Part shown: one piece after another, positions 1 through 64,000 of the stretch | Numbering within the stretch: the first letter of the stretch is position 1 | Layout: every line of letters starts with the position of its first letter | Source: Subtercola sp. PAMC28395 | Lineage (GTDB): Bacteria; Actinomycetota; Actinomycetes; Actinomycetales; Microbacteriaceae | Assembly: GCF_018889995.1 (NCBI RefSeq) | Contig: NZ_CP076547.1 | Location: forward strand, 2,604,001 to 2,668,000 | Length of the DNA stretch: 64,000 nucleotides | Reading direction: 5' to 3' | Notes under the pieces: generated by a model | Database searches by the model: none | The model's input: only the letters and a program-made list of their open reading frames with translations | What the model was told of the DNA's origin: nothing | Program-made: the position numbers and the translations under genes

Positions 1-288
1 GTTGTGTGCCGCGGGTGCCGGTTCAGCAGGCTGTGATTCATTTCCGTGCCACGGATCGACTCTGACAAGAACGGCTCCCCCGGTTCGCTGAAGAATCTCG
101 ACCGTCGGTACCGTCGCCGTGCTGGCGAAAGATGCCGTCGTCGGTGGAGTCCCCACGCGGTGACTCCATGCGAATTGAATCAGGTCGGCGGCAAGGAGAG
201 GAGACTGGAACTGGTCCACTTCAGACAGACAGGCTGCTGAACTACCAGAAAGACAGTGATCCCGACTTTCCAGCAGAACTAAGGGCAG
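1..288 (-). CDS. C-terminal continuation of the kinase-like membrane protein, in a shifted frame; runs off left edge
   Basis: From 288 down to base 1 one minus-strand frame is open for 96 codons without a stop. It reads LPLVLLESRDHCL, then CLSEVDQ, and later VEILQRTGGAVLVRVDPW. This is protein-like sequence with paired Cys, and I recall a similar C-x(n)-CL..VDQ pattern in the extracellular ends of actinobacterial kinase-like membrane proteins. The upstream gene (242..1495) is in a different frame and would stop at 242 just after entering this region. The natural reading is one gene with a one-base insertion (or two-base deletion) between 289 and 309, in a GC-dinucleotide run. The end of the gene lies left of the window. 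It could be a real mutation or a sequencing error. Confidence 0.5.
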   Translation of the reverse strand, partial: MPLVLLESRDHCLSGSSAACLSEVDQFQSPLLAADLIQFAWSHRVGTPPTTASFASTATVPTVEILQRTGGAVLVRVDPWHGNESQPAEPAPAAHN

Positions 289-1495
289 CGGCGCGCGGGT
301 CGTCAGCGGTCAACACGTCGGGCGTTAGCCTGCTCGCACGACCTGACGACTCAGGCAGTGTCACAGCGGTAGCTTCTCCCGGCGCTGCTGACGAAGGTGT
401 GCTGGACACCAGCGCGTCGGATGCCGCATAGCCCGACGCCTGGGTGTGGGAGGCTGTCGCTCCGGCGCTGAGGGAACCGACAAGCGCCACCGTGACCACC
501 GAGACGCTGACGATCACCAGTTTCACCCGGGACCTCACCGCCGACGCCGCTCGAGTGAGCTGACGCGCCCCTGCTGCCTTCGAGCGGGCCGCAAGATCTG
601 CGACACGTGCGCGAGGTCGATGGCTCGCCCTGTCTGCTTCGAGGATGCGGTCGACCGCTCTGTCGATGTCGGCAAGAGCGCTGGCTGACTGAGCGTACCA
701 ATCGAACTCGGCGGTTTCGCTGGCGACCGTAACGGCTGGTACCACTGGATCGGAGTGAGCCGAAGTTTTCGCCGGAGCAGATGGCGTGCGTGCGATTGCG
801 CATGGCTCAGCACAGGCAAAGAGCGCGGCTTCACACTCGGCCGCGAAATTGCACACCTGCCGAACCCAAACGGCACGGCGGTCTGTACCGCTGGGAGGCA
901 TCGAAGGGAGAATCCCTCGGCTGAAGGGGCGGTATCCGGGATGACGGCGGGGCGTGCGGCGCAGCCTGCGTTCAGCGCGTCCAAGTTCAACGAAGAGCTG
1001 TCGATGATCTTCATCATCGACCTCTGAGAAGGAGAAGACGTGATGGCAGAGATCGACAAATGCCTGACAGTCGTCCATCGCCGCCGCTCGGGCTCGGCGG
1101 GACATCGTTCGACGAGCCCTGCGTGACATCCTCCGCGTACCAGCGGAGGCGGCAGCCGGGCAGCCAGGGGGATGGTTGAGGGGCGGAAGAGTGCGAGCTT
1201 CGCCAGTCTCGCTGAGCCAGATGTCTGTGGCACGTATCCGCCCGCTGACCTGGGTCGTCGCGTGAACTTCCGCCAAGGACTGCAGCACCGCTACGAGCAC
1301 GTTTGTTGCTTCTCCCGGCAGCAGATCACGGGCCTCCAGGAACTCCTGCAGCATCATCTCGTCTGAAGCGGGCACCTCGATCGCAAGCGGACCCCAGCTG
1401 GGCAGCGAGGTGTCGGAGGGTGGGGAGTTGACAACCAGAGGAGCGACGGCAGGATTCATGACAACAGAATGAATCGGGGAGGAGACTCCGGGCAT
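242..1495 (-). CDS. Membrane protein with degenerate protein-kinase-like N-terminal domain
   Basis: About 417 residues from the ATG at 1495, which has an AGAGG 6 nt upstream; the ATG at 1459 is an alternative. The longest frame starts at 1678 but would overlap the leaderless DUF4191 gene. Residues 58-100 resemble the middle of a Ser/Thr kinase: LLPGEATNVLVAVL, then LAEVHATTQVSG where kinases have H-x-G/HRD, then IRATDIWLSETGEA where they have the N-binding loop. The catalytic HRD Asp and DFG are not recognisable, so this looks like a pseudokinase. One transmembrane helix follows at about 324-347, with an Ala/Ser/Thr-rich outer segment. The frame stops at 242, but coding potential continues in another frame to the window edge. 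Function unknown; a sensory or scaffold role is only a guess. Confidence 0.6.
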   Translation of the reverse strand: MPGVSSPIHSVVMNPAVAPLVVNSPPSDTSLPSWGPLAIEVPASDEMMLQEFLEARDLLPGEATNVLVAVLQSLAEVHATTQVSGRIRATDIWLSETGEARTLPPLNHPPGCPAAASAGTRRMSRRARRTMSRRARAAAMDDCQAFVDLCHHVFSFSEVDDEDHRQLFVELGRAERRLRRTPRRHPGYRPFSRGILPSMPPSGTDRRAVWVRQVCNFAAECEAALFACAEPCAIARTPSAPAKTSAHSDPVVPAVTVASETAEFDWYAQSASALADIDRAVDRILEADRASHRPRARVADLAARSKAAGARQLTRAASAVRSRVKLVIVSVSVVTVALVGSLSAGATASHTQASGYAASDALVSSTPSSAAPGEATAVTLPESSGRASRLTPDVLTADDPRAAALSSAGKSGSLSFW

Positions 1496-1587
1496 CCAGA
1501 GCCTCTGAACTGTGAAAAGTTCGCCGACAGCGTTCGTTGTGGACGACCAGACCGCCGACCGGGATGATGGGGCTCCGCGTAACTCGG

Positions 1588-1593
1588 TACCAT
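1588..1593 (+). promoter_or_regulatory. -10 box of leaderless DUF4191 promoter
   Basis: TACCAT matches TANNNT and lies 7 nt before the ATG at 1601, so transcription should start at the start codon. This favours 1601 over the in-frame ATG at 1592, which is inside the -10 box. Confidence 0.55.
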
Positions 1594-1600
1594 GGGTTAC

Positions 1601-2314
1601 ATGGCACGTTCCAAAGAAAAGACCCCCAAGAAGCCGAAAGAAGACGGCCGTCTGAAGCAGATGTGGCAAGTCTTCCAAATGACTCGCCGCTATGACAAGA
1701 ACATCACCCTGATCCTGGTGCTGAGCATCCTCGTACCCGTTGCGATCGGTCTGGTTCTGGCTCTCACACTCGGCGACGGCAACGGTTTCGCGATCACCAT
1801 GTGGGTTGTCGCAGGCGTGCTGGCGGGCATCCTTCTCGCGCTGCTTCTGCTCGGGCGTCGCGCCGAAGCTGCCGCGTACGGCCAGATCGAGGGTCAGCCG
1901 GGTGCGGTCGGCGCTGTGCTCCGCAGTTCACTTCGCCGCAGTTGGCGTGGCAGTGAAATGCCGGTCGCTGTCAATGCAAAGACACAGGATGCTGTCTACC
2001 GTGCCGTCGGGCGAGGTGGAGTCGTACTCATCGGTGAGGGCCCCAAGTCGCGCACGACCCGCATGCTCGAAGACGAACGTCGCAAGGTCCTTCGGGTTCT
2101 GCCCAACGTGCCCGTCACCTTTCTCTCGGTCGGCCCCGACGCAGACTCGATCTCGTTGCAGAACATCCCGAGAAAACTCGCCAGGATCAAGCCGAACCTC
2201 ACCAAGCCCGAGGTACTGGCCGTGAGCAACAGGCTCAGCTCGCTGGCGTCGGGCAACTTGCCGATCCCCAAGGGCGTCGACCCGATGAAGGCCCGGCCAC
2301 AGCGCGGTCGCTGA
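1601..2314 (+). CDS. DUF4191 family membrane protein
   Basis: 237 residues. A Lys-rich cytoplasmic N-terminus (about 1-30) is followed by two adjacent transmembrane helices (about 36-57 and 64-85) and a C-terminal cytoplasmic domain of about 150 residues rich in basic residues. This architecture and sequence (RRYDKNI, then a helical hairpin, then YGQIEGQPGA) match the actinobacterial DUF4191 family, whose role is unknown. In many actinobacteria the gene lies near lipoate and glutamine synthetase genes; here it precedes RDD and glutamine synthetase genes. The start was chosen because a TACCAT box stands 7 nt before it. Confidence 0.85.
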   Translation: MARSKEKTPKKPKEDGRLKQMWQVFQMTRRYDKNITLILVLSILVPVAIGLVLALTLGDGNGFAITMWVVAGVLAGILLALLLLGRRAEAAAYGQIEGQPGAVGAVLRSSLRRSWRGSEMPVAVNAKTQDAVYRAVGRGGVVLIGEGPKSRTTRMLEDERRKVLRVLPNVPVTFLSVGPDADSISLQNIPRKLARIKPNLTKPEVLAVSNRLSSLASGNLPIPKGVDPMKARPQRGR

Positions 2315-2330
2315 CCCCGCACCCCCGGTC

Positions 2331-2756
2331 TTATTTGCGAACGAGTACCGTTCCGGCGAACACGTCGTGCAGCCCGCGCTGGTCTGAATCCCAGATGAGC
2401 GCGGGAATCGTCAGGATCAAGAGTCCGGTCCGGATGATCGGCCTCCACCAGCCCGCAAATGTTCCGTCGACCTTCACAACCCGCAGCCCCAGCAACAGAT
2501 GCCCGAAGCCGCTGCCGGTGAACGCGATGAGCACGACCTGCTCAACCACGAAGATGATCGTCGCGGCCCACGCGTTGCCGAAGAAGAATGCCGCGTAGAT
2601 CACGAAACACACGGCCCAGTCCAGCAACAGGGCACCGATGCGCCTGCCCGGTCGCGCCACCGAACCGCGCCCTTCCTCAGGAAAACCGAGGCGTTCGCCC
2701 GGCCAGTTACTGGGCGCGGCACCAGAGAATCGCGACGATGACTTGACGTTGGACAC
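2331..2756 (-). CDS. RDD family membrane protein
   Basis: 141 residues. The RDD signature is visible: a Gly-Arg-Arg then Asp motif in the first helix (PGRRIGALLLDWAVCFVIY), a middle helix followed by GHLLLGLRVVKVDG, and a last helix ending in IWDSDQRGLHDVFAGT. This gives three to four transmembrane segments after a cytoplasmic N-terminus. RDD proteins are small membrane proteins of mostly unknown function; some have been linked to ion exchange. The gene converges with DUF4191, whose stop is 16 bp away, and is divergent from the downstream glutamine synthetase gene. Confidence 0.85.
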   Translation of the reverse strand: MSNVKSSSRFSGAAPSNWPGERLGFPEEGRGSVARPGRRIGALLLDWAVCFVIYAAFFFGNAWAATIIFVVEQVVLIAFTGSGFGHLLLGLRVVKVDGTFAGWWRPIIRTGLLILTIPALIWDSDQRGLHDVFAGTVLVRK

Positions 2757-2791
2757 GCGCTGATTCTAAGCGACGCTACTGGTTGCCAACT

Positions 2792-2818
2792 GACACACAG
2801 CCGAAACATCCCCGCCAC
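2792..2818 (+). promoter_or_regulatory. GlnR-like box upstream of type III glutamine synthetase
   Basis: GACAC-n6-GAAAC-n6-GCCAC, with half-sites at 2792, 2803 and 2814 in 11-bp phase. The known GlnR consensus in actinobacteria is GTNAC-n6-GAAAC repeated. The central GAAAC is perfect and each neighbour has one mismatch. A TAATAT sequence at about 2828-2833 could be the -10. The assignment rests on pattern and context only. Confidence 0.45.
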
Positions 2819-2910
2819 AGACCCTTCGTAATATGTGGGCGATCACAATCCGCATTCGGCCGCAGTCTGCACGCTGTTGAGAACAGCATGCTGTGTCAAA
2901 GGGGTAATAA

Positions 2911-5088
2911 ATGAGTGGAAATGCAGTTCGCCTCCAGGCGATCAAAGACGTTGAGGCTTACGTGCCCCCAGCGGTCAGCTTCGACATCACCGAGGCGCCT
3001 GGCCAGGTCTTCGGCGAGAACGTCTTCAACAAAGTCGTCATGCAGAAGCGTCTTCCGAAGTCGGTGTACAAGTCGGTCATCTCGACCATCGAGCACGGCA
3101 CCACGCTCGACCCGCAGGTAGCAGACGCAGTGGCTTCAGCGATGAAGGACTGGGCGCTCGAGAAGGGCGCGACACACTACGCACACGTCTTCTACCCGCT
3201 GACGGGTCTCACTGCAGAGAAGCACGACAGCTTTCTTGAACCCGTCGGCGACGGATCAGCACTCGCTGAGTTCGCTGGCAAGACCCTCACCCAGGGCGAG
3301 CCTGACGCCTCGAGCTTCCCGAACGGTGGACTCCGCAACACGTTCGAGGCACGCGGTTACACCGGCTGGGACGTGACCAGCCCGGCATATGTTCTCGAGA
3401 ACCCCAACGGCAACACGCTCTGCATCCCGACCGTGTTCGTCTCCATGACCGGGGAGGCACTGGACCACAAGACGCCTCTCCTGCGTTCACAGCAGGCGAT
3501 GGGTGAGCACGCCGAGCGCATCCTCAAGCTCTTCGGCCACACCAATCCCGAGCACGTGGTCTCATTCTGTGGCCCGGAGCAGGAGTACTTCCTTGTCGAC
3601 CGACACTTCTTCCTCGCGCGCCCCGACCTGCTGAATGCCGGCCGCACCCTGTTCGGCGCGAAGCCGCCGAAGGGCCAGGAATTCGACGACCACTACTTCG
3701 GCGCAATCCCTGAGCGTGTGCTCGGGTTCATGATGGACACCGAACGTGAGTTGTTCAAACTGGGCATCCCTGCCAAGACCCGCCACAACGAGGTCGCGCC
3801 CGGCCAGTTCGAGATCGCACCGATGTTCGAGCGCGCCAACCTCGCTGCCGACCACCAGCAGCTCCTGATGACGACCTTCAAAACCATCGCCAAGAAGCAC
3901 GGCATGGAGTGCCTCTTTCACGAGAAGCCGTTCCAGGGTGTCAACGGTTCTGGCAAGCACGTCAACTTCTCGCTCGGCAACTCCGAGGTCGGCAGTGTCT
4001 TCGTGCCCGGTGACACTCCCCACGACAACGCCCAGTTCCTCGTGTTCTGTGCCGCGGTCATCCGTGCCGTGCACCTGTACGCAGGCCTCCTGCGGGCATC
4101 CGTCGCCTCGGCGACCAACGACCACCGCCTCGGTGCGAACGAGGCTCCTCCGGCCATCATCTCGATCTTCCTCGGCGACCAGCTCGCCGATGTCTTCGAG
4201 CAGATCGCCAACGGCCGCGCAACGTCCTCCAAGGGCAAGGGCCAGATGATCATCGGCGTCGACACGCTGCCCGTCCTGCCGACCGACCCGGGAGACCGCA
4301 ACCGCACGAGCCCCTTCGCCTTCACCGGCAACCGGTTCGAGTTCCGCGCGCCCGGTTCGATGCAGAGTGTTGCCGGCCCGATGACCACGATCAACACGAT
4401 CATGGCCGACTCGCTCGACTTCATCGCCACCCAGCTCGAGACCGCTGTCGCCGACGGCACCGACTTCGACGAAGCAGTTCAGACCCTTCTCACGCAGATC
4501 ATCAACGAGCACGGCGCTGTTGTCTTCAACGGCGACGGCTACGCTGACGCCTGGCCGGTCGAAGCTGAGAAGCGTGGGCTTGCAAACCTCAAGACGACTC
4601 TGGATGCTCTGCCAGAGCTCATCACAGAGCCGGCCATGGAGCTCTTCGAGAAGTACAAGGTGTTCAACCACCGCGAAATGCACAGCCGCTATGAGATCGG
4701 CCTGGAGCAGTACGCACTCACGATCGGTGTGGAGGCCCGCCTCACGCTCGAGGTCGGCTCGACGGCCATTCTTCCCGCAGCCGTCCGTCACCAGACGGAG
4801 GTCGCCGTCAACCTAGGCGCACTGAAGGCCGCCGGTGTCGACGCCGATATTGCACTCCTCGACGAGGTGAGCGGCCCGCTTGCCGAGCTGCGGAGCGCAT
4901 TGTCGACACTGCGCGACGCCCTTGGTGCAGAGGTCGGGCACTCGGCTCTCGCCGAGGCGGAGCACGCGCGCGACGCACTCCTGCCCGCAATGTCTGGGGT
5001 TCGCGCAGCAGCCGATGTGCTCGAGGAGATCGTCGCTGACGACCTCTGGCCCCTCCCGACCTACCAGGAGATGCTCTTCATCCTGTAG
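2911..5088 (+). CDS. glnN: Glutamine synthetase type III
   Basis: 725 residues, the usual size of type III glutamine synthetase (GSIII, about 700-730) and much longer than GSI (about 470). It condenses glutamate and ammonia to glutamine with ATP. The GSIII N-terminal domain is visible ([29 protein letters not shown]). It is followed by catalytic-barrel motifs: [11 protein letters not shown] (metal-binding Glu residues), [32 protein letters not shown] and [10 protein letters not shown]. The ATG has AAAGGGG about 8 nt upstream. The upstream GlnR-like box suggests nitrogen control. It sits tandem with glnA1; GSIII lacks the usual GSI adenylylation Tyr loop, so GlnE is not expected to control it. 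Confidence 0.95.
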
Positions 5089-5190
5089 TCACATCGCTTT
5101 TCCGTCCAACTGAACACAGCTTTACGGCGTCAGCCGGCGATCATCCCGAAGAAGAAAGGGGCGGTCGTCGGCTACTCGTCGTGGAGCGGC

Positions 5191-5228
5191 GTAACATGCC
5201 CGAAACAATCGCGATACGACGGGGTAAT
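5191..5228 (+). promoter_or_regulatory. Four-half-site GlnR-like box upstream of glnA1
   Basis: GTAAC-n6-GAAAC-n6-GATAC-n6-GTAAT with half-sites starting at 5191, 5202, 5213 and 5224, exactly 11 bp apart. The first two match the actinobacterial GlnR a- and b-sites perfectly; the third has one mismatch and the fourth two. It ends 11 bp before a TAGCCT -10 box, a sensible position for a response regulator that activates transcription. Confidence 0.65.
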
Positions 5229-5238
5229 GGCTTAGCGA

Positions 5239-5244
5239 TAGCCT
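5239..5244 (+). promoter_or_regulatory. -10 box of glnA1 promoter
   Basis: TAGCCT fits TANNNT. Transcription would begin near 5251, leaving a leader of about 47 nt that carries the GGAG ribosome-binding site at 5286-5289. Confidence 0.45.
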
Positions 5245-5297
5245 CGGGGTAGTTGTGATTGCAACTGATCAAGTACCAGCCATTTGGAGCCTCTCAA

Positions 5298-6722
5298 ATG
5301 TTCAGTGATTCTTCAGAGGTGCTCAAGTTCATCAAGGACACCGACGTCAAGTTCCTTGATATTCGGTTCACCGACCTCCCCGGTGTTCAGCAGCACTTCA
5401 ACATCCCTGCCTCAACTGTCGACGAGGAATTCTTCTCCGTCGGCCAGATGTTCGACGGTTCGTCGATCCGCGGGTTCGCCTCGATCCACGAGTCAGACAT
5501 GCAGCTGATTCCCGACGTCTCGACCGCCTACATCGACCCGTTCCGGGTCGAGCGCACGCTCATCCTGATCTTCGACATCTACAACCCGCGAAACGGTGAG
5601 ATCTACCACCGCGACCCGCGCCAGGTTGCCAAGAAGGCGGAGAAGTACCTTGCTTCGACGGGAATCGCTGACACCGCGTTCTTCGCCCCAGAGGCTGAGT
5701 TCTATATTTTCGACGACGTGCGTTACGAAGTGAAGCAGAACAAGAGCTTCTACTCGATCGACTCCAGCGAGGGTGCCTGGAACACCGGGCGCGAAGAAGA
5801 AGGCGGAAACCTCGCCAACAAGACCCCGTACAAGGGCGGCTACTTTCCGGTCAGCCCCGTCGACCAGCACGCCGACCTTCGCGACGACATCTCGCTGAAG
5901 CTCATCGACGCCGGCCTGATTCTCGAGCGCGCGCACCACGAGGTCGGCACGGCCGGCCAGGGCGAGATCAACTACCGCTTCGACACCATGGTGCACGCGG
6001 CAGACGACATCCTGAAGTTCAAGTACATCGTGAAGAACACGGCCACCCAGTGGGGCAAGACTGCGACCTTCATGCCGAAGCCCCTCTTCGGAGACAACGG
6101 CTCGGGCATGCACACCCACCAGTCGCTCTGGAACGACGGCTCGCCACTCTTCTACGACGAAGCTGGCTACGGCGGCCTGAGCGACATTGCGCGCTGGTAT
6201 ATCGGTGGGCTGCTCAAGCACGCTCCCGCGGTGCTCGCGTTCACCAACCCCACGGTCAACTCGTACCACCGCCTCGTGCCGGGATTCGAAGCTCCGGTGA
6301 ACCTGGTCTACTCGGCCGGCAACCGTTCGGCTTCGGTGCGCATCCCGATCACCGGCACCAACCCGAAGGCCAAGCGCATCGAGTTCCGCGCCCCGGATGC
6401 TTCGGGCAACCCGTACCTCGCGTTCGCAGCCCAGCTCATGGCCGGTCTTGACGGCATCCAGAACCGCATCGAGCCGCACGAGCCCGTCGACAAGGACCTG
6501 TACGAGCTGCCGCCAGAAGAGGCGAAGAACATCCCCCAGGTTCCCGCCTCCCTCGAAGCGGCCCTGCTGGCTCTCGAGGAAGACAATGAGTTCCTCACCA
6601 AGGGCGGCGTCTTCACTCCCGACCTGATCGAGACATGGATCTCGTACAAACGGGAGTTCGAAATCAAGCCGATCGCCCAGCGCCCGCACCCGTTCGAGTT
6701 CGAACTGTACTACGGCGTCTGA
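5298..6722 (+). CDS. glnA: Glutamine synthetase type I (GlnA1)
   Basis: 474 residues from the ATG at 5298, which has GGAG 8 nt upstream; the frame is open further upstream but the extra residues are not family-like. GSI-beta hallmarks are present: [38 protein letters not shown], the ATP-binding [18 protein letters not shown], and NRSASVRIP. The adenylylation loop is intact, with the modifiable Tyr at about 402 ([11 protein letters not shown]), so this enzyme should be inactivated by the GlnE encoded at 8706. It is the main ammonia-assimilating enzyme. A GlnR-like box upstream and a strong hairpin downstream frame it as a single transcription unit. Confidence 0.97.
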
Positions 6723-6729
6723 GTGTACG

Positions 6730-6756
6730 GTCGCGCCCGTCCCTGTCGGGCGCGAC
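6730..6756 (+). terminator. Hairpin downstream of glnA1
   Basis: Perfect 10-bp GC-rich stem (6730-6739 with 6747-6756) and a 7-nt loop, 7 nt after the glnA1 stop. No U-tract follows, but it is backed up by a second hairpin 27 nt downstream. Confidence 0.6.
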
Positions 6757-6782
6757 GTATAACGCTCTGCTCAGGTAGCGCG

Positions 6783-6815
6783 AAGGGCCGCATCCTCATG
6801 GGGTGCGGCCCTTTT
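6783..6815 (+). terminator. Rho-independent terminator downstream of glnA1
   Basis: Stem of about 11-13 bp (AAGGGCCGCATCC pairing with GGGTGCGGCCCTT, one G-U) closed by a 4-nt loop and followed by TTTT. This is the best-formed intrinsic terminator for glnA1. Confidence 0.75.
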
Positions 6816-7479
6816 CGTTCGCTGGCCAAGCGGAGGTTAGGCCACTGGGCTGGTTTTCGATGGGAGCGAGTTTGCTCTGCGAATGCGTACTCCACTTCGG
6901 GCGGAGAATCGGGCATCCGGCGTCTTATTGGCTGCCAGAACACCGGATGTTCGTCGAAAGTGTTGAAGGGCGCGGACCGTGTCCGGGGCCAGCGGTGCTT
7001 GCGCCGTACCACTCGAACATCGTTTGGGCGTAGCTGAGCCGCACGACGAAGTAGCCCCGCTCGTGCAGGATCAAGATTGAGTGCGCTGTCGCACAGGGCG
7101 ACCGCATAGTCTCGGGGCTGACAATCGATGGCGTGCATCAGAGCAACGTCGACCGAATCCATGTGGCAGTGACGCGGCGCTCGATACGCAGGAAATGTCC
7201 GATGCACGGCGACCCCGCTCTCGTTCGGAATTCCGAGTGCGACCGAGCGTGAATCCCACGGACTGGACGTATTCTTCGATTCTCATGCGATGAGTGTGCG
7301 GCGCGGCGGCCTGAAAGCATGGCGGTCCGAAGCGATCTGTGCACTTTCGGCGGAGGAACGGCTCTGTGTGCACACTGTGCCGCCGGGTGTGCCGATCTCC
7401 GACCGAAGTGGAGTGGAGCGCGCGCCAGCGTGACGCGGTCGCTCCACGTCCGTTGAGGAGACGGGCCCTGATGCCGAGG
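6816..7479. other. Gene-poor stretch holding only a gene relic
   Basis: No intact gene is convincing here. Several short frames exist on both strands, but the only recognisable coding similarity is the broken DUF559-like sequence at 6997-7286. I see nothing specific in 6816-6996 or 7287-7479. Confidence 0.5.
6997..7286 (-). pseudogene. Relic of a DUF559 / AbiEi-like family gene
   Basis: Three pieces in three minus-strand frames line up in the order expected for actinobacterial DUF559-domain proteins. They are a start at 7286 (MRIEEYVQSVGFTLGRTR), a middle piece at about 7162-7072 (MHAIDCQPRDYAVALCDSAL) and the characteristic C-terminal strand-helix at about 7077-6997 (ERGYFVVRLSYAQTMFEW). 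Intact proteins are about 280 residues, so besides at least one frameshift most of the endonuclease-like domain has been deleted between the middle and last pieces. Family assignment is from memory of these motifs; the gene is certainly not functional as read. Confidence 0.5.
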
Positions 7480-8649
7480 CTACTGCTGCTGGTCGGTGAG
7501 CGTCACGCCGTAGGACGCCTCCGCCGTATTGAAGAAGGTGTCGCGATCGCGCACGATGGCCTGCGGCGGCAGTTGTTCGGACCGGGTGTGGGCGACCGAG
7601 GTTCGTTTCACTGCCGTTCCGATGGCGAGGAATTCGATCAGGCCGCCGCCGAGGTCGTATACGTAGGTCTTGATGCCGATGACGTCGTCGGCACCGACCG
7701 CCGTTGCCTGATCGCGGATCTTGCCGAGCGACTCTTCTCTTGCGCCGTAGATCAGCTGCGTCAGTTCGCTGATCTCCCCCTTCACGAAGTTCTTGAAGGC
7801 CGAGGTGATGCCGCCGACCAGCCCGAGTGAGTACACCGAAGTGCCCATCACGAGTTTCATCGGTGCATATCCGATTCGGGCCAGGCTCCACATCTCCTCG
7901 GCCGTGAGGTCGCTCGTGATCACACCCATGGCTGCCAGCGCCGGGTCGGAGATGTCATGGCGTGAGGCCGTACCGACCATCAGCATCTCCTGCACGGCAG
8001 TGCCGCCGAACGGCAGGATGTTCGTAGTGATGCCCACGACCGCATTTGCGCCCACCGACGTGGCTTCATCGACGATCCGCTGGAGCGCCAGATTGCGCGT
8101 CTGGGCGAAGAGATCGCTGTACTGTCGCACCTCGCCGCGCGCCATCTGTTTGAAGGCACCAGTGATTCCACGCCCGATACCGATGGAGTACGCCACGTTG
8201 CCCATGACGAAGGAGATCGGCTGGTAACCCGCATCGACCTGGCAGAAGAGCTCCTGCCCGTCGCTCGCCGAGGTGAAGGCGACGGCCGGCACCCCGACCT
8301 TCTGATGCACCGTTGAGGCCACCGAAAGGAATTCGATGTTCTGGGTGTGGAAGATCAGCTCTGTTGTGACACTGGTTGCACCGTGCCCCTGGTGGTGCTG
8401 CATCTCGCCGATCAGCCGCTGCATCGAGAGGTGACGCCCCTGGGTGATCATCGAAGTGATCTCAGTGATCTCCCCACCGACCATTCCCCTGAACCCGGCG
8501 CTCATCGACCCGAGGAAACCCCTCGAGAACACACTGTTGCCGACCAGGAGGTTTCCGGGGTGGTAGCCGAGGAGATCGATGCAGTACATCTCGTTGCCGC
8601 TCAGTCCGCTCAGAACGGACTGGCGAACCGGCTGGGGCTGGTCTGTCAT
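7480..8649 (-). CDS. Triple YbjQ (DUF74, heavy-metal-binding-like) domain protein
   Basis: 389 residues from the ATG at 8649, which has AAGGG 8 nt upstream; the frame is open further upstream only because it runs antisense to glnE. Three homologous units of about 105 residues follow one another (about 10-125, 130-240, 250-360). Each has the YbjQ pattern: a strand ending in GY, G-x-S/A-V-Y/F-S-x-G, a G-F/A-F-K/R loop, an R-x-x-S/A-x-x-R/K-I/L helix, then A-x-G-A-(D/N)-x-V-x-G-I. YbjQ proteins are small and usually single-domain or pentameric, so three fused copies are notable. No signal peptide or membrane segment. Function unknown; the heavy-metal label of the family is weakly founded. Confidence 0.8.
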   Translation of the reverse strand: MTDQPQPVRQSVLSGLSGNEMYCIDLLGYHPGNLLVGNSVFSRGFLGSMSAGFRGMVGGEITEITSMITQGRHLSMQRLIGEMQHHQGHGATSVTTELIFHTQNIEFLSVASTVHQKVGVPAVAFTSASDGQELFCQVDAGYQPISFVMGNVAYSIGIGRGITGAFKQMARGEVRQYSDLFAQTRNLALQRIVDEATSVGANAVVGITTNILPFGGTAVQEMLMVGTASRHDISDPALAAMGVITSDLTAEEMWSLARIGYAPMKLVMGTSVYSLGLVGGITSAFKNFVKGEISELTQLIYGAREESLGKIRDQATAVGADDVIGIKTYVYDLGGGLIEFLAIGTAVKRTSVAHTRSEQLPPQAIVRDRDTFFNTAEASYGVTLTDQQQ

Positions 8650-8705
8650 CTTTGTACCCTTCGACGTAGTATGTGAGCATACATCAGATGCAAGACCGGC
8701 TGGAG

Positions 8706-11702
8706 CTAGAGCTCGCCGTAGAAATGCCTCTCGAAGACCGCCCGCGCTCGCCGGGTCACGGCCAGGTAGTCCTCTTCGAGGGCCGTGGCCGACCCGGGCG
8801 CATACTCGAGAAGCCGGGCCACACCGTCGAGCGCACGACGATCCATCGGCAGGACGTCGGCGGTGCGGTTCGTCCACAGCGTCATCGCCGACCGGGCGCG
8901 CGAGGCGAAGATCCAGGCATCGAGGAGCTTCCGGGCGTCAGCAGGGTCGATGTACCCGGCCTCTACTTCGGCCTGCAGGGCATCCAGTGTCGACGTGGTC
9001 CGGAATTCCGGATGATCGGCACCATGCTCGAGCTGAAGGAGCTGTACATACCATTCGACGTCGCTCAGCGACCCGCGACCGAGCTTCAGGTGGCGAGCCG
9101 GATCAGCGCCCTGCGGCAGCCGTTCCTTCTCGACCCGGGCCTTGATGCGCTTGACCTCGCGCACCGCGGTCTCGGCGATCTGGTGCGGGTAACGGACTTC
9201 ATCGGCAAGGGCTTCGAAATCGGCAATCAGGGCTGGGTCACCGGCGACACCCCGTGCCCTCAACAGTGCCTGCGCCTCCCAGGTGAGCGACCATCGCGAA
9301 TAGTACGCACGGTACGAATCGAGCGAACGCACGACGATGCCGTTCTTGCCCTCGGGGCGCAGGTCGTTGTCGAGCTCGAGTGTCAGTCTGTGGTCTTCGG
9401 TCAGCCTGACCAGTTCGTTGACGATGAACCGTGCCACCGACTGGGCGGTCTCACCGTCGATCGTCTTCGCTCGATAGACGTACATCACGTCGGTGTCGGA
9501 GCCGAAGCCGATCTCTCGGCCGCCGTACCGGCCCATGCCGATGACGGCGAACTCGATCCCATCCCCCGCTGCGGGGGCCGCTGCCTGGCGGATGAGCCCG
9601 AGAGTCCCCTCCAGCAGTACCGTCGTGATGTCGGTCAGGCCCTTGGCCAGCTCCTGCACGGTGAGCAGGCCGAGAATCGCTCCGAACGCGAGGCGCAGCA
9701 CCTCTCGACGCCGCGCATGTCTAAGGGCGGCCGCGGCGGCATCGGGAGTGTCGTGCCGGGCGATGATGGCCGCCGTCTCCCCTGCGAGTACCTCGAAGGG
9801 TCGGGGCCGGAGTTCGTGGTCGTTCTCGAGCCACGCGGCCGCCTCCGGTATGCGCTCAAGCAGTTCTCCGGCGAAACGCGAGCCCGAGAGTACCTGCGTG
9901 AGGCGTGATGCAGCGCCCGAGGAGTCCCGGAGCATCCGGAGATACCAGTAGGTCTCGCCGAGGGTGTCACTCAGCCGACGGAAGGCGAGCAGCCCGTAGT
10001 CGGGATCTGCTCCATTGGCGAACCACTGCAGCATCACCGGCAGAAGGTGACGCTGGATCGCCGCGCGCCGGGAGACACCGGCGGTCATCGCCGCTATGTG
10101 AGCCAGGGCGCCCCTCGGGTCCTGGAAACCGATGGCGGCAAGTCGGGCGACGGCCTGTTCGCTGGTGAGGCTGAGTTCGTCAGGTCCGAGAGCGGCGACA
10201 GCGGCCAGGAGAGGCCGGTAGAACAGCCGTTCGTGCAACGTACGCACGCGCACCTTGATCTCGCTCCAGAGGGTGAGCAGCGCCGCGGCGCTGGGCGCGA
10301 GTTCGGTTGCCCGTGCCAGCACCCGCTGTTCGAACTCGTCGCGGGGCACGAGGTGCGTGCGCCGCAGATCACGCAGTTGCAGGCGGTGCTCCATCAGACG
10401 CAGCACGCGGTAGTCCTGCGAGAACTCCTGCGCTTCGATACGCCCGATGTACCCCTGGTCTGCGAGTGCCACGAGAGCTGGCAGAGTCGCGCTCTGACGC
10501 ACCATCGGGTCGTTCTGGCCATGAACCAGCTGCAGCAATTGCACAGTGAACTCGATGTCGCGGAGCCCGCCGGGACCGAGTTTCAGCTGGTATTCGACCT
10601 CGTCATCGGGGATGTGCTCTGTGACACGCTGGCGCATGACCTGCACCGAACCCACGAACCCGTCACGTGAAGCGCTGTTCCAGACCTTGGGCCTCACGGC
10701 ATCGACATACCTGCCACCGAGTTCGAGGTCGCCAGCCAACGGCCTGGCCTTCAGGAGTGCCTGGAATTCCCAGCTCTTTGCCCAGCGGTCGTAGTACGCG
10801 AGATGCGACTCCAGCGACCTGACGAGAGCCCCGGCCTTGCCCTCCGGCCGCAGGTTGGGGTCGACCTCCCACAGCGCCGGTTCCAGCCCGGTCTCCATGA
10901 TTCCGTGCATGGTCATCATGGCCAGGGCGGTTGCGATGTCGATGGCCCGCGACGTGCTGAGCCCCGCCTCCTCGTCACCCTCGCCCACGAAGATGACGTC
11001 GACGTCGCTGACGTAGTTGAGTTCCTGCGCCCCGGCCTTGCCCATCCCGATGATCGAAAGCCTGGTCGCAGCCACCTCGTCTCGCGGGAACAGCCAGCGG
11101 CTTTCGCCCTTGATGGATGCCCGGGCACGGGCTGCGGCGAGCGAGGCGTCGAGCGCGGCCGATGCCAGGTCGGCGAGCGTGTCGGCGATGGCGTCGACTC
11201 CGCGCACCGGGTCTGGCTGTTCGAGGTCGAACGCCGTGACCTGCGCAAGGATTCGTCGGTAGCGCACGCGCAGCCGGGTGTAGGCGACGCCACCGGAAAC
11301 TGCTGCGAAACCGTCGATCGCGCCGACCGAGTCGAGGAGCTCCGCCTCGAGTTCCGGTAGTCCGGGTAGCACAGAGAGATGGCTTTCCAGGCAATCCAGC
11401 TCTTCGGGGTGCCGAAGAAAGAAGTCGCCGAAGCCACGGGAGACCCCAATCACCCTCAACAGGCGTGTGCGGCTCTGTTCGCTCTCCAGGAGCAGCCTGG
11501 TCGGTGCCTCGGCCAGACGCAGAAGCTTCACCAGTGTGGACAACGCCTGGTCGGGGTCGGCGGTGAGCCGGAGCGATCCCAGCAGATCGCCGAGCCCCAC
11601 AGCCCCCAGCTCCGTGGCGACCTCGAGGTCGGCCGGAGCCTGCGAGAGCTGGGAGAACCCGACGCGGGCGAGATCGGTGAGTGTGGTCTGAACCCTCGCC
11701 AT
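8706..11702 (-). CDS. glnE: Bifunctional glutamine synthetase adenylyltransferase / adenylyl-removing enzyme
   Basis: 998 residues, full length for actinobacterial GlnE. Two nucleotidyltransferase domains are visible. The N-terminal one (GKAGAQELNYVSDVDVIF, residues 221-238) corresponds to the adenylyl-removing half, and the C-terminal one (GMGRYGGREIGFGSDTDVM, about 721-738) to the adenylylating half. Each is followed by a helical GlnD-PII-uridylyltransferase-like region (LGPGGLRDIEFTVQLLQL and LGRGSLSDVEWYVQLLQL). It attaches or removes AMP on the Tyr of GlnA1. It lies 18 bp downstream of glnA2 on the same strand, the usual actinobacterial glnA2-glnE operon. Confidence 0.97.
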   Translation of the reverse strand: MARVQTTLTDLARVGFSQLSQAPADLEVATELGAVGLGDLLGSLRLTADPDQALSTLVKLLRLAEAPTRLLLESEQSRTRLLRVIGVSRGFGDFFLRHPEELDCLESHLSVLPGLPELEAELLDSVGAIDGFAAVSGGVAYTRLRVRYRRILAQVTAFDLEQPDPVRGVDAIADTLADLASAALDASLAAARARASIKGESRWLFPRDEVAATRLSIIGMGKAGAQELNYVSDVDVIFVGEGDEEAGLSTSRAIDIATALAMMTMHGIMETGLEPALWEVDPNLRPEGKAGALVRSLESHLAYYDRWAKSWEFQALLKARPLAGDLELGGRYVDAVRPKVWNSASRDGFVGSVQVMRQRVTEHIPDDEVEYQLKLGPGGLRDIEFTVQLLQLVHGQNDPMVRQSATLPALVALADQGYIGRIEAQEFSQDYRVLRLMEHRLQLRDLRRTHLVPRDEFEQRVLARATELAPSAAALLTLWSEIKVRVRTLHERLFYRPLLAAVAALGPDELSLTSEQAVARLAAIGFQDPRGALAHIAAMTAGVSRRAAIQRHLLPVMLQWFANGADPDYGLLAFRRLSDTLGETYWYLRMLRDSSGAASRLTQVLSGSRFAGELLERIPEAAAWLENDHELRPRPFEVLAGETAAIIARHDTPDAAAAALRHARRREVLRLAFGAILGLLTVQELAKGLTDITTVLLEGTLGLIRQAAAPAAGDGIEFAVIGMGRYGGREIGFGSDTDVMYVYRAKTIDGETAQSVARFIVNELVRLTEDHRLTLELDNDLRPEGKNGIVVRSLDSYRAYYSRWSLTWEAQALLRARGVAGDPALIADFEALADEVRYPHQIAETAVREVKRIKARVEKERLPQGADPARHLKLGRGSLSDVEWYVQLLQLEHGADHPEFRTTSTLDALQAEVEAGYIDPADARKLLDAWIFASRARSAMTLWTNRTADVLPMDRRALDGVARLLEYAPGSATALEEDYLAVTRRARAVFERHFYGEL

Positions 11703-11720
11703 GGTGGGATTGCGGCGCTC

Positions 11721-13058
11721 TTAGAGGATTTCCAGGTTGCTCTGCAACTCGAATGGGGTGACCTGGTCGCGGTACGAAGCCCACTCCTGGCGTTTGTTCA
11801 GCAGCACGTAGTTGAAGACGTGCTCACCCAGAGTCTCGGCGACGAGTTCTGAGTTCTCCATTTCGGAGATCGCCTGGTCGAGGCTCGCCGGCAGTGAACT
11901 GTAGCCGAGGGCGCGTCGCTCAGCATCGCTCAGTGCCCAGACGTTGTCTTCGGCTTCCGGTGGCAGCTCATAGCCCTCTTCGATGCCCTTGAGCCCCGCG
12001 GCCAGCAGCAGCGAATAGGCGAGATACGGGTTCGCGGCCGAGTCGATGGCCCGGTATTCGATGCGCGAACTCTGGCCCTTGTTCGGCTTGTACAACGGCA
12101 CGCGCACCAGAGCGGAGCGGTTGTTGTGGCCCCAGCAGACGAAACTCGGGGCTTCTCCCCCGCCCCACAGGCGCTTGTACGAGTTGACGAACTGGTTCGT
12201 CACCGCTGTGATCTCCGGTGCGTGCTTCAGCAGCCCTGCGATGAACTGGCGCCCGACCTTCGAGAGCTGGTACTCGGCACCGGCTTCGAAGAACGCGTTG
12301 GAGTCGCCTTCGAAGAGCGAGAGGTGGGTGTGCATTCCTGAACCGGGGTGTCCCGAAAGCGGCTTGGGCATGAACGTGGCGTACACGCCCTGCTCGATCG
12401 CCACCTCTTTGATCACCGTGCGGAACGTCATGATGTTGTCGGCCGTGGTGAGAGCATCGGCGTAGCGCAGGTCGATCTCGTTCTGGCCGGGGCCGGCTTC
12501 GTGGTGCGAGAACTCCACCGAGATGCCGAGGTCTTCGAGCATCCGCACCGATCGACGCCGGAAGTCGTGAGCCGTTCCGCCCGGCACGTTGTCGAAGTAC
12601 CCTGCCTTGTCGACGGGCTCGGGGCCGTTCGGGCCGACTTCGCTCGACTTGAGCAGGTAGAACTCGATCTCGGGGTGCGTGTAGAACGAGAAGCCGCGCT
12701 CGCCCGCTTTGGCGAGGGTTCGCTTGAGCACATTACGCGGGTCGGCGACAGCGGGCTGGCCGTCTGGCGTGGTGATGTCGCAGAACATGCGGGCGGTGGG
12801 GTCGACCTCACCGCGCCACGGCAGAATCTGGAAGGTGGTGGGGTCAGGATGCGCGAGCACGTCGGCCTCGAAAGACCGGGTGAGGCCTTCGATCGCCGAG
12901 CCGTCGAATCCCAGCCCTTCTGCGAACGCACCCTCCACCTCGGCGGGAGCGATGGCCACCGACTTGAGGGTGCCGATCACGTCAGTGAACCAGAGCCGAA
13001 CGAACTTCACGCCACGTTCCTCAATGGTTCGAAGAACGAAGTCACGTTGCTTATCCAT
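11721..13058 (-). CDS. glnA2: Glutamine synthetase type I, GlnA2
   Basis: 445 residues, matching the size of mycobacterial GlnA2 (446). The start at 13058 (MDKQRDFVLRTIEERGVKFV) is chosen from family alignment, with GAGG about 12 nt upstream. It shows GSI motifs FDGSAIEG, PEIEFYLL, HHEAGPGQNEIDLRY, MPKPLSGHPGSGMHTH and a Tyr in EEGYELPPEAED (about 363) at the adenylylation-loop position. GlnA2 orthologues carry the same fold, but their in vivo role (glutamine or polyamine metabolism) varies, so ammonia assimilation is likely but not assured. It is co-transcribed with glnE and divergent from nadE. Confidence 0.93.
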   Translation of the reverse strand: MDKQRDFVLRTIEERGVKFVRLWFTDVIGTLKSVAIAPAEVEGAFAEGLGFDGSAIEGLTRSFEADVLAHPDPTTFQILPWRGEVDPTARMFCDITTPDGQPAVADPRNVLKRTLAKAGERGFSFYTHPEIEFYLLKSSEVGPNGPEPVDKAGYFDNVPGGTAHDFRRRSVRMLEDLGISVEFSHHEAGPGQNEIDLRYADALTTADNIMTFRTVIKEVAIEQGVYATFMPKPLSGHPGSGMHTHLSLFEGDSNAFFEAGAEYQLSKVGRQFIAGLLKHAPEITAVTNQFVNSYKRLWGGGEAPSFVCWGHNNRSALVRVPLYKPNKGQSSRIEYRAIDSAANPYLAYSLLLAAGLKGIEEGYELPPEAEDNVWALSDAERRALGYSSLPASLDQAISEMENSELVAETLGEHVFNYVLLNKRQEWASYRDQVTPFELQSNLEIL

Positions 13059-13100
13059 CGACAATTCGATCCTCTTTCCGGCACGGAGTTCTGCCGCTAT

Positions 13101-13106
13101 TAGGCT
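13101..13106 (+). promoter_or_regulatory. -10 box of leaderless nadE promoter
   Basis: TAGGCT ends 7 nt before the nadE ATG at 13114, the spacing expected for leaderless transcription. The whole glnA2-nadE divergent gap is only 55 bp. Confidence 0.6.
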
Positions 13107-13113
13107 AGTGGCT

Positions 13114-14862
13114 ATGCCGAGACTTCGCTTAGCGTTGGCCCAAACCAACCCCATTGTCGGTGACCTCCGAGGCAATTCGCTCGAGATCATCGCCGCCGTT
13201 CGCCGGGCCAGAGACGCTGGGGCCGACCTGGTCGCCTTCGGCGAGATGGCCCTCTCGGGCTACCCGATCGAAGACCTCGCCTCGCGTCCGTCGTTCCTTG
13301 CCGCGTGCCGCGGGCGCATCGCCACGCTTGCGGCAGAGCTCGACGAGGCAGGGCTCGGTGACGTGGTGGTCGTGGTCGGGCATCCTGACGGGCCGTTCGA
13401 ACCGCGGCGCTTCACGACCAGCAATGCGCCCACCGCGATCGCCCAGAACGTGGCGAGCGTGCTTCAGAATGGCGCTGTTCAGGCGCGATACGCGAAGCAC
13501 CACCTGCCGAACTACTCGGTCTTCGACGAGTACCGCATCTTCATCCCGGGCGACGACCTGCTGGTGCTGCGGCTGCGCGGAGTCGATGTTGCCCTCATCA
13601 TCTGCGAAGACCTCTGGCAAGACGGCGGGCCAGTCAACCGCGTCGCTTCGGCCGATGCCGGAGTTCTGCTCGTGATCAATGCCTCACCCTACGAGCGCGA
13701 CAAGAACGAGGTGCGGCTCCCCCTCGTGACCCGGCGTGCGGTCGAGAACGACACCATCGTCGCCTACGTCAACATCGTCGGCGGCCAGGATGATCTGCTC
13801 TTCGATGGCGACAGCGTCGTCGTCGACCGTTCAGGCACGATCATCGCCCGCGCGCCGCAGTTCGCGCCCCACCTGCTCGTGGTCGACGTCGACGCAGAGG
13901 CCGCGAGCAACGTGGAGTTACCCGCGAATGTCGTTCGGGTGGAACTCGCCCTCCCGGCAACCGGTTCGCTTTCCGCTTCCCAGACGCCGGTCTCCGGCGA
14001 CATAGCCGTCGTGCCCGACGAGCTGGAGCAGATCTGGAACGCCCTCGTGCTCGGGCTCGGCGACTACGTGCGCAAGAACGGCTTCCGTTCGGTCATCCTG
14101 GGTCTCTCCGGCGGCATCGACTCCTCGGTCTGTGCGATCATGGCCGCTGACGCCATCGGTTCCCACAACGTGTACGGCGTCTCGATGCCGAGCCAGTGGT
14201 CCTCTGATCACTCGCGATCCGACGCCGACGACCTCGCCGAACGGATCGGGCTCCACTACGAGACGCAGGCGATCGCCGAGCTGGTCGCCCCCATCGAGAC
14301 GCAGCTGTCGCTCGACGGCGTGGCGGCAGAGAACCTGCAGGCGCGCATCCGGGGCATCATTCTGATGGGTCTCTCGAACCAGCTCGGGCACCTGGTGCTC
14401 ACCACGGGCAACAAGAGCGAACTGGCCGTCGGCTACTCGACGATCTACGGTGACTCGGTGGGGGGTTTTGCTCCACTGAAGGATGTGCCGAAGATGCTGG
14501 TGTGGGAGCTCTCGCGGTGGCGGAATGCTTTCGCGGCCCGTCGCGGCGAGACACCACCCATCCCCGAGAACTCCATCAGCAAACCGCCGTCGGCCGAGCT
14601 CCGACCAGACCAGACCGACCAGGATTCGCTGCCGGAGTACGACGTTCTCGACGCCCTGCTCGAGGACTACATCAACGGTGGTTTCGGCCGGTCAGAGCTG
14701 GTCGACCGTGGTTTCGACGCAGAGACCGTCGACCGGATCGTCGGGCTCGTCGACCACTCGGAGTGGAAGAGGCGCCAGAGCGCGATCGGCACGAAGATCT
14801 CGCGCACCGCATTCGGGCGCGACCGACGCCTGCCGATCACGTATCGCCCGTCTGACGTCTGA
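13114..14862 (+). CDS. nadE: Glutamine-dependent NAD+ synthetase
   Basis: 582 residues from the leaderless ATG at 13114; the frame extends upstream only as antisense of glnA2. The N-terminal nitrilase-type glutaminase domain (about 1-265) shows the Glu-Lys-Cys triad: E44 (FGEMALSGYP), K128 (KHHLPNYSVFDEYR) and C164 (IICEDLWQDGG). The C-terminal synthetase domain has the PP-loop LSGGIDSSVCA at about 330. It transfers glutamine-derived ammonia to deamido-NAD+ in the last step of NAD+ synthesis. Its neighbours glnA2 and glnE supply and regulate glutamine. The C-terminal KRRQSAIGTKISRTAFGRDRR is typical. Confidence 0.96.
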   Translation: MPRLRLALAQTNPIVGDLRGNSLEIIAAVRRARDAGADLVAFGEMALSGYPIEDLASRPSFLAACRGRIATLAAELDEAGLGDVVVVVGHPDGPFEPRRFTTSNAPTAIAQNVASVLQNGAVQARYAKHHLPNYSVFDEYRIFIPGDDLLVLRLRGVDVALIICEDLWQDGGPVNRVASADAGVLLVINASPYERDKNEVRLPLVTRRAVENDTIVAYVNIVGGQDDLLFDGDSVVVDRSGTIIARAPQFAPHLLVVDVDAEAASNVELPANVVRVELALPATGSLSASQTPVSGDIAVVPDELEQIWNALVLGLGDYVRKNGFRSVILGLSGGIDSSVCAIMAADAIGSHNVYGVSMPSQWSSDHSRSDADDLAERIGLHYETQAIAELVAPIETQLSLDGVAAENLQARIRGIILMGLSNQLGHLVLTTGNKSELAVGYSTIYGDSVGGFAPLKDVPKMLVWELSRWRNAFAARRGETPPIPENSISKPPSAELRPDQTDQDSLPEYDVLDALLEDYINGGFGRSELVDRGFDAETVDRIVGLVDHSEWKRRQSAIGTKISRTAFGRDRRLPITYRPSDV

Positions 14863-14890
14863 CCGGGGCCGACCCAACAGTCGCGGTCAT

Positions 14891-14896
14891 TAGACT
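14891..14896 (+). promoter_or_regulatory. -10 box of leaderless panB promoter
   Basis: TAGACT lies 6 nt before the panB ATG at 14903. Together with the 40-bp gap after nadE, it suggests an independent leaderless transcript. Confidence 0.55.
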
Positions 14897-14902
14897 GGAA
14901 CG

Positions 14903-15721
14903 ATGATGGAGCAGTCCCCTCGCAAGCGCGTTCGCACGCGACACTTTCAGACCGCGAAGGAGAATGGAACACCGATCGTCGGCCTCACCAGCTATGACCA
15001 GCTGTCAGCGGCCATCTTCGACGCTGCTGACATCGACTTCCTCTTGGTCGGCGATTCAGCCGGAAACAACGTCTTCGGCTACGAGACCACGCTCCCCGTG
15101 ACCGTCGACGACCTCATCCCACTGACACGAGCAGTCGCCGGTGCAGTGTCGCGGGCGCTCGTGGTCGCAGATATGCCGTTCGGTTCATATGAAGGCGGCC
15201 CTGATGATGCGCTTCACACGGCCGTGCGTTTCATGAAGGAATCGCATGCCCACGCGGTCAAGCTCGAGGGCGGCGTTCGGAGTGCCGCGCAGATCCGGCG
15301 AATCGTCGATGCGGGTATTCCCGTGATGGGGCACGTCGGCTTCACCCCGCAGAGTGAACACGGGCTGGGTGGGCACATCATCCAGGGCAGGGGCGAAGGC
15401 GCTGAAGCCCTGCTCGCCGACGCTCATGCGGTCGAAGACGCGGGTGCATTCGCCGTCGTTCTCGAAATGGTGCCGAGTGCGGTCGCGGCGCGGGTCACCG
15501 CAGAGCTCCGCATTCCGACGATCAGCGTGGGCGCAGGGCCGCACACCGACGGGCAGCTGCTGGTGTGGACAGACTTCGCTGGATTCTCGCAGGGTCGAAC
15601 TCCGAAGTTCGTCAAGCAGTACGCGAATCTCACGAAGGTGTTGACCGACGCCGTCACTGCGTACCGGGCCGATGTCGTCTCCGGTGCGTACCCTGCACCC
15701 GAACACGAGTACGAGGAGTAG
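14903..15721 (+). CDS. panB: 3-methyl-2-oxobutanoate hydroxymethyltransferase
   Basis: 272 residues. PanB adds a hydroxymethyl group from methylenetetrahydrofolate to 2-oxoisovalerate to make ketopantoate, the first committed step to pantothenate and coenzyme A. Family motifs are clear: LTSYDQLSAAIFDAADIDFLLVGDS (metal-binding Asp), DMPFGSYEGGP, AVKLEGG, PVMGHVGFTPQS, VLEMVPS (catalytic Glu region) and IPTISVGAGPHTDGQ. Length is normal. The following SDR gene starts 5 bp after the stop, so the two are probably co-transcribed. Confidence 0.96.
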   Translation: MMEQSPRKRVRTRHFQTAKENGTPIVGLTSYDQLSAAIFDAADIDFLLVGDSAGNNVFGYETTLPVTVDDLIPLTRAVAGAVSRALVVADMPFGSYEGGPDDALHTAVRFMKESHAHAVKLEGGVRSAAQIRRIVDAGIPVMGHVGFTPQSEHGLGGHIIQGRGEGAEALLADAHAVEDAGAFAVVLEMVPSAVAARVTAELRIPTISVGAGPHTDGQLLVWTDFAGFSQGRTPKFVKQYANLTKVLTDAVTAYRADVVSGAYPAPEHEYEE

Positions 15722-15725
15722 AACA

Positions 15726-16583
15726 GTGGCAAGAACCATCCTCGGTTCAGTGGCAACAAGACGCACGGTGGCTCACGCCCGCGTGCTGATCACTGGAGCG
15801 GCAAGTGGCATGGGCCTGCTCTACGCGGAGCGAGCTGTCGCCGAAGGCGCGCGCGACGTGATCCTCTGGGACCGCAACGGCGAGAAGCTCGAATCGATCG
15901 CCGCGAGGCTCAACACCGAACCGGGCCGCAGCCGCGTACACACCTACAGGGTCGACATCGGTGAGCCGACGAGCATCGCCGAGAACGCCGAACGCGTGCT
16001 TGCGGAGGTCGGCGTGCCCGACGTTCTCATCAACAATGCCGGCATCGTTCGCGGCAAGTACTTCTGGGAGCACGACATCGACTCCGACATCATCGAGACG
16101 ATGCGCATCAACGCGCTGGGCCCGATGCTCGTGACACGCGCTTTCCTGCCCCGGATGATCGCGGGCAACCGGGCCGTACGCATCGTCAACATCGCCTCTG
16201 CCGCCGGCATGATCTCGAACCCGAGGATGAGCGTGTACGCCTCCTCGAAGTGGGCGGTCATCGGCTGGAGCGACTCCCTACGACTCGAACTGTCGCAACA
16301 GGGCCACCGTCACATGACTGTGACCACGGTCGCCCCCAGTTACATCTCGACCGGAATGTTCGCCGGCGCGCGTGGCCCGGTGCTCACCCCGATCATGACC
16401 CCGGAGTTCGTCGTCGACCGCGTCTGGACGTCGATGCTCGCCGGAAAGCCCCTGCTGTTGATGCCGTGGAGTGTTCACATCGCCAAGGTCACGAAGGGCC
16501 TGCTGCCGACCGCGATCTGGGACCAGATGGCCGACCGCGTGTTCCACCTCTATACGACAATGGAGAAGTTCACCGGCCGGTAA
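15726..16583 (+). CDS. Short-chain dehydrogenase/reductase (SDR)
   Basis: 285 residues from the GTG at 15726, preceded by GAGGAG inside the end of panB; the frame is open upstream but only as panB overlap. Classical SDR features are present: the NAD(P)-binding TGAASGMG near residue 23, NNAG, the catalytic Ser in IASAAGM and the YASSK Tyr-Lys pair. A conserved SRL-like segment (WSDSLRLEL) and a C-terminal hydrophobic stretch (LLMPWSVHIAKVTKGLLP) resemble membrane-associated SDRs acting on lipids or steroids. Substrate cannot be deduced. Probably in one transcript with panB, but a pantothenate role is not implied. Confidence 0.85.
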   Translation: MARTILGSVATRRTVAHARVLITGAASGMGLLYAERAVAEGARDVILWDRNGEKLESIAARLNTEPGRSRVHTYRVDIGEPTSIAENAERVLAEVGVPDVLINNAGIVRGKYFWEHDIDSDIIETMRINALGPMLVTRAFLPRMIAGNRAVRIVNIASAAGMISNPRMSVYASSKWAVIGWSDSLRLELSQQGHRHMTVTTVAPSYISTGMFAGARGPVLTPIMTPEFVVDRVWTSMLAGKPLLLMPWSVHIAKVTKGLLPTAIWDQMADRVFHLYTTMEKFTGR

Positions 16584-16612
16584 TCGGTGCCAGGATCGCT
16601 GACAACACCCGT

Positions 16613-16798
16613 CTAGTCGTTGGCGGCGTCTTCTTCTGCCCACTTGGCGCTGTTGGCTCGCAGCGTCTCGAGGGCGTGCTCGGCCTCGACCTTGGTCGGG
16701 AACGGCCCCACACGCTCGGGGGCTGGGGAGACGTAACCGAACTCCACCTCACCGGTCGTGATGTTGTACCAGTACTGCTGCGACGGGTCGGCTGACAT
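16613..16798 (-). CDS. Small SPOR-like domain protein
   Basis: 61 residues from the ATG at 16798, which has GGGAG 6 nt upstream. The sequence ([15 protein letters not shown], then [20 protein letters not shown]) resembles the small SPOR-domain-like proteins encoded next to methionine aminopeptidase in Microbacteriaceae. The pattern of an aromatic patch, a Gly-Pro-Phe turn and an amphipathic helix fits a peptidoglycan-binding-type fold, but no signal peptide or membrane anchor is visible, so the cell-wall role is doubtful. It is divergent from map, with 71 bp between starts. Confidence 0.7.
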
Positions 16799-16856
16799 GT
16801 GTTCTCCCAGGGTGCACGACGGCCAGACCGGCATTCGTCGCCGGAGGGGCCTCAAC

Positions 16857-16862
16857 TACGAT
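16857..16862 (+). promoter_or_regulatory. -10 box of leaderless map promoter
   Basis: TACGAT stands 7 nt before the ATG at 16870, fitting leaderless transcription of the aminopeptidase gene. Confidence 0.55.
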
Positions 16863-16869
16863 AGAGCCT

Positions 16870-17733
16870 ATGCCCAAAGACTCCTCCGGCCACCTCACGC
16901 CAGGGAGAGTCTCTCCCCTTCGCAGCGTTCCCTCGACGATCGAGCGCCCCGAGTACGTCGGCCGCCGTGAACCCGACGAGGGTGGCAAGAGCGACATCTA
17001 CTCCCCCGAACGCATCGCCGACATCCGCGAGTCGTCGCGAATTGCTGCAGAGGCGCTCGAGTGGGTCGGCCAGCACGTCGCGCCGGGCGTGACGACGGAT
17101 GAACTGGATGCCCTCGGCCACGATTTTCTGATCGCGAACGATGCCTACCCCTCCACCCTCGGCTACCGCGGTTACCCGAAATCGCTCTGCACCTCGGTGA
17201 ACGAGGTCATCTGCCACGGCATCCCCGACTCCACTGTTCTGGACGACGGCGACATCGTCAACATCGACATCACGGCCTACAAGAACGGCGTGCACGGCGA
17301 CACGAACGCCACGTTCTTCGCCGGTGAGCCGAGCGACGAGGTGCGCATGCTGGTCGAACGCACCCGTGAGGCGATGAACCGGGGAATCAAGGCCGTCGCC
17401 CCCGGTCGCCAGGTCAACGTGATCGGCCGGGCGATCGAGTCCTACGCCAAGCGGTTCGGGTACGGCGTCGTTCGCGACTACACCGGGCACGGCGTGGGCG
17501 AGCAGTTCCACTCCGGCCTGATCATTCCCCACTACGACACCGATCGTTTCACCGACGTGATGGAGGTGGGAATGGTGTTCACCATCGAGCCCATGCTCAC
17601 TCTCGGTTCGCAGTCCTGGGAACTCTGGAGCGACGACTGGACGGTTCTGACGCGCGACAAGTCCGTCACCGCCCAGTTCGAGCACACCCTGGTCGTCACC
17701 GAACGGGGCGCCGAAGTCCTGACACTGCCGTGA
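16870..17733 (+). CDS. map: Methionine aminopeptidase, type I
   Basis: 287 residues. It removes the N-terminal Met from nascent proteins using two metal ions. The pita-bread fold motifs are present: [13 protein letters not shown], the metal ligands in [21 protein letters not shown] (two Asp), [13 protein letters not shown] (His), FTIEPML (Glu) and [14 protein letters not shown] (Glu). The N-terminal extension of about 40 residues ([12 protein letters not shown]) resembles actinobacterial MapB-type enzymes with a proline-rich ribosome-binding motif. It partners functionally with peptide deformylase, encoded at 46618. A leaderless promoter fits a constitutive housekeeping gene. Confidence 0.96.
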
Positions 17734-17836
17734 TGGTGGAGTCACCCAGCGGCGCTACCACAGGCGAAGCCGCGCCGCTATGGTTCAGCCGGTCATCCGG
17801 CCACGTGTCGCCCGAAGGCACCTTCGACCTGCAGAA

Positions 17837-17842
17837 TAGACT
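17837..17842 (+). promoter_or_regulatory. -10 box of ppgK promoter
   Basis: TAGACT gives an expected start of transcription near 17849 and a leader of about 42 nt that contains the AAGGGAG ribosome-binding site of ppgK. Confidence 0.45.
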
Positions 17843-17890
17843 CGCATGCGTCTCACAGGCGAGATACGAACGACAAGGGAGCACAGAAAG

Positions 17891-18688
17891 ATGACCGACG
17901 ATTCGGCAGCACACATCGCCATCGGGATCGACATCGGGGGCACCGGTATCAAGGGCGCGATCGTGAACACGTCGACCGGCGAACTCCTCAGTGACCGCAT
18001 CAAACTCGACACTCCAGAGGGCGGCAAGCCCAAAGACATCGTCGAAACGGTCGAGAAGATCCTGAAGAGCCTCACGGCTGCTCCCGCCGACGCTCCCATC
18101 GGGGTCTGTTTCCCGGCGGTCGTGCAGAACGGTCGCACGATGTCTGCGGCGAACGTCTCGAAGAAGTGGATCGGCCTCGAAGCCGAGAAGCTGTTCGAGA
18201 CCTCTCTGAAGCGCGACATCACCTTCGTGAACGATGCCGACGCGGCCGGGTACGCCGAGGTGCGTTTCGGCGCTGCGAAAGGCAAGAACGGCCTCATCAT
18301 CATGACGACCCTCGGAACAGGGATCGGCACGGCGATCATCTACAACGGCGTGCTCATTCCGAACGCCGAGCTTGGTCACATCCAGATCGACGGCGTCGAC
18401 TACGAGACGAAGGCCTCGTACGCGGCGAAGGAGCGCGACGACCTCAACTGGGTGCAGTGGGCCGCGCGCCTGCAGACCTACTACGCCGAACTCGAGAAGC
18501 TGCTCTGGCCCGACCTCTTCATCGTGGGTGGTGGCGTCTCGAAGAGCTACGAGGAGTTCCTGCCGAAGATCTCGATCAACACCGCGATGGTGCCCGCAAC
18601 GCTCCGCAACAACGCGGGAATCCTCGGCGCAGCGACGCTGGCACTCGAGCCGAAGGTGCTCGCCGGCGTCAACACCAACGCTGGTTGA
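17891..18688 (+). CDS. ppgK: Polyphosphate glucokinase
   Basis: 265 residues from the ATG at 17891, preceded by AAGGGAG; an in-frame ATG at 17846 lies right at the promoter and is unlikely. ROK/ASKHA-type kinase: the phosphate loop GIDIGGTGIKGAIV near the N-terminus, FVNDADAAGYAE with the catalytic Asp, and TTLGTGIGTAI. The polyphosphate-glucokinase family is indicated by KTP-like and TPEGGKP motifs and by RDDLNWVQWAARLQTYY near the C-terminus. It phosphorylates glucose with polyphosphate or ATP, feeding glycolysis. The stop codon lies inside a dispersed repeat (18681-18717), so the last codons may have been set by insertion of that repeat. Confidence 0.94.
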   Translation: MTDDSAAHIAIGIDIGGTGIKGAIVNTSTGELLSDRIKLDTPEGGKPKDIVETVEKILKSLTAAPADAPIGVCFPAVVQNGRTMSAANVSKKWIGLEAEKLFETSLKRDITFVNDADAAGYAEVRFGAAKGKNGLIIMTTLGTGIGTAIIYNGVLIPNAELGHIQIDGVDYETKASYAAKERDDLNWVQWAARLQTYYAELEKLLWPDLFIVGGGVSKSYEEFLPKISINTAMVPATLRNNAGILGAATLALEPKVLAGVNTNAG

Positions 18689-18717
18689 GTAGGCCCGACG
18701 GGCCGCATCGAAACCCC
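18681..18717. repeat. Dispersed short repeat (REP-like), single copy overlapping ppgK stop
   Basis: Ends read GGTTGAGTAG and GCATCGAAACC around a short GC palindrome (CCCGACGGG). The same ends recur twice, as an inverted pair, at 42257-42347. I recall similar GGTTGAGTA...TATCGAAACC elements as common intergenic repeats in Microbacteriaceae genomes. The ppgK TGA is part of the repeat. Confidence 0.6.
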
Positions 18718-18741
18718 GACGCAGGCGTCGGTTGCTCCGAA

Positions 18742-18747
18742 TATGAT
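18742..18747 (+). promoter_or_regulatory. -10 box of leaderless YdeI-family gene
   Basis: TATGAT is followed after 7 nt by the ATG at 18755. Earlier in-frame ATGs at 18743 and 18746 fall within the -10 box, so 18755 is the likelier start. Confidence 0.5.
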
Positions 18748-18754
18748 GGCGGTC

Positions 18755-19339
18755 ATGGTCGTCGAACGTGAGGCTCTCTTCTGCAGCGATGCACGCGAGT
18801 GGGCGCGCTGGCTGACGGAGAACTCCGGCACGTCCGACGGCGTTCGGCTTGCCTTGGCGAAGAAGGGCGGCACGATCCCCGGCGTCGGGTACTCCGAAGC
18901 CCTCGACATCGCACTGTGCTTCGGCTGGATCGACGGCGGCAAGGCGAAGCTCGATGAGAATCACTTCCTGCAGAACTTCGGGCCGCGGAGGGCGAGGAGT
19001 ATCTGGTCGCGAATCAACCGCGACAGGGCCCTCGCTCTGATCGAGGCTGGCCGCATGCAGCCCGCGGGGCTCCGGGAGATCGAGCGAGCCCGCGCCGACG
19101 GCCGCTGGGAGGCGGCCTATGAGGGCTCGAAGACCATCGAGGTGCCTGACGACCTCAGAACGGCGCTCGACGCGAACCCTGCTGTAGCGGAATTCTTCGC
19201 ACGCCTGAACAGCGTCAACCGCTACGCGATCCTCTTTCGCATCGGCAACGTCAAACGCCCGGAGACCCGCGCCCGCAAGATCGGCGAGTACGTCGACATG
19301 CTCGCCCGCGGCGAGACCATCTACCCGCAGAAGACCTGA
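18755..19339 (+). CDS. YdeI/OmpD-associated family protein
   Basis: 194 residues from the leaderless start at 18755. It matches the YdeI/OmdA family (once labelled bacteriocin-protection): WARWLTENSGTSDGVRLAL, an AKKG then GVGYSEALDIALCFGWIDG core, the FGPRRARSIWSRINRDRA motif, and a C-terminal helix pair ending RPETRARKIGEYVDMLARGE. Family members are cytoplasmic and probably bind nucleic acid or act in stress responses; the biochemical role is not settled. It is monocistronic, between ppgK with its repeat and the RNase P RNA gene. Confidence 0.88.
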   Translation: MVVEREALFCSDAREWARWLTENSGTSDGVRLALAKKGGTIPGVGYSEALDIALCFGWIDGGKAKLDENHFLQNFGPRRARSIWSRINRDRALALIEAGRMQPAGLREIERARADGRWEAAYEGSKTIEVPDDLRTALDANPAVAEFFARLNSVNRYAILFRIGNVKRPETRARKIGEYVDMLARGETIYPQKT

Positions 19340-19432
19340 CCACCCGGCGTTACCGGGGCCTTCGCGGCGCCGGTCGGTCCGGGCATCCAGAACTTCACTT
19401 CTGAATTTCAGCGTCGGCGTCTGCAGGTGGAA

Positions 19433-19848
19433 CGAATGGGCCGGCTGCTACGCCGGGTTCTGTCTTGGGCCCCTGCGAAAAACGCACGAACCCATGGACG
19501 GCCATCTATCTACGACGTACGTTGCCGCACGCCTCCAGCGGTCTACCCGAAGACACGACGAGCAGCCGTATCGCCTTCTGTCTGACCTTGCTCCGGGCGA
19601 GGTTTACCTAGCCAGCCATGTCACCATGGCAGCTGGTGGTCTCTTACACCACCGTTTCACCCTTACCACCGGCTCCCGAAGGAGCCAGGGCGGTCTGTTT
19701 TCTGTGGCACTGTTCTCTCGGGTTGCCCCGGGTGGGTGTTACCCACCGCCCTGCTCTGCGGAGCCCGGACGTTCCTCGGTGACTGCCGCACCTGTCGCAG
19801 AACGACGGATGCTCGAGCCAACGCGACCGTCTTGCCGACCCATTCGCG
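19433..19848 (-). ncRNA. rnpB: RNase P RNA, bacterial class A
   Basis: About 416 nt on the minus strand. The ends pair as helix P1 (CGAATGGG at the 5' end with CCCATTCG at the 3' end). Conserved landmarks follow in order: GAGGAACGTCCGGGCTCC near the 5' end, AGGGTGAAACGGTG and GGTAAGAGACC-like segments, then ACAGAACCCGGCGTA near the 3' end. This is the catalytic RNA that matures tRNA 5' ends. No protein frame in this interval is convincing. Exact ends are set by P1 and the promoter position. Confidence 0.95.
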
Positions 19849-19854
19849 TGCCCC

Positions 19855-19860
19855 AGCCTA
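19855..19860 (-). promoter_or_regulatory. -10 box of rnpB promoter
   Basis: TAGGCT on the minus strand, 6-8 nt before the P1 helix of the RNase P RNA. No clear -35 element is visible. Confidence 0.55.
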
Positions 19861-20106
19861 CCCCGTGTGCCAGTTCGGGAGGAGCACAGCCCGGGTGGCC
19901 CCAGCCAGCCAGATGCGCGTGTGGCTGCATCTCCTCCGGAAGTGCAGCGCCGTGTTAGGGATCGTGCGGCCGGCGTTAGGAAGCCGTTAGGAACGGTCAT
20001 CCGGATGCCCGGCGGGTGTGTGATCGATCAGTGGTCATCACCACGCCTGCCCGGTCGCGCAGAAAGTCGCCGACCGTGCAGCCCGTTTGAGCCTTGGGAG
20101 CATTCC

Positions 20107-20190
20107 GTGCTTGATATCGCCTACCTACTCGGCATCGTGGTCTTGTTCGGCCTCGTGGCCCTGATCGCGCGAGGGGTGCAGAAACTGTGA
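20107..20190 (+). CDS. Tiny membrane peptide upstream of kdpF
   Basis: 27 residues from a GTG with GGGAG 7 nt upstream: a single hydrophobic helix ([18 protein letters not shown]) ending in a short basic tail RGVQKL. Its TGA overlaps the GTG of kdpF (GTGA), so the two are translationally coupled. Similar one-helix peptides next to kdpF occur in other actinobacterial kdp operons as far as I recall. By analogy with KdpF, it may stabilise the Kdp complex. It is too short for most gene finders. Confidence 0.65.
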
Positions 20191-20276
20191 TCGTCTTCGG
20201 CATCATCAGCGTCGTTCTCGGCGTCGCGGCGGTTCTCTACTGCGTGTACGCCCTCGTCAAGCCAGAGAGGTTCTGA
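20187..20276 (+). CDS. kdpF: K+-transporting ATPase subunit KdpF
   Basis: 29 residues from the GTG at 20187: a single membrane helix ([19 protein letters not shown]) followed by VKPERF, the conserved KdpF C-terminus (Y-x-L-x-x-P-E-x-F). KdpF is a small lipid-like subunit that stabilises KdpABC. It overlaps the preceding peptide by 4 bp and its TGA overlaps the kdpA ATG, so translation of the first three kdp genes is coupled. Confidence 0.85.
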
Positions 20277-21952
20277 TGGGTGACGTCTGGCTCACTGTCG
20301 CCCAGCTGGGCACGCTCATCATCGCCCTGGGGCTGGCCTATCGGCCGCTGGGCGACTACATGGCCCACACCTACACCTCGGGCAAAGACCTGCGGGTCGA
20401 GCGCGGGCTGTACAAGCTCATCGGAGTCGACTCGACTTCAGATCAGACCTGGCCGAGGTACCTGAAGAGCGTTCTGCTCTTCTCGGTGATCGGCGTCGTC
20501 TTCCTCTATGCGATCCAACGGCTGCAGGAGTTCCTGCCCTGGGCGCTGGGCCTGCCTGCCGTCGAACAGTCGCTCTCGTGGAACACGGCCATCTCCTTCG
20601 TCACCAACACCAACTGGCAGTCGTACTCCCCCGAAGCGACCATGGGGTACACCGTGCAGCTCATCGGGTTGACGGTGCAGAACTTCGTCTCTGCGGCGCT
20701 CGGCATTGCTGTCGCCATCGCCCTCGTGCGCGGGTTCGCCCGCAAGAACTCGACGACGATCGGCAACTTCTGGGTCGACCTCACTCGAGGCATCCTGCGG
20801 ATCCTGCTGCCTCTCGCGTTTGTCACCGCGATCGTTCTCATCATCGGCGGGGTCATTCAGAACGTCAACGGCTTCCAGGACGTGACGACTCTCACCGGCG
20901 GTACCCAGACCTTGCCTGGAGGCCCTGTGGCTTCGCAGGAGGCCATCAAGGAGCTCGGCACCAACGGTGGCGGGTTCTTCAACGCCAACTCCGCGCACCC
21001 GTTCGAAGACCCCACGGCCTGGACCAGTCTTCTCCAGATCTTCCTGCTGTTGGTCATCCCCTTCTCCTTGCCTCGCACCTTCGGAAAGATGGTGGGCGAC
21101 AACCGCCAGGGTTACGCCATCCTCGGCGCCATGGCGACGATCTGGGTGGCGTCGTCTGCCCTCATGGTCTGGGCGGAATCATCGCTCGCGGGCACAGCAA
21201 CGGCGGCTGCGGGCGGAGCTATGGAAGGCAAGGAGGAGCGCTTCGGAACCGTCTTGTCGTCGATCTTCGCGACCTCGACCACGCTCACCTCGACCGGTGC
21301 CGTCAACAGTATGCATGACAGCTTCACCGGGCTCGGCGGTGGCCTAGCCATCGTCAACATGATGCTCGGCGAGGTGGCCCCGGGCGGAACGGGCTCCGGG
21401 CTCTACGGGATTCTGGTGATCGCGATCATCGCGGTCTTCGTCGCCGGGCTGATGGTCGGCCGAACTCCTGAGTACCTGGGCAAGAAGATCGGCACGCGGG
21501 AGATCAAGCTCGCCAGCCTCTACATCCTTGCTACGCCGGCGTTGGTACTGATCGGTACGAGCCTCAGCTTCGCCATTCCTGCGGTTCGGGACTCGGTGAC
21601 AGGCACCTCGATGGCCAACACCGGGCTGCACGGCTTCTCCGAGGTGCTCTACGCCTTCACCTCTGCGGCGAACAACAACGGCTCGGCCTTCGCCGGCCTG
21701 ACCGCGAACACGCCGTGGTTCAACACGGCGCTCGGGGCCGCCATGCTCCTCGGCCGGTACATCCCGATCGTGCTGGTACTCGCTCTCGCTGGTTCCCTCG
21801 CTGCTCAGGGCAAGGTGCCCGCAACCGCGGGAACCCTCCCGACGCATCGACCCCAGTTCGTCGTCCTCACGATCGGCACGCTGCTGCTCGTCTCCGCTCT
21901 CACCTACTTCCCCGTTCTAGCGCTAGGTCCCCTAGCGGAAGGGCTGCAATAA
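20276..21952 (+). CDS. kdpA: K+-transporting ATPase subunit KdpA
   Basis: 558 residues, normal for KdpA, the potassium-binding channel-like subunit related to Trk/Ktr. About ten transmembrane helices and four pore-loop motifs can be recognised: [63 protein letters not shown] and [21 protein letters not shown]. The Gly residues of these filters are intact. It works with the P-type ATPase KdpB to import K+ at high affinity when potassium is scarce. Start is fixed by the TGATG overlap with kdpF. Confidence 0.97.
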
Positions 21953-21954
21953 CC

Positions 21955-24114
21955 ATGTCGACAGACACCGCAGCACGCGCCACGGCTCCCCAGGAGCCAT
22001 CGACCACTCACGCCACACGATCGGCTCCCTTCGGCCCACGCCAGCTGCTTGACGCACTGCCGGGTGCACTGAAGAAGCTCGACCCACGACTCATGTACAA
22101 GAACCCGGTCATGTTCATCGTCGAGATCGGTGCACTCCTCACGACGGTGCTGGCCATCTCGCAGCCGTTCCTGAGTGCCGATTCCACGGCCTCCGCTTCG
22201 CCCACGTCCCTGCTCTTCGCGTGGTCGATCGCGATCTGGCTCTGGATCACGGGGATCTTCGCGAACCTCGCTGAATCGGTTGCAGAGGGCCGAGGCAAGG
22301 CGCAGGCGAGCAGCCTGCGGGCGACCCGAACCAGTACCCTCGCCAATCGCGTCGAGTACAACCCGGTGAGCGACCCGAGCGCTGAGCACGCGCCTGTCAC
22401 TCAGATCGCCTCTGCCGACCTGACGCTGGGTGACACGATCGTGGTCACCGCCGGTGAACTCATCCCCGGCGACGGCGACATCGTCTGGGGCATCGCCTCC
22501 GTCGACGAGTCGGCCATCACCGGCGAGTCCGCTCCGGTCGTCCGTGAATCCGGCGGAGACCGCAGCGCAGTGACTGGTGGCACACGCGTGCTCTCCGACC
22601 GCATCGTCGTCACCATCACCAGCAAACCCGGCGACACGTTCGTCGACAGGATGATCAGGCTGGTCGAGGGCGCATCGAGACAGAAGACTCCGAATGAGCT
22701 GGCCCTCAGCATCCTGCTCTCGAGCCTGACCATCGTGTTCCTCCTGGTCGTGCTCACCATCAACCCGATCGCCGACTACTCCAACGCCGCCCAGTCCCTC
22801 ATCGTGCTCGTCGCCCTGCTGGTGTGCCTGATCCCCACCACCATCGGGGCCCTGCTCTCTGCCATCGGAATCGCCGGCATGGACAGACTGGTGCAGCACA
22901 ACGTGCTCGCCATGTCGGGTCGTGCCGTCGAGGCTGCGGGAGACGTGACCACCCTGCTGCTCGACAAGACCGGAACCATCACCTATGGCAACCGGCAGGC
23001 CGCCGAGTTCCGCCCCGTCACCGGAGTCACGGTGTCGAGGCTGGCCGCGGCCGCTAGTGCCTCGTCGCTCAGCGACCCGACTCCCGAAGGCAAGTCGGTG
23101 CTCGATCTCACCCGCGCGCTCGGGCTGCCTGTACCTGAGGCGAGCGACGGCGTTGCGGTTCCGTTCACCGCACAGACCCGGATGAGCGGGGTCGACTATG
23201 ACAACGGCACCCAGGTGCGCAAGGGTGCCGGTTCCATGGTCGCCGCCTGGGTTGCCGAGGGTGCTCCCCAGAACCCTGCGCTGGTCGCCGAGCTCGACCA
23301 GATCGTCACCGACATCGCCCAGGCGGGCGGAACCCCGCTGGTCGTTGCCGAGAAGTCGGCCTCGGGTCAGGCCCAGGTACTCGGTGTCATCTACCTGAAG
23401 GACATCGTGAAAGCCGGCCTTGCTGCCCGCTTCGCCGACCTGCGCCGCATGGGCATCCGCACGGTGATGATCACCGGCGACAACCCGCTCACCGCGAAGG
23501 CCATCGCCGAGGAGGCGGGCGTCGACGACTTTCTCGCCGAAGCAACGCCCGAAGACAAGATGGAGCTCATCAAACGCGAACAGGAGGGTGGAAACCTGGT
23601 CGCGATGACCGGAGACGGCACCAACGATGCCCCCGCCCTGGCCCAGGCCGACGTCGGCGTCGCGATGAACACCGGAACTTCGGCTGCGAAGGAGGCCGGC
23701 AACATGGTCGACCTCGACTCCGACCCGACCAAGCTGATCGACATCGTGAGCATCGGCAAGCAGCTGCTGATCACGAGGGGCTCGCTCACAACGTTCTCGA
23801 TCGCGAACGATGTGGCGAAGTACTTCGCCATCATCCCGGCCATGTTCACGGTCGCGTTCCCGTCGCTCGCGGTGCTGAACGTGATGCAGCTCTCGTCACC
23901 TGCTTCGGCGATCCTCTCGGCGATCATCTTCAACGCCCTGGTGATCGTCGCGCTGATACCGCTTGCGCTGCGTGGAGTGAAGTACCGTGCCGCATCGGCC
24001 TCGAGCATCCTGAACCGCAACCTACTGATCTACGGGCTGGGCGGCATCATCGCGCCGTTCATCGGTATCAAGATCATCGATCTGCTCATCAGTCTGATTC
24101 CGGGGCTCTCCTGA
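21955..24114 (+). CDS. kdpB: K+-transporting P-type ATPase subunit KdpB
   Basis: 719 residues from the ATG 2 bp after kdpA; the frame also runs upstream as kdpA overlap. P-type ATPase signatures: the phosphorylated Asp in [12 protein letters not shown] (about D337), the actuator TGES motif (AITGESAPV), [12 protein letters not shown] and [19 protein letters not shown]. Transmembrane helices are at about 35-80, 220-275 and 590-700. It hydrolyses ATP to drive K+ through KdpA. Its TGA overlaps the ATG of a 19-codon ORF rather than kdpC directly. Confidence 0.97.
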
Positions 24115-24173
24115 TGAACGCCCACGACGAGACATCCACCGCACCACAGCCAGAATCGAGAAAGCTCTCATGA
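24114..24173 (+). CDS. 19-residue coupling ORF between kdpB and kdpC
   Basis: An ATG that overlaps the kdpB stop (ATGA) opens a 19-codon frame, [19 protein letters not shown]. Its TGA in turn overlaps the kdpC ATG (ATGA). The peptide is hydrophilic and unlike any Kdp subunit. Its exact stop/start overlap at both ends suggests that it carries ribosomes from kdpB to kdpC and fills what would otherwise be a 55-bp gap. Function of the peptide itself, if any, is unknown. Confidence 0.5.
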   Translation: MNAHDETSTAPQPESRKLS

Positions 24174-24775
24174 GCAAACGAAACGCAACACTGAGGCAGT
24201 ACTGGGTCGGAATCAGGCTCTTCCTGATCATGACCGTCGCACTCGGCATCGTCTACCCGCTGGTGGTCACCGGGGTCGGCCAGCTCATCGCCCCGGCGCA
24301 GGCCAACGGCTCGCTGATCTCTGTGAACGGCAGCGTCGTCGGGTCGAGCCTGATCGGGCAGAGCTTCACTGATTCCGACGGTGTCGCACTGCCGCAGTGG
24401 TTCCAGTCGCGGCCCTCTGCCGCCGGCAACGGCTACGACGGCAGCGCCTCAAGCGGCTCGAACCTCGGGCCGAACAGCGACAAGCTGGTGCAGGCCATCG
24501 CAGACCGGAAGGCAGCCATCGCTGCAAGCGACGGTGTCGACCCCGCTTCGATTCCGGTAGACGCGCTGACCGCCTCCGCGTCGGGTCTCGATCCACACAT
24601 CAGCCCGGAGTACGCTCGTGAACAGGTGGCGCGGGTCGCCGCGGCCAGAGATCTTCCCGAAGCTGAGGTGTCGAAACTTGTCGAATCGTTCGTCCAGGGT
24701 GCCGATCTCGGGTACGTCGGTGAGCCGACCGTCAACGTGCTGCAACTCAACATTGCCCTGAACGCTCTGAAGTAG
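24170..24775 (+). CDS. kdpC: K+-transporting ATPase subunit KdpC
   Basis: 201 residues: one N-terminal membrane helix (LFLIMTVALGIVYPLVVTGVGQL) and a soluble outer domain with the KdpC motifs ANGSL, GSSLIGQSF, FQSRPSA, SSGSNLGPNS, GLDPHISPEYA and VNVLQLNIAL. KdpC helps couple KdpB to KdpA and contacts the K+ entry. It follows the 19-codon ORF with an ATGA overlap; the Shine-Dalgarno sequence (GAGAAAG) is modest, consistent with translational coupling. Confidence 0.95.
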   Translation: MSKRNATLRQYWVGIRLFLIMTVALGIVYPLVVTGVGQLIAPAQANGSLISVNGSVVGSSLIGQSFTDSDGVALPQWFQSRPSAAGNGYDGSASSGSNLGPNSDKLVQAIADRKAAIAASDGVDPASIPVDALTASASGLDPHISPEYAREQVARVAAARDLPEAEVSKLVESFVQGADLGYVGEPTVNVLQLNIALNALK

Positions 24776-24837
24776 AGGCACGATGTTCATCGTCACGCGC
24801 GTTCCCAGGCGCGCTCATCACAGTTAGGGCTGGATTC

Positions 24838-27381
24838 GTGGGCAGAGGCTTACTGCACGTCTACCTCGGCGCAGCACCAGGGGTCGGCAAGACCTTCACC
24901 ATGCTCGAAGAGGGGCGCCGCCTGCGCGATCAGGGACTCGACGTGGTGGTCGGCATCGTCGAGACCCACGGGCGGGCGGGCACAGCGAAGCTCGTCGAGG
25001 GGCTCGAAGTCCTCCCACGCAGGCGGGTCGATCATCGCTCTGTCGCTCTCGACGAGTTCGACGTCGAAGGACTCATCGCGCGAGCTCCACAGTGGGCCTT
25101 GATCGACGAGCTCGCCCACACCAACGCGCCTGGCTCACTCAACCCCAAACGCTGGCTCGATGTCGGGATGCTGCTCGACGCCGGCATCAACGTGATGTCG
25201 ACCGTCAACATCCAGCACATCGACAGCCTGCACGATGTCGTCGAGAAGATCACCGGCATCGCCCAGAAGGAGACCATCCCCGACTCGATCCTTCGTGCGG
25301 CCGACCAGATCGAACTCGTCGACCTCGCACCGGAGGCCTTGCGTGCCCGGCTCTCCGGCGGGTTCGTCTACCCGGCCGGTACGATCGATGCCGCGCTCTC
25401 GAACTACTTCCGGCTCGGCAACCTCACGGCTCTTCGAGAACTCGCGCTGCTCTGGCTGGCCGACGAGGTGGATGTTGCACTCAAGGCGTATCGCAGCGAA
25501 CACGGCATCGGGCAGAAGTGGGAGGCACGCGAACGGGTCGTCGTCGCGTTGCCGGGCGGGCCGGAGGGCGAGACGCTCGTTCGTCGGGGTGCCCGTATCG
25601 CCGCGCGTTCGAGCGGAGGCGAGTTGCTCGCGGTGCACGTGAGCGGCGCAGACGGCCTCGCCGCAGCAGACCCCGGCTCCCTGGCCACCCAGCGCACGCT
25701 GGTGGAGCAACTGGGCGGCGAGTACCACCATGTGGTCGGTGATGACACCCCGACGGCCCTGGTCGACTTCGCGAGAGGTGCCAACGCCACTCAACTCGTC
25801 ATCGGGGTCAGCCGCCGCTCGAGGCTTACGGCACTGCTGACCGGTGCGGGAATCGGGGCCACGGTCATCCGCGAGTCGGGCGACATCGACGTGCACATCG
25901 TGACCCATGCTGCTGCAGGCAGCCTCGCTCTGCCACGGCTGGGCGGGGCCCTGACCATCAGGCGGCAGCTCATGGGTGGCGCGGTTGCGCTGCTCGGGTT
26001 GCCGCTTCTCACTCTCGGCCTGTCGGCCATTCGCAGCGACGAGACCATCACGAGCGATGTGTTGCTCTACCAGCTGCTGATCGTGATCGTCGCACTCGTC
26101 GGCGGCCTGCGACCCGCCGTTCCCACCGCCGTGCTCGCTGGCCTCCTGCTGGACTTCTTCTTCGTGGCACCGCTGTACACCGTGACCATCAACGACCCAC
26201 GCCATCTTCTCGCCCTCGTGATCTTTCTCGTGGTCGCTGTGCTCGTCAGCGTGGTGGTGGACTCCTCGGCCAGGCGATCCCGGGCGGCCAGGCGCAGCGC
26301 CTCCGAGGCGGAGACCCTCGCGACCGTCGCCGGTAGCGTACTCCGGGGCCAGGATGCCCTGCAGGCACTCATCGACCGTTTGCGAGAGGTCTTCTCCCTC
26401 GATTCGGTGCTGCTCGAATCCGACGGCGAGGTGCTCTACGAAGCGGCGAGCTCCGGAGTGCCGGAGCAACCGCAGAGAAGGGGTGCGGCAGAACCGCTCA
26501 CCACCACGGCAGTATTCGATCTCTCGGAGTCGGCGCGGCTCGTTCTCGCCGGTCGCGTACTGGAGGCCTCCGACCGCCGCATTCTCGCCGCGTTTCTCTC
26601 ACAGATCGAGTCCGCGCTTGTCCAACGCAGACTGACCGCCGAAGCCGAAAGCATCAAACCTCTCGAGCAGGCCGACCGCATGCGCACGGCACTGCTCGCC
26701 GCGGTGGGCCACGACCTCCGCACACCGCTCTCGTCGGCGACCGCAGCCGTCTCGAGCCTGCGCAGCAGAGAGGTGCAATGGAGCGCCGACGACCGCGACG
26801 ACCTCCTACGCACGGCAGAAGAGTCCTTGCTGACCCTGGCCGACCTGGTGAGCAACCTTCTCGACGTCAGCAGACTGCAGGCTGGCGTGCTCGCTGTGGC
26901 GAGTTCTGAGGTGGGATTGGATGAGATTGTGCCGCTCGCTCTCGACGAGCTCCACGTGGTCGCCGGTGCCGTCGTCGTGAACGTCTCCCCCCAGCTGCCG
27001 CCGGTCATCTGCGACCCGGCCCTGCTGCAGCGGGTTCTGGTGAATCTGCTCTCGAACGCCCTGCGGTACGCTCCTGCAGGCCAGCCACCCATCCTCTCGG
27101 GCAGCGCCTTCGCCGACACCGTTGAGCTCCGGGTGATCGACCAGGGGCCAGGTATCCCCGACGAACGGCTCACGGATGCCTTCCAGCCGTTCCAGAGACT
27201 GGGTGACACCGACAACACCAGCGGCGTGGGACTGGGACTTGCTCTCTCCCGGGGCTTCGTCGAGGCGATGGGGGGAACGCTCGAAGCCGAGGTCACCCCT
27301 GGTGGCGGGCTGACCATGGTCGTCTCCCTCCGCCCCGGCCGGCACGCCCCCCTGCACCCCATGGAGGTGGCGGCGTCATGA
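24838..27381 (+). CDS. kdpD: Sensor histidine kinase KdpD
   Basis: 847 residues from a GTG at 24838. The N-terminal KdpD domain has the Walker-type GAAPGVGKTFTML and the DELAHTNAPGS motif, followed by a USP-like domain (about 220-370). Four transmembrane helices lie at about 380-480, then a GAF-like region, then HisKA with the phosphorylated His in AVGHDLRTPLSSA (about H625) and an HATPase domain (NLLSNALRYAP, DQGPGIPDE, GVGLGLALSRGF). It senses low K+ or c-di-AMP-linked signals in other bacteria and phosphorylates KdpE. The ORF ends in an ATGA overlap with kdpE. Confidence 0.95.
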   Translation: MGRGLLHVYLGAAPGVGKTFTMLEEGRRLRDQGLDVVVGIVETHGRAGTAKLVEGLEVLPRRRVDHRSVALDEFDVEGLIARAPQWALIDELAHTNAPGSLNPKRWLDVGMLLDAGINVMSTVNIQHIDSLHDVVEKITGIAQKETIPDSILRAADQIELVDLAPEALRARLSGGFVYPAGTIDAALSNYFRLGNLTALRELALLWLADEVDVALKAYRSEHGIGQKWEARERVVVALPGGPEGETLVRRGARIAARSSGGELLAVHVSGADGLAAADPGSLATQRTLVEQLGGEYHHVVGDDTPTALVDFARGANATQLVIGVSRRSRLTALLTGAGIGATVIRESGDIDVHIVTHAAAGSLALPRLGGALTIRRQLMGGAVALLGLPLLTLGLSAIRSDETITSDVLLYQLLIVIVALVGGLRPAVPTAVLAGLLLDFFFVAPLYTVTINDPRHLLALVIFLVVAVLVSVVVDSSARRSRAARRSASEAETLATVAGSVLRGQDALQALIDRLREVFSLDSVLLESDGEVLYEAASSGVPEQPQRRGAAEPLTTTAVFDLSESARLVLAGRVLEASDRRILAAFLSQIESALVQRRLTAEAESIKPLEQADRMRTALLAAVGHDLRTPLSSATAAVSSLRSREVQWSADDRDDLLRTAEESLLTLADLVSNLLDVSRLQAGVLAVASSEVGLDEIVPLALDELHVVAGAVVVNVSPQLPPVICDPALLQRVLVNLLSNALRYAPAGQPPILSGSAFADTVELRVIDQGPGIPDERLTDAFQPFQRLGDTDNTSGVGLGLALSRGFVEAMGGTLEAEVTPGGGLTMVVSLRPGRHAPLHPMEVAAS

Positions 27382-28145
27382 GGGTGCTGATCGTCGATGA
27401 CGACGCGCAGATCCTTCGCGCCCTGCGCATCAACCTGTCGGCCCGCGGGTACGACGTCGACCTCGCCTCGACAGGCGAAGCCGCGCTGAAGAGGGCTGCC
27501 GAGCATCCGCCCGAGCTCGTCGTGCTCGATCTGGGCCTGCCAGGACTCAGCGGGATCGAGGTGATCGAGGGTATCCGCGGCTGGAGTGCCGTACCGATTC
27601 TCGTGGTGAGCGGGCGCAGCGATTCTGCAGACAAGGTCGACGCCCTCGACGCCGGAGCTGACGACTACGTGACCAAACCGTTCGCCGTCGATGAGCTGCT
27701 CGCCCGCATCCGTGCACTGACCAGGCGCACGGTCGCGGGCGTCGACGAGCCCATCGTCAGGTTCGGTGACATCGTGGTCGACCTCGCCGCCCACGAGGTG
27801 AGGCACGAGGCGAGGAATGGCGCGGCCGATGCCCGGGGCAACACAACCCAGAACGACACTGCTCGAGGCGCAGAGGTCTCAGCGGCGCCCGAAGTCGTGA
27901 AACTCACTCCCACCGAGTGGCACATTCTCGAGGTGCTGGTTCGCAACCCGCGCCGGCTCGTCACCAAGCATCACCTGCTCACCACTGTGTGGGGCGCAGC
28001 CTACAGCTCCGAAGACGGGTACCTGCGGCTCTACCTTGCCCAGCTGCGAAAGAAGCTCGAGCCCGACCCGTCGAGGCCGCGCTACTTCATCACCGAGCCG
28101 GGTCTCGGGTACCGGTTCAACCCCGACCCGGCGCTACGGGACTGA
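27378..28145 (+). CDS. kdpE: Response regulator KdpE
   Basis: 255 residues, OmpR/PhoB type. The receiver domain has the acidic pocket D7-D9 and phospho-acceptor D51 (LVVLDLGLPG), with Lys in DDYVTKPF. The C-terminal winged helix shows LTPTEWHILEVLVRNPRRLVTKHHLL and YIRLYLAQLRKKLE-like recognition elements. The protein is longer than the usual 225-230 residues because about 30 hydrophilic residues (about 140-170, Asn/Thr/Ala-rich) sit between the linker and the wing domain. It should activate the kdp operon when phosphorylated by KdpD. Confidence 0.94.
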   Translation: MRVLIVDDDAQILRALRINLSARGYDVDLASTGEAALKRAAEHPPELVVLDLGLPGLSGIEVIEGIRGWSAVPILVVSGRSDSADKVDALDAGADDYVTKPFAVDELLARIRALTRRTVAGVDEPIVRFGDIVVDLAAHEVRHEARNGAADARGNTTQNDTARGAEVSAAPEVVKLTPTEWHILEVLVRNPRRLVTKHHLLTTVWGAAYSSEDGYLRLYLAQLRKKLEPDPSRPRYFITEPGLGYRFNPDPALRD

Positions 28146-28159
28146 TTCCGGCCGCGTTG

Positions 28160-28894
28160 CTAGAGCCCGGATTCCTCGGTGCGCACCAGGATGCAGCTGC
28201 TGTCGGGATCGATCACGACGTCGTCGGGTGCCGCGGCACGGATCTTCGCCAGGTCGGATTCGTGCAGCTTGACGTTGCTCCCCATCGAGACGCCCCGTGT
28301 GAGCAGCGCCGCGCCGATTCCGTACCGTTCGCGCTGGCGGTTGTAGAGAGCCAGCAACTCGTCGCCGACTCCCCCGGCGATCAGGTCGCGGTTCAGCTGC
28401 ACGCCGGCGAGCTCGGAGGTGATCGCGGCCAGATCGGCGTCGCGCGATGCCTGCAGTTCGTCGCGCTCTGTAGCCAGGCCTGCCATCTCCTCGACGATCA
28501 CGGCAAGGCGGCCATTGATCTCGTCCATGCGCTCCATGACGGCGAGTTCGATGTCTTCGAGGTCGGACTGCCGCTTCTCCAGGGAGGCGATCTCGTGTTC
28601 GAGACCCTGGATGTCTTTTGTCGACGAGCTGGATTCGAGTCGCGATCGGTCCCGGGCCAGCCGGGCTGCCACGACCTCCACATCGGATTCCACCCGGGAG
28701 ATCTCCAGCTGGGCGTCTTCGAGCTCGCCATTCGTGCCGGCGAGCCGGTGTGACACGGTACCGATCTGGGCGGCGAGTTCGTCGAGCCGTTTCTGCTGCG
28801 GAAGCGTCTTCGCCCGGTGACCCAGTTGAGCGATCCGGCTGTCTGCGGCCTGGAGGTCGAGCAGCGTTCGCTGCTCGGAGACGGGAGCTTTCAT
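28160..28894 (-). CDS. Coiled-coil protein of the zinc-ribbon (CT398/CdsZ-like) family lacking zinc ligands
   Basis: 244 residues with AAGGA upstream of the ATG. Residues about 5-175 form a long antiparallel coiled coil (LLDLQAADSRIAQL, then many heptads). The C-terminal 60 residues are the site of the C4 zinc ribbon in actinobacterial homologues, which end ILVRTEESGL just as this one does. Here the Cys pairs are replaced (SMGS in place of CxxC, and DPDSSC with a single Cys), so zinc cannot be bound in the usual way. Family members sit beside Nif3-like proteins and RNase H genes; the Nif3-like gene is 109 bp upstream here. Function is not established. Confidence 0.85.
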   Translation of the reverse strand: MKAPVSEQRTLLDLQAADSRIAQLGHRAKTLPQQKRLDELAAQIGTVSHRLAGTNGELEDAQLEISRVESDVEVVAARLARDRSRLESSSSTKDIQGLEHEIASLEKRQSDLEDIELAVMERMDEINGRLAVIVEEMAGLATERDELQASRDADLAAITSELAGVQLNRDLIAGGVGDELLALYNRQRERYGIGAALLTRGVSMGSNVKLHESDLAKIRAAAPDDVVIDPDSSCILVRTEESGL

Positions 28895-29003
28895 GGGTTC
28901 AATCCTTCAGTGAGCGGTGTTGAGGTGCAAGGTGTGGCCGTCGGTTCGTGTGGCCGGTGGTTCGTGGCCAGGGGGACTTCTTGCCAGGGCTAGGTGTTGC
29001 CGG

Positions 29004-29822
29004 TCACTGGGTGACGACGAAGTCCCAGGGGTCGGTTCGCACATCGCTCACTGTCACGACGACTCCCGGCAGGGCAGCCCGGAGTTGCTCAGCGGCGACT
29101 TCGAGCCACAGCCACTCGCTCGCCCAGTGCGAGACATCGATGAGCGCGGGCCCGCCACCCACGGCGGCCTGTTCGCGGGCTTCGGAGACGGGGTGGTGGC
29201 GCAGGTCGGAGGTGATGTACACGTCGGCCGCCTGCACCTCGGGAGTCGACAGCAGCGAATCGCCGGCCCCGCCGCAGAGCGCGACCCTCGAGACCACGGT
29301 GTCGTACGCACCGGCGACGCGCACGCCGGTCGCGGTTGCGGGCAGGATCTCTGCGAGTTCCAGTGCGAGTCGCCCGAGGGTGACCGGCTGGGCGAGATCA
29401 CCGGAGCGACCGAGCCCCGTGCCAGGCACAGTTCCGGCCACGAGGGGAACAGCATCCATGAGCCCCAGTCGCTCGGCGATCACCGCCGACACCCCGTTCT
29501 CAACGATGTCTGCATTCGTGTGGGCCGCCACCAGTGCACAGTTGCCCCGAACGAGACGGGCGAGCATGGCGCCCTTGTACGTGGTCTCGGCGATCGTGGT
29601 CACCCCGTGGAAGAGCAGCGGGTGGTGAACCAGCAACAGACCGGCACCGACAGCCACGGCCTCGTCGACCGTTTCGGCTACGGCATCGACGGCGAGATGG
29701 ATGCTCGTGACCTCGGCCTCCGGCGAACCCGACACGAGACCCGGCGAATCCCACGGCTCGGCGTGCTCGATGGGCCAGAGACCCTCAATGACAGCGTTGA
29801 CGTCGCGAACGGTATATGACAC
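29004..29822 (-). CDS. Nif3-like dinuclear metal-centre hexameric protein
   Basis: 272 residues. Metal-ligand motifs of the Nif3/YbgI (DUF34) family are present: WPIEHAEPWDSPGLVSG, VHHPLLFHG, VAAHTNADI and the C-terminal DVSHWASEW. YbgI-type proteins form hexameric rings with two metals per subunit; some are linked to GTP cyclohydrolase-like or metal-chaperone roles, but the reaction is unsettled. It probably forms an operon with the coiled-coil zinc-ribbon-like gene downstream and the methyltransferase 23 bp upstream, all minus strand. Confidence 0.9.
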   Translation of the reverse strand: MSYTVRDVNAVIEGLWPIEHAEPWDSPGLVSGSPEAEVTSIHLAVDAVAETVDEAVAVGAGLLLVHHPLLFHGVTTIAETTYKGAMLARLVRGNCALVAAHTNADIVENGVSAVIAERLGLMDAVPLVAGTVPGTGLGRSGDLAQPVTLGRLALELAEILPATATGVRVAGAYDTVVSRVALCGGAGDSLLSTPEVQAADVYITSDLRHHPVSEAREQAAVGGGPALIDVSHWASEWLWLEVAAEQLRAALPGVVVTVSDVRTDPWDFVVTQ

Positions 29823-29845
29823 AGCCCCAGCCTAGAGTGTGCCGA

Positions 29846-30985
29846 TCATCGCTTTGTGGAAACGGTCACTGTGAACTTCGCATTCTGCCCCAGCACGGAC
29901 GTCGGCCCAACGAGGCGTCGCAGATCTGCCTGGTAGGCGAGGTGCGAATTGAAGACGGTGAACAGCTGGCCGCCCGACACGAGTACCCGGGCCGCATCGC
30001 GAAAGAGCGACAGGGCGACGCCGGTGTGAACCGTGCTTCCGACGTGGAACGGAGGGTTGCACAGCACCGCGTCGGCGCTCGCATCGGGCTGGGATGCGAG
30101 CCCGTCGTCGCGCACGACAGAAACGCGATCGGCGAGACCGTTGGCTGCCATCGTGGCTCTCGCGGATTCGACGGCGGCCTGCGACTGGTCGGTCGCCAGC
30201 ACCTGCACGTCTGGCCGCTGTTTCGCGATGGCGGAGGCGAGGATGCCGGTTCCGCACCCCAGATCGATCACGGCGTGGGCTGAGGGCGAGACCTGCCCGA
30301 GAAAATCGAGCAGGAAACGCGTGCCGATATCGAGGGAGGTGCCGGCGAAGGCCCCGGGGTACGCGGCCACGGTCAACCCGAGGTCGGCGTGGAGTTCGCG
30401 CTTCGGGTACGGGCGATCATCCGGTGCTGTTTTGGGTTGCGACGCCACCAGCACGCGTGACTTCTGGCGCGCCCTCGTCGCTGACACTGTGCTGAATGAG
30501 GCGCCGAGCACATCGTTCATCGCACGCGTGATGTGCTTGATTCGGCCGCCGGCGTAGACGGTAACTGTGGAGTCGGCGAATCGGGCGATGAGGTCGGCCA
30601 GCTCGTCGAGTTCTGCGAGGCTTCGCGGCAGTTGCATCAGCACGACTTTCGCCCCTGCCAGCAACTCCTCCCCCAGAGGCAGGCTGCGGTAGGTGGTCTC
30701 GAGACCAGCGGCCTCTGCATTGTTCGCCAGTGCCCGCTCGCCCGTCAGCCGGTCCTGCTGGGCGCGGATGCCCGTGGCGCCGTATCGCGCAGCGACCCCC
30801 AGGGTCAGCGCGCCATACCGGTCCCCGATCACGACGATCTCGTTGCCGCTCACTTCGCTGAGCAGCTCATCGGCCTCGTCGAGGATCAGCCTGTCGCTCG
30901 CGTCGAAGGCGAACAGGTTTGCGGCTTCGACGTCGGGCCACCGCCTGAGGTCTTCCAGTGAAAAAGTCATAAGCTCCTTGCTCAT
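29846..30985 (-). CDS. Class I SAM-dependent methyltransferase, RlmG/RsmC type
   Basis: 379 residues with two Rossmann-like halves, as in RlmG and RsmC. The N-terminal half (about 1-170) is degenerate and lacks the SAM motif. The C-terminal half has the SAM-binding VIDLGCGTGILASAIA and the N-P-P-F target-base motif (VLCNPPFHVG). These enzymes methylate guanine N2 in ribosomal RNA (23S G1835 or 16S G1207). Which position applies here cannot be decided. Start is at 30985, or possibly 30970 where AAGGAG lies 3 nt upstream. It lies 12 bp downstream of the membrane protein of the SatD pair. Confidence 0.85.
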   Translation of the reverse strand: MSKELMTFSLEDLRRWPDVEAANLFAFDASDRLILDEADELLSEVSGNEIVVIGDRYGALTLGVAARYGATGIRAQQDRLTGERALANNAEAAGLETTYRSLPLGEELLAGAKVVLMQLPRSLAELDELADLIARFADSTVTVYAGGRIKHITRAMNDVLGASFSTVSATRARQKSRVLVASQPKTAPDDRPYPKRELHADLGLTVAAYPGAFAGTSLDIGTRFLLDFLGQVSPSAHAVIDLGCGTGILASAIAKQRPDVQVLATDQSQAAVESARATMAANGLADRVSVVRDDGLASQPDASADAVLCNPPFHVGSTVHTGVALSLFRDAARVLVSGGQLFTVFNSHLAYQADLRRLVGPTSVLGQNAKFTVTVSTKR

Positions 30986-30997
30986 ACTCGGCGATTA

Positions 30998-31765
30998 TCA
31001 GCCGTGGGCTGATATCCAGAGCAGTCCACCGATGGCGACCGCGATCGACCAGCTGACGAGGCTGCCGACCAGGAAATACTCGGCTTTCGATCCCGACGGG
31101 CCGTCTCTGGAGATTTCGGGGAAACGCACAATGCCCTTTGCCGCAATCAGTGCCGCGACGATCGGATACATGCCGGCGAGGGCCAGCGTCACGATCAACA
31201 GGCGCTCAAGCGGGCCGATCAGCCGGCCTCCGCGCAGATCGGCTGCAGATAGGTCGATGTCGTCAGGTCCAGCAGCCGATGGGGCCCGGTTCACGGGTCC
31301 CAGGGATACTGCAGGCGGAGTTCGATGCAGGCTCGCCCGCACAACGACATTGCCGCTCTCAGTGAGAAAGACGGCAGCGGAGAAACCGAGCACGACGGTG
31401 GTCAGTGAGGCCTGTCTGAGCGCATCGACCGGAGCATCTGCGTGCCACTGCACCAGAAATCCTGACGCGGACTGGCCCGTTGTATCGATCGCGAGAAGAA
31501 GAAGGAGTGCTACTCCAAGCCCAGCCACCGGCCAGAGACCAGAGGGCGGCTTCACATGCTCCAGTGTCGTCGTGGTCAGAAGCCACGCGCCGGCGATCAC
31601 GAGCGGGGCTACGAGTGCCCACCACGGCGTGCCGAGCCCCGTCACAGCGAGCAGAACGATGACAAGCCACACGAGGGGAATCGCGACGCGGGCGACTTCG
31701 AACCGGCGGCCGGAGCGGGCGAGGTCTGCCGTTCCGACCAGGAGCAGCAATACGGCGGCGAGCAT
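30998..31765 (-). CDS. DUF3307-like multi-spanning membrane protein, SatD partner
   Basis: 255 residues with about seven hydrophobic helices. The C-terminal part carries the pattern I associate with DUF3307 proteins: RLIGPLERLLI, then LIAAKGIVRFPEI, then AEYFLVGSLVSWSIA. Genes of this type commonly accompany satD genes. Its ATG overlaps the satD stop (TGATG), so the pair is translationally coupled. Function is unknown; the tight pairing suggests a membrane effector or transporter controlled by, or responding to, the SatD protein. Confidence 0.75.
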   Translation of the reverse strand: MLAAVLLLLVGTADLARSGRRFEVARVAIPLVWLVIVLLAVTGLGTPWWALVAPLVIAGAWLLTTTTLEHVKPPSGLWPVAGLGVALLLLLAIDTTGQSASGFLVQWHADAPVDALRQASLTTVVLGFSAAVFLTESGNVVVRASLHRTPPAVSLGPVNRAPSAAGPDDIDLSAADLRGGRLIGPLERLLIVTLALAGMYPIVAALIAAKGIVRFPEISRDGPSGSKAEYFLVGSLVSWSIAVAIGGLLWISAHG

Positions 31766-32412
31766 CAGGCGACTCCCGCGGTGAACAGCTCCAGTGACGA
31801 AACCAGCGATGCTCCCCCAGACCGCCGGAGCGACTGAGAGACGGCAGACTGTGAGATGTGTTCTGAGGCAGCGAGCTCGGCCTGTGACTGCCCCCGGAAC
31901 GTGCCGAGGGTGATGCGCCGTGCCCTGTCGCTCATGCCGCCGACGACGTGGTCGCGCACGAGCAGGTGCGCGTTGACCACAGCCTCAGGGTACTTGGCGT
32001 CGTCGCTTCGATACCAGCTGCGCAGACTCGGAGTCCGGGCGTCTTCCCGAACGTGAGCCTCGTTGATCGCTTCCCGCGCCAACCACCACCCCGGCCCGTC
32101 CTGCAGGGGCCCGGTGGCACCGCTTCCCACAGACCACAGGTCGCCGCTGGCCATACCGAACCGGCAGTCGATTCCCGCTGGCAGCGCCAGGCGTGCGAGC
32201 AGAGTCGCTTCGAGCGCTGCTGGCACAGATTCGTACACGGCTTGAAACTCGTCGCCGACAGTGGCCTCGAGCGGCTGCACAGGGATCACGAGAGAGTTGA
32301 CGAGGGCGAACGCGGTCTCGATCTGGACCTGCGCCGATCTGCGCTCAGCAATCTGCCGCGACTTCACGAGGTCGATCACCACGGCTACCTGCAGATGAGA
32401 AGACATATGCAT
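31765..32412 (-). CDS. SatD family protein with C-terminal helix-turn-helix
   Basis: About 215 residues. ATGs at 32418, 32412 and 32406 are all possible; the first ATG of the frame (32448) lies beyond the palindrome at 32423-32443 and is unlikely. The N-terminal SatD domain has VVIDLVKSRQ, TVGDEFQAVY, RFGMASGDLW and DGPGWWLAREAI. This order (Asp in the first strand, G-D-E-F in a hairpin, R-F-G-x-x-x-G) resembles the palm fold of GGDEF and class III cyclases, though I only infer that. The last 60 residues form a helix-turn-helix (RGQSQAELAASEHISQSAVSQSLRRSG). So it could be both sensor or enzyme and autorepressor of its own operon. Confidence 0.8.
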   Translation of the reverse strand: MHMSSHLQVAVVIDLVKSRQIAERRSAQVQIETAFALVNSLVIPVQPLEATVGDEFQAVYESVPAALEATLLARLALPAGIDCRFGMASGDLWSVGSGATGPLQDGPGWWLAREAINEAHVREDARTPSLRSWYRSDDAKYPEAVVNAHLLVRDHVVGGMSDRARRITLGTFRGQSQAELAASEHISQSAVSQSLRRSGGASLVSSLELFTAGVA

Positions 32413-32422
32413 AAGCATAACT

Positions 32423-32443
32423 CTTATATTTCCCGAATATAAG
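32423..32443. promoter_or_regulatory. Palindromic operator at the satD start
   Basis: Perfect inverted repeat CTTATATT-n5-AATATAAG, strikingly AT-rich in high-GC surroundings. It lies just upstream of the satD-family start codons and 11 bp before the divergent secreted-protein ORF. The helix-turn-helix of the SatD protein is the obvious candidate ligand. It may also contain the -10 elements for one or both directions. Confidence 0.65.
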
Positions 32444-32453
32444 TCCATTACTG

Positions 32454-33578
32454 ATGATGAATCGTCATCGCGCCAAGACTCTCGCCATGAAACGGTTAAT
32501 GAGCCAATCTCAAGTCATGCAAATCTCGATAGGAATTCGCGACCGACACCGGTTGTCTGGGCCACGGTCGCTCATCACATTAATTGCCCTTGCGGGTTGC
32601 GTCGTGGCCATCGGCGCATCGATCGTCGTGCCAACTACGGGCGCACATGCGCTAGCTGTAGAGTGCGACGAGGGATTGCGCTCGTATTTGAACGGCGACG
32701 AAGGCATGAAGTCGGGCTACTCGTGCATCGGTGGCCCCGGCTCGTGGTCAGTGGGGGTGGGGCACGGCAGGGGAGGTACTGGAGCCCCTCTGGCCGGGGG
32801 TGCTGCAGGCACCACCGGAGGATGCCTCTTCAGCATGCCCGCTCCTCCAGTCGATGCAGTCGCTGAACGGGGAGCTATTCATTGGGATTCTCATCTAGAA
32901 CCAGCATTCGGCCCGAGCGGCGAGGCCTTGGACGGCACGATCACCGTCTATAGGGCGGCCGCCGGTCACTCGGTCGGAGCACTTGCGCTCTATCACCCGG
33001 TTGGTAAGCCAGGGGCTACTTCCGCGTTCTACGTGGACCTCGGTGCGGGCTGGACATCCATGGCATGGCAATGGGATTGCAAGAACAACACCTGGTCGAC
33101 GCCGATCCCCATCACAGTCGACGAGGACTTCAGAGGCGCCGCCGGCCCGTCTTTGCCACCGTTGGCCACCAAGGCCGCTGCCACTGCGACAGTCTCTCCC
33201 GTCCCCTTCCAAACCAACAAGTTCTTCCTTCGGCTGACCGTCACGAATGGCAACACATTTGCCACGTCGGTGAATATGTTCCTGGAGACCCGAGAACTTT
33301 CCGTGTCGAGTGTCATCTCGGCTCCCAGCGACGTGACGTGTGACGTGCCAGATTCTCTGGTGGAATCGTGCACCTTTCCGATGCTTGCAGCAGGACAGAC
33401 TCGAGACGTCGTCCTTCTGGTGCAAGCTACACCCACGTATTCGTCTACAGCCTCGATGAATATCAGCACCTTCGCTGCCGGATTCGTCAAAGTCGACGCA
33501 CTGAACAAGTTGGTCTTGGGCGCACCCCGAACCACGAATGTCCAGGTGTCCGTGACACCCCTGCCGCCCATCGGCTGA
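32454..33578 (+). CDS. Secreted protein of unknown function
   Basis: Up to 374 residues; the start is uncertain (in-frame ATGs at 32454, 32457, 32487, 32499 and 32517; no good ribosome-binding site). A signal sequence or anchor is clear (SLITLIALAGCVVAIGASIV followed by TTGAHA), with cleavage likely after AHA. The mature part has two regions: a Gly-rich segment and a beta-rich C-terminal domain (about 245-374) resembling DUF11/immunoglobulin-like folds (LTVTNGNTFATSVNMFLE, CTFPMLAAGQTRDVVLLV). Cysteines are few and paired. I do not recognise the family. It is divergent from satD and ends at a strong terminator, suggesting a stand-alone gene, perhaps acquired. Confidence 0.65.
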   Translation: MMNRHRAKTLAMKRLMSQSQVMQISIGIRDRHRLSGPRSLITLIALAGCVVAIGASIVVPTTGAHALAVECDEGLRSYLNGDEGMKSGYSCIGGPGSWSVGVGHGRGGTGAPLAGGAAGTTGGCLFSMPAPPVDAVAERGAIHWDSHLEPAFGPSGEALDGTITVYRAAAGHSVGALALYHPVGKPGATSAFYVDLGAGWTSMAWQWDCKNNTWSTPIPITVDEDFRGAAGPSLPPLATKAAATATVSPVPFQTNKFFLRLTVTNGNTFATSVNMFLETRELSVSSVISAPSDVTCDVPDSLVESCTFPMLAAGQTRDVVLLVQATPTYSSTASMNISTFAAGFVKVDALNKLVLGAPRTTNVQVSVTPLPPIG

Positions 33579-33599
33579 CGCTAACTCGAGCGAACGCAC

Positions 33600-33634
33600 A
33601 AATGGCATCCCCGTCAAATCGGGGATGCCATTTT
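33600..33634. terminator. Rho-independent terminator after the secreted-protein gene
   Basis: Perfect 13-bp stem (AAATGGCATCCCC at 33600-33612 with its complement at 33621-33633), 8-nt loop, then a T. The A/T ends make it usable in both directions: for the secreted-protein gene on plus and for tRNA-Val, 12 bp away, on minus. Confidence 0.85.
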
Positions 33635-33646
33635 GCGATATCAGAG

Positions 33647-33719
33647 TGGGCCCTACCGGGATCGAACCGATGACATCCACGGTGTAAACGTGGCGCTCTA
33701 CCAGCTGAGCTAAAGGCCC
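33647..33719 (-). tRNA. tRNA-Val (anticodon UAC)
   Basis: 73 nt cloverleaf without encoded CCA: acceptor GGGCCTT pairs with AGGGCCC (one G-U), D arm begins TAGCTCAGCTGG, the anticodon loop reads TTTACAC and the T arm has GGTTCGATCCC. Anticodon TAC decodes GUA and other Val codons. Confidence 0.95.
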
Positions 33720-33749
33720 CGGTGATGCAAATCTACTGCACCCGAAACC

Positions 33750-34223
33750 CTACACGCCTGCGGGCTCGAGTTCTTCAAGCGCCGCACGGTAGGCCTCGAT
33801 CGAGCGGGCTTCGCCTGGAGCCGTGATGAAGCTCGCGCGAATGATGCCCTTGGTGTCGATCACGAACGTCGCCCGGTTGGAGAAACCCTTCTCCTCGAGG
33901 AACACGCCGTACTCCTTGGCAACATCGCCGTGCGGCCAGAAGTCGGCGAGCAGGGTGAAGTCGAACCCCTTCTGGTCACTCCAGGCACGGAGCGTCGACT
34001 TCGAGTCGACAGAGATGCCGATGAGCTCGACGCTGTTGTCACGGAACATCGCGATGTTGTCTTCGAGGGCGCAGAGCTCCCCGGTGCACACGCCAGAGAA
34101 TGCCAGCGGGTAGAAGACGAGCACGACCGGTTTGACGCCTCGGAACTGGCTCAGCCTGACCTTCTCGCCGTATTGGTTCGACAGCTCGAAATCGGGAGCC
34201 CACGTGTCGTTCTCGAGTGCCAT
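33750..34223 (-). CDS. Peroxiredoxin, AhpE-like
   Basis: 157 residues from the ATG at 34223 (MALENDTWAPDFEL); the longer frame upstream is not family-like. Thioredoxin fold with the peroxidatic Cys C46 in FYPLAFSGVCTGELC, and a second Cys (C51) five residues later that is common in actinobacterial AhpE/Bcp-type enzymes. It reduces hydrogen peroxide and organic or peroxynitrite peroxides using thiol reductants. The gene is divergent from aceE, separated by about 196 bp that hold the aceE promoter. Confidence 0.92.
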   Translation of the reverse strand: MALENDTWAPDFELSNQYGEKVRLSQFRGVKPVVLVFYPLAFSGVCTGELCALEDNIAMFRDNSVELIGISVDSKSTLRAWSDQKGFDFTLLADFWPHGDVAKEYGVFLEEKGFSNRATFVIDTKGIIRASFITAPGEARSIEAYRAALEELEPAGV

Positions 34224-34335
34224 TGAGGCGATCCTTCCGGTGACAGGTACCTTGCCCGCCAGACCCAAACACCCAGTGTATTCCTCCAATCGCGTGCAGA
34301 TACCGTCGAGGTGCAAAGTCACCCAGCGGATTGGT

Positions 34336-34341
34336 TAGGCT
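34336..34341 (+). promoter_or_regulatory. -10 box upstream of aceE
   Basis: TAGGCT fits TANNNT; transcription from near 34348 leaves a leader of about 70 nt with GAGAGAGG before the TTG start. No clear -35. Confidence 0.4.
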
Positions 34342-34419
34342 GGTCGGTGGTGTCGACTTCCGTGAACCGGGAGCGCCCCAGTTGAATGATCTCTACAACC
34401 CAAAAGAGAGAGGTTGACG

Positions 34420-37152
34420 TTGACAGTCAACGACCAAGACCCCTATTCGGTGTCGAACATCGATTCTGATCCTGACGAAACAGCCGAATGGTCTGAGTCG
34501 CTCGATGCACTGGTTGCCGAGCGGGGCCATGGCCGTGCCAGGGAGATCGTGCTCAGCCTGCTCAAGCGCAGCAAAGAACTGCACCTTGGCGTGCCGATGG
34601 TTCCCACCACTGACTACATCAACACGATCGCGTCAGAGAACGAGCCCGAGTTCCCGGGTGACGAAGACATCGAGCGTCGGTACCGTGCCTGGATCCGCTG
34701 GAACGCCGCGATGCTGGTGCACCGCGCACAGCGCCCCGGTATCGCCGTCGGTGGGCACATCTCGACCTACGCATCGAGCGCGAGCCTCTACGAAGTCGGT
34801 TTCAACCACTTCTTCCGCGGCCACGACCACCCGGGTGGCGGCGACCAGGTCTTCGTGCAGGGCCACGCCTCCCCCGGCACCTATGCCCGTGCCTTTCTCG
34901 AAGGCCGTCTCAGCGAGCACCAGCTCGACGGATTCCGCCAGGAGAAGTCGCACGCCGGTGGCGGCCTCAGCTCCTACCCCCACCCCCGGCTCATGCCCGA
35001 GTTCTGGCAGTTCCCGACTGTGTCGATGGGTATCGGCCCGATCAACGCCATCTACCAGGCGCAGTCGAACAAGTACCTCACCAACCGGGGCATCAAAGAC
35101 GCCAGCGACCAGCAGGTCTGGGCGTTCCTCGGCGACGGCGAGATGGACGAGGTCGAGAGCCGTGGCCAGCTCCAGGTGGCTGCCAACGAGGGTCTCGACA
35201 ACCTGAACTTCGTGATCAACTGCAACCTGCAGCGCCTCGACGGCCCTGTTCGCGGCAACGGCAAGATCATCCAGGAGCTCGAGAGCTTCTTCCGGGGTGC
35301 CGGCTGGAACGTCATCAAGGTCATCTGGGGCCGCGAATGGGATTCGCTGCTGCAGAACGACTCCGACGGCGCGCTTCTCAACCTGATGAACCAGACTCCG
35401 GATGGCGACTTCCAGACGTACAAGACCGAAGACGGCAAGTACGTCCGGGACAACTTCTTCGGTCGCGATCCCCGGGCGCTGAAGCTCGTCGAAGACTACA
35501 GCGACGACCAGATCTGGGGCCTCAAGCGAGGCGGCCACGACTACCGCAAGGTGTACGCCGCCTTCAAGGCCGCGAGCGAGCACAAGGGCCAGCCCACGGT
35601 CATCCTGGCGCACACCATCAAGGGCTACGGCCTCGGCAAGGGCTTCGCCGGCCGCAACGCCACGCACCAGATGAAGAAGATGTCACTGCCCGACCTCAAG
35701 GCGTTCCGCGACGAGATGCGCATCCCGATCACCGACGCGCAGCTCGAGGCGAACGACCACTGGTCTCCCCCGTACTACAACCCGGGCCCCGACGACGAAG
35801 CGATCCAGTACCTGCATGAGCGCCGCCGCGCGCTCGGCGGCTACGTGCCGGAACGCCGCACGAAGCACACCGCGATCACGCTTCCCGACGACTCGGCCTA
35901 CGCGATCATGAAGAAGGGCTCCGGCACGCAGGAGATCGCCTCGACGATGGCCTTCGTGCGCCTGCTGAAGGAGATGACACGGTCGAAGGACTTCGGCAAC
36001 CGTGTCGTTCCCGTCATCCCCGACGAGGCACGAACCTTCGGAATGGACGCGTTCTTCCCGAGCGCGAAGATCTACAACCCGAACGGCCAGCACTACACCA
36101 GCGTCGACCGCGACCTGTTGCTGGCCTACAAGGAGAGCCCACAGGGGCAGATCATCCATGTCGGAATCAACGAGGCCGGTGCCGTCGCAGCATTCACCGC
36201 CGCCGGAACCTCGTACGCCACGCAGGGCGAGCCCCTCATCCCGGTGTACGTCTTCTACTCGATGTTCGGGTTCCAGCGCACAGGTGACGCGCTCTGGGCC
36301 GCAGGCGACCAGATGACCCGCGGGTTCATCATGGGCGCGACGGCGGGCCGCACCACGCTGACAGGCGAAGGCCTCCAGCACGCCGACGGCCATTCGCACC
36401 TGCTCGCAGCGAGCAACCCTGCTGTGATCTCGTACGACCCGGCCTACGGCTACGAGATCGGCCACATCGTTCGCTCGGGGCTCGAGCGCATGTACGGCGG
36501 CACGCACACCGACCCGAACGTCATGTACTACATCACGCTCTACAACGAGCCGATGGTCATGCCGGCCGAGCCGGAGAACGTCGACATTGAAGGCATCGTC
36601 AAGGGCATCCACCACCTCAAGTCGGGCTGGGTCGACAACGGGCCGAAGGCGAACATCCTGGCCTCCGGCGTCGGTGTTCCGTGGGCCCTCGAAGCCCAGG
36701 AACTGCTGGCAAACGACTGGGGTGTCTCGGCAGACGTCTGGTCGGTCACCAGCTGGACCGAGCTTCGCCGCGACGGCCTGCGGGCAGAGGAACACAACTT
36801 CCTCTACCCCAACGACGAGCGCCACGTGCCGTACCTCACGAACAAGCTGTCGGGTGCCCACGGGCCCTTCGTCGCTGTGAGTGACTACATGCACGCGGTC
36901 ACCGACCAGATCAGGCAGTTCGTGCCCGGTGAGTACGCGACTCTGGGCGCCGACGACTTCGGATTCTCCGACACCCGCCCCGCAGCCCGCCGTTTCTTCA
37001 AGATCGACGGCCCTAGCGTTGTTGTGCGTGTTCTGGAACAGCTCGCCGCCCGCGGTGAGGTCGACCAGAACGCACCGCAGTGGGCCATCGAGAAGTACCG
37101 GCTGCACGACGTGTCTGCTGGTACCTCCGGCTCCGCCGGCGGAGAGAGCTGA
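34420..37152 (+). CDS. aceE: Pyruvate dehydrogenase E1 component, homodimeric type
   Basis: About 910 residues, full length for the homodimeric actinobacterial/gammaproteobacterial AceE. It decarboxylates pyruvate with thiamine diphosphate and passes the acetyl group to lipoyl E2, yielding acetyl-CoA. The ThDP motif [18 protein letters not shown] with the NFVINCN end is intact; [17 protein letters not shown] and [19 protein letters not shown] segments are typical. Two TTG codons are possible, 34414 and 34420. GAGAGAGG lies 6 nt before 34420, which I prefer. The next gene, a fatty-acid synthesis activator, starts 20 bp downstream, linking acetyl-CoA production to lipid synthesis. Confidence 0.96.
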
Positions 37153-37172
37153 CGCACAACAGCGCCCCACTC

Positions 37173-38378
37173 ATGGCCAGAACCAAAGAACAGACCCTCG
37201 CATGGTTGCGAACGGTGTCGGGAGAGCTCTCGACAGCGACGATCAAGCGACTCGACGAGACGCTTCCCTGGTACGGCGACATGCCGCCGGGGAGGCGCTC
37301 GGCGGTGGGTCTGGTCGCCCAGGCGGGCATCAAATCGTTCATCACCTGGTATGACGACCCGACCACCACCACCTGGATCGCGTCTGATGTCTTCGGCTCG
37401 GCGCCGCGTGAGCTGTTGCGGTCGGTCAGCCTGCAGCAGACCCTGCAGCTCATCCGGGTCGTCGTCGAGGTGGTCGAACAGCGAATCTCCAACGGAGACC
37501 AGTCGCTTCGCGAAGCGATACTGCTCTACTCCCGCGAGATCGCCTTCGCGTCAGCAGACGTGTACGCACGCGCCGCAGAAGCGAGAGGCCTGTGGGATGC
37601 CCGACTCGAGGCACTCGTGGTCGACTCCATTCTCAGCCGGGAGGGTGACGACGAGCTGCCGAGCCGTATCGCGGCTCTCGGCTGGCACGGCCACGGTGCC
37701 GTCAGTGTTCTGGTCGGCACCACCCCCCGCATGCTCGACGTCGATCAACTGAGGAGAACGGCCAGGCACCTGGCCGCCGACGTTCTCATCGGCGTGCAGG
37801 GCGGCCGTCTCGTGCTCGTCATCGGCCGCTCCCAGCCCGCTATCGGCTCGGCCGACGAACCGGCCGCGGGTGCAGTGGCCGAGCCGGTGCTGTCGTTCAT
37901 GCAGATCGCCAACGCGCTCGAACCAGGATTCGGGCCAGGTCACCTGGTGCTGGGTCACGAGGTACCGAGTCTGGTGGATGCCTCGCGCAGCGCCAAGGCC
38001 GCGCTTGCCGGCTTCGCTGTCGCCCGATCGTGGCGTAACGCTCCCCGGCCCGTGCTTGCCGACGACCTCCTGCCGGAACGCGCACTCGCCGGCGACCCGC
38101 TCGCCCGCTCGACGCTCGTCAACCGGGTGTACCGGCCACTGCAGGACCAGTCCCCCGAACTCATGGCAACCCTCTGGTGCTACCTCGACAACGGGCGCTC
38201 CCTCGAAGGCACTGCCAGGGAACTGTTCGTTCACCCCAACACCGTACGATACCGACTGAAGCGGGTCTCGCAGGTGATCGGCTGGGACGCAACAGGAGCC
38301 CGGGAGGCCCTCATCCTGCAGTCCGCCCTCATCCTGGGTTCGATGAACGAGCCTGACCCGTTGGCGCGCAAACGGTGA
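37173..38378 (+). CDS. fasR: PucR/CdaR-type transcriptional activator FasR of fatty acid synthesis
   Basis: 401 residues from the ATG at 37173. The C-terminal PucR-type helix-turn-helix is clear (TLWCYLDNGRSLEGTARELF, VHPNTVRYRLKRV). The middle region resembles the GGDEF-like CdaR domain, and the N-terminal part (KEQTLAWLRTVSGELSTATI) is typical of actinobacterial FasR. In Streptomyces a FasR of this type activates fabD-fabH-acpP-fabF, and exactly those genes follow here. A perfect palindrome at 38409-38418 before fabD is a possible target. It is probably transcribed with aceE and also close to fabD. Confidence 0.88.
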   Translation: MARTKEQTLAWLRTVSGELSTATIKRLDETLPWYGDMPPGRRSAVGLVAQAGIKSFITWYDDPTTTTWIASDVFGSAPRELLRSVSLQQTLQLIRVVVEVVEQRISNGDQSLREAILLYSREIAFASADVYARAAEARGLWDARLEALVVDSILSREGDDELPSRIAALGWHGHGAVSVLVGTTPRMLDVDQLRRTARHLAADVLIGVQGGRLVLVIGRSQPAIGSADEPAAGAVAEPVLSFMQIANALEPGFGPGHLVLGHEVPSLVDASRSAKAALAGFAVARSWRNAPRPVLADDLLPERALAGDPLARSTLVNRVYRPLQDQSPELMATLWCYLDNGRSLEGTARELFVHPNTVRYRLKRVSQVIGWDATGAREALILQSALILGSMNEPDPLARKR

Positions 38379-38408
38379 GCGGCTGTACGACACCCACAAC
38401 GATTCGTG

Positions 38409-38431
38409 CGAACGTTCGTCGGCTATTGACA
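38409..38431 (+). promoter_or_regulatory. Palindrome plus -35 element upstream of fabD
   Basis: CGAACGTTCG (38409-38418) is a perfect 10-bp palindrome, followed 7 bp later by TTGACA (38426-38431). The -10 region is weak, which suits an activated promoter. FasR is the natural candidate activator; the link is inferred. Confidence 0.4.
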
Positions 38432-38465
38432 CCGCTCACGTCACCACACTTGAAAGACTGAAATC

Positions 38466-39389
38466 ATGATCGTCATCGTCTGCCCTGGCCAGGGCTCACA
38501 GACTCCTGGCTTCCTCGAGCCCTGGATTGCTGAAACCTCATTCAGGGAGCACCTCGGGGCACTGGGTGACACCGCAGGGATCGACCTGCTCGCCCACGGA
38601 ACCACGAGCGATGCCGACACCATCCGCGACACGAAGATCGCCCAGCCGCTCATCGTGGCCGCAGGGCTCCTCACGCTGACAGCACTTCTCGCCGACGGCC
38701 GCCGCTCGCGGGTCGGCGGGGTCGCCGGCCACTCTGTTGGTGAGATCACCGCCGCCGCAGCATCCGGAATCCTGAGCGAACACGACGCCATGACGTTCGT
38801 TCGCGAACGAGGTCTGGCGATGGCCGAAGCCGCAGCACTGGCTCCCAGCGGAATGAGCGCGGTCGTCGGTGGCGACGAAGCAGAGCTCCTGGCCACCCTC
38901 GCGACCCTGGGGCTGGAACCCGCCAACTTCAATGGTGGAGGGCAGATCGTGGTGGCCGGCGACCTCGGTGCGCTTGAGAAACTGAAGGATCTGGCACCCC
39001 GCGGAGCGCGAGTCATCCCCCTCCAGGTCGCCGGCGCCTTCCACACGCAGTACATGGCTCCCGCGGTGCAACATCTCCGCGCGGTGGCAAGCAGTCTCAC
39101 GCCCGCAGACCCCACCATCCCGATCTGGACCAACCGTGACGGCGGCATTGTCGACGCCGGCCCGGATTTCGTCGATCTGCTTGTCGGCCAGGTGTCCTCT
39201 CCCGTTCGCTGGGACCGCTGCATGCAGTCATTCCACGACGCCGGTGTGACCGGTATCATCGAAGTCTCTCCGGCAGGCGCCTTGACGGGTCTTGCCAAAC
39301 GCGGGCTCAAGGGTGTTCCGGCGGTCGCCGTCAAGACTCCGGATGACCTGCCAGCGGCAATCGAACTCCTCACCGGCTCGGCGGCCTAA
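38466..39389 (+). CDS. fabD: Malonyl-CoA:ACP transacylase
   Basis: 307 residues. It loads malonyl groups onto the acyl carrier protein for type II fatty acid synthesis. GQGSQTPGF near the N-terminus, the nucleophile Ser in GHSVGEITAA (S90), the Arg-containing RGLAMAEAA helix and the active-site His in GAFHTQYM are all present. It is the first gene of the fab cluster and is followed by a 13-bp tandem duplication that includes its stop codon. Confidence 0.95.
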   Translation: MIVIVCPGQGSQTPGFLEPWIAETSFREHLGALGDTAGIDLLAHGTTSDADTIRDTKIAQPLIVAAGLLTLTALLADGRRSRVGGVAGHSVGEITAAAASGILSEHDAMTFVRERGLAMAEAAALAPSGMSAVVGGDEAELLATLATLGLEPANFNGGGQIVVAGDLGALEKLKDLAPRGARVIPLQVAGAFHTQYMAPAVQHLRAVASSLTPADPTIPIWTNRDGGIVDAGPDFVDLLVGQVSSPVRWDRCMQSFHDAGVTGIIEVSPAGALTGLAKRGLKGVPAVAVKTPDDLPAAIELLTGSAA

Positions 39390-39421
39390 CCCGAGTCACT
39401 AACCCGAGTCACTCACCCGAA
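39387..39421. repeat. 13-bp tandem duplication at the fabD stop codon
   Basis: TAACCCGAGTCAC occurs twice in a row (39387-39399, 39400-39412), followed by a partial third copy TCACCCGAA. The first TAA is the fabD stop, so the duplication repeats the stop codon. Confidence 0.75.
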
Positions 39422-39477
39422 CCACGCGCACACCCACTCACCAGCCAAACGAAGCCGCTCAAACGGCCAAGGATACG

Positions 39478-40482
39478 ATGTCACGCCCCACTCTCCAGCA
39501 GTCGCACGGCCCTGAATTCACCCGGATCTACGCGATGGGTGCCGCACGAGGAGACCTCGTCGTGCCCAACGATCACCTGATCGGGCCGATCGACTCCTCC
39601 GATGAGTGGATCAGGAAACGCACGGGCATCATCGAGCGCCGCAGAGCCAGTGCCGACGTCACGGCTGTCGACCTGGCCACGGCCGCTGCCCGGGAGGCGA
39701 TCGAGAAGGCAGGAATCAGGCCCGACCAGATCGGTGCTGTCATCGTCTCGACGATCAGCAACCCGGTTGTGACCCCGTCGATTTCCACGCTCGTCGCAGA
39801 ACGGGTCGGCGCAACGCCGGCCGCCGCGTACGACATCGAAGCCGCCTGTGCCGGCTACACCTACGGAATCGCGCAGGCCGACTCACTCATCCGTGCCGGA
39901 CTTGCCGAGTATGTTCTGGTGATCGGCGCAGAGAAGCTGTCCGACTTCGTCGACCCGGCAGACCGATCCATCTCGTTCCTGCTCGGTGACGGCGCAGGCG
40001 CTGCAGTCGTGGGGCCGAGTGACTTCGCTGGTATCTCCAAGACCATCTGGGGCTCCGACGGCTCGAAGTGGGATGCGGTCGGAATGACAGGCACTTACGT
40101 CGGCTTTCGCCGGGGTGACAACGAGTGGCCCACCATGCGCCAGGAAGGCCAGACGGTTTTCCGATGGGCGGTCTGGGAGATGGCGAAGGTGGCCAAGCGT
40201 GCGCTTGACGAAGCAGGAATCACCGCTGATGACCTCACCGCGTTCATTCCCCACCAGGCGAACATGCGCATCATCGACGAGTTCGCCAAAGTGCTCAAGC
40301 TGCCCGAAACCGTGCTGATCGGCCGCGACATCGAGACGACGGGCAACACCTCGGCCGCGTCGATACCGCTCGCGACGCACCGGCTCCTGCAGGAGCATCC
40401 GGAAGCCTCTGGAGGCCTCGCGCTGCAGATCGGCTTCGGTGCCGGGCTGGTGTTCGGTTCGCAAGTCGTCGTGCTTCCCTGA
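39478..40482 (+). CDS. fabH: Beta-ketoacyl-ACP synthase III
   Basis: 334 residues. FabH starts each chain by condensing a short acyl-CoA with malonyl-ACP. The Cys-His-Asn triad is intact: C124 in IEAACAGYTYG, H259 in FIPHQANMRI and N290 in TGNTSAAS. SDEWIRKRTGI near the N-terminus is the usual substrate-binding Trp motif. The gene is the second member of the fab cluster, downstream of fabD by 88 bp. Confidence 0.95.
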   Translation: MSRPTLQQSHGPEFTRIYAMGAARGDLVVPNDHLIGPIDSSDEWIRKRTGIIERRRASADVTAVDLATAAAREAIEKAGIRPDQIGAVIVSTISNPVVTPSISTLVAERVGATPAAAYDIEAACAGYTYGIAQADSLIRAGLAEYVLVIGAEKLSDFVDPADRSISFLLGDGAGAAVVGPSDFAGISKTIWGSDGSKWDAVGMTGTYVGFRRGDNEWPTMRQEGQTVFRWAVWEMAKVAKRALDEAGITADDLTAFIPHQANMRIIDEFAKVLKLPETVLIGRDIETTGNTSAASIPLATHRLLQEHPEASGGLALQIGFGAGLVFGSQVVVLP

Positions 40483-40549
40483 CCCGGTTCGACTGCCCAC
40501 CATGGGCGCTCGTGCCGCGCCGCCGCAACGAACCGCTCCCCCTCTGACC

Positions 40550-40555
40550 TAAACT
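40550..40555 (+). promoter_or_regulatory. -10 box upstream of acpP
   Basis: TAAACT fits TANNNT; a transcript from near 40562 would have a leader of about 32 nt carrying AAGGAGA. An extra promoter would help make the ACP in excess over the other fab proteins. Confidence 0.45.
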
Positions 40556-40593
40556 GAATGTCGCCTCAAATGACACCCAAGGAGAAAAATACA

Positions 40594-40842
40594 ATGGCAT
40601 TGTCCACCGAAGAAGTTCTTGCCGGCCTCGCCGAGCTCATCAACGACGAAACTGGTATCGCAGCCGACACGGTCGAGCTGGACAAGTCGTTCACCGATGA
40701 CCTCGACATCGACTCCATCTCGATGATGACCATCGTCGTCAACGCTGAAGAGAAGTTCGACGTCAAGATCCCCGACGAAGAGGTCAAGAACCTCAAGACC
40801 GTCGGCGACGCCGTGCACTTCATCACCAACGCACAGGCGTAG
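40594..40842 (+). CDS. acpP: Acyl carrier protein
   Basis: 82 residues, acidic, from the ATG with AAGGAGA 9 nt upstream; an in-frame ATG at 40558 is too close to the -10 box. The phosphopantetheine Ser is S41 in DLDIDSISM, where the third residue is Ile in place of the commoner Leu. Helix 2 (SMMTIVVNAEEKF) and helix 4 are typical. It carries the growing acyl chain between FabD, FabH and FabF, encoded on either side. Confidence 0.96.
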   Translation: MALSTEEVLAGLAELINDETGIAADTVELDKSFTDDLDIDSISMMTIVVNAEEKFDVKIPDEEVKNLKTVGDAVHFITNAQA

Positions 40843-40993
40843 GTTTCACCCCCCCGACACCCTGTCGAAGAGTGCGGATGACCGGGGCTCGGCATGCGCC
40901 CCATGCTCCGGTCTTCCCGCTTGTACCGTCGCTACTGTCCCGTCGCCTCGGGGCCGCTGCGGCGGCAACTGATCCACAGAGAAAGCACCTGCC

Positions 40994-42229
40994 ATGAGCA
41001 AAAGAATCGTCGTCACCGGAATCGGTGCAACCACTCCGTTGGGCGGAACAGCTGAAGAGAGCTGGCACGCACTTCTGAACGGCGTTTCGGGCAACCGCAC
41101 CCTCGAACAGGAGTGGGTCGAGAAGTGGCAGGTGCCCATCACTATGGCTGCGCAGGCCGTCGTGCCCTCCATCGACGTTCTGACGCGGCAGGAGACGAAG
41201 AGGCTCGACCCCAACAGCCAATTCGCTCTGACAGCCGCTCGCGAGGCGTGGGCAGACGCGGGTGCTCCTGAGGTCGACCCGGAACGCATCGGAGTCGATT
41301 GGGCCACGGGAATCGGTGGCCTCTGGACGCTCCTCGACGCCTGGGACACCCTGCGTGAGCGTGGCCCCCGCCGCGTTCTCCCGATGACTGTTCCCATGCT
41401 CATGCCGAACGGGCCGGCAGCTGCGATCAGCATGGATCTCGGCGCACGCGCCTTCAGCCGCACCGACGTCTCGGCCTGTGCCTCGAGCACCGAGTCGATC
41501 GCCAACGCCTACGACCACCTGCAGGCCGGGCTGGCCGACATCATTCTTGCGGGCGGCTCTGAGGCGTGCATCCACCCGCTGCCCATCGCCTCGTTCGCGG
41601 CGATGCAGGCGCTGTCGAAGCGCAACGACGACCCCGCCACCGCTTCGCGACCCTACGATGTCACCCGCGACGGGTTCGTGCTTGGCGAAGGCGCCGCTGC
41701 GATCGTGCTTGAGACCTACGAGCACGCCGTTGCCCGCGGGGCCAAGATCTACGCGGAGCTGCTCGGCGGTTCGGTCACGAGTGACGCGTACCACATCACT
41801 GCCCCCGACCCCGAAGGTTCGGCCGCCGCGCGCGCGATGATCGCCGCGATCACCAACGCGGGCTTTGCTGTTACAGATGTCGCACACATCAACGCGCATG
41901 CAACGTCGACACCCGTCGGTGACATCGCAGAGTACAACGCTCTTCGCCGTGTGTTCGGTGAAGCAGTCGAAGGCATTCCTGTTTCGGCGACGAAGGCATC
42001 GACAGGTCACCTCCTCGGCGGTGCCGGAGCCATCGAAGCACTGTTCGTCATCAAGTCGCTGCAGGAGCGAATCGCTCCCCCGACGATCAACCTCACCGAG
42101 CAGGATCCGGAGATCCACCTCGATGTGGTCACGTCGCCGCGGCCGCTGGGGGACGGCGACCTACTCGCCATCAGCAACTCGTTCGGTTTCGGCGGGCACA
42201 ACGCAGTGGCGGCCTTCAAGACCGTCTAG
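40994..42229 (+). CDS. fabF: Beta-ketoacyl-ACP synthase II
   Basis: 411 residues. FabF elongates acyl-ACP by decarboxylative condensation with malonyl-ACP. The Cys-His-His triad is present: C162 in VSACASSTESIA, H302 in NAHATSTPVGD and H339 in STGHLLGGAGAIEA. The C-terminal SNSFGFGGHNA loop is typical. It is the last gene of the fab cluster, 151 bp after acpP, and is followed by an inverted pair of dispersed repeats that separates it from the convergent DUF3145 gene. Confidence 0.96.
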   Translation: MSKRIVVTGIGATTPLGGTAEESWHALLNGVSGNRTLEQEWVEKWQVPITMAAQAVVPSIDVLTRQETKRLDPNSQFALTAAREAWADAGAPEVDPERIGVDWATGIGGLWTLLDAWDTLRERGPRRVLPMTVPMLMPNGPAAAISMDLGARAFSRTDVSACASSTESIANAYDHLQAGLADIILAGGSEACIHPLPIASFAAMQALSKRNDDPATASRPYDVTRDGFVLGEGAAAIVLETYEHAVARGAKIYAELLGGSVTSDAYHITAPDPEGSAAARAMIAAITNAGFAVTDVAHINAHATSTPVGDIAEYNALRRVFGEAVEGIPVSATKASTGHLLGGAGAIEALFVIKSLQERIAPPTINLTEQDPEIHLDVVTSPRPLGDGDLLAISNSFGFGGHNAVAAFKTV

Positions 42230-42256
42230 CCGTCTCGACGGTCGACGATGGACTCG

Positions 42257-42347
42257 CCGGTTGAGTAAGCGCACAAGCGCGCTGTATCGAAACCCTGACT
42301 CGCTCGTTGAGGTTTCGATACGCTCCTTCGGAGCTACTCGACCAGCG
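42257..42347. repeat. Inverted pair of dispersed REP-like repeats between fabF and DUF3145
   Basis: Left copy 42257-42295 (CCGGTTGAGTAAG ... GTATCGAAACCC) and right copy 42311-42347 in opposite orientation (GGTTTCGATACG ... TACTCGACCAGCG). A third copy is at 18681. Each copy has an inner GC palindrome, and the two together can fold into a long hairpin between convergent genes, so it may work as a two-way terminator. It ends 2 bp before the DUF3145 stop. Confidence 0.7.
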
Positions 42348-42349
42348 CC

Positions 42350-42853
42350 TCAGCCGACAGAGTGCAACCAGACCACCGGCGCGAAGTCACTCGCGTAGCG
42401 GAAGGGTTCGAGTTCATCGTCCCACGCCTGGCCGAGCGCCAGGCGGAGTTCCCGGTGCAATTCGAGCGCATTCGTGCCGGCCGACTCCATCGCCGCGCGC
42501 ACGCGGTCTTCAGGGATGACGGTGTTGCCCGCCGTGTCGGTCTGGGCAAAGAAGATCCCCAGGTCTGGAGTGTGCATCCATCGACCACCGTCGCGGCCTG
42601 CAGCGGGGTCCTCGGTCACTTCATATCGGAGATGTTCCCAGCCACGCAGGGCAGAGGCGATGGCGGCCCCGGTGCCTGCAGCGCCCTCCCAGTAGAACTC
42701 GGCTCGCTGGGAGCCACGGAGCACCGGCTGCTCGATCCAGCTGAAGTTCACTGCACGACCAATGGCGCGACCTGCCGCCCACTCGACGTGAGGGCAGAGC
42801 GCGCGGGGAGCGGAGTGAACATAGATCACTCCGCGTGCGACAGATGCCACCAT
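42350..42853 (-). CDS. DUF3145 family protein
   Basis: 167 residues from the ATG at 42853, which has GGAG 8 nt upstream. It matches the actinobacterial DUF3145 family throughout: ARGVIYVHSAPRALCPHVEWA, NFSWIEQPVLRGSQRAEFYW, GRWMHTPDLGIFFAQTD, and the C-terminal LGQAWDDELEPFRYASDFAPVVWLHS. The family is highly conserved in actinobacteria, small and cytoplasmic, with no known function; it is often encoded next to the fab genes, as here. The DUF3145 and PadR genes are divergent. Confidence 0.93.
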   Translation of the reverse strand: MVASVARGVIYVHSAPRALCPHVEWAAGRAIGRAVNFSWIEQPVLRGSQRAEFYWEGAAGTGAAIASALRGWEHLRYEVTEDPAAGRDGGRWMHTPDLGIFFAQTDTAGNTVIPEDRVRAAMESAGTNALELHRELRLALGQAWDDELEPFRYASDFAPVVWLHSVG

Positions 42854-43003
42854 TTGTTTTCTCCATTCGTGAGGTACGTCTTCCCCAACGACCTGTGAAT
42901 GGCTGCGCTCAAACGGCGGCTCAGTGTTCAGTTGTACAAGTACTGCGTGGCTCCAGTATGCCGACATGGATCGTGAATCGCAAGGCTGGTGCAGGCTCGT
43001 CGG

Positions 43004-43009
43004 TATACT
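43004..43009 (+). promoter_or_regulatory. -10 box of padR-family gene
   Basis: TATACT, a near-consensus -10. Transcription would start near 43016, which rules out the upstream in-frame ATG at 42924 and supports a GTG start around 43047-43056. Confidence 0.55.
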
Positions 43010-43055
43010 CGGCAGAGATTTGAAGGCCGGTAGGCCCGAAAGGGGTGTGGTGCGT

Positions 43056-43640
43056 GTGTCGGTTCGGCAGAGCATCCTCGCTGTTCTCACCCTCGGCCCG
43101 GCCTACGGGCTGCAGCTTCACGACGAAGTGGAGCTGCGAACCTGCCGGGAAGGCTCTCTCAATGTCGGTCAGGCGTACTCGACGCTGGGCCGGCTGAAGA
43201 CGGCCGGACTGGTCGCCTGCGAGTCCACAACAGCCGGAGGACTCCCGTTGTACGAATTGACGCCAGCGGGCCGGCAGGAGGCTGCCCGGTGGCTCGGTAC
43301 CGCCCAACAGGTATCGGGCTCAGCCTGGGGAGAGATGATGGACCACGTGCTGCTCGCGGCCTCGCTGCCAGGCCATGACCCTCTCCCCCTCATCCGAGCC
43401 TATGAAGAAGCATGGCTGGACATCTCCTCGCACGAACAGAACCCGGAGAATGTCGGCTCGTCAGAGGTCGCAGGCACAAGGTTGGCGCGCGCTCAGGCGG
43501 AAGCCGAGAGACTGCTGGCGCACTCTGCTCTGGCGTGGCTGGAACAGTTCAGAACCGACACAACCGGATTCACTGTGGCGATGCAGTCAGAGCGCCCTCG
43601 GAGGGGTCGACGCCCCTTGCAGCTCCTAAAGGAGCACTGA
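43056..43640 (+). CDS. PadR family transcriptional regulator
   Basis: 194 residues from the GTG at 43056 (MSVRQSILAVLTLGPAYG); GTGs at 43047 and 43050 are also possible, AAAGGGG being just upstream. The winged helix has the usual PadR sequence: GLQLHDEVELR, VGQAYSTLGRLKTAGLV and the wing LYELTPAGRQEAARWL. The C-terminal helical region (about 95-180) is of the dimerising PadR-2 type. Target genes and ligand cannot be inferred; the divergent DUF3145 gene or its own promoter are possible targets. Confidence 0.85.
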   Translation: MSVRQSILAVLTLGPAYGLQLHDEVELRTCREGSLNVGQAYSTLGRLKTAGLVACESTTAGGLPLYELTPAGRQEAARWLGTAQQVSGSAWGEMMDHVLLAASLPGHDPLPLIRAYEEAWLDISSHEQNPENVGSSEVAGTRLARAQAEAERLLAHSALAWLEQFRTDTTGFTVAMQSERPRRGRRPLQLLKEH

Positions 43641-43742
43641 GAGCTCCAGAAAAGCGGGTGCCTGCGCTGGTTCGGCGCGAGCATCAGTTCAGGCTTCAGA
43701 GTGAGGGTTGGGTCGAATCACTGCCAGCGATTGGCGCGGGGT

Positions 43743-44648
43743 TCAGCTCGGTACCAGCGCGGCGCGCAGTACCTGCGCGATCGACTCGGCACCGTGCTCG
43801 CTCAGAACGAGTGTGTAGTGGTTTGCGTCAGTCACCTCGACGAACGACACGGTGGCCGGCAGTTCCGCTTGCCAGCCAGAGATGTCTCTCTGGCTGTAGA
43901 CCCCTGGAGTCTCATTGAGGAGGCCACGGGCGGCGTACAACACAGTGATGGGCACCTGCAGGCCGCACAGCATGGCCCGGAGCGCGTGGCTGCCGTAGAG
44001 TTCGCGCGCGTCAGCGGTGACCGCTGCGGGGTTGGCTACCGGTCGGAACGCCAGTTCGCCGTCGGAGGTGACGCCTTCCGCCAGGTCATAGTCTGCGTAG
44101 GCACCCAGTGCTTCAGACCAGTCACCTGCAAAGGCTGGGTGGAGCCGCCAGAACTTGCGATAGATCTCCCTGCTCGAGAAAGTGAATTCGACCCGCCGGG
44201 CCGCGGCAACCCCCAGCACGGCTTCGACGAGCTCGTCGTCGGCCAGGTCGAGCGGCACGGTCACAGGCAGGCCGCCGTCGGCCAGAATTCCACGCACGAA
44301 GAGCGCTGGATGCTCCCTGAGGGCCGCAACAGCGACGAAGGCACCCATGGAATGCCCGACGATGGACGCCTGCGACACGTCCAGCGCAGAACTGATGGCA
44401 GCGAGATCGTCAAGGTGGCTGGCCACGCCGAATGGTGCCGGCAGGTGGGCGCTCAGCCCGCGGCCGCGGAGGTCTGGCGCGACGATGCGGTAGCCGGGAA
44501 GATGCTCGGCGAGGAAGTGCCACGCGAGGTGCGAGCTGGTCATGCCGTGCAGCGCGACGATCGTGGGAGCGTCGGGGCATTCCGGCCGCCACTCACCGAC
44601 CCTCATCACGCCGCCGCGCACGGGAACATCATGGGTGAAGTACGTCAT
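43743..44648 (-). CDS. Alpha/beta hydrolase
   Basis: 301 residues from the ATG at 44648; the frame is open upstream without family resemblance. Classical alpha/beta-hydrolase fold: oxyanion-hole HG (VALHGMTSSHLAW), DLRGRG, nucleophile Ser in VGHSMGAFVA, acid region near YAARGLLNE and catalytic His in DANHYTLVLSEHG. A cap region lies at about 150-220. It could be an esterase, lipase or related enzyme; the substrate is unknown. It converges with the padR gene, 102 bp apart, and is probably monocistronic. Confidence 0.88.
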   Translation of the reverse strand: MTYFTHDVPVRGGVMRVGEWRPECPDAPTIVALHGMTSSHLAWHFLAEHLPGYRIVAPDLRGRGLSAHLPAPFGVASHLDDLAAISSALDVSQASIVGHSMGAFVAVAALREHPALFVRGILADGGLPVTVPLDLADDELVEAVLGVAAARRVEFTFSSREIYRKFWRLHPAFAGDWSEALGAYADYDLAEGVTSDGELAFRPVANPAAVTADARELYGSHALRAMLCGLQVPITVLYAARGLLNETPGVYSQRDISGWQAELPATVSFVEVTDANHYTLVLSEHGAESIAQVLRAALVPS

Positions 44649-44849
44649 CGATAGTGCCTTTGCGAGAAACCTGGCGCAGGCGCGCACGACGGCGCACCAT
44701 GCATCAAGCGAAACCCAGTATCCCCATACAAGCGGTGGCGAACCACCACCGAAAACCATACTTGTGAAGTTTTATCGAGTCAAGACAGACCTGACGTTTA
44801 TTCGCGATTGCCCCAGTTCTGGGGTGGCTCGGAGGCGGTGGCGTGTGGG

Positions 44850-44923
44850 TGGGGCGTGCGGGACTTGAACCCGCGACCGACGGATTATGAGTCCGCTGCT
44901 CTAACCAGCTGAGCTAACGCCCC
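44850..44923 (-). tRNA. tRNA-Met (anticodon CAU); tRNA-Ile2 possible
   Basis: 74 nt without encoded CCA: acceptor GGGGCGT pairs with ACGCCCC; D arm TTAGCTCAGCTGGTTAGAGC; anticodon loop CTCATAA; T arm GGGTTCAAGTCCC. The loop gives anticodon CAT. It is not the initiator (the acceptor starts with a G-C pair and the anticodon stem lacks the three G-C pairs). Elongator Met is most likely, but an Ile2 tRNA modified by TilS has the same anticodon. Confidence 0.9.
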
Positions 44924-45042
44924 GTTGGCGGCATGCAATCCAGCACACAACCGCCGCGAACCAACGATACATGTTCGCGCTTCCGGCTCGGTAACTGACT
45001 CGGGCTAAAGCGGAGGGAACTGCGCGACGCGGTGGATTCGGA

Positions 45043-46341
45043 TCAGGAGTGTGCGGCATCCGTCGCATCGGATTCGATCGCCACGCTGGGCAGGGCGCCA
45101 GCAGCCATGATCGCGTCGATGGCTGCCGCATCGATATCGGATGCCCCGCGGTACAAGCGCTCGAAGGTGACGATGGTGCGCTGCAGGTCATGCGCCTGGA
45201 TGAAAGCGAGCGAGTTGCGTTTGAACTCGTCGAGTTCTTCCTGCGGAAGACGGAGCAGGAACTCGATCCTGTCGGCGAGTTGCTGGGCGTTGCCGGGCTC
45301 GAAGAGAAAACCGTTCTTGCCGTCTTTGACGAGGTGCGGCAGTGCCATGGCGTCTGCTGCCACGACCGGCAGGCCGGAGGCCATGGCTTCCATGGTGGCG
45401 ATGCTCTGCAGTTCGGCGATCGACGGCATGCCGAAGATGGTCGCCCGGGTGTAGGCGGCCCGGAGTTCTTCTTCGCTCACGTAGCCGCTGAAGTGCACGC
45501 GGTCGCCGATGCCGAGCGCCTTCGACTGGTGCTCGAGATTCTTCAGCAGATCACCGCCGCCGACGATGTCGAGCTTCACGTCGAGATCGAGGGGCAGAAG
45601 TGCAACGGCCTTGATCAGCACATCGATCTGCTTCTCACCGGTGACCCGACCGACGAAGAGAATGCGGTTGTCGGCGCGGGGCGTGAAGTCTGGGGTGTAG
45701 TTCTCGGCGTCGATGCCGCACGATATCGCGAGCACTCCGCTCAGCCCGGTGTACTTCTCGAGGAAGTCAGCGGCACTCTGGGTGGGTGTGGTCACGACGT
45801 CGGCCCTGCCGAAGGTGCGCTTCGCGGCGCGCCACGCCATGCCGACCGCCTTCACCTGCCATGACTTCGGGAGGAGCGTGAACTCGAGCAGATTCTCCGG
45901 CATGAAGTGGTTCGTGCCGATGATGCGCACTCCCCCGCGCTTGCGCGCTGCAATCGAGAGGCCCCTGCCCACGATGATGTGGGATTGGAAGTGCACGACG
46001 TCGGGGTCGATCTGCTCGAGGATGCGGTCGCTGTTCTTGTTGATGAACCACGGCTCTGCCCAGCGCAGCCAGTCGTGCGGGTACCAGCGGTAGCTCCGCA
46101 GCCGGTGAACGGTGATGTCCTGGCCGTCGTAGGTCTCTGTCCAGGTGCCGTGTTTGCGAGTGGCGGCGGGTGCGACAACGTGCACCTCATGGCCGCGGGC
46201 TGCGAGGCCGGTTGCGAGCCGCTCGGAGAATCGTGCGCTGCCATTGACGTTCGGGGAGAAGGTGTCTGCGCCAATCACGATCTTCAGGGGCTTCACGGAG
46301 CCTGCCGGGTCAGCAGATTTGTTACCGGAAGTAGCTGGCAA
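45043..46341 (-). CDS. Glycosyltransferase family 4
   Basis: 432 residues from a TTG at 46341; a GTG at 46296 (before KPLKIVIGADTFSP) is an alternative. GT-B fold: an N-terminal GADTFSPNVNGSARFSERLA loop that binds the acceptor, DVVHFQSHIIVGRGL, and the C-terminal donor site RILFVGRVTGEKQID with E-x7-E (SIAELQSIATMEAMASGLPVV). The sequence is close to the actinobacterial mannosyl- and glucosyltransferases that act on phosphatidylinositol mannosides or diacylglycerol, so a glycolipid role is likely, but substrate is not determined. It is divergent from def, sharing a 276-bp region. Confidence 0.87.
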   Translation of the reverse strand: MPATSGNKSADPAGSVKPLKIVIGADTFSPNVNGSARFSERLATGLAARGHEVHVVAPAATRKHGTWTETYDGQDITVHRLRSYRWYPHDWLRWAEPWFINKNSDRILEQIDPDVVHFQSHIIVGRGLSIAARKRGGVRIIGTNHFMPENLLEFTLLPKSWQVKAVGMAWRAAKRTFGRADVVTTPTQSAADFLEKYTGLSGVLAISCGIDAENYTPDFTPRADNRILFVGRVTGEKQIDVLIKAVALLPLDLDVKLDIVGGGDLLKNLEHQSKALGIGDRVHFSGYVSEEELRAAYTRATIFGMPSIAELQSIATMEAMASGLPVVAADAMALPHLVKDGKNGFLFEPGNAQQLADRIEFLLRLPQEELDEFKRNSLAFIQAHDLQRTIVTFERLYRGASDIDAAAIDAIMAAGALPSVAIESDATDAAHS

Positions 46342-46376
46342 GTGAAAGTCTCTCTGTGGCTTGGAGGGTCTGGCCC

Positions 46377-46401
46377 CGACGTGTGTTGTCTCAACACGTC
46401 G
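46377..46401. promoter_or_regulatory. Inverted repeat upstream of the glycosyltransferase gene
   Basis: CGACGTGT-n9-ACACGTCG, a perfect 8-bp inverted repeat, 35 bp before the start of the glycosyltransferase gene. It could be a regulator site or a leader hairpin; no other evidence. Confidence 0.35.
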
Positions 46402-46605
46402 TTACCGAATCGTTGCAGTCAACGCTACCCTAGTGTGCATCCGGCCGACGTGAACGTGGCCGGCCGAACACCCAGTATCGCCAGAAAGCCTCCCAAAACA
46501 AAGCCGACAGGCCACAGTCGCCGCGCCCAGGCCGCTCCAGGGTGCGTCGGCAGCGCGGCCGCCTGTGCGAGCCCGGGAGACACCGGGGTCTGTGCACGCC
46601 GCCGA

Positions 46606-46611
46606 TAGGCT
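46606..46611 (+). promoter_or_regulatory. -10 box of leaderless def promoter
   Basis: TAGGCT followed after 6 nt by the def ATG at 46618. Confidence 0.6.
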
Positions 46612-46617
46612 TTCTCA

Positions 46618-47190
46618 ATGACTGTTCTTCCCATCCGGATTTCGGGCGACCCTGTCCTGCACTCTCCCGCGGCCCCTGTCACCCAATTCGACGATGAGCT
46701 GCGCACGCTCGTGGCCGACATGATCGACACGATGCACGCCGCGCCGGGTGTCGGCCTCGCTGCACCGCAGGTCGGCGTGCCACTGCGACTCTTCGTCTAC
46801 GAGTACACCGACGGCGACGGCCTCGTGCACAGCGGTACGGCGATCAACCCCGTTCTGCTGGTGAGCCCGCCTCCCGTCGCCGACACAGACGACGACGCCG
46901 ATGAAGAGGGCTGCCTGTCGTTCCCCGGCGAGCGGTTCCCCCTGCTTCGTTCTGCCGACGCACTCCTGACTGCGGTCGACATCGAGGGCAAACCCTTCGA
47001 AGTCCGGGCGAGCGGCTGGCTGGCACGCATCTTCCAGCACGAATACGACCACCTCGACGGGTACCTCTACGTCGACCGCCTCGAGTATCCATACTCCAAG
47101 GCCGCGACGAAGATCGCCCGCAAGCGCAGCTGGTCGGGCCCCGGGTCGAGTTGGATGCCCGGGGTCGACACCTTCGACGGCGGAGCCTGA
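46618..47190 (+). CDS. def: Peptide deformylase
   Basis: 190 residues. It removes the formyl group from N-terminal Met of new proteins before methionine aminopeptidase acts. All three PDF motifs are intact: GVGLAAPQVG, the metal-binding Cys C99 in EEGCLSFPGE, and HEYDHLDG with H141, E142 and H145. The C-terminal extension of about 30 residues (RKRSWSGPGSSWMPG) is common in actinobacterial enzymes. The start is supported by the leaderless promoter. Confidence 0.96.
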   Translation: MTVLPIRISGDPVLHSPAAPVTQFDDELRTLVADMIDTMHAAPGVGLAAPQVGVPLRLFVYEYTDGDGLVHSGTAINPVLLVSPPPVADTDDDADEEGCLSFPGERFPLLRSADALLTAVDIEGKPFEVRASGWLARIFQHEYDHLDGYLYVDRLEYPYSKAATKIARKRSWSGPGSSWMPGVDTFDGGA

Positions 47191-47256
47191 GCAGACCGTC
47201 CGCAGCGGCCCAGAAAAAGTCGGCCGGGAAGCGGCCGCCCGGTTGCCGGCCGCGAG

Positions 47257-47562
47257 CTACGTGAGGGCGCGGATCCCTGCCGCCACCACGGCCGCACTCA
47301 GCACGACGACGATGAACGGGACTTTCAGCGCGTAGAGGCCGGCTGCCACGAGGACGGCGGGTACCCGGGCATCCAGAACCACCTGCTGGCCGTGGGCAAG
47401 TGTCTGCACAGAGATCAGCGCCGCGAGCAGTGCGACTGTCAGGAGATTCGCAACGCGTGCTGGTGTCGGCCGGGAGACCAGCGCGGGCGGGATGAGGTAG
47501 CCGACAAGCTTGAGGGCGAAACAGGCGATGGCGGCAAGGATCAGTACCTGCCACATGGTCAT
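47257..47562 (-). CDS. azlD: AzlD family branched-chain amino acid exporter subunit
   Basis: 101 residues with three to four transmembrane helices (LILAAIACFALKLVGYLIP, LLTVALLAALISVQTLA, AVLVAAGLYALKVPFIVVVLSAAVVAA). This is the small partner (LIV-E family) of AzlC. Its ATG overlaps the azlC stop (ATGA), so both are made together. Such pairs export branched-chain amino acids or analogues; the true substrate is not shown here. Confidence 0.85.
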   Translation of the reverse strand: MTMWQVLILAAIACFALKLVGYLIPPALVSRPTPARVANLLTVALLAALISVQTLAHGQQVVLDARVPAVLVAAGLYALKVPFIVVVLSAAVVAAGIRALT

Positions 47563-48317
47563 GAGGGCATCCCCTCGATCGGGGTGATCTCGGCGGTCTG
47601 GGGGCCTTGCCTGGGGCCGAGCCAGTTCGTCAGGCCGAAGAGCACGGCGACCAGGGCCGCGACGATCACGGGCAGGCCGGGCGCCAGGACGGGCGTCAGG
47701 AGCGTTGCAGCGACCGCAGCGCCCACGGCGACCGCCTGGGCCTGCCTGGCCTTCAGCCGGGGCCAGAGGAGCCCGAGAAACGCTGCTGCGGCGGCCGCGT
47801 CGAGCCCGTAGGCGCTCACATCGCCGATCAGGTTGCCGATGAGTGCACCGACCAGGGTGGTGATGTTCCAGCCGACGAAGACAACGAGGCCTGTGACCCA
47901 GAACCCGGCACGCTGTGCCGCCAGGGTGGGCTGAGCAACCGCCACAGCGACGGACTCGTCGATGGTGAGGTGAGCGGCGAGAGTCCTCGTGAACCACCCG
48001 GAGCCGACCACTGGTGACATGCGGAGCGCATAGATCACGTTCCGCGAACCGAGCAGGGCTGCTCCCGCGATCGCCGAGGGGGCCGCGGCGAGGCCGCCAG
48101 AGGCCAGCACGCCGATCAGGGCGAACTGCGAGCCTCCCGTGAACATGACGAGGCTCAGAAAGCAGGTCTGCCAGACATCGAGGCCTGCGGCAGTCGAGAG
48201 CGCTCCGAACGAGACACCGTATGCGGCCGTTGCCACTCCGACCGCCAGGCCCGCGCGCGCAGCCGACCGGGAATCAGGGCTCGAGTACACGGCTCTATTC
48301 TGCCGTCTCGACCGCAC
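47559..48317 (-). CDS. azlC: AzlC family branched-chain amino acid exporter
   Basis: 252 residues from a GTG at 48317 (GTG at 48290 is as likely). Family motifs are visible: AAYGVSFGALSTAAGLDVWQ, FTGGSQFALIGVLA, SRNVIYALRMSP, HLTIDESVAVA and WNITTLVGALIGN, with about six membrane helices. It forms a two-subunit exporter with AzlD. The gene is 115 bp upstream of tRNA-Asn on the other side of a terminator. Confidence 0.88.
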   Translation of the reverse strand: MRSRRQNRAVYSSPDSRSAARAGLAVGVATAAYGVSFGALSTAAGLDVWQTCFLSLVMFTGGSQFALIGVLASGGLAAAPSAIAGAALLGSRNVIYALRMSPVVGSGWFTRTLAAHLTIDESVAVAVAQPTLAAQRAGFWVTGLVVFVGWNITTLVGALIGNLIGDVSAYGLDAAAAAAFLGLLWPRLKARQAQAVAVGAAVAATLLTPVLAPGLPVIVAALVAVLFGLTNWLGPRQGPQTAEITPIEGMPS

Positions 48318-48393
48318 CAGGCCACGCCTTCAGACACTCAGACCGGGTTGTGTGACCCTGCGGCGAAGCCCGGTGACCTTGCTTGCAGAAAAC

Positions 48394-48430
48394 AAAAAAG
48401 GCCGCCGGGGTGGAGCCCTGACGACCTTTT
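48394..48430 (-). terminator. Rho-independent terminator after tRNA-Asn
   Basis: On the minus strand, a stem of about 12 bp with some G-U pairs and one mismatch (AGGTCGTCAGGG with CCCCGGCGGCCT), a 5-nt loop and then TTTTTT, directly 3' of the tRNA. Confidence 0.75.
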
Positions 48431-48432
48431 CG

Positions 48433-48505
48433 CTCCCCGACTTGGACTCGAACCAAGAACCTGCCGGTTAACAGCCGGCTGCTCTGCCAATTGAGCTATC
48501 GAGGA
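48433..48505 (-). tRNA. tRNA-Asn (anticodon GUU)
   Basis: 73 nt, no encoded CCA: acceptor TCCTCGA with TCGGGGA (one G-U), D arm TAGCTCAATTGG, anticodon loop CTGTTAA, T arm TTGGTTCGAGTCCAA. Discriminator base G. Confidence 0.95.
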
Positions 48506-48524
48506 ATGCTGAAACAGCTTGGTT

Positions 48525-48530
48525 ACATTA
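48525..48530 (-). promoter_or_regulatory. -10 box of tRNA-Asn promoter
   Basis: TAATGT on the minus strand, placing transcription start about 12 nt before the tRNA 5' end. Confidence 0.4.
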
Positions 48531-48654
48531 TCACGAAACACCTGTGCGCTAAATCGAGAAGCACTCATACGCCGTTCTGGCTGCCCTCGTTTGCTTCTGC
48601 GTAACTGGCTCGCGGGCAGGCTGGACGGACTGCACCCCGGGCTCCGCCAGCGAT

Positions 48655-49689
48655 CTAGTACCCGGCCTGCGGGTCGACGACACCCAGGAATCTGCCGTCG
48701 CCGAGGAATGCGACGACGTTCTGGCGAAGACGTTCCGCGAGCAGGGGCGCTGTCATCTCGGGCGTGTCGGCCGCATGCGGGGTGATGATCACATTCGGTG
48801 CGCTCCAGAGTGGATGCCCGTCGGGCAGTGGCTCAGGATCGGTGACGTCGACCCCGGCCCCCGCTATGGCACCCGAACGGAGTGCGTCGACAAGGGCGTC
48901 GGTGTCGACCAGGCCGCCACGCGCGATGTTCACGAGAATGGCGGAAGGCTTCATCACGGCAAACTGCGCCTGCCCGATGAGGTGCTTCGTGTCGTCGGTC
49001 ATTGCGGCGGCGAGCACGACGATGTCGGCGGTCGCCAGGGCCTCGTCGAGATCATCCGTCGACAGCGTACGGTCTGCTCCCGGCAGTGGTTCTTCGCTGC
49101 GGCGGACAACCGTGGTCTTGACACCGAACGGAGCCAGCAGGCGCAGCAGTTCGACGGCGATGCCGCCGGCACCCACGATGGTGACCGAGAGGCCGTAGAG
49201 GGACTCCCCTGTCGACTCGTGCGACCACGTCGTTGCCGCCAGACGCTCCGGCAGTCGCCGAAGAAGGGCAAGGGTGAGCATGAGGGCGTGCTCGGCGACA
49301 GGTTGCGCGTAGGCCCCCTTTGCGCTCGTCCAGAGCAGCTGGGGCCGGTCACAGCGCTTGAGGAGCCCGGAGAAAGCATCGACCCCCGCCCATGGCAACT
49401 GCACCCACTGGATTGCGGGATGGGTCGTGAGGATCTGCTCCAGTCGCTCGGGCTCGCTCGAGGTGAGCCAGACGATCGCCCTTGTTCCGGCGTCGAGCTC
49501 GGCGATCTGGCCGCCGCCGTCGAGCACGGCGTCCACGAAGAGGGCTCCCGGTTTCGGCAGGATGGTGATGCTCCCCGGGGTCGGTCGCCGATCACTCGCG
49601 AGTGGCACGGAATCCGTGGCCGTCACTGCGCGGTGCTGGCCAGCCCTTGGGCCTGCGGTCTCCGGCTGGTCGTAACGGGAAGTGCTCAT
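48655..49689 (-). CDS. D-isomer-specific 2-hydroxyacid dehydrogenase
   Basis: 344 residues. NAD(P)-binding domain with TIVGAGGIAVELLRLL; catalytic Arg in VNIARGGLVD, Glu in DPEPLPDGHPLW and His in IITPHAAD. The N-terminal catalytic-domain half has the short form (AIVWLTSSEPERL) seen in phosphoglycerate-dehydrogenase-like and glyoxylate-reductase-like enzymes; there is no ACT domain. Substrate is uncertain. Its ATG overlaps the stop of the upstream ABC ATPase gene (ATGA), so the two are co-translated, although an obvious functional link is missing. Confidence 0.88.
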   Translation of the reverse strand: MSTSRYDQPETAGPRAGQHRAVTATDSVPLASDRRPTPGSITILPKPGALFVDAVLDGGGQIAELDAGTRAIVWLTSSEPERLEQILTTHPAIQWVQLPWAGVDAFSGLLKRCDRPQLLWTSAKGAYAQPVAEHALMLTLALLRRLPERLAATTWSHESTGESLYGLSVTIVGAGGIAVELLRLLAPFGVKTTVVRRSEEPLPGADRTLSTDDLDEALATADIVVLAAAMTDDTKHLIGQAQFAVMKPSAILVNIARGGLVDTDALVDALRSGAIAGAGVDVTDPEPLPDGHPLWSAPNVIITPHAADTPEMTAPLLAERLRQNVVAFLGDGRFLGVVDPQAGY

Positions 49690-50498
49690 TGGGCGCGACC
49701 GTTAGCCGCCCGGGCAAGGCCTGCGACGTACGGATGCCGCGGATCAGCGAGCACATCGTCGATGGTGCCGAGCCCCACGACCACACCCTCGTGCAGAACG
49801 ATGATGCGGTCGACGGAACGCCGCAATATTTCGAGGTCGTGGCTCACGATCAGAGCCGTCGCACCGCGCTCGCGCTGGAGAGTCGAAATGACGTCGACAA
49901 CTGCTCCCCGCACTGACGGGTCGACCCCTGCTGTGGGTTCGTCGGCGATGAGGAAGACGGGGTCGAGGATCAGTGACCGTGCGATTGAAACGCGTTGTCG
50001 CTGGCCGCTGGAGAGCTCGTGCGGGAGTTTCAGCGCCGTTCCGACAGGCAGGAGCAGAGCATCCAGAAGCGTGGCCACACGAAGACTGGCGCTCTTCTCG
50101 TTGAAATGCTTGTCGCGTGCGAACAAGGGCTCTGCGACCGATTCGGCGACGGTCATGTTCGAGACGAGACTGAGCGAGGAGTCCTGCGGGAGGTAGCCGA
50201 CGCCGAACGTCAGGCGGTTGAACTTGCGGCCGCGAACGCCCTTGCGGAGGTCGAAGCCGAGCACGTTCAGGGTTCCTCCGACGACCCGGGCGAGCGAATC
50301 GCGTGAACCGCCGCTGCCCTGGCCAGCCGCAACGCGGGCGAGAGTCGACTTGCCAGAGCCGCTCGACCCGATGAGCCCCACGATCTCCCCCGGCTCCAGG
50401 CGCATGCTCACTCCGCGCACCGCAGTGTACGAAGGGCTGACGCTGTGTGCGGGGTACTCGATGGTCACGTCTGACGCGACCATCACTGGCTCACTCAT
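49686..50498 (-). CDS. ABC transporter ATP-binding protein
   Basis: 270 residues: Walker A GSSGSGKST, Q-loop LPQDSSLSL, signature LSSGQRQRVSIA, Walker B VFLIADEPTAG and switch His in IVSHDLE. The form (DPSVRGAVVDVISTLQRERG, and ADPRHPYVAGLARA near the end) is that of Opp/Dpp-type oligopeptide importers, subunit F. No permease or binding protein is encoded nearby, so it is an orphan in this window. The start codon region is triplicated in tandem (50485-50532). Confidence 0.9.
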   Translation of the reverse strand: MSEPVMVASDVTIEYPAHSVSPSYTAVRGVSMRLEPGEIVGLIGSSGSGKSTLARVAAGQGSGGSRDSLARVVGGTLNVLGFDLRKGVRGRKFNRLTFGVGYLPQDSSLSLVSNMTVAESVAEPLFARDKHFNEKSASLRVATLLDALLLPVGTALKLPHELSSGQRQRVSIARSLILDPVFLIADEPTAGVDPSVRGAVVDVISTLQRERGATALIVSHDLEILRRSVDRIIVLHEGVVVGLGTIDDVLADPRHPYVAGLARAANGRAQ

Positions 50499-50532
50499 GC
50501 ACTGGCTCGCTCATGCGCTGGCTCACTCATGA
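50485..50532. repeat. 16-bp tandem triplication at the ABC ATPase start codon
   Basis: Three units, ACTGGCTCACTCATGC (50485-50500), ACTGGCTCGCTCATGC (50501-50516) and GCTGGCTCACTCATGA (50517-50532), each containing a minus-strand ATG and the codons for M-S-E-P. The ATG at 50530 opens an 11-codon frame whose TGA overlaps the true ATG at 50498 (ATGA). The ATG at 50514 opens a 7-codon frame ending 5 nt inside the gene. The good ribosome-binding sequence GAGGGGGAG is about 15 nt before the first ATG. Confidence 0.8.
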
Positions 50533-50556
50533 AACGAGCCTAATGCTCCCCCTCGG

Positions 50557-52458
50557 TCACTCCGCGTGAATGGCGCGTCGATCGGCCTCGAGTTGCATGA
50601 GCTCCCGTTGAAGGGAGCGGTACTGCTCCGGAGCACCCACTGCGTCTGTGCGCTGAAGCTGCCCGAGCACTTCTTCTTTTCTCCGTACCAGGTGGCGTTC
50701 GACCAGTGACGAGGTGACGCGCCTCAGGTAGACATCGAGTTCGCGCTCTGGCCGTTCGGGGATCGGAGCTACCGCGAGCTGTTCCACCAGGGTGGTGAAC
50801 TGTGGGGGCACGCGCCCCACGATCGTCGCCACCCAGTCCGGCCGCTCGTAGTCATCGATCGACACGGCGATGGCATCGCGCACCGCGGCGAGCGGTTCGC
50901 TGTTGAAGCCGACGAGGGATGCCCGTGCGAGCAGTTCCCGACCCACAGACTTCGGGTACTGGAGCATAGCCATGAGCGCATCGCGTTCGAGCCTCACCTG
51001 GGTGGTGCCAGGCAGCTGCGTCAGCGAGAAAGCGGATACCGGGGAAGCTGTCGAGTCTGAGGCCGTTGCCAGCTGTCGGGAAGCGTTCTCGGAGCGGGAC
51101 GAACTCTCTGAACGGGAAGAAGCCGGCGTATCTGGCGAACTGCGCCTGCTTGCCTCAACGGCCCGCGAGACCTCCGCGACGTCGATTCCCAGCAGTCTCG
51201 CCAGTTCCCGGGTGTAGCCGGGGCGGAGCGCTGGGTCGCGAATGTCGGCGACCACAGGTGCTGCGTCGCGCAGGGCGCCTGCCCGGCCTTCTACGGTGTT
51301 GAGGTCGTAGTTAGAGAGCTTCTGCCTGATGACGAACTCGAACATCGGTTTCTTCGACGAAATCAGGCGCCGAACGGCGTCGTCGCCCTTGTTCAGCCTC
51401 AGATCGCAGGGGTCGAGCCCATCGGGGGCGACGGCGACGTACGTCTGGGCCGCGAACCGCTGTTCTTCGCTGAAGGCACGGAGGGCGGCCTTCTGGCCTG
51501 CAGCGTCGGGGTCGAAGGTGAAGACCACCTCACCCAACCCGGCGGTGTCGTCACCAAGAATGCGCCGGATCATCTTGATGTGGTCGACACCGAATGCCGT
51601 TCCACACGTAGCGACTGCCGTCGTCACACCGGCGAGGTGACACGCCATGACGTCGGTGTAGCCCTCTACAACGACGACCTGCCGCCCGCGCGCGATGTCG
51701 CGCTTGGCGAGGTCCAGACCGTAGAGCACCTGCGACTTGTGGTAGACCGGCGTCTCGGGTGTGTTGAGATACTTCGGGCCCTTGTCATCGTCGAAGAGCC
51801 GCCGGGCGCCGAAACCCACGGTCTGGCCGGTCTGGTCGCGAATGGGCCAGACCAGGCGGCCCCGGAAGCGGTCGTAGCTGCCACGCTCCCCTGTGCTCGT
51901 GAGCCCTGCAGCACTGAGTTCGTCGTTCGTGAACCCTCGGGTTCGAAGGTGCTTGCCGAGGTTGTCCCATCCCTGCGGCGCGTAGCCGACGCCGAAACGC
52001 TCTGCCGCTGAAGCGTCGAACCCCCGCTCGCCGAGAAAGCGACGGCCTTCATCGGCACCGTCGGTCATGAGCTGCTCGATGAACCACTCCCTGGCGGCTT
52101 CGTTCGCGGCCAGGAGCCTTGCCCTGTTGCTGTGATCGCTGGCCTGGCCGCCGTCTTCGTAGTGGAGTTCGAAGCCGATACCGGAGGCGAGTCGTTCCAC
52201 CGCTTCACTGAAGGTGACATGGTCCATCTTCTGGAGGAAGGTGAAGACGTCACCCCCCTCACCGCAACCGAAGCAATGGTAGTAGCCCACCTGGGGGCGC
52301 ACGTGAAAGCTCGGTGACCGCTCATCGTGAAACGGGCAGAGCCCCTTCATGGAGCCGACCCCGGCACTCTTGAGCGTGACGAACTCGCCGACGACATCGG
52401 CGATGTTGATGCGCGAACGAACCTCGTCGATGTCGGCGCGCCGGATGAGCCCGGCCAT
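50557..52458 (-). CDS. dnaG: DNA primase
   Basis: 633 residues. DnaG makes the RNA primers for replication. The N-terminal CHC2 zinc finger (CPFHDERSPSFHV with HCFGCGEGGD) is intact, followed by the RNA-polymerase domain and Toprim (VVEGYTDVMACHLAG, then FTFDPDAAGQKAALRA) and the DnaB-binding C-terminal domain. No Shine-Dalgarno sequence stands before the ATG at 52458; instead the start lies in a 17-bp tandem triplication linking it to the dgt stop, so it probably depends on translational coupling. Confidence 0.96.
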   Translation of the reverse strand: MAGLIRRADIDEVRSRINIADVVGEFVTLKSAGVGSMKGLCPFHDERSPSFHVRPQVGYYHCFGCGEGGDVFTFLQKMDHVTFSEAVERLASGIGFELHYEDGGQASDHSNRARLLAANEAAREWFIEQLMTDGADEGRRFLGERGFDASAAERFGVGYAPQGWDNLGKHLRTRGFTNDELSAAGLTSTGERGSYDRFRGRLVWPIRDQTGQTVGFGARRLFDDDKGPKYLNTPETPVYHKSQVLYGLDLAKRDIARGRQVVVVEGYTDVMACHLAGVTTAVATCGTAFGVDHIKMIRRILGDDTAGLGEVVFTFDPDAAGQKAALRAFSEEQRFAAQTYVAVAPDGLDPCDLRLNKGDDAVRRLISSKKPMFEFVIRQKLSNYDLNTVEGRAGALRDAAPVVADIRDPALRPGYTRELARLLGIDVAEVSRAVEASRRSSPDTPASSRSESSSRSENASRQLATASDSTASPVSAFSLTQLPGTTQVRLERDALMAMLQYPKSVGRELLARASLVGFNSEPLAAVRDAIAVSIDDYERPDWVATIVGRVPPQFTTLVEQLAVAPIPERPERELDVYLRRVTSSLVERHLVRRKEEVLGQLQRTDAVGAPEQYRSLQRELMQLEADRRAIHAE

Positions 52459-52494
52459 CAGATGAGCCCGGCCATCAGTTGAGCCCGGCCATCA
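52444..52494. repeat. 17-bp tandem triplication spanning the dgt-dnaG junction
   Basis: Units at 52444-52460, 52461-52477 and 52478-52494; the first two are identical and the third differs by one base. On the minus strand each unit reads TGATGGCCGGGCTCA plus two bases, so each holds an ATG followed by A-G-L codons. The dgt TGA overlaps the first ATG (52492), whose 5-codon frame MAGLN ends in a TGA overlapping the second ATG (52475). That frame, MAGLI, ends in a TGA overlapping the dnaG ATG (52458). This is a three-step stop/start ladder. Confidence 0.9.
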
Positions 52495-53838
52495 GTGCCC
52501 AGGCGATTCAGCCCGGCGCTGGCTCGCCAGCGCCGGTGAAAGATCGAAGGGTGCTGCCGGTGCGAGGAGTCGCCGGTGCCAGGCCAGAGCCGACTGGTCG
52601 GTGAGGCTCGCCACCTGGTCGACGATCACCCGCTTTCTCGCGGCGTCTGAAGCTGCATCACGCCAGTCGCCGACGAACGCCGGCTCGAGGTTCTGGTCGC
52701 CGCTTGCATGAAGGAGCTCGGCGAGTTCGACCAGCAGGGCACGCTGGGTGCGGTAGATCGGCTTGCGTTTGGAACTCGACATCACGAAAGCGGCGACGAT
52801 ACCTTTCAGAACGGCGATCTCGACCTCGACACTGCGGGGAACCACCACGTTCGCGCCGAACCGGATCAGCTGGGCTCCGGGGTACGCCTCGCGGGTTGCC
52901 TGGGTTGCTGCACCCGCGAACCTCCCGATCAGCTGGCTGGTCAGATTCTTGAGCTTCGCCTGTGCGACCCGGCCGCCGTCCCACTCGTCGACCCAGACGT
53001 CGAGGGAGTCGAGCCTGTCGAATGCGGCAATCAGTTCTTCATAGCGGAACGATCCGCCAACCCACGATTGCATGCTGGTCACCAGCTCTTCGTGATTGAC
53101 CCGGGAACCCAGTGCCGACACATCGATGTAACCGTTCAGTACGGCATCTTCGAAGTCGTGCACCGAATAGGCGATGTCGTCGGAGAGATCCATCACCTGC
53201 GCCTCGATGCAGAGCACTCTCGGGGGTGCCTCCTCGCGGAGCCACTCGAAGACCGCCCTGTCGTCGGCATAGACCCCGAACTTCTGCCGACCGCTCGCGT
53301 CACTGACCGCGTCATCGCTCGCCCACGGATACTTGCAGCTGGCGTCGAGGGATGCCCGGGTGAGGTTCAGCCCTTGACTCTCACCGTTCGGCCCCACGAC
53401 TTTGGGCTCGAGTCGGGTGAGAATGCGCAGGCTTTGGGCGTTGCCTTCGAACCCGCCGATGTCTGCCGCCCATTCGGAGAGCGCCCGCTCGCCGTTGTGG
53501 CCGAAGGGCGGATGCCCGAGGTCGTGCGCGAGGCACGCCGTGTCGACCACATCTGGGTCGAGGCCGAGGCTCGACGCGAGCTCACGCCCGACCTGGGCGA
53601 CCTCGAGGGAGTGGGTCAGCCGGTTGCGGGCGAAATCGAGGTCGGCCGTGGGGCTGAGTACCTGGGTCTTCGCGGCAAGACGACGAAGGGCGCCGGAGTG
53701 CAGGAGCCTGGCCCTGTCCCTGGCGAAATCGCTTCGCCTGCTGTAGTGCTCCTCGGGTAGAGGTCGCTCGGTGTCGTGGAGCGAATATCCCTCGACCGCG
53801 TCGCCGACTACCGTGGCTGCCTGCACGGTGTCAGCCAC
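52492..53838 (-). CDS. dgt: Deoxyguanosinetriphosphate triphosphohydrolase-like protein
   Basis: About 448 residues from the GTG at 53838 (GGAG 7 nt upstream; the adjacent GTG at 53841 is also possible), overlapping the dusB stop by 8 bp. HD-domain motifs: RLTHSLEVAQVG, HDLGHPPFGHNGE (HD pair) and MDLSDDIAYSVHD. It hydrolyses dNTPs to deoxynucleosides and triphosphate and so influences the dNTP pool for replication. Commonly adjacent to dnaG in actinobacteria, as here. The C-terminal domain is of the usual type. Confidence 0.93.
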   Translation of the reverse strand: MADTVQAATVVGDAVEGYSLHDTERPLPEEHYSRRSDFARDRARLLHSGALRRLAAKTQVLSPTADLDFARNRLTHSLEVAQVGRELASSLGLDPDVVDTACLAHDLGHPPFGHNGERALSEWAADIGGFEGNAQSLRILTRLEPKVVGPNGESQGLNLTRASLDASCKYPWASDDAVSDASGRQKFGVYADDRAVFEWLREEAPPRVLCIEAQVMDLSDDIAYSVHDFEDAVLNGYIDVSALGSRVNHEELVTSMQSWVGGSFRYEELIAAFDRLDSLDVWVDEWDGGRVAQAKLKNLTSQLIGRFAGAATQATREAYPGAQLIRFGANVVVPRSVEVEIAVLKGIVAAFVMSSSKRKPIYRTQRALLVELAELLHASGDQNLEPAFVGDWRDAASDAARKRVIVDQVASLTDQSALAWHRRLLAPAAPFDLSPALASQRRAESPGH

Positions 53839-55021
53839 CACTGTGCTCCAATTCGGCACCGGCGAGCTCGGCGAGGCCCGGTGTGTCGAGCGAGCGTGAC
53901 TCGAGCCACTTGTTCGGAAGTGCAGGGCGCTTGGGGCGACCGGCGCGACCGCGAGGCCCTTCGGCGTCGACGCCGGGATAGGGCAGGCTGCCGTCGAGGG
54001 TTGCGAGCAGGTCATCCATCTCCGACAGGCTCGTGACCATGGCCAGTGCCGTTCGAATTTCGTGACCCACCGGATAGCCCTTGAAGTACCACGCGACGTG
54101 CTTGCGGATGTCGCGGCACGCCCGCTCCTCGCCATCGTAGAACTCGGTCAGGAGCTCCGCGTGGCGGCGCAGAGCCCGCGCGACATCGCCGAGGGGTGGC
54201 TGCACGCGGGAGGCCAGGGACTCGGCTTCGGTGATCTCGCCGGCGCGAGCCCGAAAGGCTGCGGTGAGATCGGCGAACAACCATGGCCTGCCGAGGCACC
54301 CTCTGCCGACGACCACGCCGTCGCACCCTGTCTCGTCGACCATGCGGAGCGCGTCGTCGGCCGACCAGATGTCACCGTTGCCAAGCACAGGGATGCTGGT
54401 GATCGTCTCTTTGAGCTTGCTGATGGCCGACCAGTCCGCGTGACCAGAATAGAAGTCCGCGGCCGTGCGGGCATGCAGGGCAATCGAGGCGACACCGGCA
54501 CCCTCTGCGGCGCGGGCCGCTTCGAGATACGTCAGGTGATCGTCATCGATGCCCTTGCGCATTTTGACCGTGACCGGAATGTCACCGGCAGCGGTGACAG
54601 CCGCTTCGACGATTCCGCGGAAGAGATCGCTCTTCCAGGGCAAGGCCGCGCCCCCGCCCCGGCGTGTGACCTTCGGTACAGGGCACCCGAAGTTCATGTC
54701 GATGTGATCGGCGCGGTTCTCTGCCACCAGCATGGTGACCGCCTCGCCCATCGTCTTGGGGTCGACGCCGTACAACTGGATGGACCTGATGGTCTCTGAA
54801 GGGTGGTGGGTGATGAGTCGCATCGACTCTGGCGTGCGTTCGACGAGGGCACGGCTCGTGATCATCTCGCTGACGAAGAGGCCCGTGCCGTACTCGCGGC
54901 AGAGTCGCCGGTACGCGGTATTCGTGACGCCGGCCATCGGGGCGAGCACAACGGGCACGTCCAGTTCGATCGGGCCGATTGTGAACCCCGGGGTGCGGGT
55001 GAGAGTGGGAAGGGAAGACAT
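53831..55021 (-). CDS. dusB: tRNA-dihydrouridine synthase B
   Basis: 396 residues from the ATG at 55021 with GGGAG 10 nt upstream. FMN TIM-barrel: VVLAPMAGVTNTAYRRLC, IDMNFGCPVPKVTRRGGGAAL (catalytic Cys), PVTVKMRKGIDDDHL, HARTAADFYSGHADWS and VVGRGCLGRPWLF. The C-terminal RNA-binding helical domain includes REIRKHVAWYFKG-like sequence (DIRKHVAWYFKGYP). It reduces uridines in tRNA to dihydrouridine. The order dusB-dgt-dnaG with overlaps suggests one transcript. Confidence 0.95.
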   Translation of the reverse strand: MSSLPTLTRTPGFTIGPIELDVPVVLAPMAGVTNTAYRRLCREYGTGLFVSEMITSRALVERTPESMRLITHHPSETIRSIQLYGVDPKTMGEAVTMLVAENRADHIDMNFGCPVPKVTRRGGGAALPWKSDLFRGIVEAAVTAAGDIPVTVKMRKGIDDDHLTYLEAARAAEGAGVASIALHARTAADFYSGHADWSAISKLKETITSIPVLGNGDIWSADDALRMVDETGCDGVVVGRGCLGRPWLFADLTAAFRARAGEITEAESLASRVQPPLGDVARALRRHAELLTEFYDGEERACRDIRKHVAWYFKGYPVGHEIRTALAMVTSLSEMDDLLATLDGSLPYPGVDAEGPRGRAGRPKRPALPNKWLESRSLDTPGLAELAGAELEHSGG

Positions 55022-55085
55022 TGCTTCAATTCTCCCAGAGTTTCGGGCAGGCCACGCCGTTTTGCGTGGCCATGTGCAGAGACCC

Positions 55086-55304
55086 CTACAGGGTGTGTCC
55101 GGTGGAGGAATTCTCGTCGTCGATCTCCGGCACCGTGCAGACACCATCGATGCCGCAGGCCGCTGACCCGGTGGTGTCGCCCAGAAGCCGGAAGAGGGTG
55201 GAGGCCGATCCGATGCGTCGCAACGAGCCGCCGGCGTCAACGCCGGGCAGGGCCGCGACCGACGGCACTGCTGGGGATGCGGTGGCAGGTCGACTCTCCG
55301 TCAT
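55086..55304 (-). CDS. Small protein coupled to the DsbA-family gene
   Basis: 72 residues. Its ATG overlaps the stop of the DsbA-family gene (ATGA), and it ends 64 bp before dusB. It is moderately hydrophobic in the middle (LRRIGSASTLFRLL) and has a Cys pair near the end, AACGIDGVCTVPEID, which suggests redox or metal chemistry. No membrane segment or signal peptide. I do not recognise the family. The tight coupling and the reading frame's composition make it probably real. Confidence 0.55.
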   Translation of the reverse strand: MTESRPATASPAVPSVAALPGVDAGGSLRRIGSASTLFRLLGDTTGSAACGIDGVCTVPEIDDENSSTGHTL

Positions 55305-56023
55305 CGAGACACCCCGGCATCGGCCGCCCCCGCCGCGACGTCGACGAGGCCGGTATCCCGGCGTTCTTCGGCCAGCTGTGCGAAGACCTGGGCAAATGCC
55401 GACTCCTCCTGGGCGCCCGAGACACCGTACTTGGAGTCGAAGACGAAGAACGGCACACCCTGGATCCCGAACTCCACGGCCTGGGCCTGGTCGGCCCTCA
55501 CCTCTGCGAGGAACTCGTTGCTCTGCAGGGACCGAAGCGCGTCGGCGCGATCGAGCCCGATTTCGGCAGCGAGGTCGGCGAGGTCTTCGTCGCGCCCCAC
55601 GTGACGGCCCTCCTCGAAATATGCCTTCAGCAGGCGCTCCTTCGCTTCGAGCTGCACGCCGTGCGCCTTGGCATAGTGAATCAGCTGGTGGGCCTTCACC
55701 GTATTCGTGTGCTGAAGAGCGTCATAGTCGTAGTGCAGTCCGACACTCTCGGCGATACTGGTGACGCGCTCGAGCATGCCCTCGACCTGGGCTGGAGCCA
55801 GACCCTTGTGCCCGGCAAGAAAGTCCACTTCACTGCCTTCGAAGTCAACCGGCGTGTCTGGCGAGAGTTCGAAGCTGTGGTACTCGATCTCGATCGGAAG
55901 GGCAGCGCCCTCACCTGCAGACGCCGCGTATTCGGCGATTCCACCCTCGAGTCGCCGCTTGCCGATGTAGCACCAGGGGCAGGCGATATCAGACCAGACG
56001 TCGACTTTGATAGCTTCACTCAT
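55301..56023 (-). CDS. DsbA family oxidoreductase (FrnE-like)
   Basis: 240 residues from the ATG at 56023; the longer frame is not family-like. Thioredoxin fold with an inserted helical domain; the active-site CPWC is C15-x-x-C18 (VWSDIACPWCYIGKRR). GVPFFVF, with its cis-Pro, and LEAKERLLKAYFEEGRHVG are typical of FrnE/2-hydroxychromene-isomerase-type proteins, which are cytoplasmic (no signal peptide here). A role in thiol-disulphide exchange or polyketide-like isomerisation is possible. It is divergent from the ybaK-like gene and co-translated with the small Cys-containing protein downstream. Confidence 0.9.
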   Translation of the reverse strand: MSEAIKVDVWSDIACPWCYIGKRRLEGGIAEYAASAGEGAALPIEIEYHSFELSPDTPVDFEGSEVDFLAGHKGLAPAQVEGMLERVTSIAESVGLHYDYDALQHTNTVKAHQLIHYAKAHGVQLEAKERLLKAYFEEGRHVGRDEDLADLAAEIGLDRADALRSLQSNEFLAEVRADQAQAVEFGIQGVPFFVFDSKYGVSGAQEESAFAQVFAQLAEERRDTGLVDVAAGAADAGVSR

Positions 56024-56081
56024 GCACAGGGCAACGACACGGCCGCGCGTGGTATTCCCGGGCATCCGCTTAGATGGATTC

Positions 56082-56579
56082 ATGACGCAAAGCGCTACGG
56101 AACGGGTCGACCACGATGCACGCGCACGGGGTCTCGCCGTCGAGGTCGTCGAACGCCCACCGGCGAACAGCCTCGAGGAGGCTGCCTCGCTGCTGGGCCT
56201 TCTGCCCTCTGACGTGGTCAAGTCGCTGGTCGTGAAACGCCATGACGGCGACTACCTGTTCGCTCTGGTGCCGGGCGATCGCCAGATCAGCTGGTCGAAA
56301 CTCCGAGCCCTGCTGGGCGTCAACAAGCTCTCTCTGCCGTCGCCTGAGCGCGCCTTCGAGGCAACAGGCTACGAGCGCGGCACCATCACCCCGCTCGGCA
56401 GCGCCACCCTGCTGCCCGTCATCGCAGACGAACGGATGCTCGGCAAACGCATCGCGCTCGGCGCCGGAGCCCACGGCCACAGCCTGCTCGTCGACGCCGA
56501 CGCACTGCTGGCGTCATTCGATGCCACTGTCGCCGACATTACAGACCCCCTGCAGCCCCGCTCGAGTTCAAGACCCTAG
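56082..56579 (+). CDS. YbaK/EbsC-type aminoacyl-tRNA deacylase
   Basis: 165 residues from the ATG at 56082. The YbaK/ProX editing-domain fold is indicated by VDHDARARGLAVEVVERP, DVVKSLVVKRHDGDYLFALVPGDRQISWSKL and GTITPLGSATLLPVIADERM. Such proteins hydrolyse mischarged aminoacyl-tRNAs (for example Cys- or Ala-tRNA-Pro). The conserved Lys is present in the VKSLVVK segment. It has no ribosome-binding site, and the TTAGAT sequence upstream is only a partial -10 match. Confidence 0.88.
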   Translation: MTQSATERVDHDARARGLAVEVVERPPANSLEEAASLLGLLPSDVVKSLVVKRHDGDYLFALVPGDRQISWSKLRALLGVNKLSLPSPERAFEATGYERGTITPLGSATLLPVIADERMLGKRIALGAGAHGHSLLVDADALLASFDATVADITDPLQPRSSSRP

Positions 56580-56580
56580 G

Positions 56581-56638
56581 TCGACTCTCCCGAAGGTGCA
56601 GGGAATTCGCGATTCGCTTGCACCTTCGGGAAAGTCGA
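56581..56638. terminator. Long inverted repeat between the convergent ybaK-like and uppS genes
   Basis: TCGACTCTCCCGAAGGTGCA (56581-56600) pairs with 56619-56638 over 20 bp with one G-U pair; loop 18 nt. Located 1 bp after the ybaK-like stop. No T-tract follows on either strand, so terminator function is probable from position but not certain; it may also be a dispersed repeat. Confidence 0.5.
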
Positions 56639-56693
56639 TGGGGACCGGGGCAGCACGAGAAGGTGGTGCGGGTGGGTGGGACGGTGGATGAGG

Positions 56694-57497
56694 CTACGGT
56701 TTCGGGGCGTCTACCGCACCACCGAAACGGCGGGAGCGTCCGGCGTAGTGGTCGATGGCCTCCCACAGGTCGGTGCGGGAGAAGTCCGGCCACAGTCGGT
56801 CGAGAAACACCATCTCGGCATAGGCCGACTGCCAGAGCATGAAATTGCTGGTGCGCTGCTCCCCTGAGCTGCGCACGAACAGGTCCACGTCGGGGAGGTC
56901 TGGAACGTAGAGGTGGCGCTGGATCACCTTCTCTGAGATGCCTCCGGGCTTCAGCCGCCCGGCGGCGACCTCTGCGGCAATGGCCTGCACAGCATCCGTC
57001 AGCTCGTTCCTGCCACCGTAGTTGACGCACATGGTGAGAGTGAGGGTGGTGTTTGCTTCTGTCAGGCGTTCGGCGAACTGCAGTTCGTTGATGACGGAAG
57101 CCCAGAGCCTGGGTCTGCGGCCGGCCCAGCGCACGCGCACTCCCCACTCGTTGAGCTGGTCGCGGCGACGGTGCAGCACTTCGCGGTTGAAGCCCATCAG
57201 GAATCGCACCTCATCGGGCGAGCGCTTCCAGTTCTCGGTGGAGAAGGCATAGACACTGAGGTGTTTCACGCCGATCTGGATGGCGCCGGCCACAACATCG
57301 AGCAGCGACGCTTCGCCTGCCTTGTGACCCTCGACCCTGGTGAGTCCGCGGGCATTGGCCCAGCGCCCATTGCCGTCCATCACGATGGCGACGTGAGCTG
57401 GCACCTGCGACCGCGGAATCTCGGGCGGGTAGACACCTGTGTAGTCGAGCGGCCGGAATTCGGCCGCGAGGGGGGAGGTCTTCTGCACACGGCTCAT
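56694..57497 (-). CDS. uppS: Isoprenyl transferase (undecaprenyl diphosphate synthase type)
   Basis: 267 residues. Cis-prenyltransferase motifs: [17 protein letters not shown] (catalytic Asp), [35 protein letters not shown] and [19 protein letters not shown]. It elongates farnesyl or decaprenyl diphosphate to the carrier lipid for cell-wall synthesis. The gene is 6 bp from recO on the same strand, the usual recO-uppS order. Confidence 0.95.
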
Positions 57498-57503
57498 GAG
57501 ATT

Positions 57504-58328
57504 TCAGGCTTTCGTTCGTGGATCACGCTGGTCGACCAGCACCGTGGGGCTGCTCAGGCGTGCGAGTTGCGCCTCTCGCAGGGTATGGATGGTCGAATTC
57601 GAGCGGTCCACATGCTGGAGCGATTTCAGCCCCCGTTCAAGGTGCCACTGGGTGTAGGCGGCGACGATACCACTCGCCTGCGAACGGACACGTTCTGCGG
57701 CGGAGTCTGCGGTTGCCCAGTCACCGGTGAGCAGGGCGCTCAAAAGGCCCAGCGTGGCCTGGTCGAGTCTGGGAGTGCCGGGAGGGGCGAGTTCGTCGCT
57801 CACCACCCCGCCGAGCTGAACGACGAAGGCCGAATGCGGGCCCGGCGCACCGGAGACAGCGCAATCGGAGAAACTCGGCGCCCAGCCCGCCATCGACAAC
57901 GCCCTGAGCAGATAGGAGTCGAGCGTGAGGCTCGAACCGTGCTCCCCGCGGGCCAGCGAACGGAGGGCGCCCACAAGGAGGAGGTACTGCTGTTGGGTGG
58001 CATCGGCTTCTGTGAGCTTGTCGGCGGTCTCGACCATTGCGCTTGCCGCGGTGTAGCTGGCGTAGTCGGCCGAGATCTCCGCACCGTACGAGGCGATGGT
58101 CTCGGCCTGCGTGATGGTGTCGAGCGTTCGGCCCTCGAAGAACTGCACGTCGGCCACCATGAACGGCTCGAGGCGTGCGCCGAATTTGGACGCCGTTCGG
58201 CGCACACCCTTGGCGACAGCACGGATCTTGCCATTCTGTCGCGAGAGCATGGTGACGATGCGGTCGGCTTCGCCCAGCTTGTGGGTACGAAGCACGACCA
58301 CGTCGTCTCGGTAGAGGGGCACAGTCAA
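57504..58328 (-). CDS. recO: DNA repair protein RecO
   Basis: 274 residues, with an N-terminal OB fold ([44 protein letters not shown]) and a helical C-terminal domain. RecO loads RecA with RecR and anneals ssDNA. The zinc-finger region that normally has four Cys is changed here to [15 protein letters not shown] and [13 protein letters not shown], with only one Cys left, so zinc is probably not bound. Length and the rest of the domain are otherwise normal. Confidence 0.94.
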
Positions 58329-58421
58329 TTATCGGTCATGCACCGCACACCGGCCGGAAGCAGGGCCGCACGCCCGTGTCCCCGGACGGTCGGCCTGCCA
58401 GCCACTCAACGCGCCAGAGGG

Positions 58422-60206
<1,785 letters not shown>

Positions 60207-60237
60207 TCAGCGTATGGGGGAGGGCCAACGACAAACT

Positions 60238-60272
60238 CCGCGACGAGGGAGCCCTGTTAGCGCTCGTCGCGG
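60238..60272 (-). terminator. Attenuator hairpin in the leuA leader
   Basis: Perfect 10-bp stem CCGCGACGAG/CTCGTCGCGG with a 15-nt loop. Its 5' arm overlaps the end of the leader peptide (codons S-C-R-D-E-R), so ribosome position on the Leu codons can decide whether it forms. The following AGTTTGTCGTT is a weak U-tract. Confidence 0.6.
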
Positions 60273-60301
60273 CAGCTAAGAAGGAGCAGACCGAAAGACA
60301 C
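60257..60301 (-). CDS. Leucine leader peptide of leuA
   Basis: 14 residues, VSFGLLLLSCRDER, with four consecutive Leu codons (CTG CTC CTT CTT), from a GTG that is 6 nt after the -10 box TACCCT, so the leader mRNA is itself leaderless. The peptide ends inside the attenuator hairpin. Ribosome stalling on Leu codons at low Leu-tRNA would prevent the hairpin and allow transcription of leuA. This matches leu leaders of other actinobacteria in design. Confidence 0.75.
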   Translation of the reverse strand: MSFGLLLLSCRDER

Positions 60302-60307
60302 CCTTTC

Positions 60308-60313
60308 AGGGTA
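60308..60313 (-). promoter_or_regulatory. -10 box of the leuA leader
   Basis: TACCCT on the minus strand, ending 6 nt before the leader GTG. The promoter overlaps the end of the upstream mprF-like gene. Confidence 0.5.
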
Positions 60314-60316
60314 GCA

Positions 60317-62890
60317 CTATGCCGAGCGACTGAGGAAGCCGAGAGCATGCCGTGCTGAAAAAGTGGGCACGTAGGCGCGCGTCAATGCGACGCCGACCGC
60401 CGGTAACGACAGCGGGTCGGCGTACGCCAGGTACAGCGGAACGTTCCGGGGCCGGAATTTCTGCTTGAACACGAGCAGTGAGCGAAAACCGTAGATCGGT
60501 TCGAGCGCCCGGCCCAACACTCCCAATACCGCTGCGCGGGCCCCCTCCTGCCCGGCCCCAGCTGATTCGGTGTGCGCAAGCGGTGCCGCCGACAAGCTCA
60601 CGAACTCCAGCCCCGCGTCGCGGGCAGCCAGCACCGTCTCGGCGATCGTGAACTCCATGATCCCGTTCATGGCGCCCTGGCGGCGCCGCATGAAGTCCAG
60701 TGTCCAGCCGATGACCTGCCTGTCGCGGTAGGTGGGGAGCCAGCTCGTCACAGCGAGAATCGTTCCTGAGTCGTCGAAGGCAAGCATGAGCTTCACCTCG
60801 GGGTCGGTCAGCTCATCGACCCCGCCGAGTGTGAAGCCCATCTCGGGCAGATCCTTCTCCGCGATCCAGCCTTCCGAGATGTCCCTGATCTGGGCGATCT
60901 GCGGCAGTGTCAGGTTGTGGTACGCGGTCAATTCCGCTCGTACTCCGGTCTTCACCGCCTTGTTTATCGACGTACGGATGTCCTGCATCTTCTTGCCCTG
61001 CAACGAGAAGGCCCGAGGATCGATGGTCGCCTCTTCGGCTATCTGCAGCAGCGACCACCGCAACTCGTCGAAAACGGGTTGCATGTCTGCCGAGACGACG
61101 TAGAACACCGGCGTCCAGCCGTGGTTGGTGCAGAAGACGGTGAATTCCCGAATCGCGGCGGCCCGATCATCCGGGTCGCCCAGAGGTTCACCGAGGGCGA
61201 TCGCCACACCGTTCACGACCCGGTAGGCGACTGCAGAGGTACGACCTTCAGAGAACCAGTAGTGGTTCCCGGGCCAGGTCGCCATCCATGACAACGAGCC
61301 GCGGCCACCGCGGTGCAGAAGCGATCGGATGATCGCATTGGCGTTTGCGGCAGAACCGAGCCGAACGTGCGAGATCGACAGAATCGCGGCGACGATGACG
61401 CTGAACCAGAAGGCCGGGCCGACCCAGCCGTACACGAAGCGGGCTGCGTCACCGACGGGAAAGACATCGACCCGCTCGAGGGAGAGGAAACCGACCGGCA
61501 TGAAGCGCTCCGGCAGGTCGGTCAGGAGGTCGGAGAGAGAGACGACCGGATCGAACTGGCCACGGAACATCAGTGCGAGGGCGAGGTACACAAGCGAAAT
61601 GACGATGAAGGCGACGCCGACACCCAGGAAGAAGCGGGGGGTTGCTCCTTCAGAGAACTCCGTCGGGAAGATGCGCAGGTTGAAGACGAGTACGGCGGCG
61701 ATGACCAGGGGCAGCGCAATGGAGATGATCACGGAGATGCTGTACTGGTCGAACTGCCCGTTGGAGAGGTCGAAGAAGGTGTTGGTCCCCACCGCAGGCA
61801 GAACGCCGTAGTAGGCGATTCCCAGCACCGACAGGAAGACGTTCACGCTCACGGCCAGCCAGAGCGCGACACGGCGGCCGCGGAGGATGCCGATCGCCGA
61901 GATCACCAGCACTACAAGCGGAAGAACGGTGACGAGCACGGGGCCGGGGCCGTCGAGCCTGGCCAGCGAGAACGAATCCGCGCAGGCATCGCTGTAGCCG
62001 ACCGCAGCACAGTCGTCCACCCCGGCGACTGAGCCGAGGGTGTCTCGAAAGAGCAGCCCCAGTGGCTGCAGCGGGCCGAAACCACTCGGCGTGATGATGG
62101 TGATGAGGGGGCCGACTGCCGTGATCGCGACCAGGGCGGCGAGCAGCGATCGGCGTTCCCGATGCGAACTGCGCGTCAGGTTCAGCCGTGTCACCGGCAT
62201 ACGGTTCAGGCGCCGGTTCCAGAGGGACCCGATTATGAGACCGGCGAGTGCGGCGATCACCCGGTAGAGGTCTCGCGGCTCACCGGAGTACAGAACGAAC
62301 ATGAGGAGACCGGCGAAACCCAGCAGCCGGATACGGCGCCGCAGAAGCGGGCCGGTGAAGGCGCTCGCGGCCATGATCGTGCCGACGATCGGGATCACGG
62401 GGTCGATGGTGGCCTGCGAACGCACCTGCTCCGCGGCGATCAGACCGAGCCAGAGACCGATTCCCTCGACGAGCACGCCCAGGATTCCGCCGAGGATGGC
62501 GACGCTCAGGTAGACGATGACCGTTCGCCAGGTTCCCATCAGGCGTTCAGCCGCACCGAGCACCACCAGGATCAGCGGCAGCAGTACGACGATGTGCAGG
62601 GCTCTGGCCCCGATGAGCACCGAGGTCACTGGCGCGAACCAGTGATGCTGGGTGACCACCGAGTCGAAGCTCTGCGACAGCACCCCGTCGAGAATCCGGT
62701 AGAGCGACGCATGGAAGACCAGCTGCAGCACGCTCACTACCGTCGCGACACCAGCGATGGTCCAGGTGAATGGAATGGACGAAGCCCAACGGCCGAGCCA
62801 GGAGATGAATCGCCGAAGTCGTCGCCTCGCCAGGCCCGGTGACGAGGCAGAGGGCGCCACGGTGGGGCGAGGAGCCAGAGATACCGTCAT
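60317..62890 (-). CDS. MprF-like aminoacyl-lipid synthase (DUF2156)
   Basis: 857 residues. The N-terminal two thirds hold about a dozen membrane helices, including a rhomboid-like stretch at about 30-200, and the C-terminal domain (about 540-857) is a GNAT-type DUF2156 domain: ATWPGNHYWFSEGRTSAVAYR, GEPLGDP, SLQGKKMQDIRTSINKA, WTLDFMRRR and LEFVSLSAAPLA. This is the architecture of phosphatidylglycerol lysyltransferases, which transfer amino acids from tRNA to lipids, lowering negative surface charge. Amino acid and lipid acceptor are unknown. It starts 2 bp after the esterase gene, so the pair is co-translated. Confidence 0.9.
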   Translation of the reverse strand: MTVSLAPRPTVAPSASSPGLARRRLRRFISWLGRWASSIPFTWTIAGVATVVSVLQLVFHASLYRILDGVLSQSFDSVVTQHHWFAPVTSVLIGARALHIVVLLPLILVVLGAAERLMGTWRTVIVYLSVAILGGILGVLVEGIGLWLGLIAAEQVRSQATIDPVIPIVGTIMAASAFTGPLLRRRIRLLGFAGLLMFVLYSGEPRDLYRVIAALAGLIIGSLWNRRLNRMPVTRLNLTRSSHRERRSLLAALVAITAVGPLITIITPSGFGPLQPLGLLFRDTLGSVAGVDDCAAVGYSDACADSFSLARLDGPGPVLVTVLPLVVLVISAIGILRGRRVALWLAVSVNVFLSVLGIAYYGVLPAVGTNTFFDLSNGQFDQYSISVIISIALPLVIAAVLVFNLRIFPTEFSEGATPRFFLGVGVAFIVISLVYLALALMFRGQFDPVVSLSDLLTDLPERFMPVGFLSLERVDVFPVGDAARFVYGWVGPAFWFSVIVAAILSISHVRLGSAANANAIIRSLLHRGGRGSLSWMATWPGNHYWFSEGRTSAVAYRVVNGVAIALGEPLGDPDDRAAAIREFTVFCTNHGWTPVFYVVSADMQPVFDELRWSLLQIAEEATIDPRAFSLQGKKMQDIRTSINKAVKTGVRAELTAYHNLTLPQIAQIRDISEGWIAEKDLPEMGFTLGGVDELTDPEVKLMLAFDDSGTILAVTSWLPTYRDRQVIGWTLDFMRRRQGAMNGIMEFTIAETVLAARDAGLEFVSLSAAPLAHTESAGAGQEGARAAVLGVLGRALEPIYGFRSLLVFKQKFRPRNVPLYLAYADPLSLPAVGVALTRAYVPTFSARHALGFLSRSA

Positions 62891-62892
62891 GA

Positions 62893-64000
62893 TCAGAGCC
62901 CCCAGTGAGCGGAGAGTTCGGCGAACCCACGACCGAAAGCATACGTCGCTGTCGTGTAGTCGTGGGCGCTGTCCGGGGCTTCGAAATAGGAAACGGTCAT
63001 GCCGGCAGCGCGGGCAGCGCCAGACAGCACGAGTGAATCGGGCTGGTAGATCGTGTCGTTCTGGCCCGCCGAGAAGACAGCGAAAGTCGAATACGGTGCC
63101 CGAGCCTTCAGAATGGCCTCGGGCAGCGCAGCGAGATAGGCGGCCCGACTACCCGCGAACCCGGAGTCGATGGTCTCCTGTTCATCGCCGTTGGCCGGTA
63201 CCAGCTCCCCCGACACGTCCAGAATTGCCCCGAAGAGTTCCGGATGCCCGGCTCCGAGCTGGATCGAGCAGGTACCGCCCTGTGAGAATCCGGCAATACC
63301 CCACTCCGGCCCGGGGGCAGCGACCGGAAGCGAGGACCTGATCCAGTTCACGACGTCGACGGTGAGATATGTTGCCGAGTTGCCCAGGGCGCCGTCGACG
63401 CACATCGGATTGTTCTGCGCGTCACCGAGCTGGTCGGGTGAGACCACGATCGGCGCGAGGCCCGCATGCGCCTGGGCGAGGGCGTCGAGGGTCTCGATCA
63501 GGTGCCCGGAGACCAGCGGGTCGGAGGGCTGCCCGGGTTGGCCCGACAGGGTGATGACGACCGGCAGCACAGGAGGAACGGCGGTCAGCGCAGCCGGTGG
63601 CAGATACACGAGTGCCTTTCTCGCAACGAATCCAGAAACCGTGGCCGGGATGGCGACCGATGCGACAACACCTTTCGTCGGCATTCCCTGGGGTGCCGAC
63701 CAACTCGCCGACAACGGCGAGGAGTAGTCGTGGGATGCGCCGATGACAGGCAGCGAGACCGAATCGTAGGGGCTCACACCGAGCAGCGAGTTGAGAGTGG
63801 GGTACGTGCCGAAGTCGATGTTGATACCGACGGCGCCTGTGACGAGAAACAGGAAGACAGCACAGAGGCCGAGTGCCTTGCGGTACCACCTAGATCGCCA
63901 GAATGAACACAGCGCCAGAGCGACACCGGCGAACGTGCCGGCAATCCAGAGCCGGGTCGCGAACGAGAAGTCGACACCGACGACGTTCAGCACGTCGTCT
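62893..64000 (-). CDS. Membrane-anchored alpha/beta-hydrolase (esterase), 5' end outside window
   Basis: At least 366 residues; the frame is still open at the right edge (a GTG at 63993 could be the start but codons before it are also open). Two or more membrane helices at the N-terminus (LWIAGTFAGVALALCSFW, ALGLCAVFLFLVTGAV) precede an outside domain of the putative-esterase family. Ser is in GIAGFSQGGTCS, the acid in SAGQNDT and His in PDSAHDY. Similar membrane esterases are encoded next to aminoacyl-lipid synthases in some actinobacteria; a role in removing the amino acid from the lipid is an inference. It ends 2 bp before the MprF-like gene. Confidence 0.8.
   Translation of the reverse strand, partial: DDVLNVVGVDFSFATRLWIAGTFAGVALALCSFWRSRWYRKALGLCAVFLFLVTGAVGINIDFGTYPTLNSLLGVSPYDSVSLPVIGASHDYSSPLSASWSAPQGMPTKGVVASVAIPATVSGFVARKALVYLPPAALTAVPPVLPVVITLSGQPGQPSDPLVSGHLIETLDALAQAHAGLAPIVVSPDQLGDAQNNPMCVDGALGNSATYLTVDVVNWIRSSLPVAAPGPEWGIAGFSQGGTCSIQLGAGHPELFGAILDVSGELVPANGDEQETIDSGFAGSRAAYLAALPEAILKARAPYSTFAVFSAGQNDTIYQPDSLVLSGAARAAGMTVSYFEAPDSAHDYTTATYAFGRGFAELSAHWGL

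Follow-up and report, generated by a model that had tools for sequence, protein, structure and literature searches.

Tandem repeats at the 5' end of genes, whose number can be changed by slippage, are known from simple-repeat contingency (phase-variation) loci. The array described here, at the junction of dgt and dnaG in Subtercola sp. PAMC28395, differs from these in that it belongs to an essential housekeeping gene and in that its repeat number is compared between species only (one versus three units). A closer parallel is found in the short-overlap gene pairs expressed by termination-reinitiation (-1 overlap, TGATG; -4 overlap, ATGA), which, as far as the excerpts of PMC6728339 and PMC10666635 go, are likewise co-directional, share a base between stop and start, and do not need a strong Shine-Dalgarno (SD) sequence in every case. 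The dgt-dnaG junction departs from such pairs in that its overlap unit is triplicated, so that a pair of five-codon cistrons separates the genes, and in that its coupling is inferred. Coupled leaderless small ORFs, as characterised in mycobacteria in the available part of PMC4633059, offer a further comparison, although the dgt-dnaG ladder, unlike them, is not leaderless by sequence. Finally, the TAACTGA direct repeats of Beggiatoaceae (excerpts of PMC4679880) also contain a stop, also stand in tandem just 5' of gene starts and also accompany genes mostly devoid of SD sequences; those repeats, however, are genome-wide heptamers without start codons for which a role as binding site was proposed, whereas the dgt-dnaG unit is locus-specific and carries both a stop and a start. 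Among the top matches in open-licence papers we recognised no description of tandem stop/start minicistrons or of a dgt-dnaG ladder.

The array lies on the minus strand of a 64,000-nt window (contig NZ_CP076547.1, positions 2,604,001 to 2,668,000), to which all coordinates refer unless stated otherwise. It occupies 52444..52494 and consists of three 17-bp units placed head-to-tail over the stop of dgt and the start of dnaG, namely unit 1, TGATGGCCGGGCTCAAC (52478..52494), unit 2, TGATGGCCGGGCTCATC (52461..52477), and unit 3, again TGATGGCCGGGCTCATC (52444..52460), which contains the dnaG ATG and is followed by CGGCGC. Unit 1 differs from the other two by a single base (AAC/ATC). Tandem Repeats Finder (TRF) reports the array at 52444-52495 with a period of 17, 3.1 copies, 97% matches and a score of 97, the highest among 26 rows within the window. 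The upstream gene, dgt (52492..53841, minus strand, with the start called by a simple script), encodes a dGTP triphosphohydrolase (NCBIfam NF002829, 591 bits, cut-off 385), and the downstream gene, dnaG (50557..52458, minus strand), encodes a DNA primase of 633 aa (NCBIfam TIGR01391, 387 bits, cut-off 284), which is the sole DnaG match in the genome.

Reading through the units, the TGA of dgt (52494-52492) shares base 52492 with a first ATG, which opens the minicistron MAGLN* (52475..52492, minus strand); its TGA ends on 52475, the first base of the second ATG, from which the minicistron MAGLI* (52458..52475, minus strand) runs into a TGA ending on 52458, and there the third ATG opens DnaG with the N-terminus MAGLIRRADIDEV. 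Every stop in this ladder thus overlaps the following ATG by one base, which is the stop/start arrangement of coupled pairs. The two genes themselves are not directly adjacent in PAMC28395, as 33 nt separate the dgt TGA from the dnaG ATG, and the overlap between them is restored solely by the minicistrons. Sequence and TRF therefore confirm the sequence-only reading in its central description, a 17-bp unit repeated three times with a TGATG ladder across the junction. An assembly artefact was considered and is thought unlikely, since the genome is a single contig, the array measures 51 bp and unit 1 carries its own substitution. Within the final codons of dgt we also observed a perfect inverted repeat, GGCGCTGGC-GA-GCCAGCGCC (52515-52534), which, with at most one mismatch, has one site in PAMC28395 and none in the 11 other genus genomes; the reversed pattern, used as a control, matched once each in two genomes.

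With three copies dgt and dnaG share one frame, with 11 sense codons between them, and leakage at the dgt TGA would yield a Dgt-DnaG fusion with an 11-residue joint. An open frame of 644 aa does surround the 633-aa match, but a shared frame is expected by chance in one case of three and the dgt TGA bears no mark of leakiness, so that we consider such read-through exceedingly improbable.

The distribution of the unit among relatives bears on its age. In the nearest Subtercola genome (G006), whose DnaG is 97% identical, exactly one unit stands at the same place (CAC-TGATGGCCGGGCTCATC-AGG) and dgt and dnaG overlap directly; the 34-nt difference between the two junctions equals two units, and both proteins are intact in both genomes. 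The number of units can thus change while the first codons of DnaG stay unaltered, as had been proposed from the sequence. Outside this pair, TGATG is absent from the dnaG start in the ten other genomes among the 12 of the genus compared (PAMC28395 and G006 included), so that the count among relatives is one unit in G006 and none in those ten. A two-unit pattern allowing up to three mismatches was found in PAMC28395 alone among the 12 genus genomes, and so was a doubled dnaG start among 398 genomes of the family, where the pattern detects doubled starts of the form ATGGCNGGNNNNAT only. A plasmid collection yielded three dnaG matches at 73-76% identity and was of no use for comparison. Given the single unit in G006, parsimony suggests that the TGATG-overlapped gene pair is probably older and the 17-bp triplication recent, although a loss of units in G006 (from three to one) is a conceivable alternative direction, and the difference of one versus three is one between species, each represented by one genome.

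The same distribution speaks to a role at the DNA level, in which a regulator of dnaG would recognise three tandem sites. By eye the unit looks partly palindromic, but it amounts merely to the dgt stop plus codons 1-5 of DnaG, is single in G006 and, as a two-unit pattern, has no other match in the genus; we regard this as very unlikely.

How dnaG is translated depends on the signals at its start. Anti-SD pairing at the three ATGs reaches -2.4, -3.6 and -3.6 kcal/mol. Across 288 called genes the median is -5.25 kcal/mol, and at 1000 random sites it is -3.0; none of the three ATGs is therefore preceded by SD pairing beyond the random level, in agreement with the earlier statement that dnaG lacks an SD sequence. 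In Microbacteriaceae as a whole, a TANNNT box ends 6 nt (30 loci) or 7 nt (26 loci) 5' of dnaG in 56 of the 80 best among 126 family loci, while nine other spacer blocks, examined as a control, show it in 0 to 2 of 79 loci; this box is likely, judging by its position, a leaderless promoter. The 24 loci lacking it include all eight of Subtercola and all six of Agreia, and three Rathayibacter loci (L070, L087, L088) scored as boxless, in which, by eye, a box probably precedes a later start. Within 100 nt 5' of dnaG, TANNNT occurs in none of the 12 genus loci, and a leaderless promoter for dnaG in PAMC28395 was accordingly rejected.

These signals bear on the possibility that the minicistrons idle and that dnaG is started at ATG3 by independent initiation, by ribosomes that slide there after terminating dgt, or on a transcript whose 5' end lies within dgt. 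The apparent leaderless-type starts of dnaG in most of the family loci examined favour it, as does the re-initiation over longer ranges reported in studies cited by PMC10666635, as far as its introduction relates them (73 nt, even 150-850 nt), which would imply that ATG3 might be reached without intermediate steps. Against it stand the lack of SD pairing above random, the missing TANNNT box and a start region predicted to be tightly folded (z -2.18 and -2.90, against -0.57 and -0.06 in G006), although the tighter predicted fold may reflect just the repeats and the nearby palindrome. On balance we consider a bypass of the minicistrons possible but rather unlikely; dgt could nonetheless harbour a promoter of a different type from which dnaG is transcribed.

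Since dnaG lacks a leaderless-type box and its SD pairing does not exceed the random level, its translation is most likely coupled to that of dgt. We favour a joint reading, with a probability of about 0.6, in which a recent triplication of the TGATG unit, stepwise termination-reinitiation and a nearly neutral or mildly down-regulating array are combined. The 17-bp stretch containing the whole dgt-dnaG overlap would have been tandemly triplicated; ribosomes finishing dgt would restart at ATG1 and terminate five codons on at ATG2, and a restart there would lead to a stop on ATG3 and a further restart into dnaG. The minicistrons would thereby place every stop on a start and carry the coupling over the 33-nt gap. 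Since some loss is likely at every re-initiation step, DnaG output per reading of dgt would be equal to or below that with one unit. The array probably has a nearly neutral or a mildly down-regulating effect, and it could survive because copying the 17-bp stretch would leave both proteins unchanged.

Published reporters lend this stepwise route some plausibility and also set a price on it. In native E. coli pairs, according to the excerpts of PMC10666635, a gap of +14 nt costs 40-80% of re-initiation, one of +38 nt (about 35-38) (almost) abolishes it, and the final 15 nt of the upstream gene are sufficient for it. Were this distance rule to hold here, dgt could not feed ATG3 over 33 nt, whereas the 18-nt minicistrons could relay ribosomes. 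In the part of PMC6728339 at hand, E. coli pairs deprived of the SD sequence lose 60-90% of re-initiation in three cases and all of it in a fourth, and one uncoupled pair is unaffected, which implies that an essential gene might not be able to afford three steps devoid of SD sequences. The earlier proposal that dnaG depends on repeated re-initiation therefore stands as plausible, favoured by the absent leaderless box and the published distance dependence, and the dependence itself stays an inference.

About 2 kb from the dgt-dnaG array a second one, of three 16-bp units with ATGs at 50530, 50514 and 50498, covers the start of the next gene (50484..50531, minus strand). This gene, downstream of dnaG (49686..50498, minus strand), encodes an ABC transporter ATP-binding protein with matches to numerous ABC ATPase families; among the 25 matches listed, none reaches its cut-off. 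In both PAMC28395 and G006 the first ATG opens an 11-codon minicistron, MSEPAHERASA* (50495..50530, minus strand, in PAMC28395), which stops on the third ATG, its TGA, ending at 50495, overlapping the ATG of the ABC gene at 50498 (ATGA); the second ATG opens MSEPVHE* in PAMC28395 and MREPVHE* in G006. A -10-like box, TAGGCT (50537..50542, minus strand), lies 6 nt before the first ATG at 50530, within the 6-7 nt spacing of a -10 box from an RTG start, and the first ATG follows TA[AG]GCT by 6 or 7 nt in all 12 genus loci. As far as the excerpts of PMC4633059 describe them, the coupled leaderless small ORFs of mycobacteria are similar in having an ATG in leaderless position and a TGA that overlaps the next start (RTGA), here with an 11-codon ORF between; the second array differs from them in being a tandem copy of the gene's own start and in being leaderless by position alone. 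It is common to PAMC28395 and G006, while the ten other genus loci have a single start. Its conservation was considered as proof of selection and dismissed: the two genomes differ at one of 73 nt, yet 10% of the 165 regions compared 5' of called genes likewise show 0 or 1 differences.

The background of array turnover in this lineage can be judged from 400 kb around the window (contig positions 2444001-2844000), where TRF finds 65 arrays with a score of at least 50 and a period of 10-60. Gene calls were made by a simple script, which placed the ABC start 15 nt inside the gene, so that the array there was counted as intergenic. Called ORFs contain 33 of these arrays, and in 32 of the 33 the period is a multiple of 3; another 23 are intergenic, where random placement would give about 5 (roughly five times over expectation); eight lie across a stop, and the single one across both a start and a stop is the dgt-dnaG array. 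Similarly, of 51 arrays in 400 kb of G006, 30 lie inside ORFs, 28 of which have a period divisible by 3, and 16 are intergenic against about 4 expected. Array lengths were then compared for 69 arrays, found with a second detector, against the collinear G006 sequence (~90% identical). Among the 31 not wholly inside an ORF, four have the same length, seven differ by whole units and ten differ otherwise, a class that may include indels beside the array, while four have weak and six no orthologous flanks; of the 21 arrays outside ORFs that can be compared, 17 thus differ in length between the sister genomes. For the 38 inside ORFs the corresponding numbers are 22, 5, 3, 1 and 7. The reverse comparison, starting from the arrays of G006, gives 3, 2, 9, 2 and 2 outside ORFs and 22, 3, 1, 2 and 4 inside.

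Because arrays outside genes turn over this rapidly, selection need not be invoked, and such turnover, filtered by what genes tolerate, is enough to explain the dgt-dnaG array. Moreover, copying any 17-bp stretch that contains TGATG is sufficient to build such a ladder, because 17 divided by 3 leaves a remainder of 2; roughly one third of random duplication lengths would do the same. Within 40 nt of called starts there are 31 array rows in 1.2 Mb of PAMC28395 and 9 in 0.4 Mb of G006; by eye, only the dgt-dnaG and ABC arrays among those 31 copy a gene's own start out of frame. G006 may hold a further case of out-of-frame copying, at an 11-bp array of two copies (B 303557), provided that the ATG involved is the start. 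In PAMC28395, a 12-bp in-frame array at about 2718100-2718133 (G000:C1; L115, about 14100) repeats a GTG start just 3' of a TAGCCT box and is another copied gene start, which lengthens the protein.

It had also been suggested that the array is a tuning device for primase. A selected device of this kind would set the primase/dGTPase ratio by unit number, each unit multiplying output by the re-initiation efficiency and slippage supplying reversible variants. Consistent with this suggestion, the sister genomes differ in unit number while retaining intact dgt and dnaG, and a second start array of like kind, at the next gene, is common to both. Yet the triplicated array is found in one genome alone, short non-genic arrays turn over rapidly throughout the lineage, and the ladder arises automatically from the copying of a TGATG stretch. 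Tuning of primase by the array is therefore unsupported, though conceivable, and we hold the selected device to be unlikely. A broader version, in which the ladder is a slippage-adjustable multi-step attenuator of a replication gene and copied starts have recurrently reset dosage in the lineage after loss of the leaderless promoter, appears more doubtful still.

On the joint reading favoured here, the dgt-dnaG array is a new variant of termination-reinitiation coupling, of modest interest. It offers a natural one-versus-three test of compounding re-initiation, in that one of two sister genomes with near-identical DnaG has two five-codon TGATG cistrons more than the other: a lossy re-initiation should reduce primase with each unit, and a nearly lossless one should leave the ladder silent. 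It is likewise an example of how an essential gene can absorb, at its very start, a duplication whose length is not a multiple of three.
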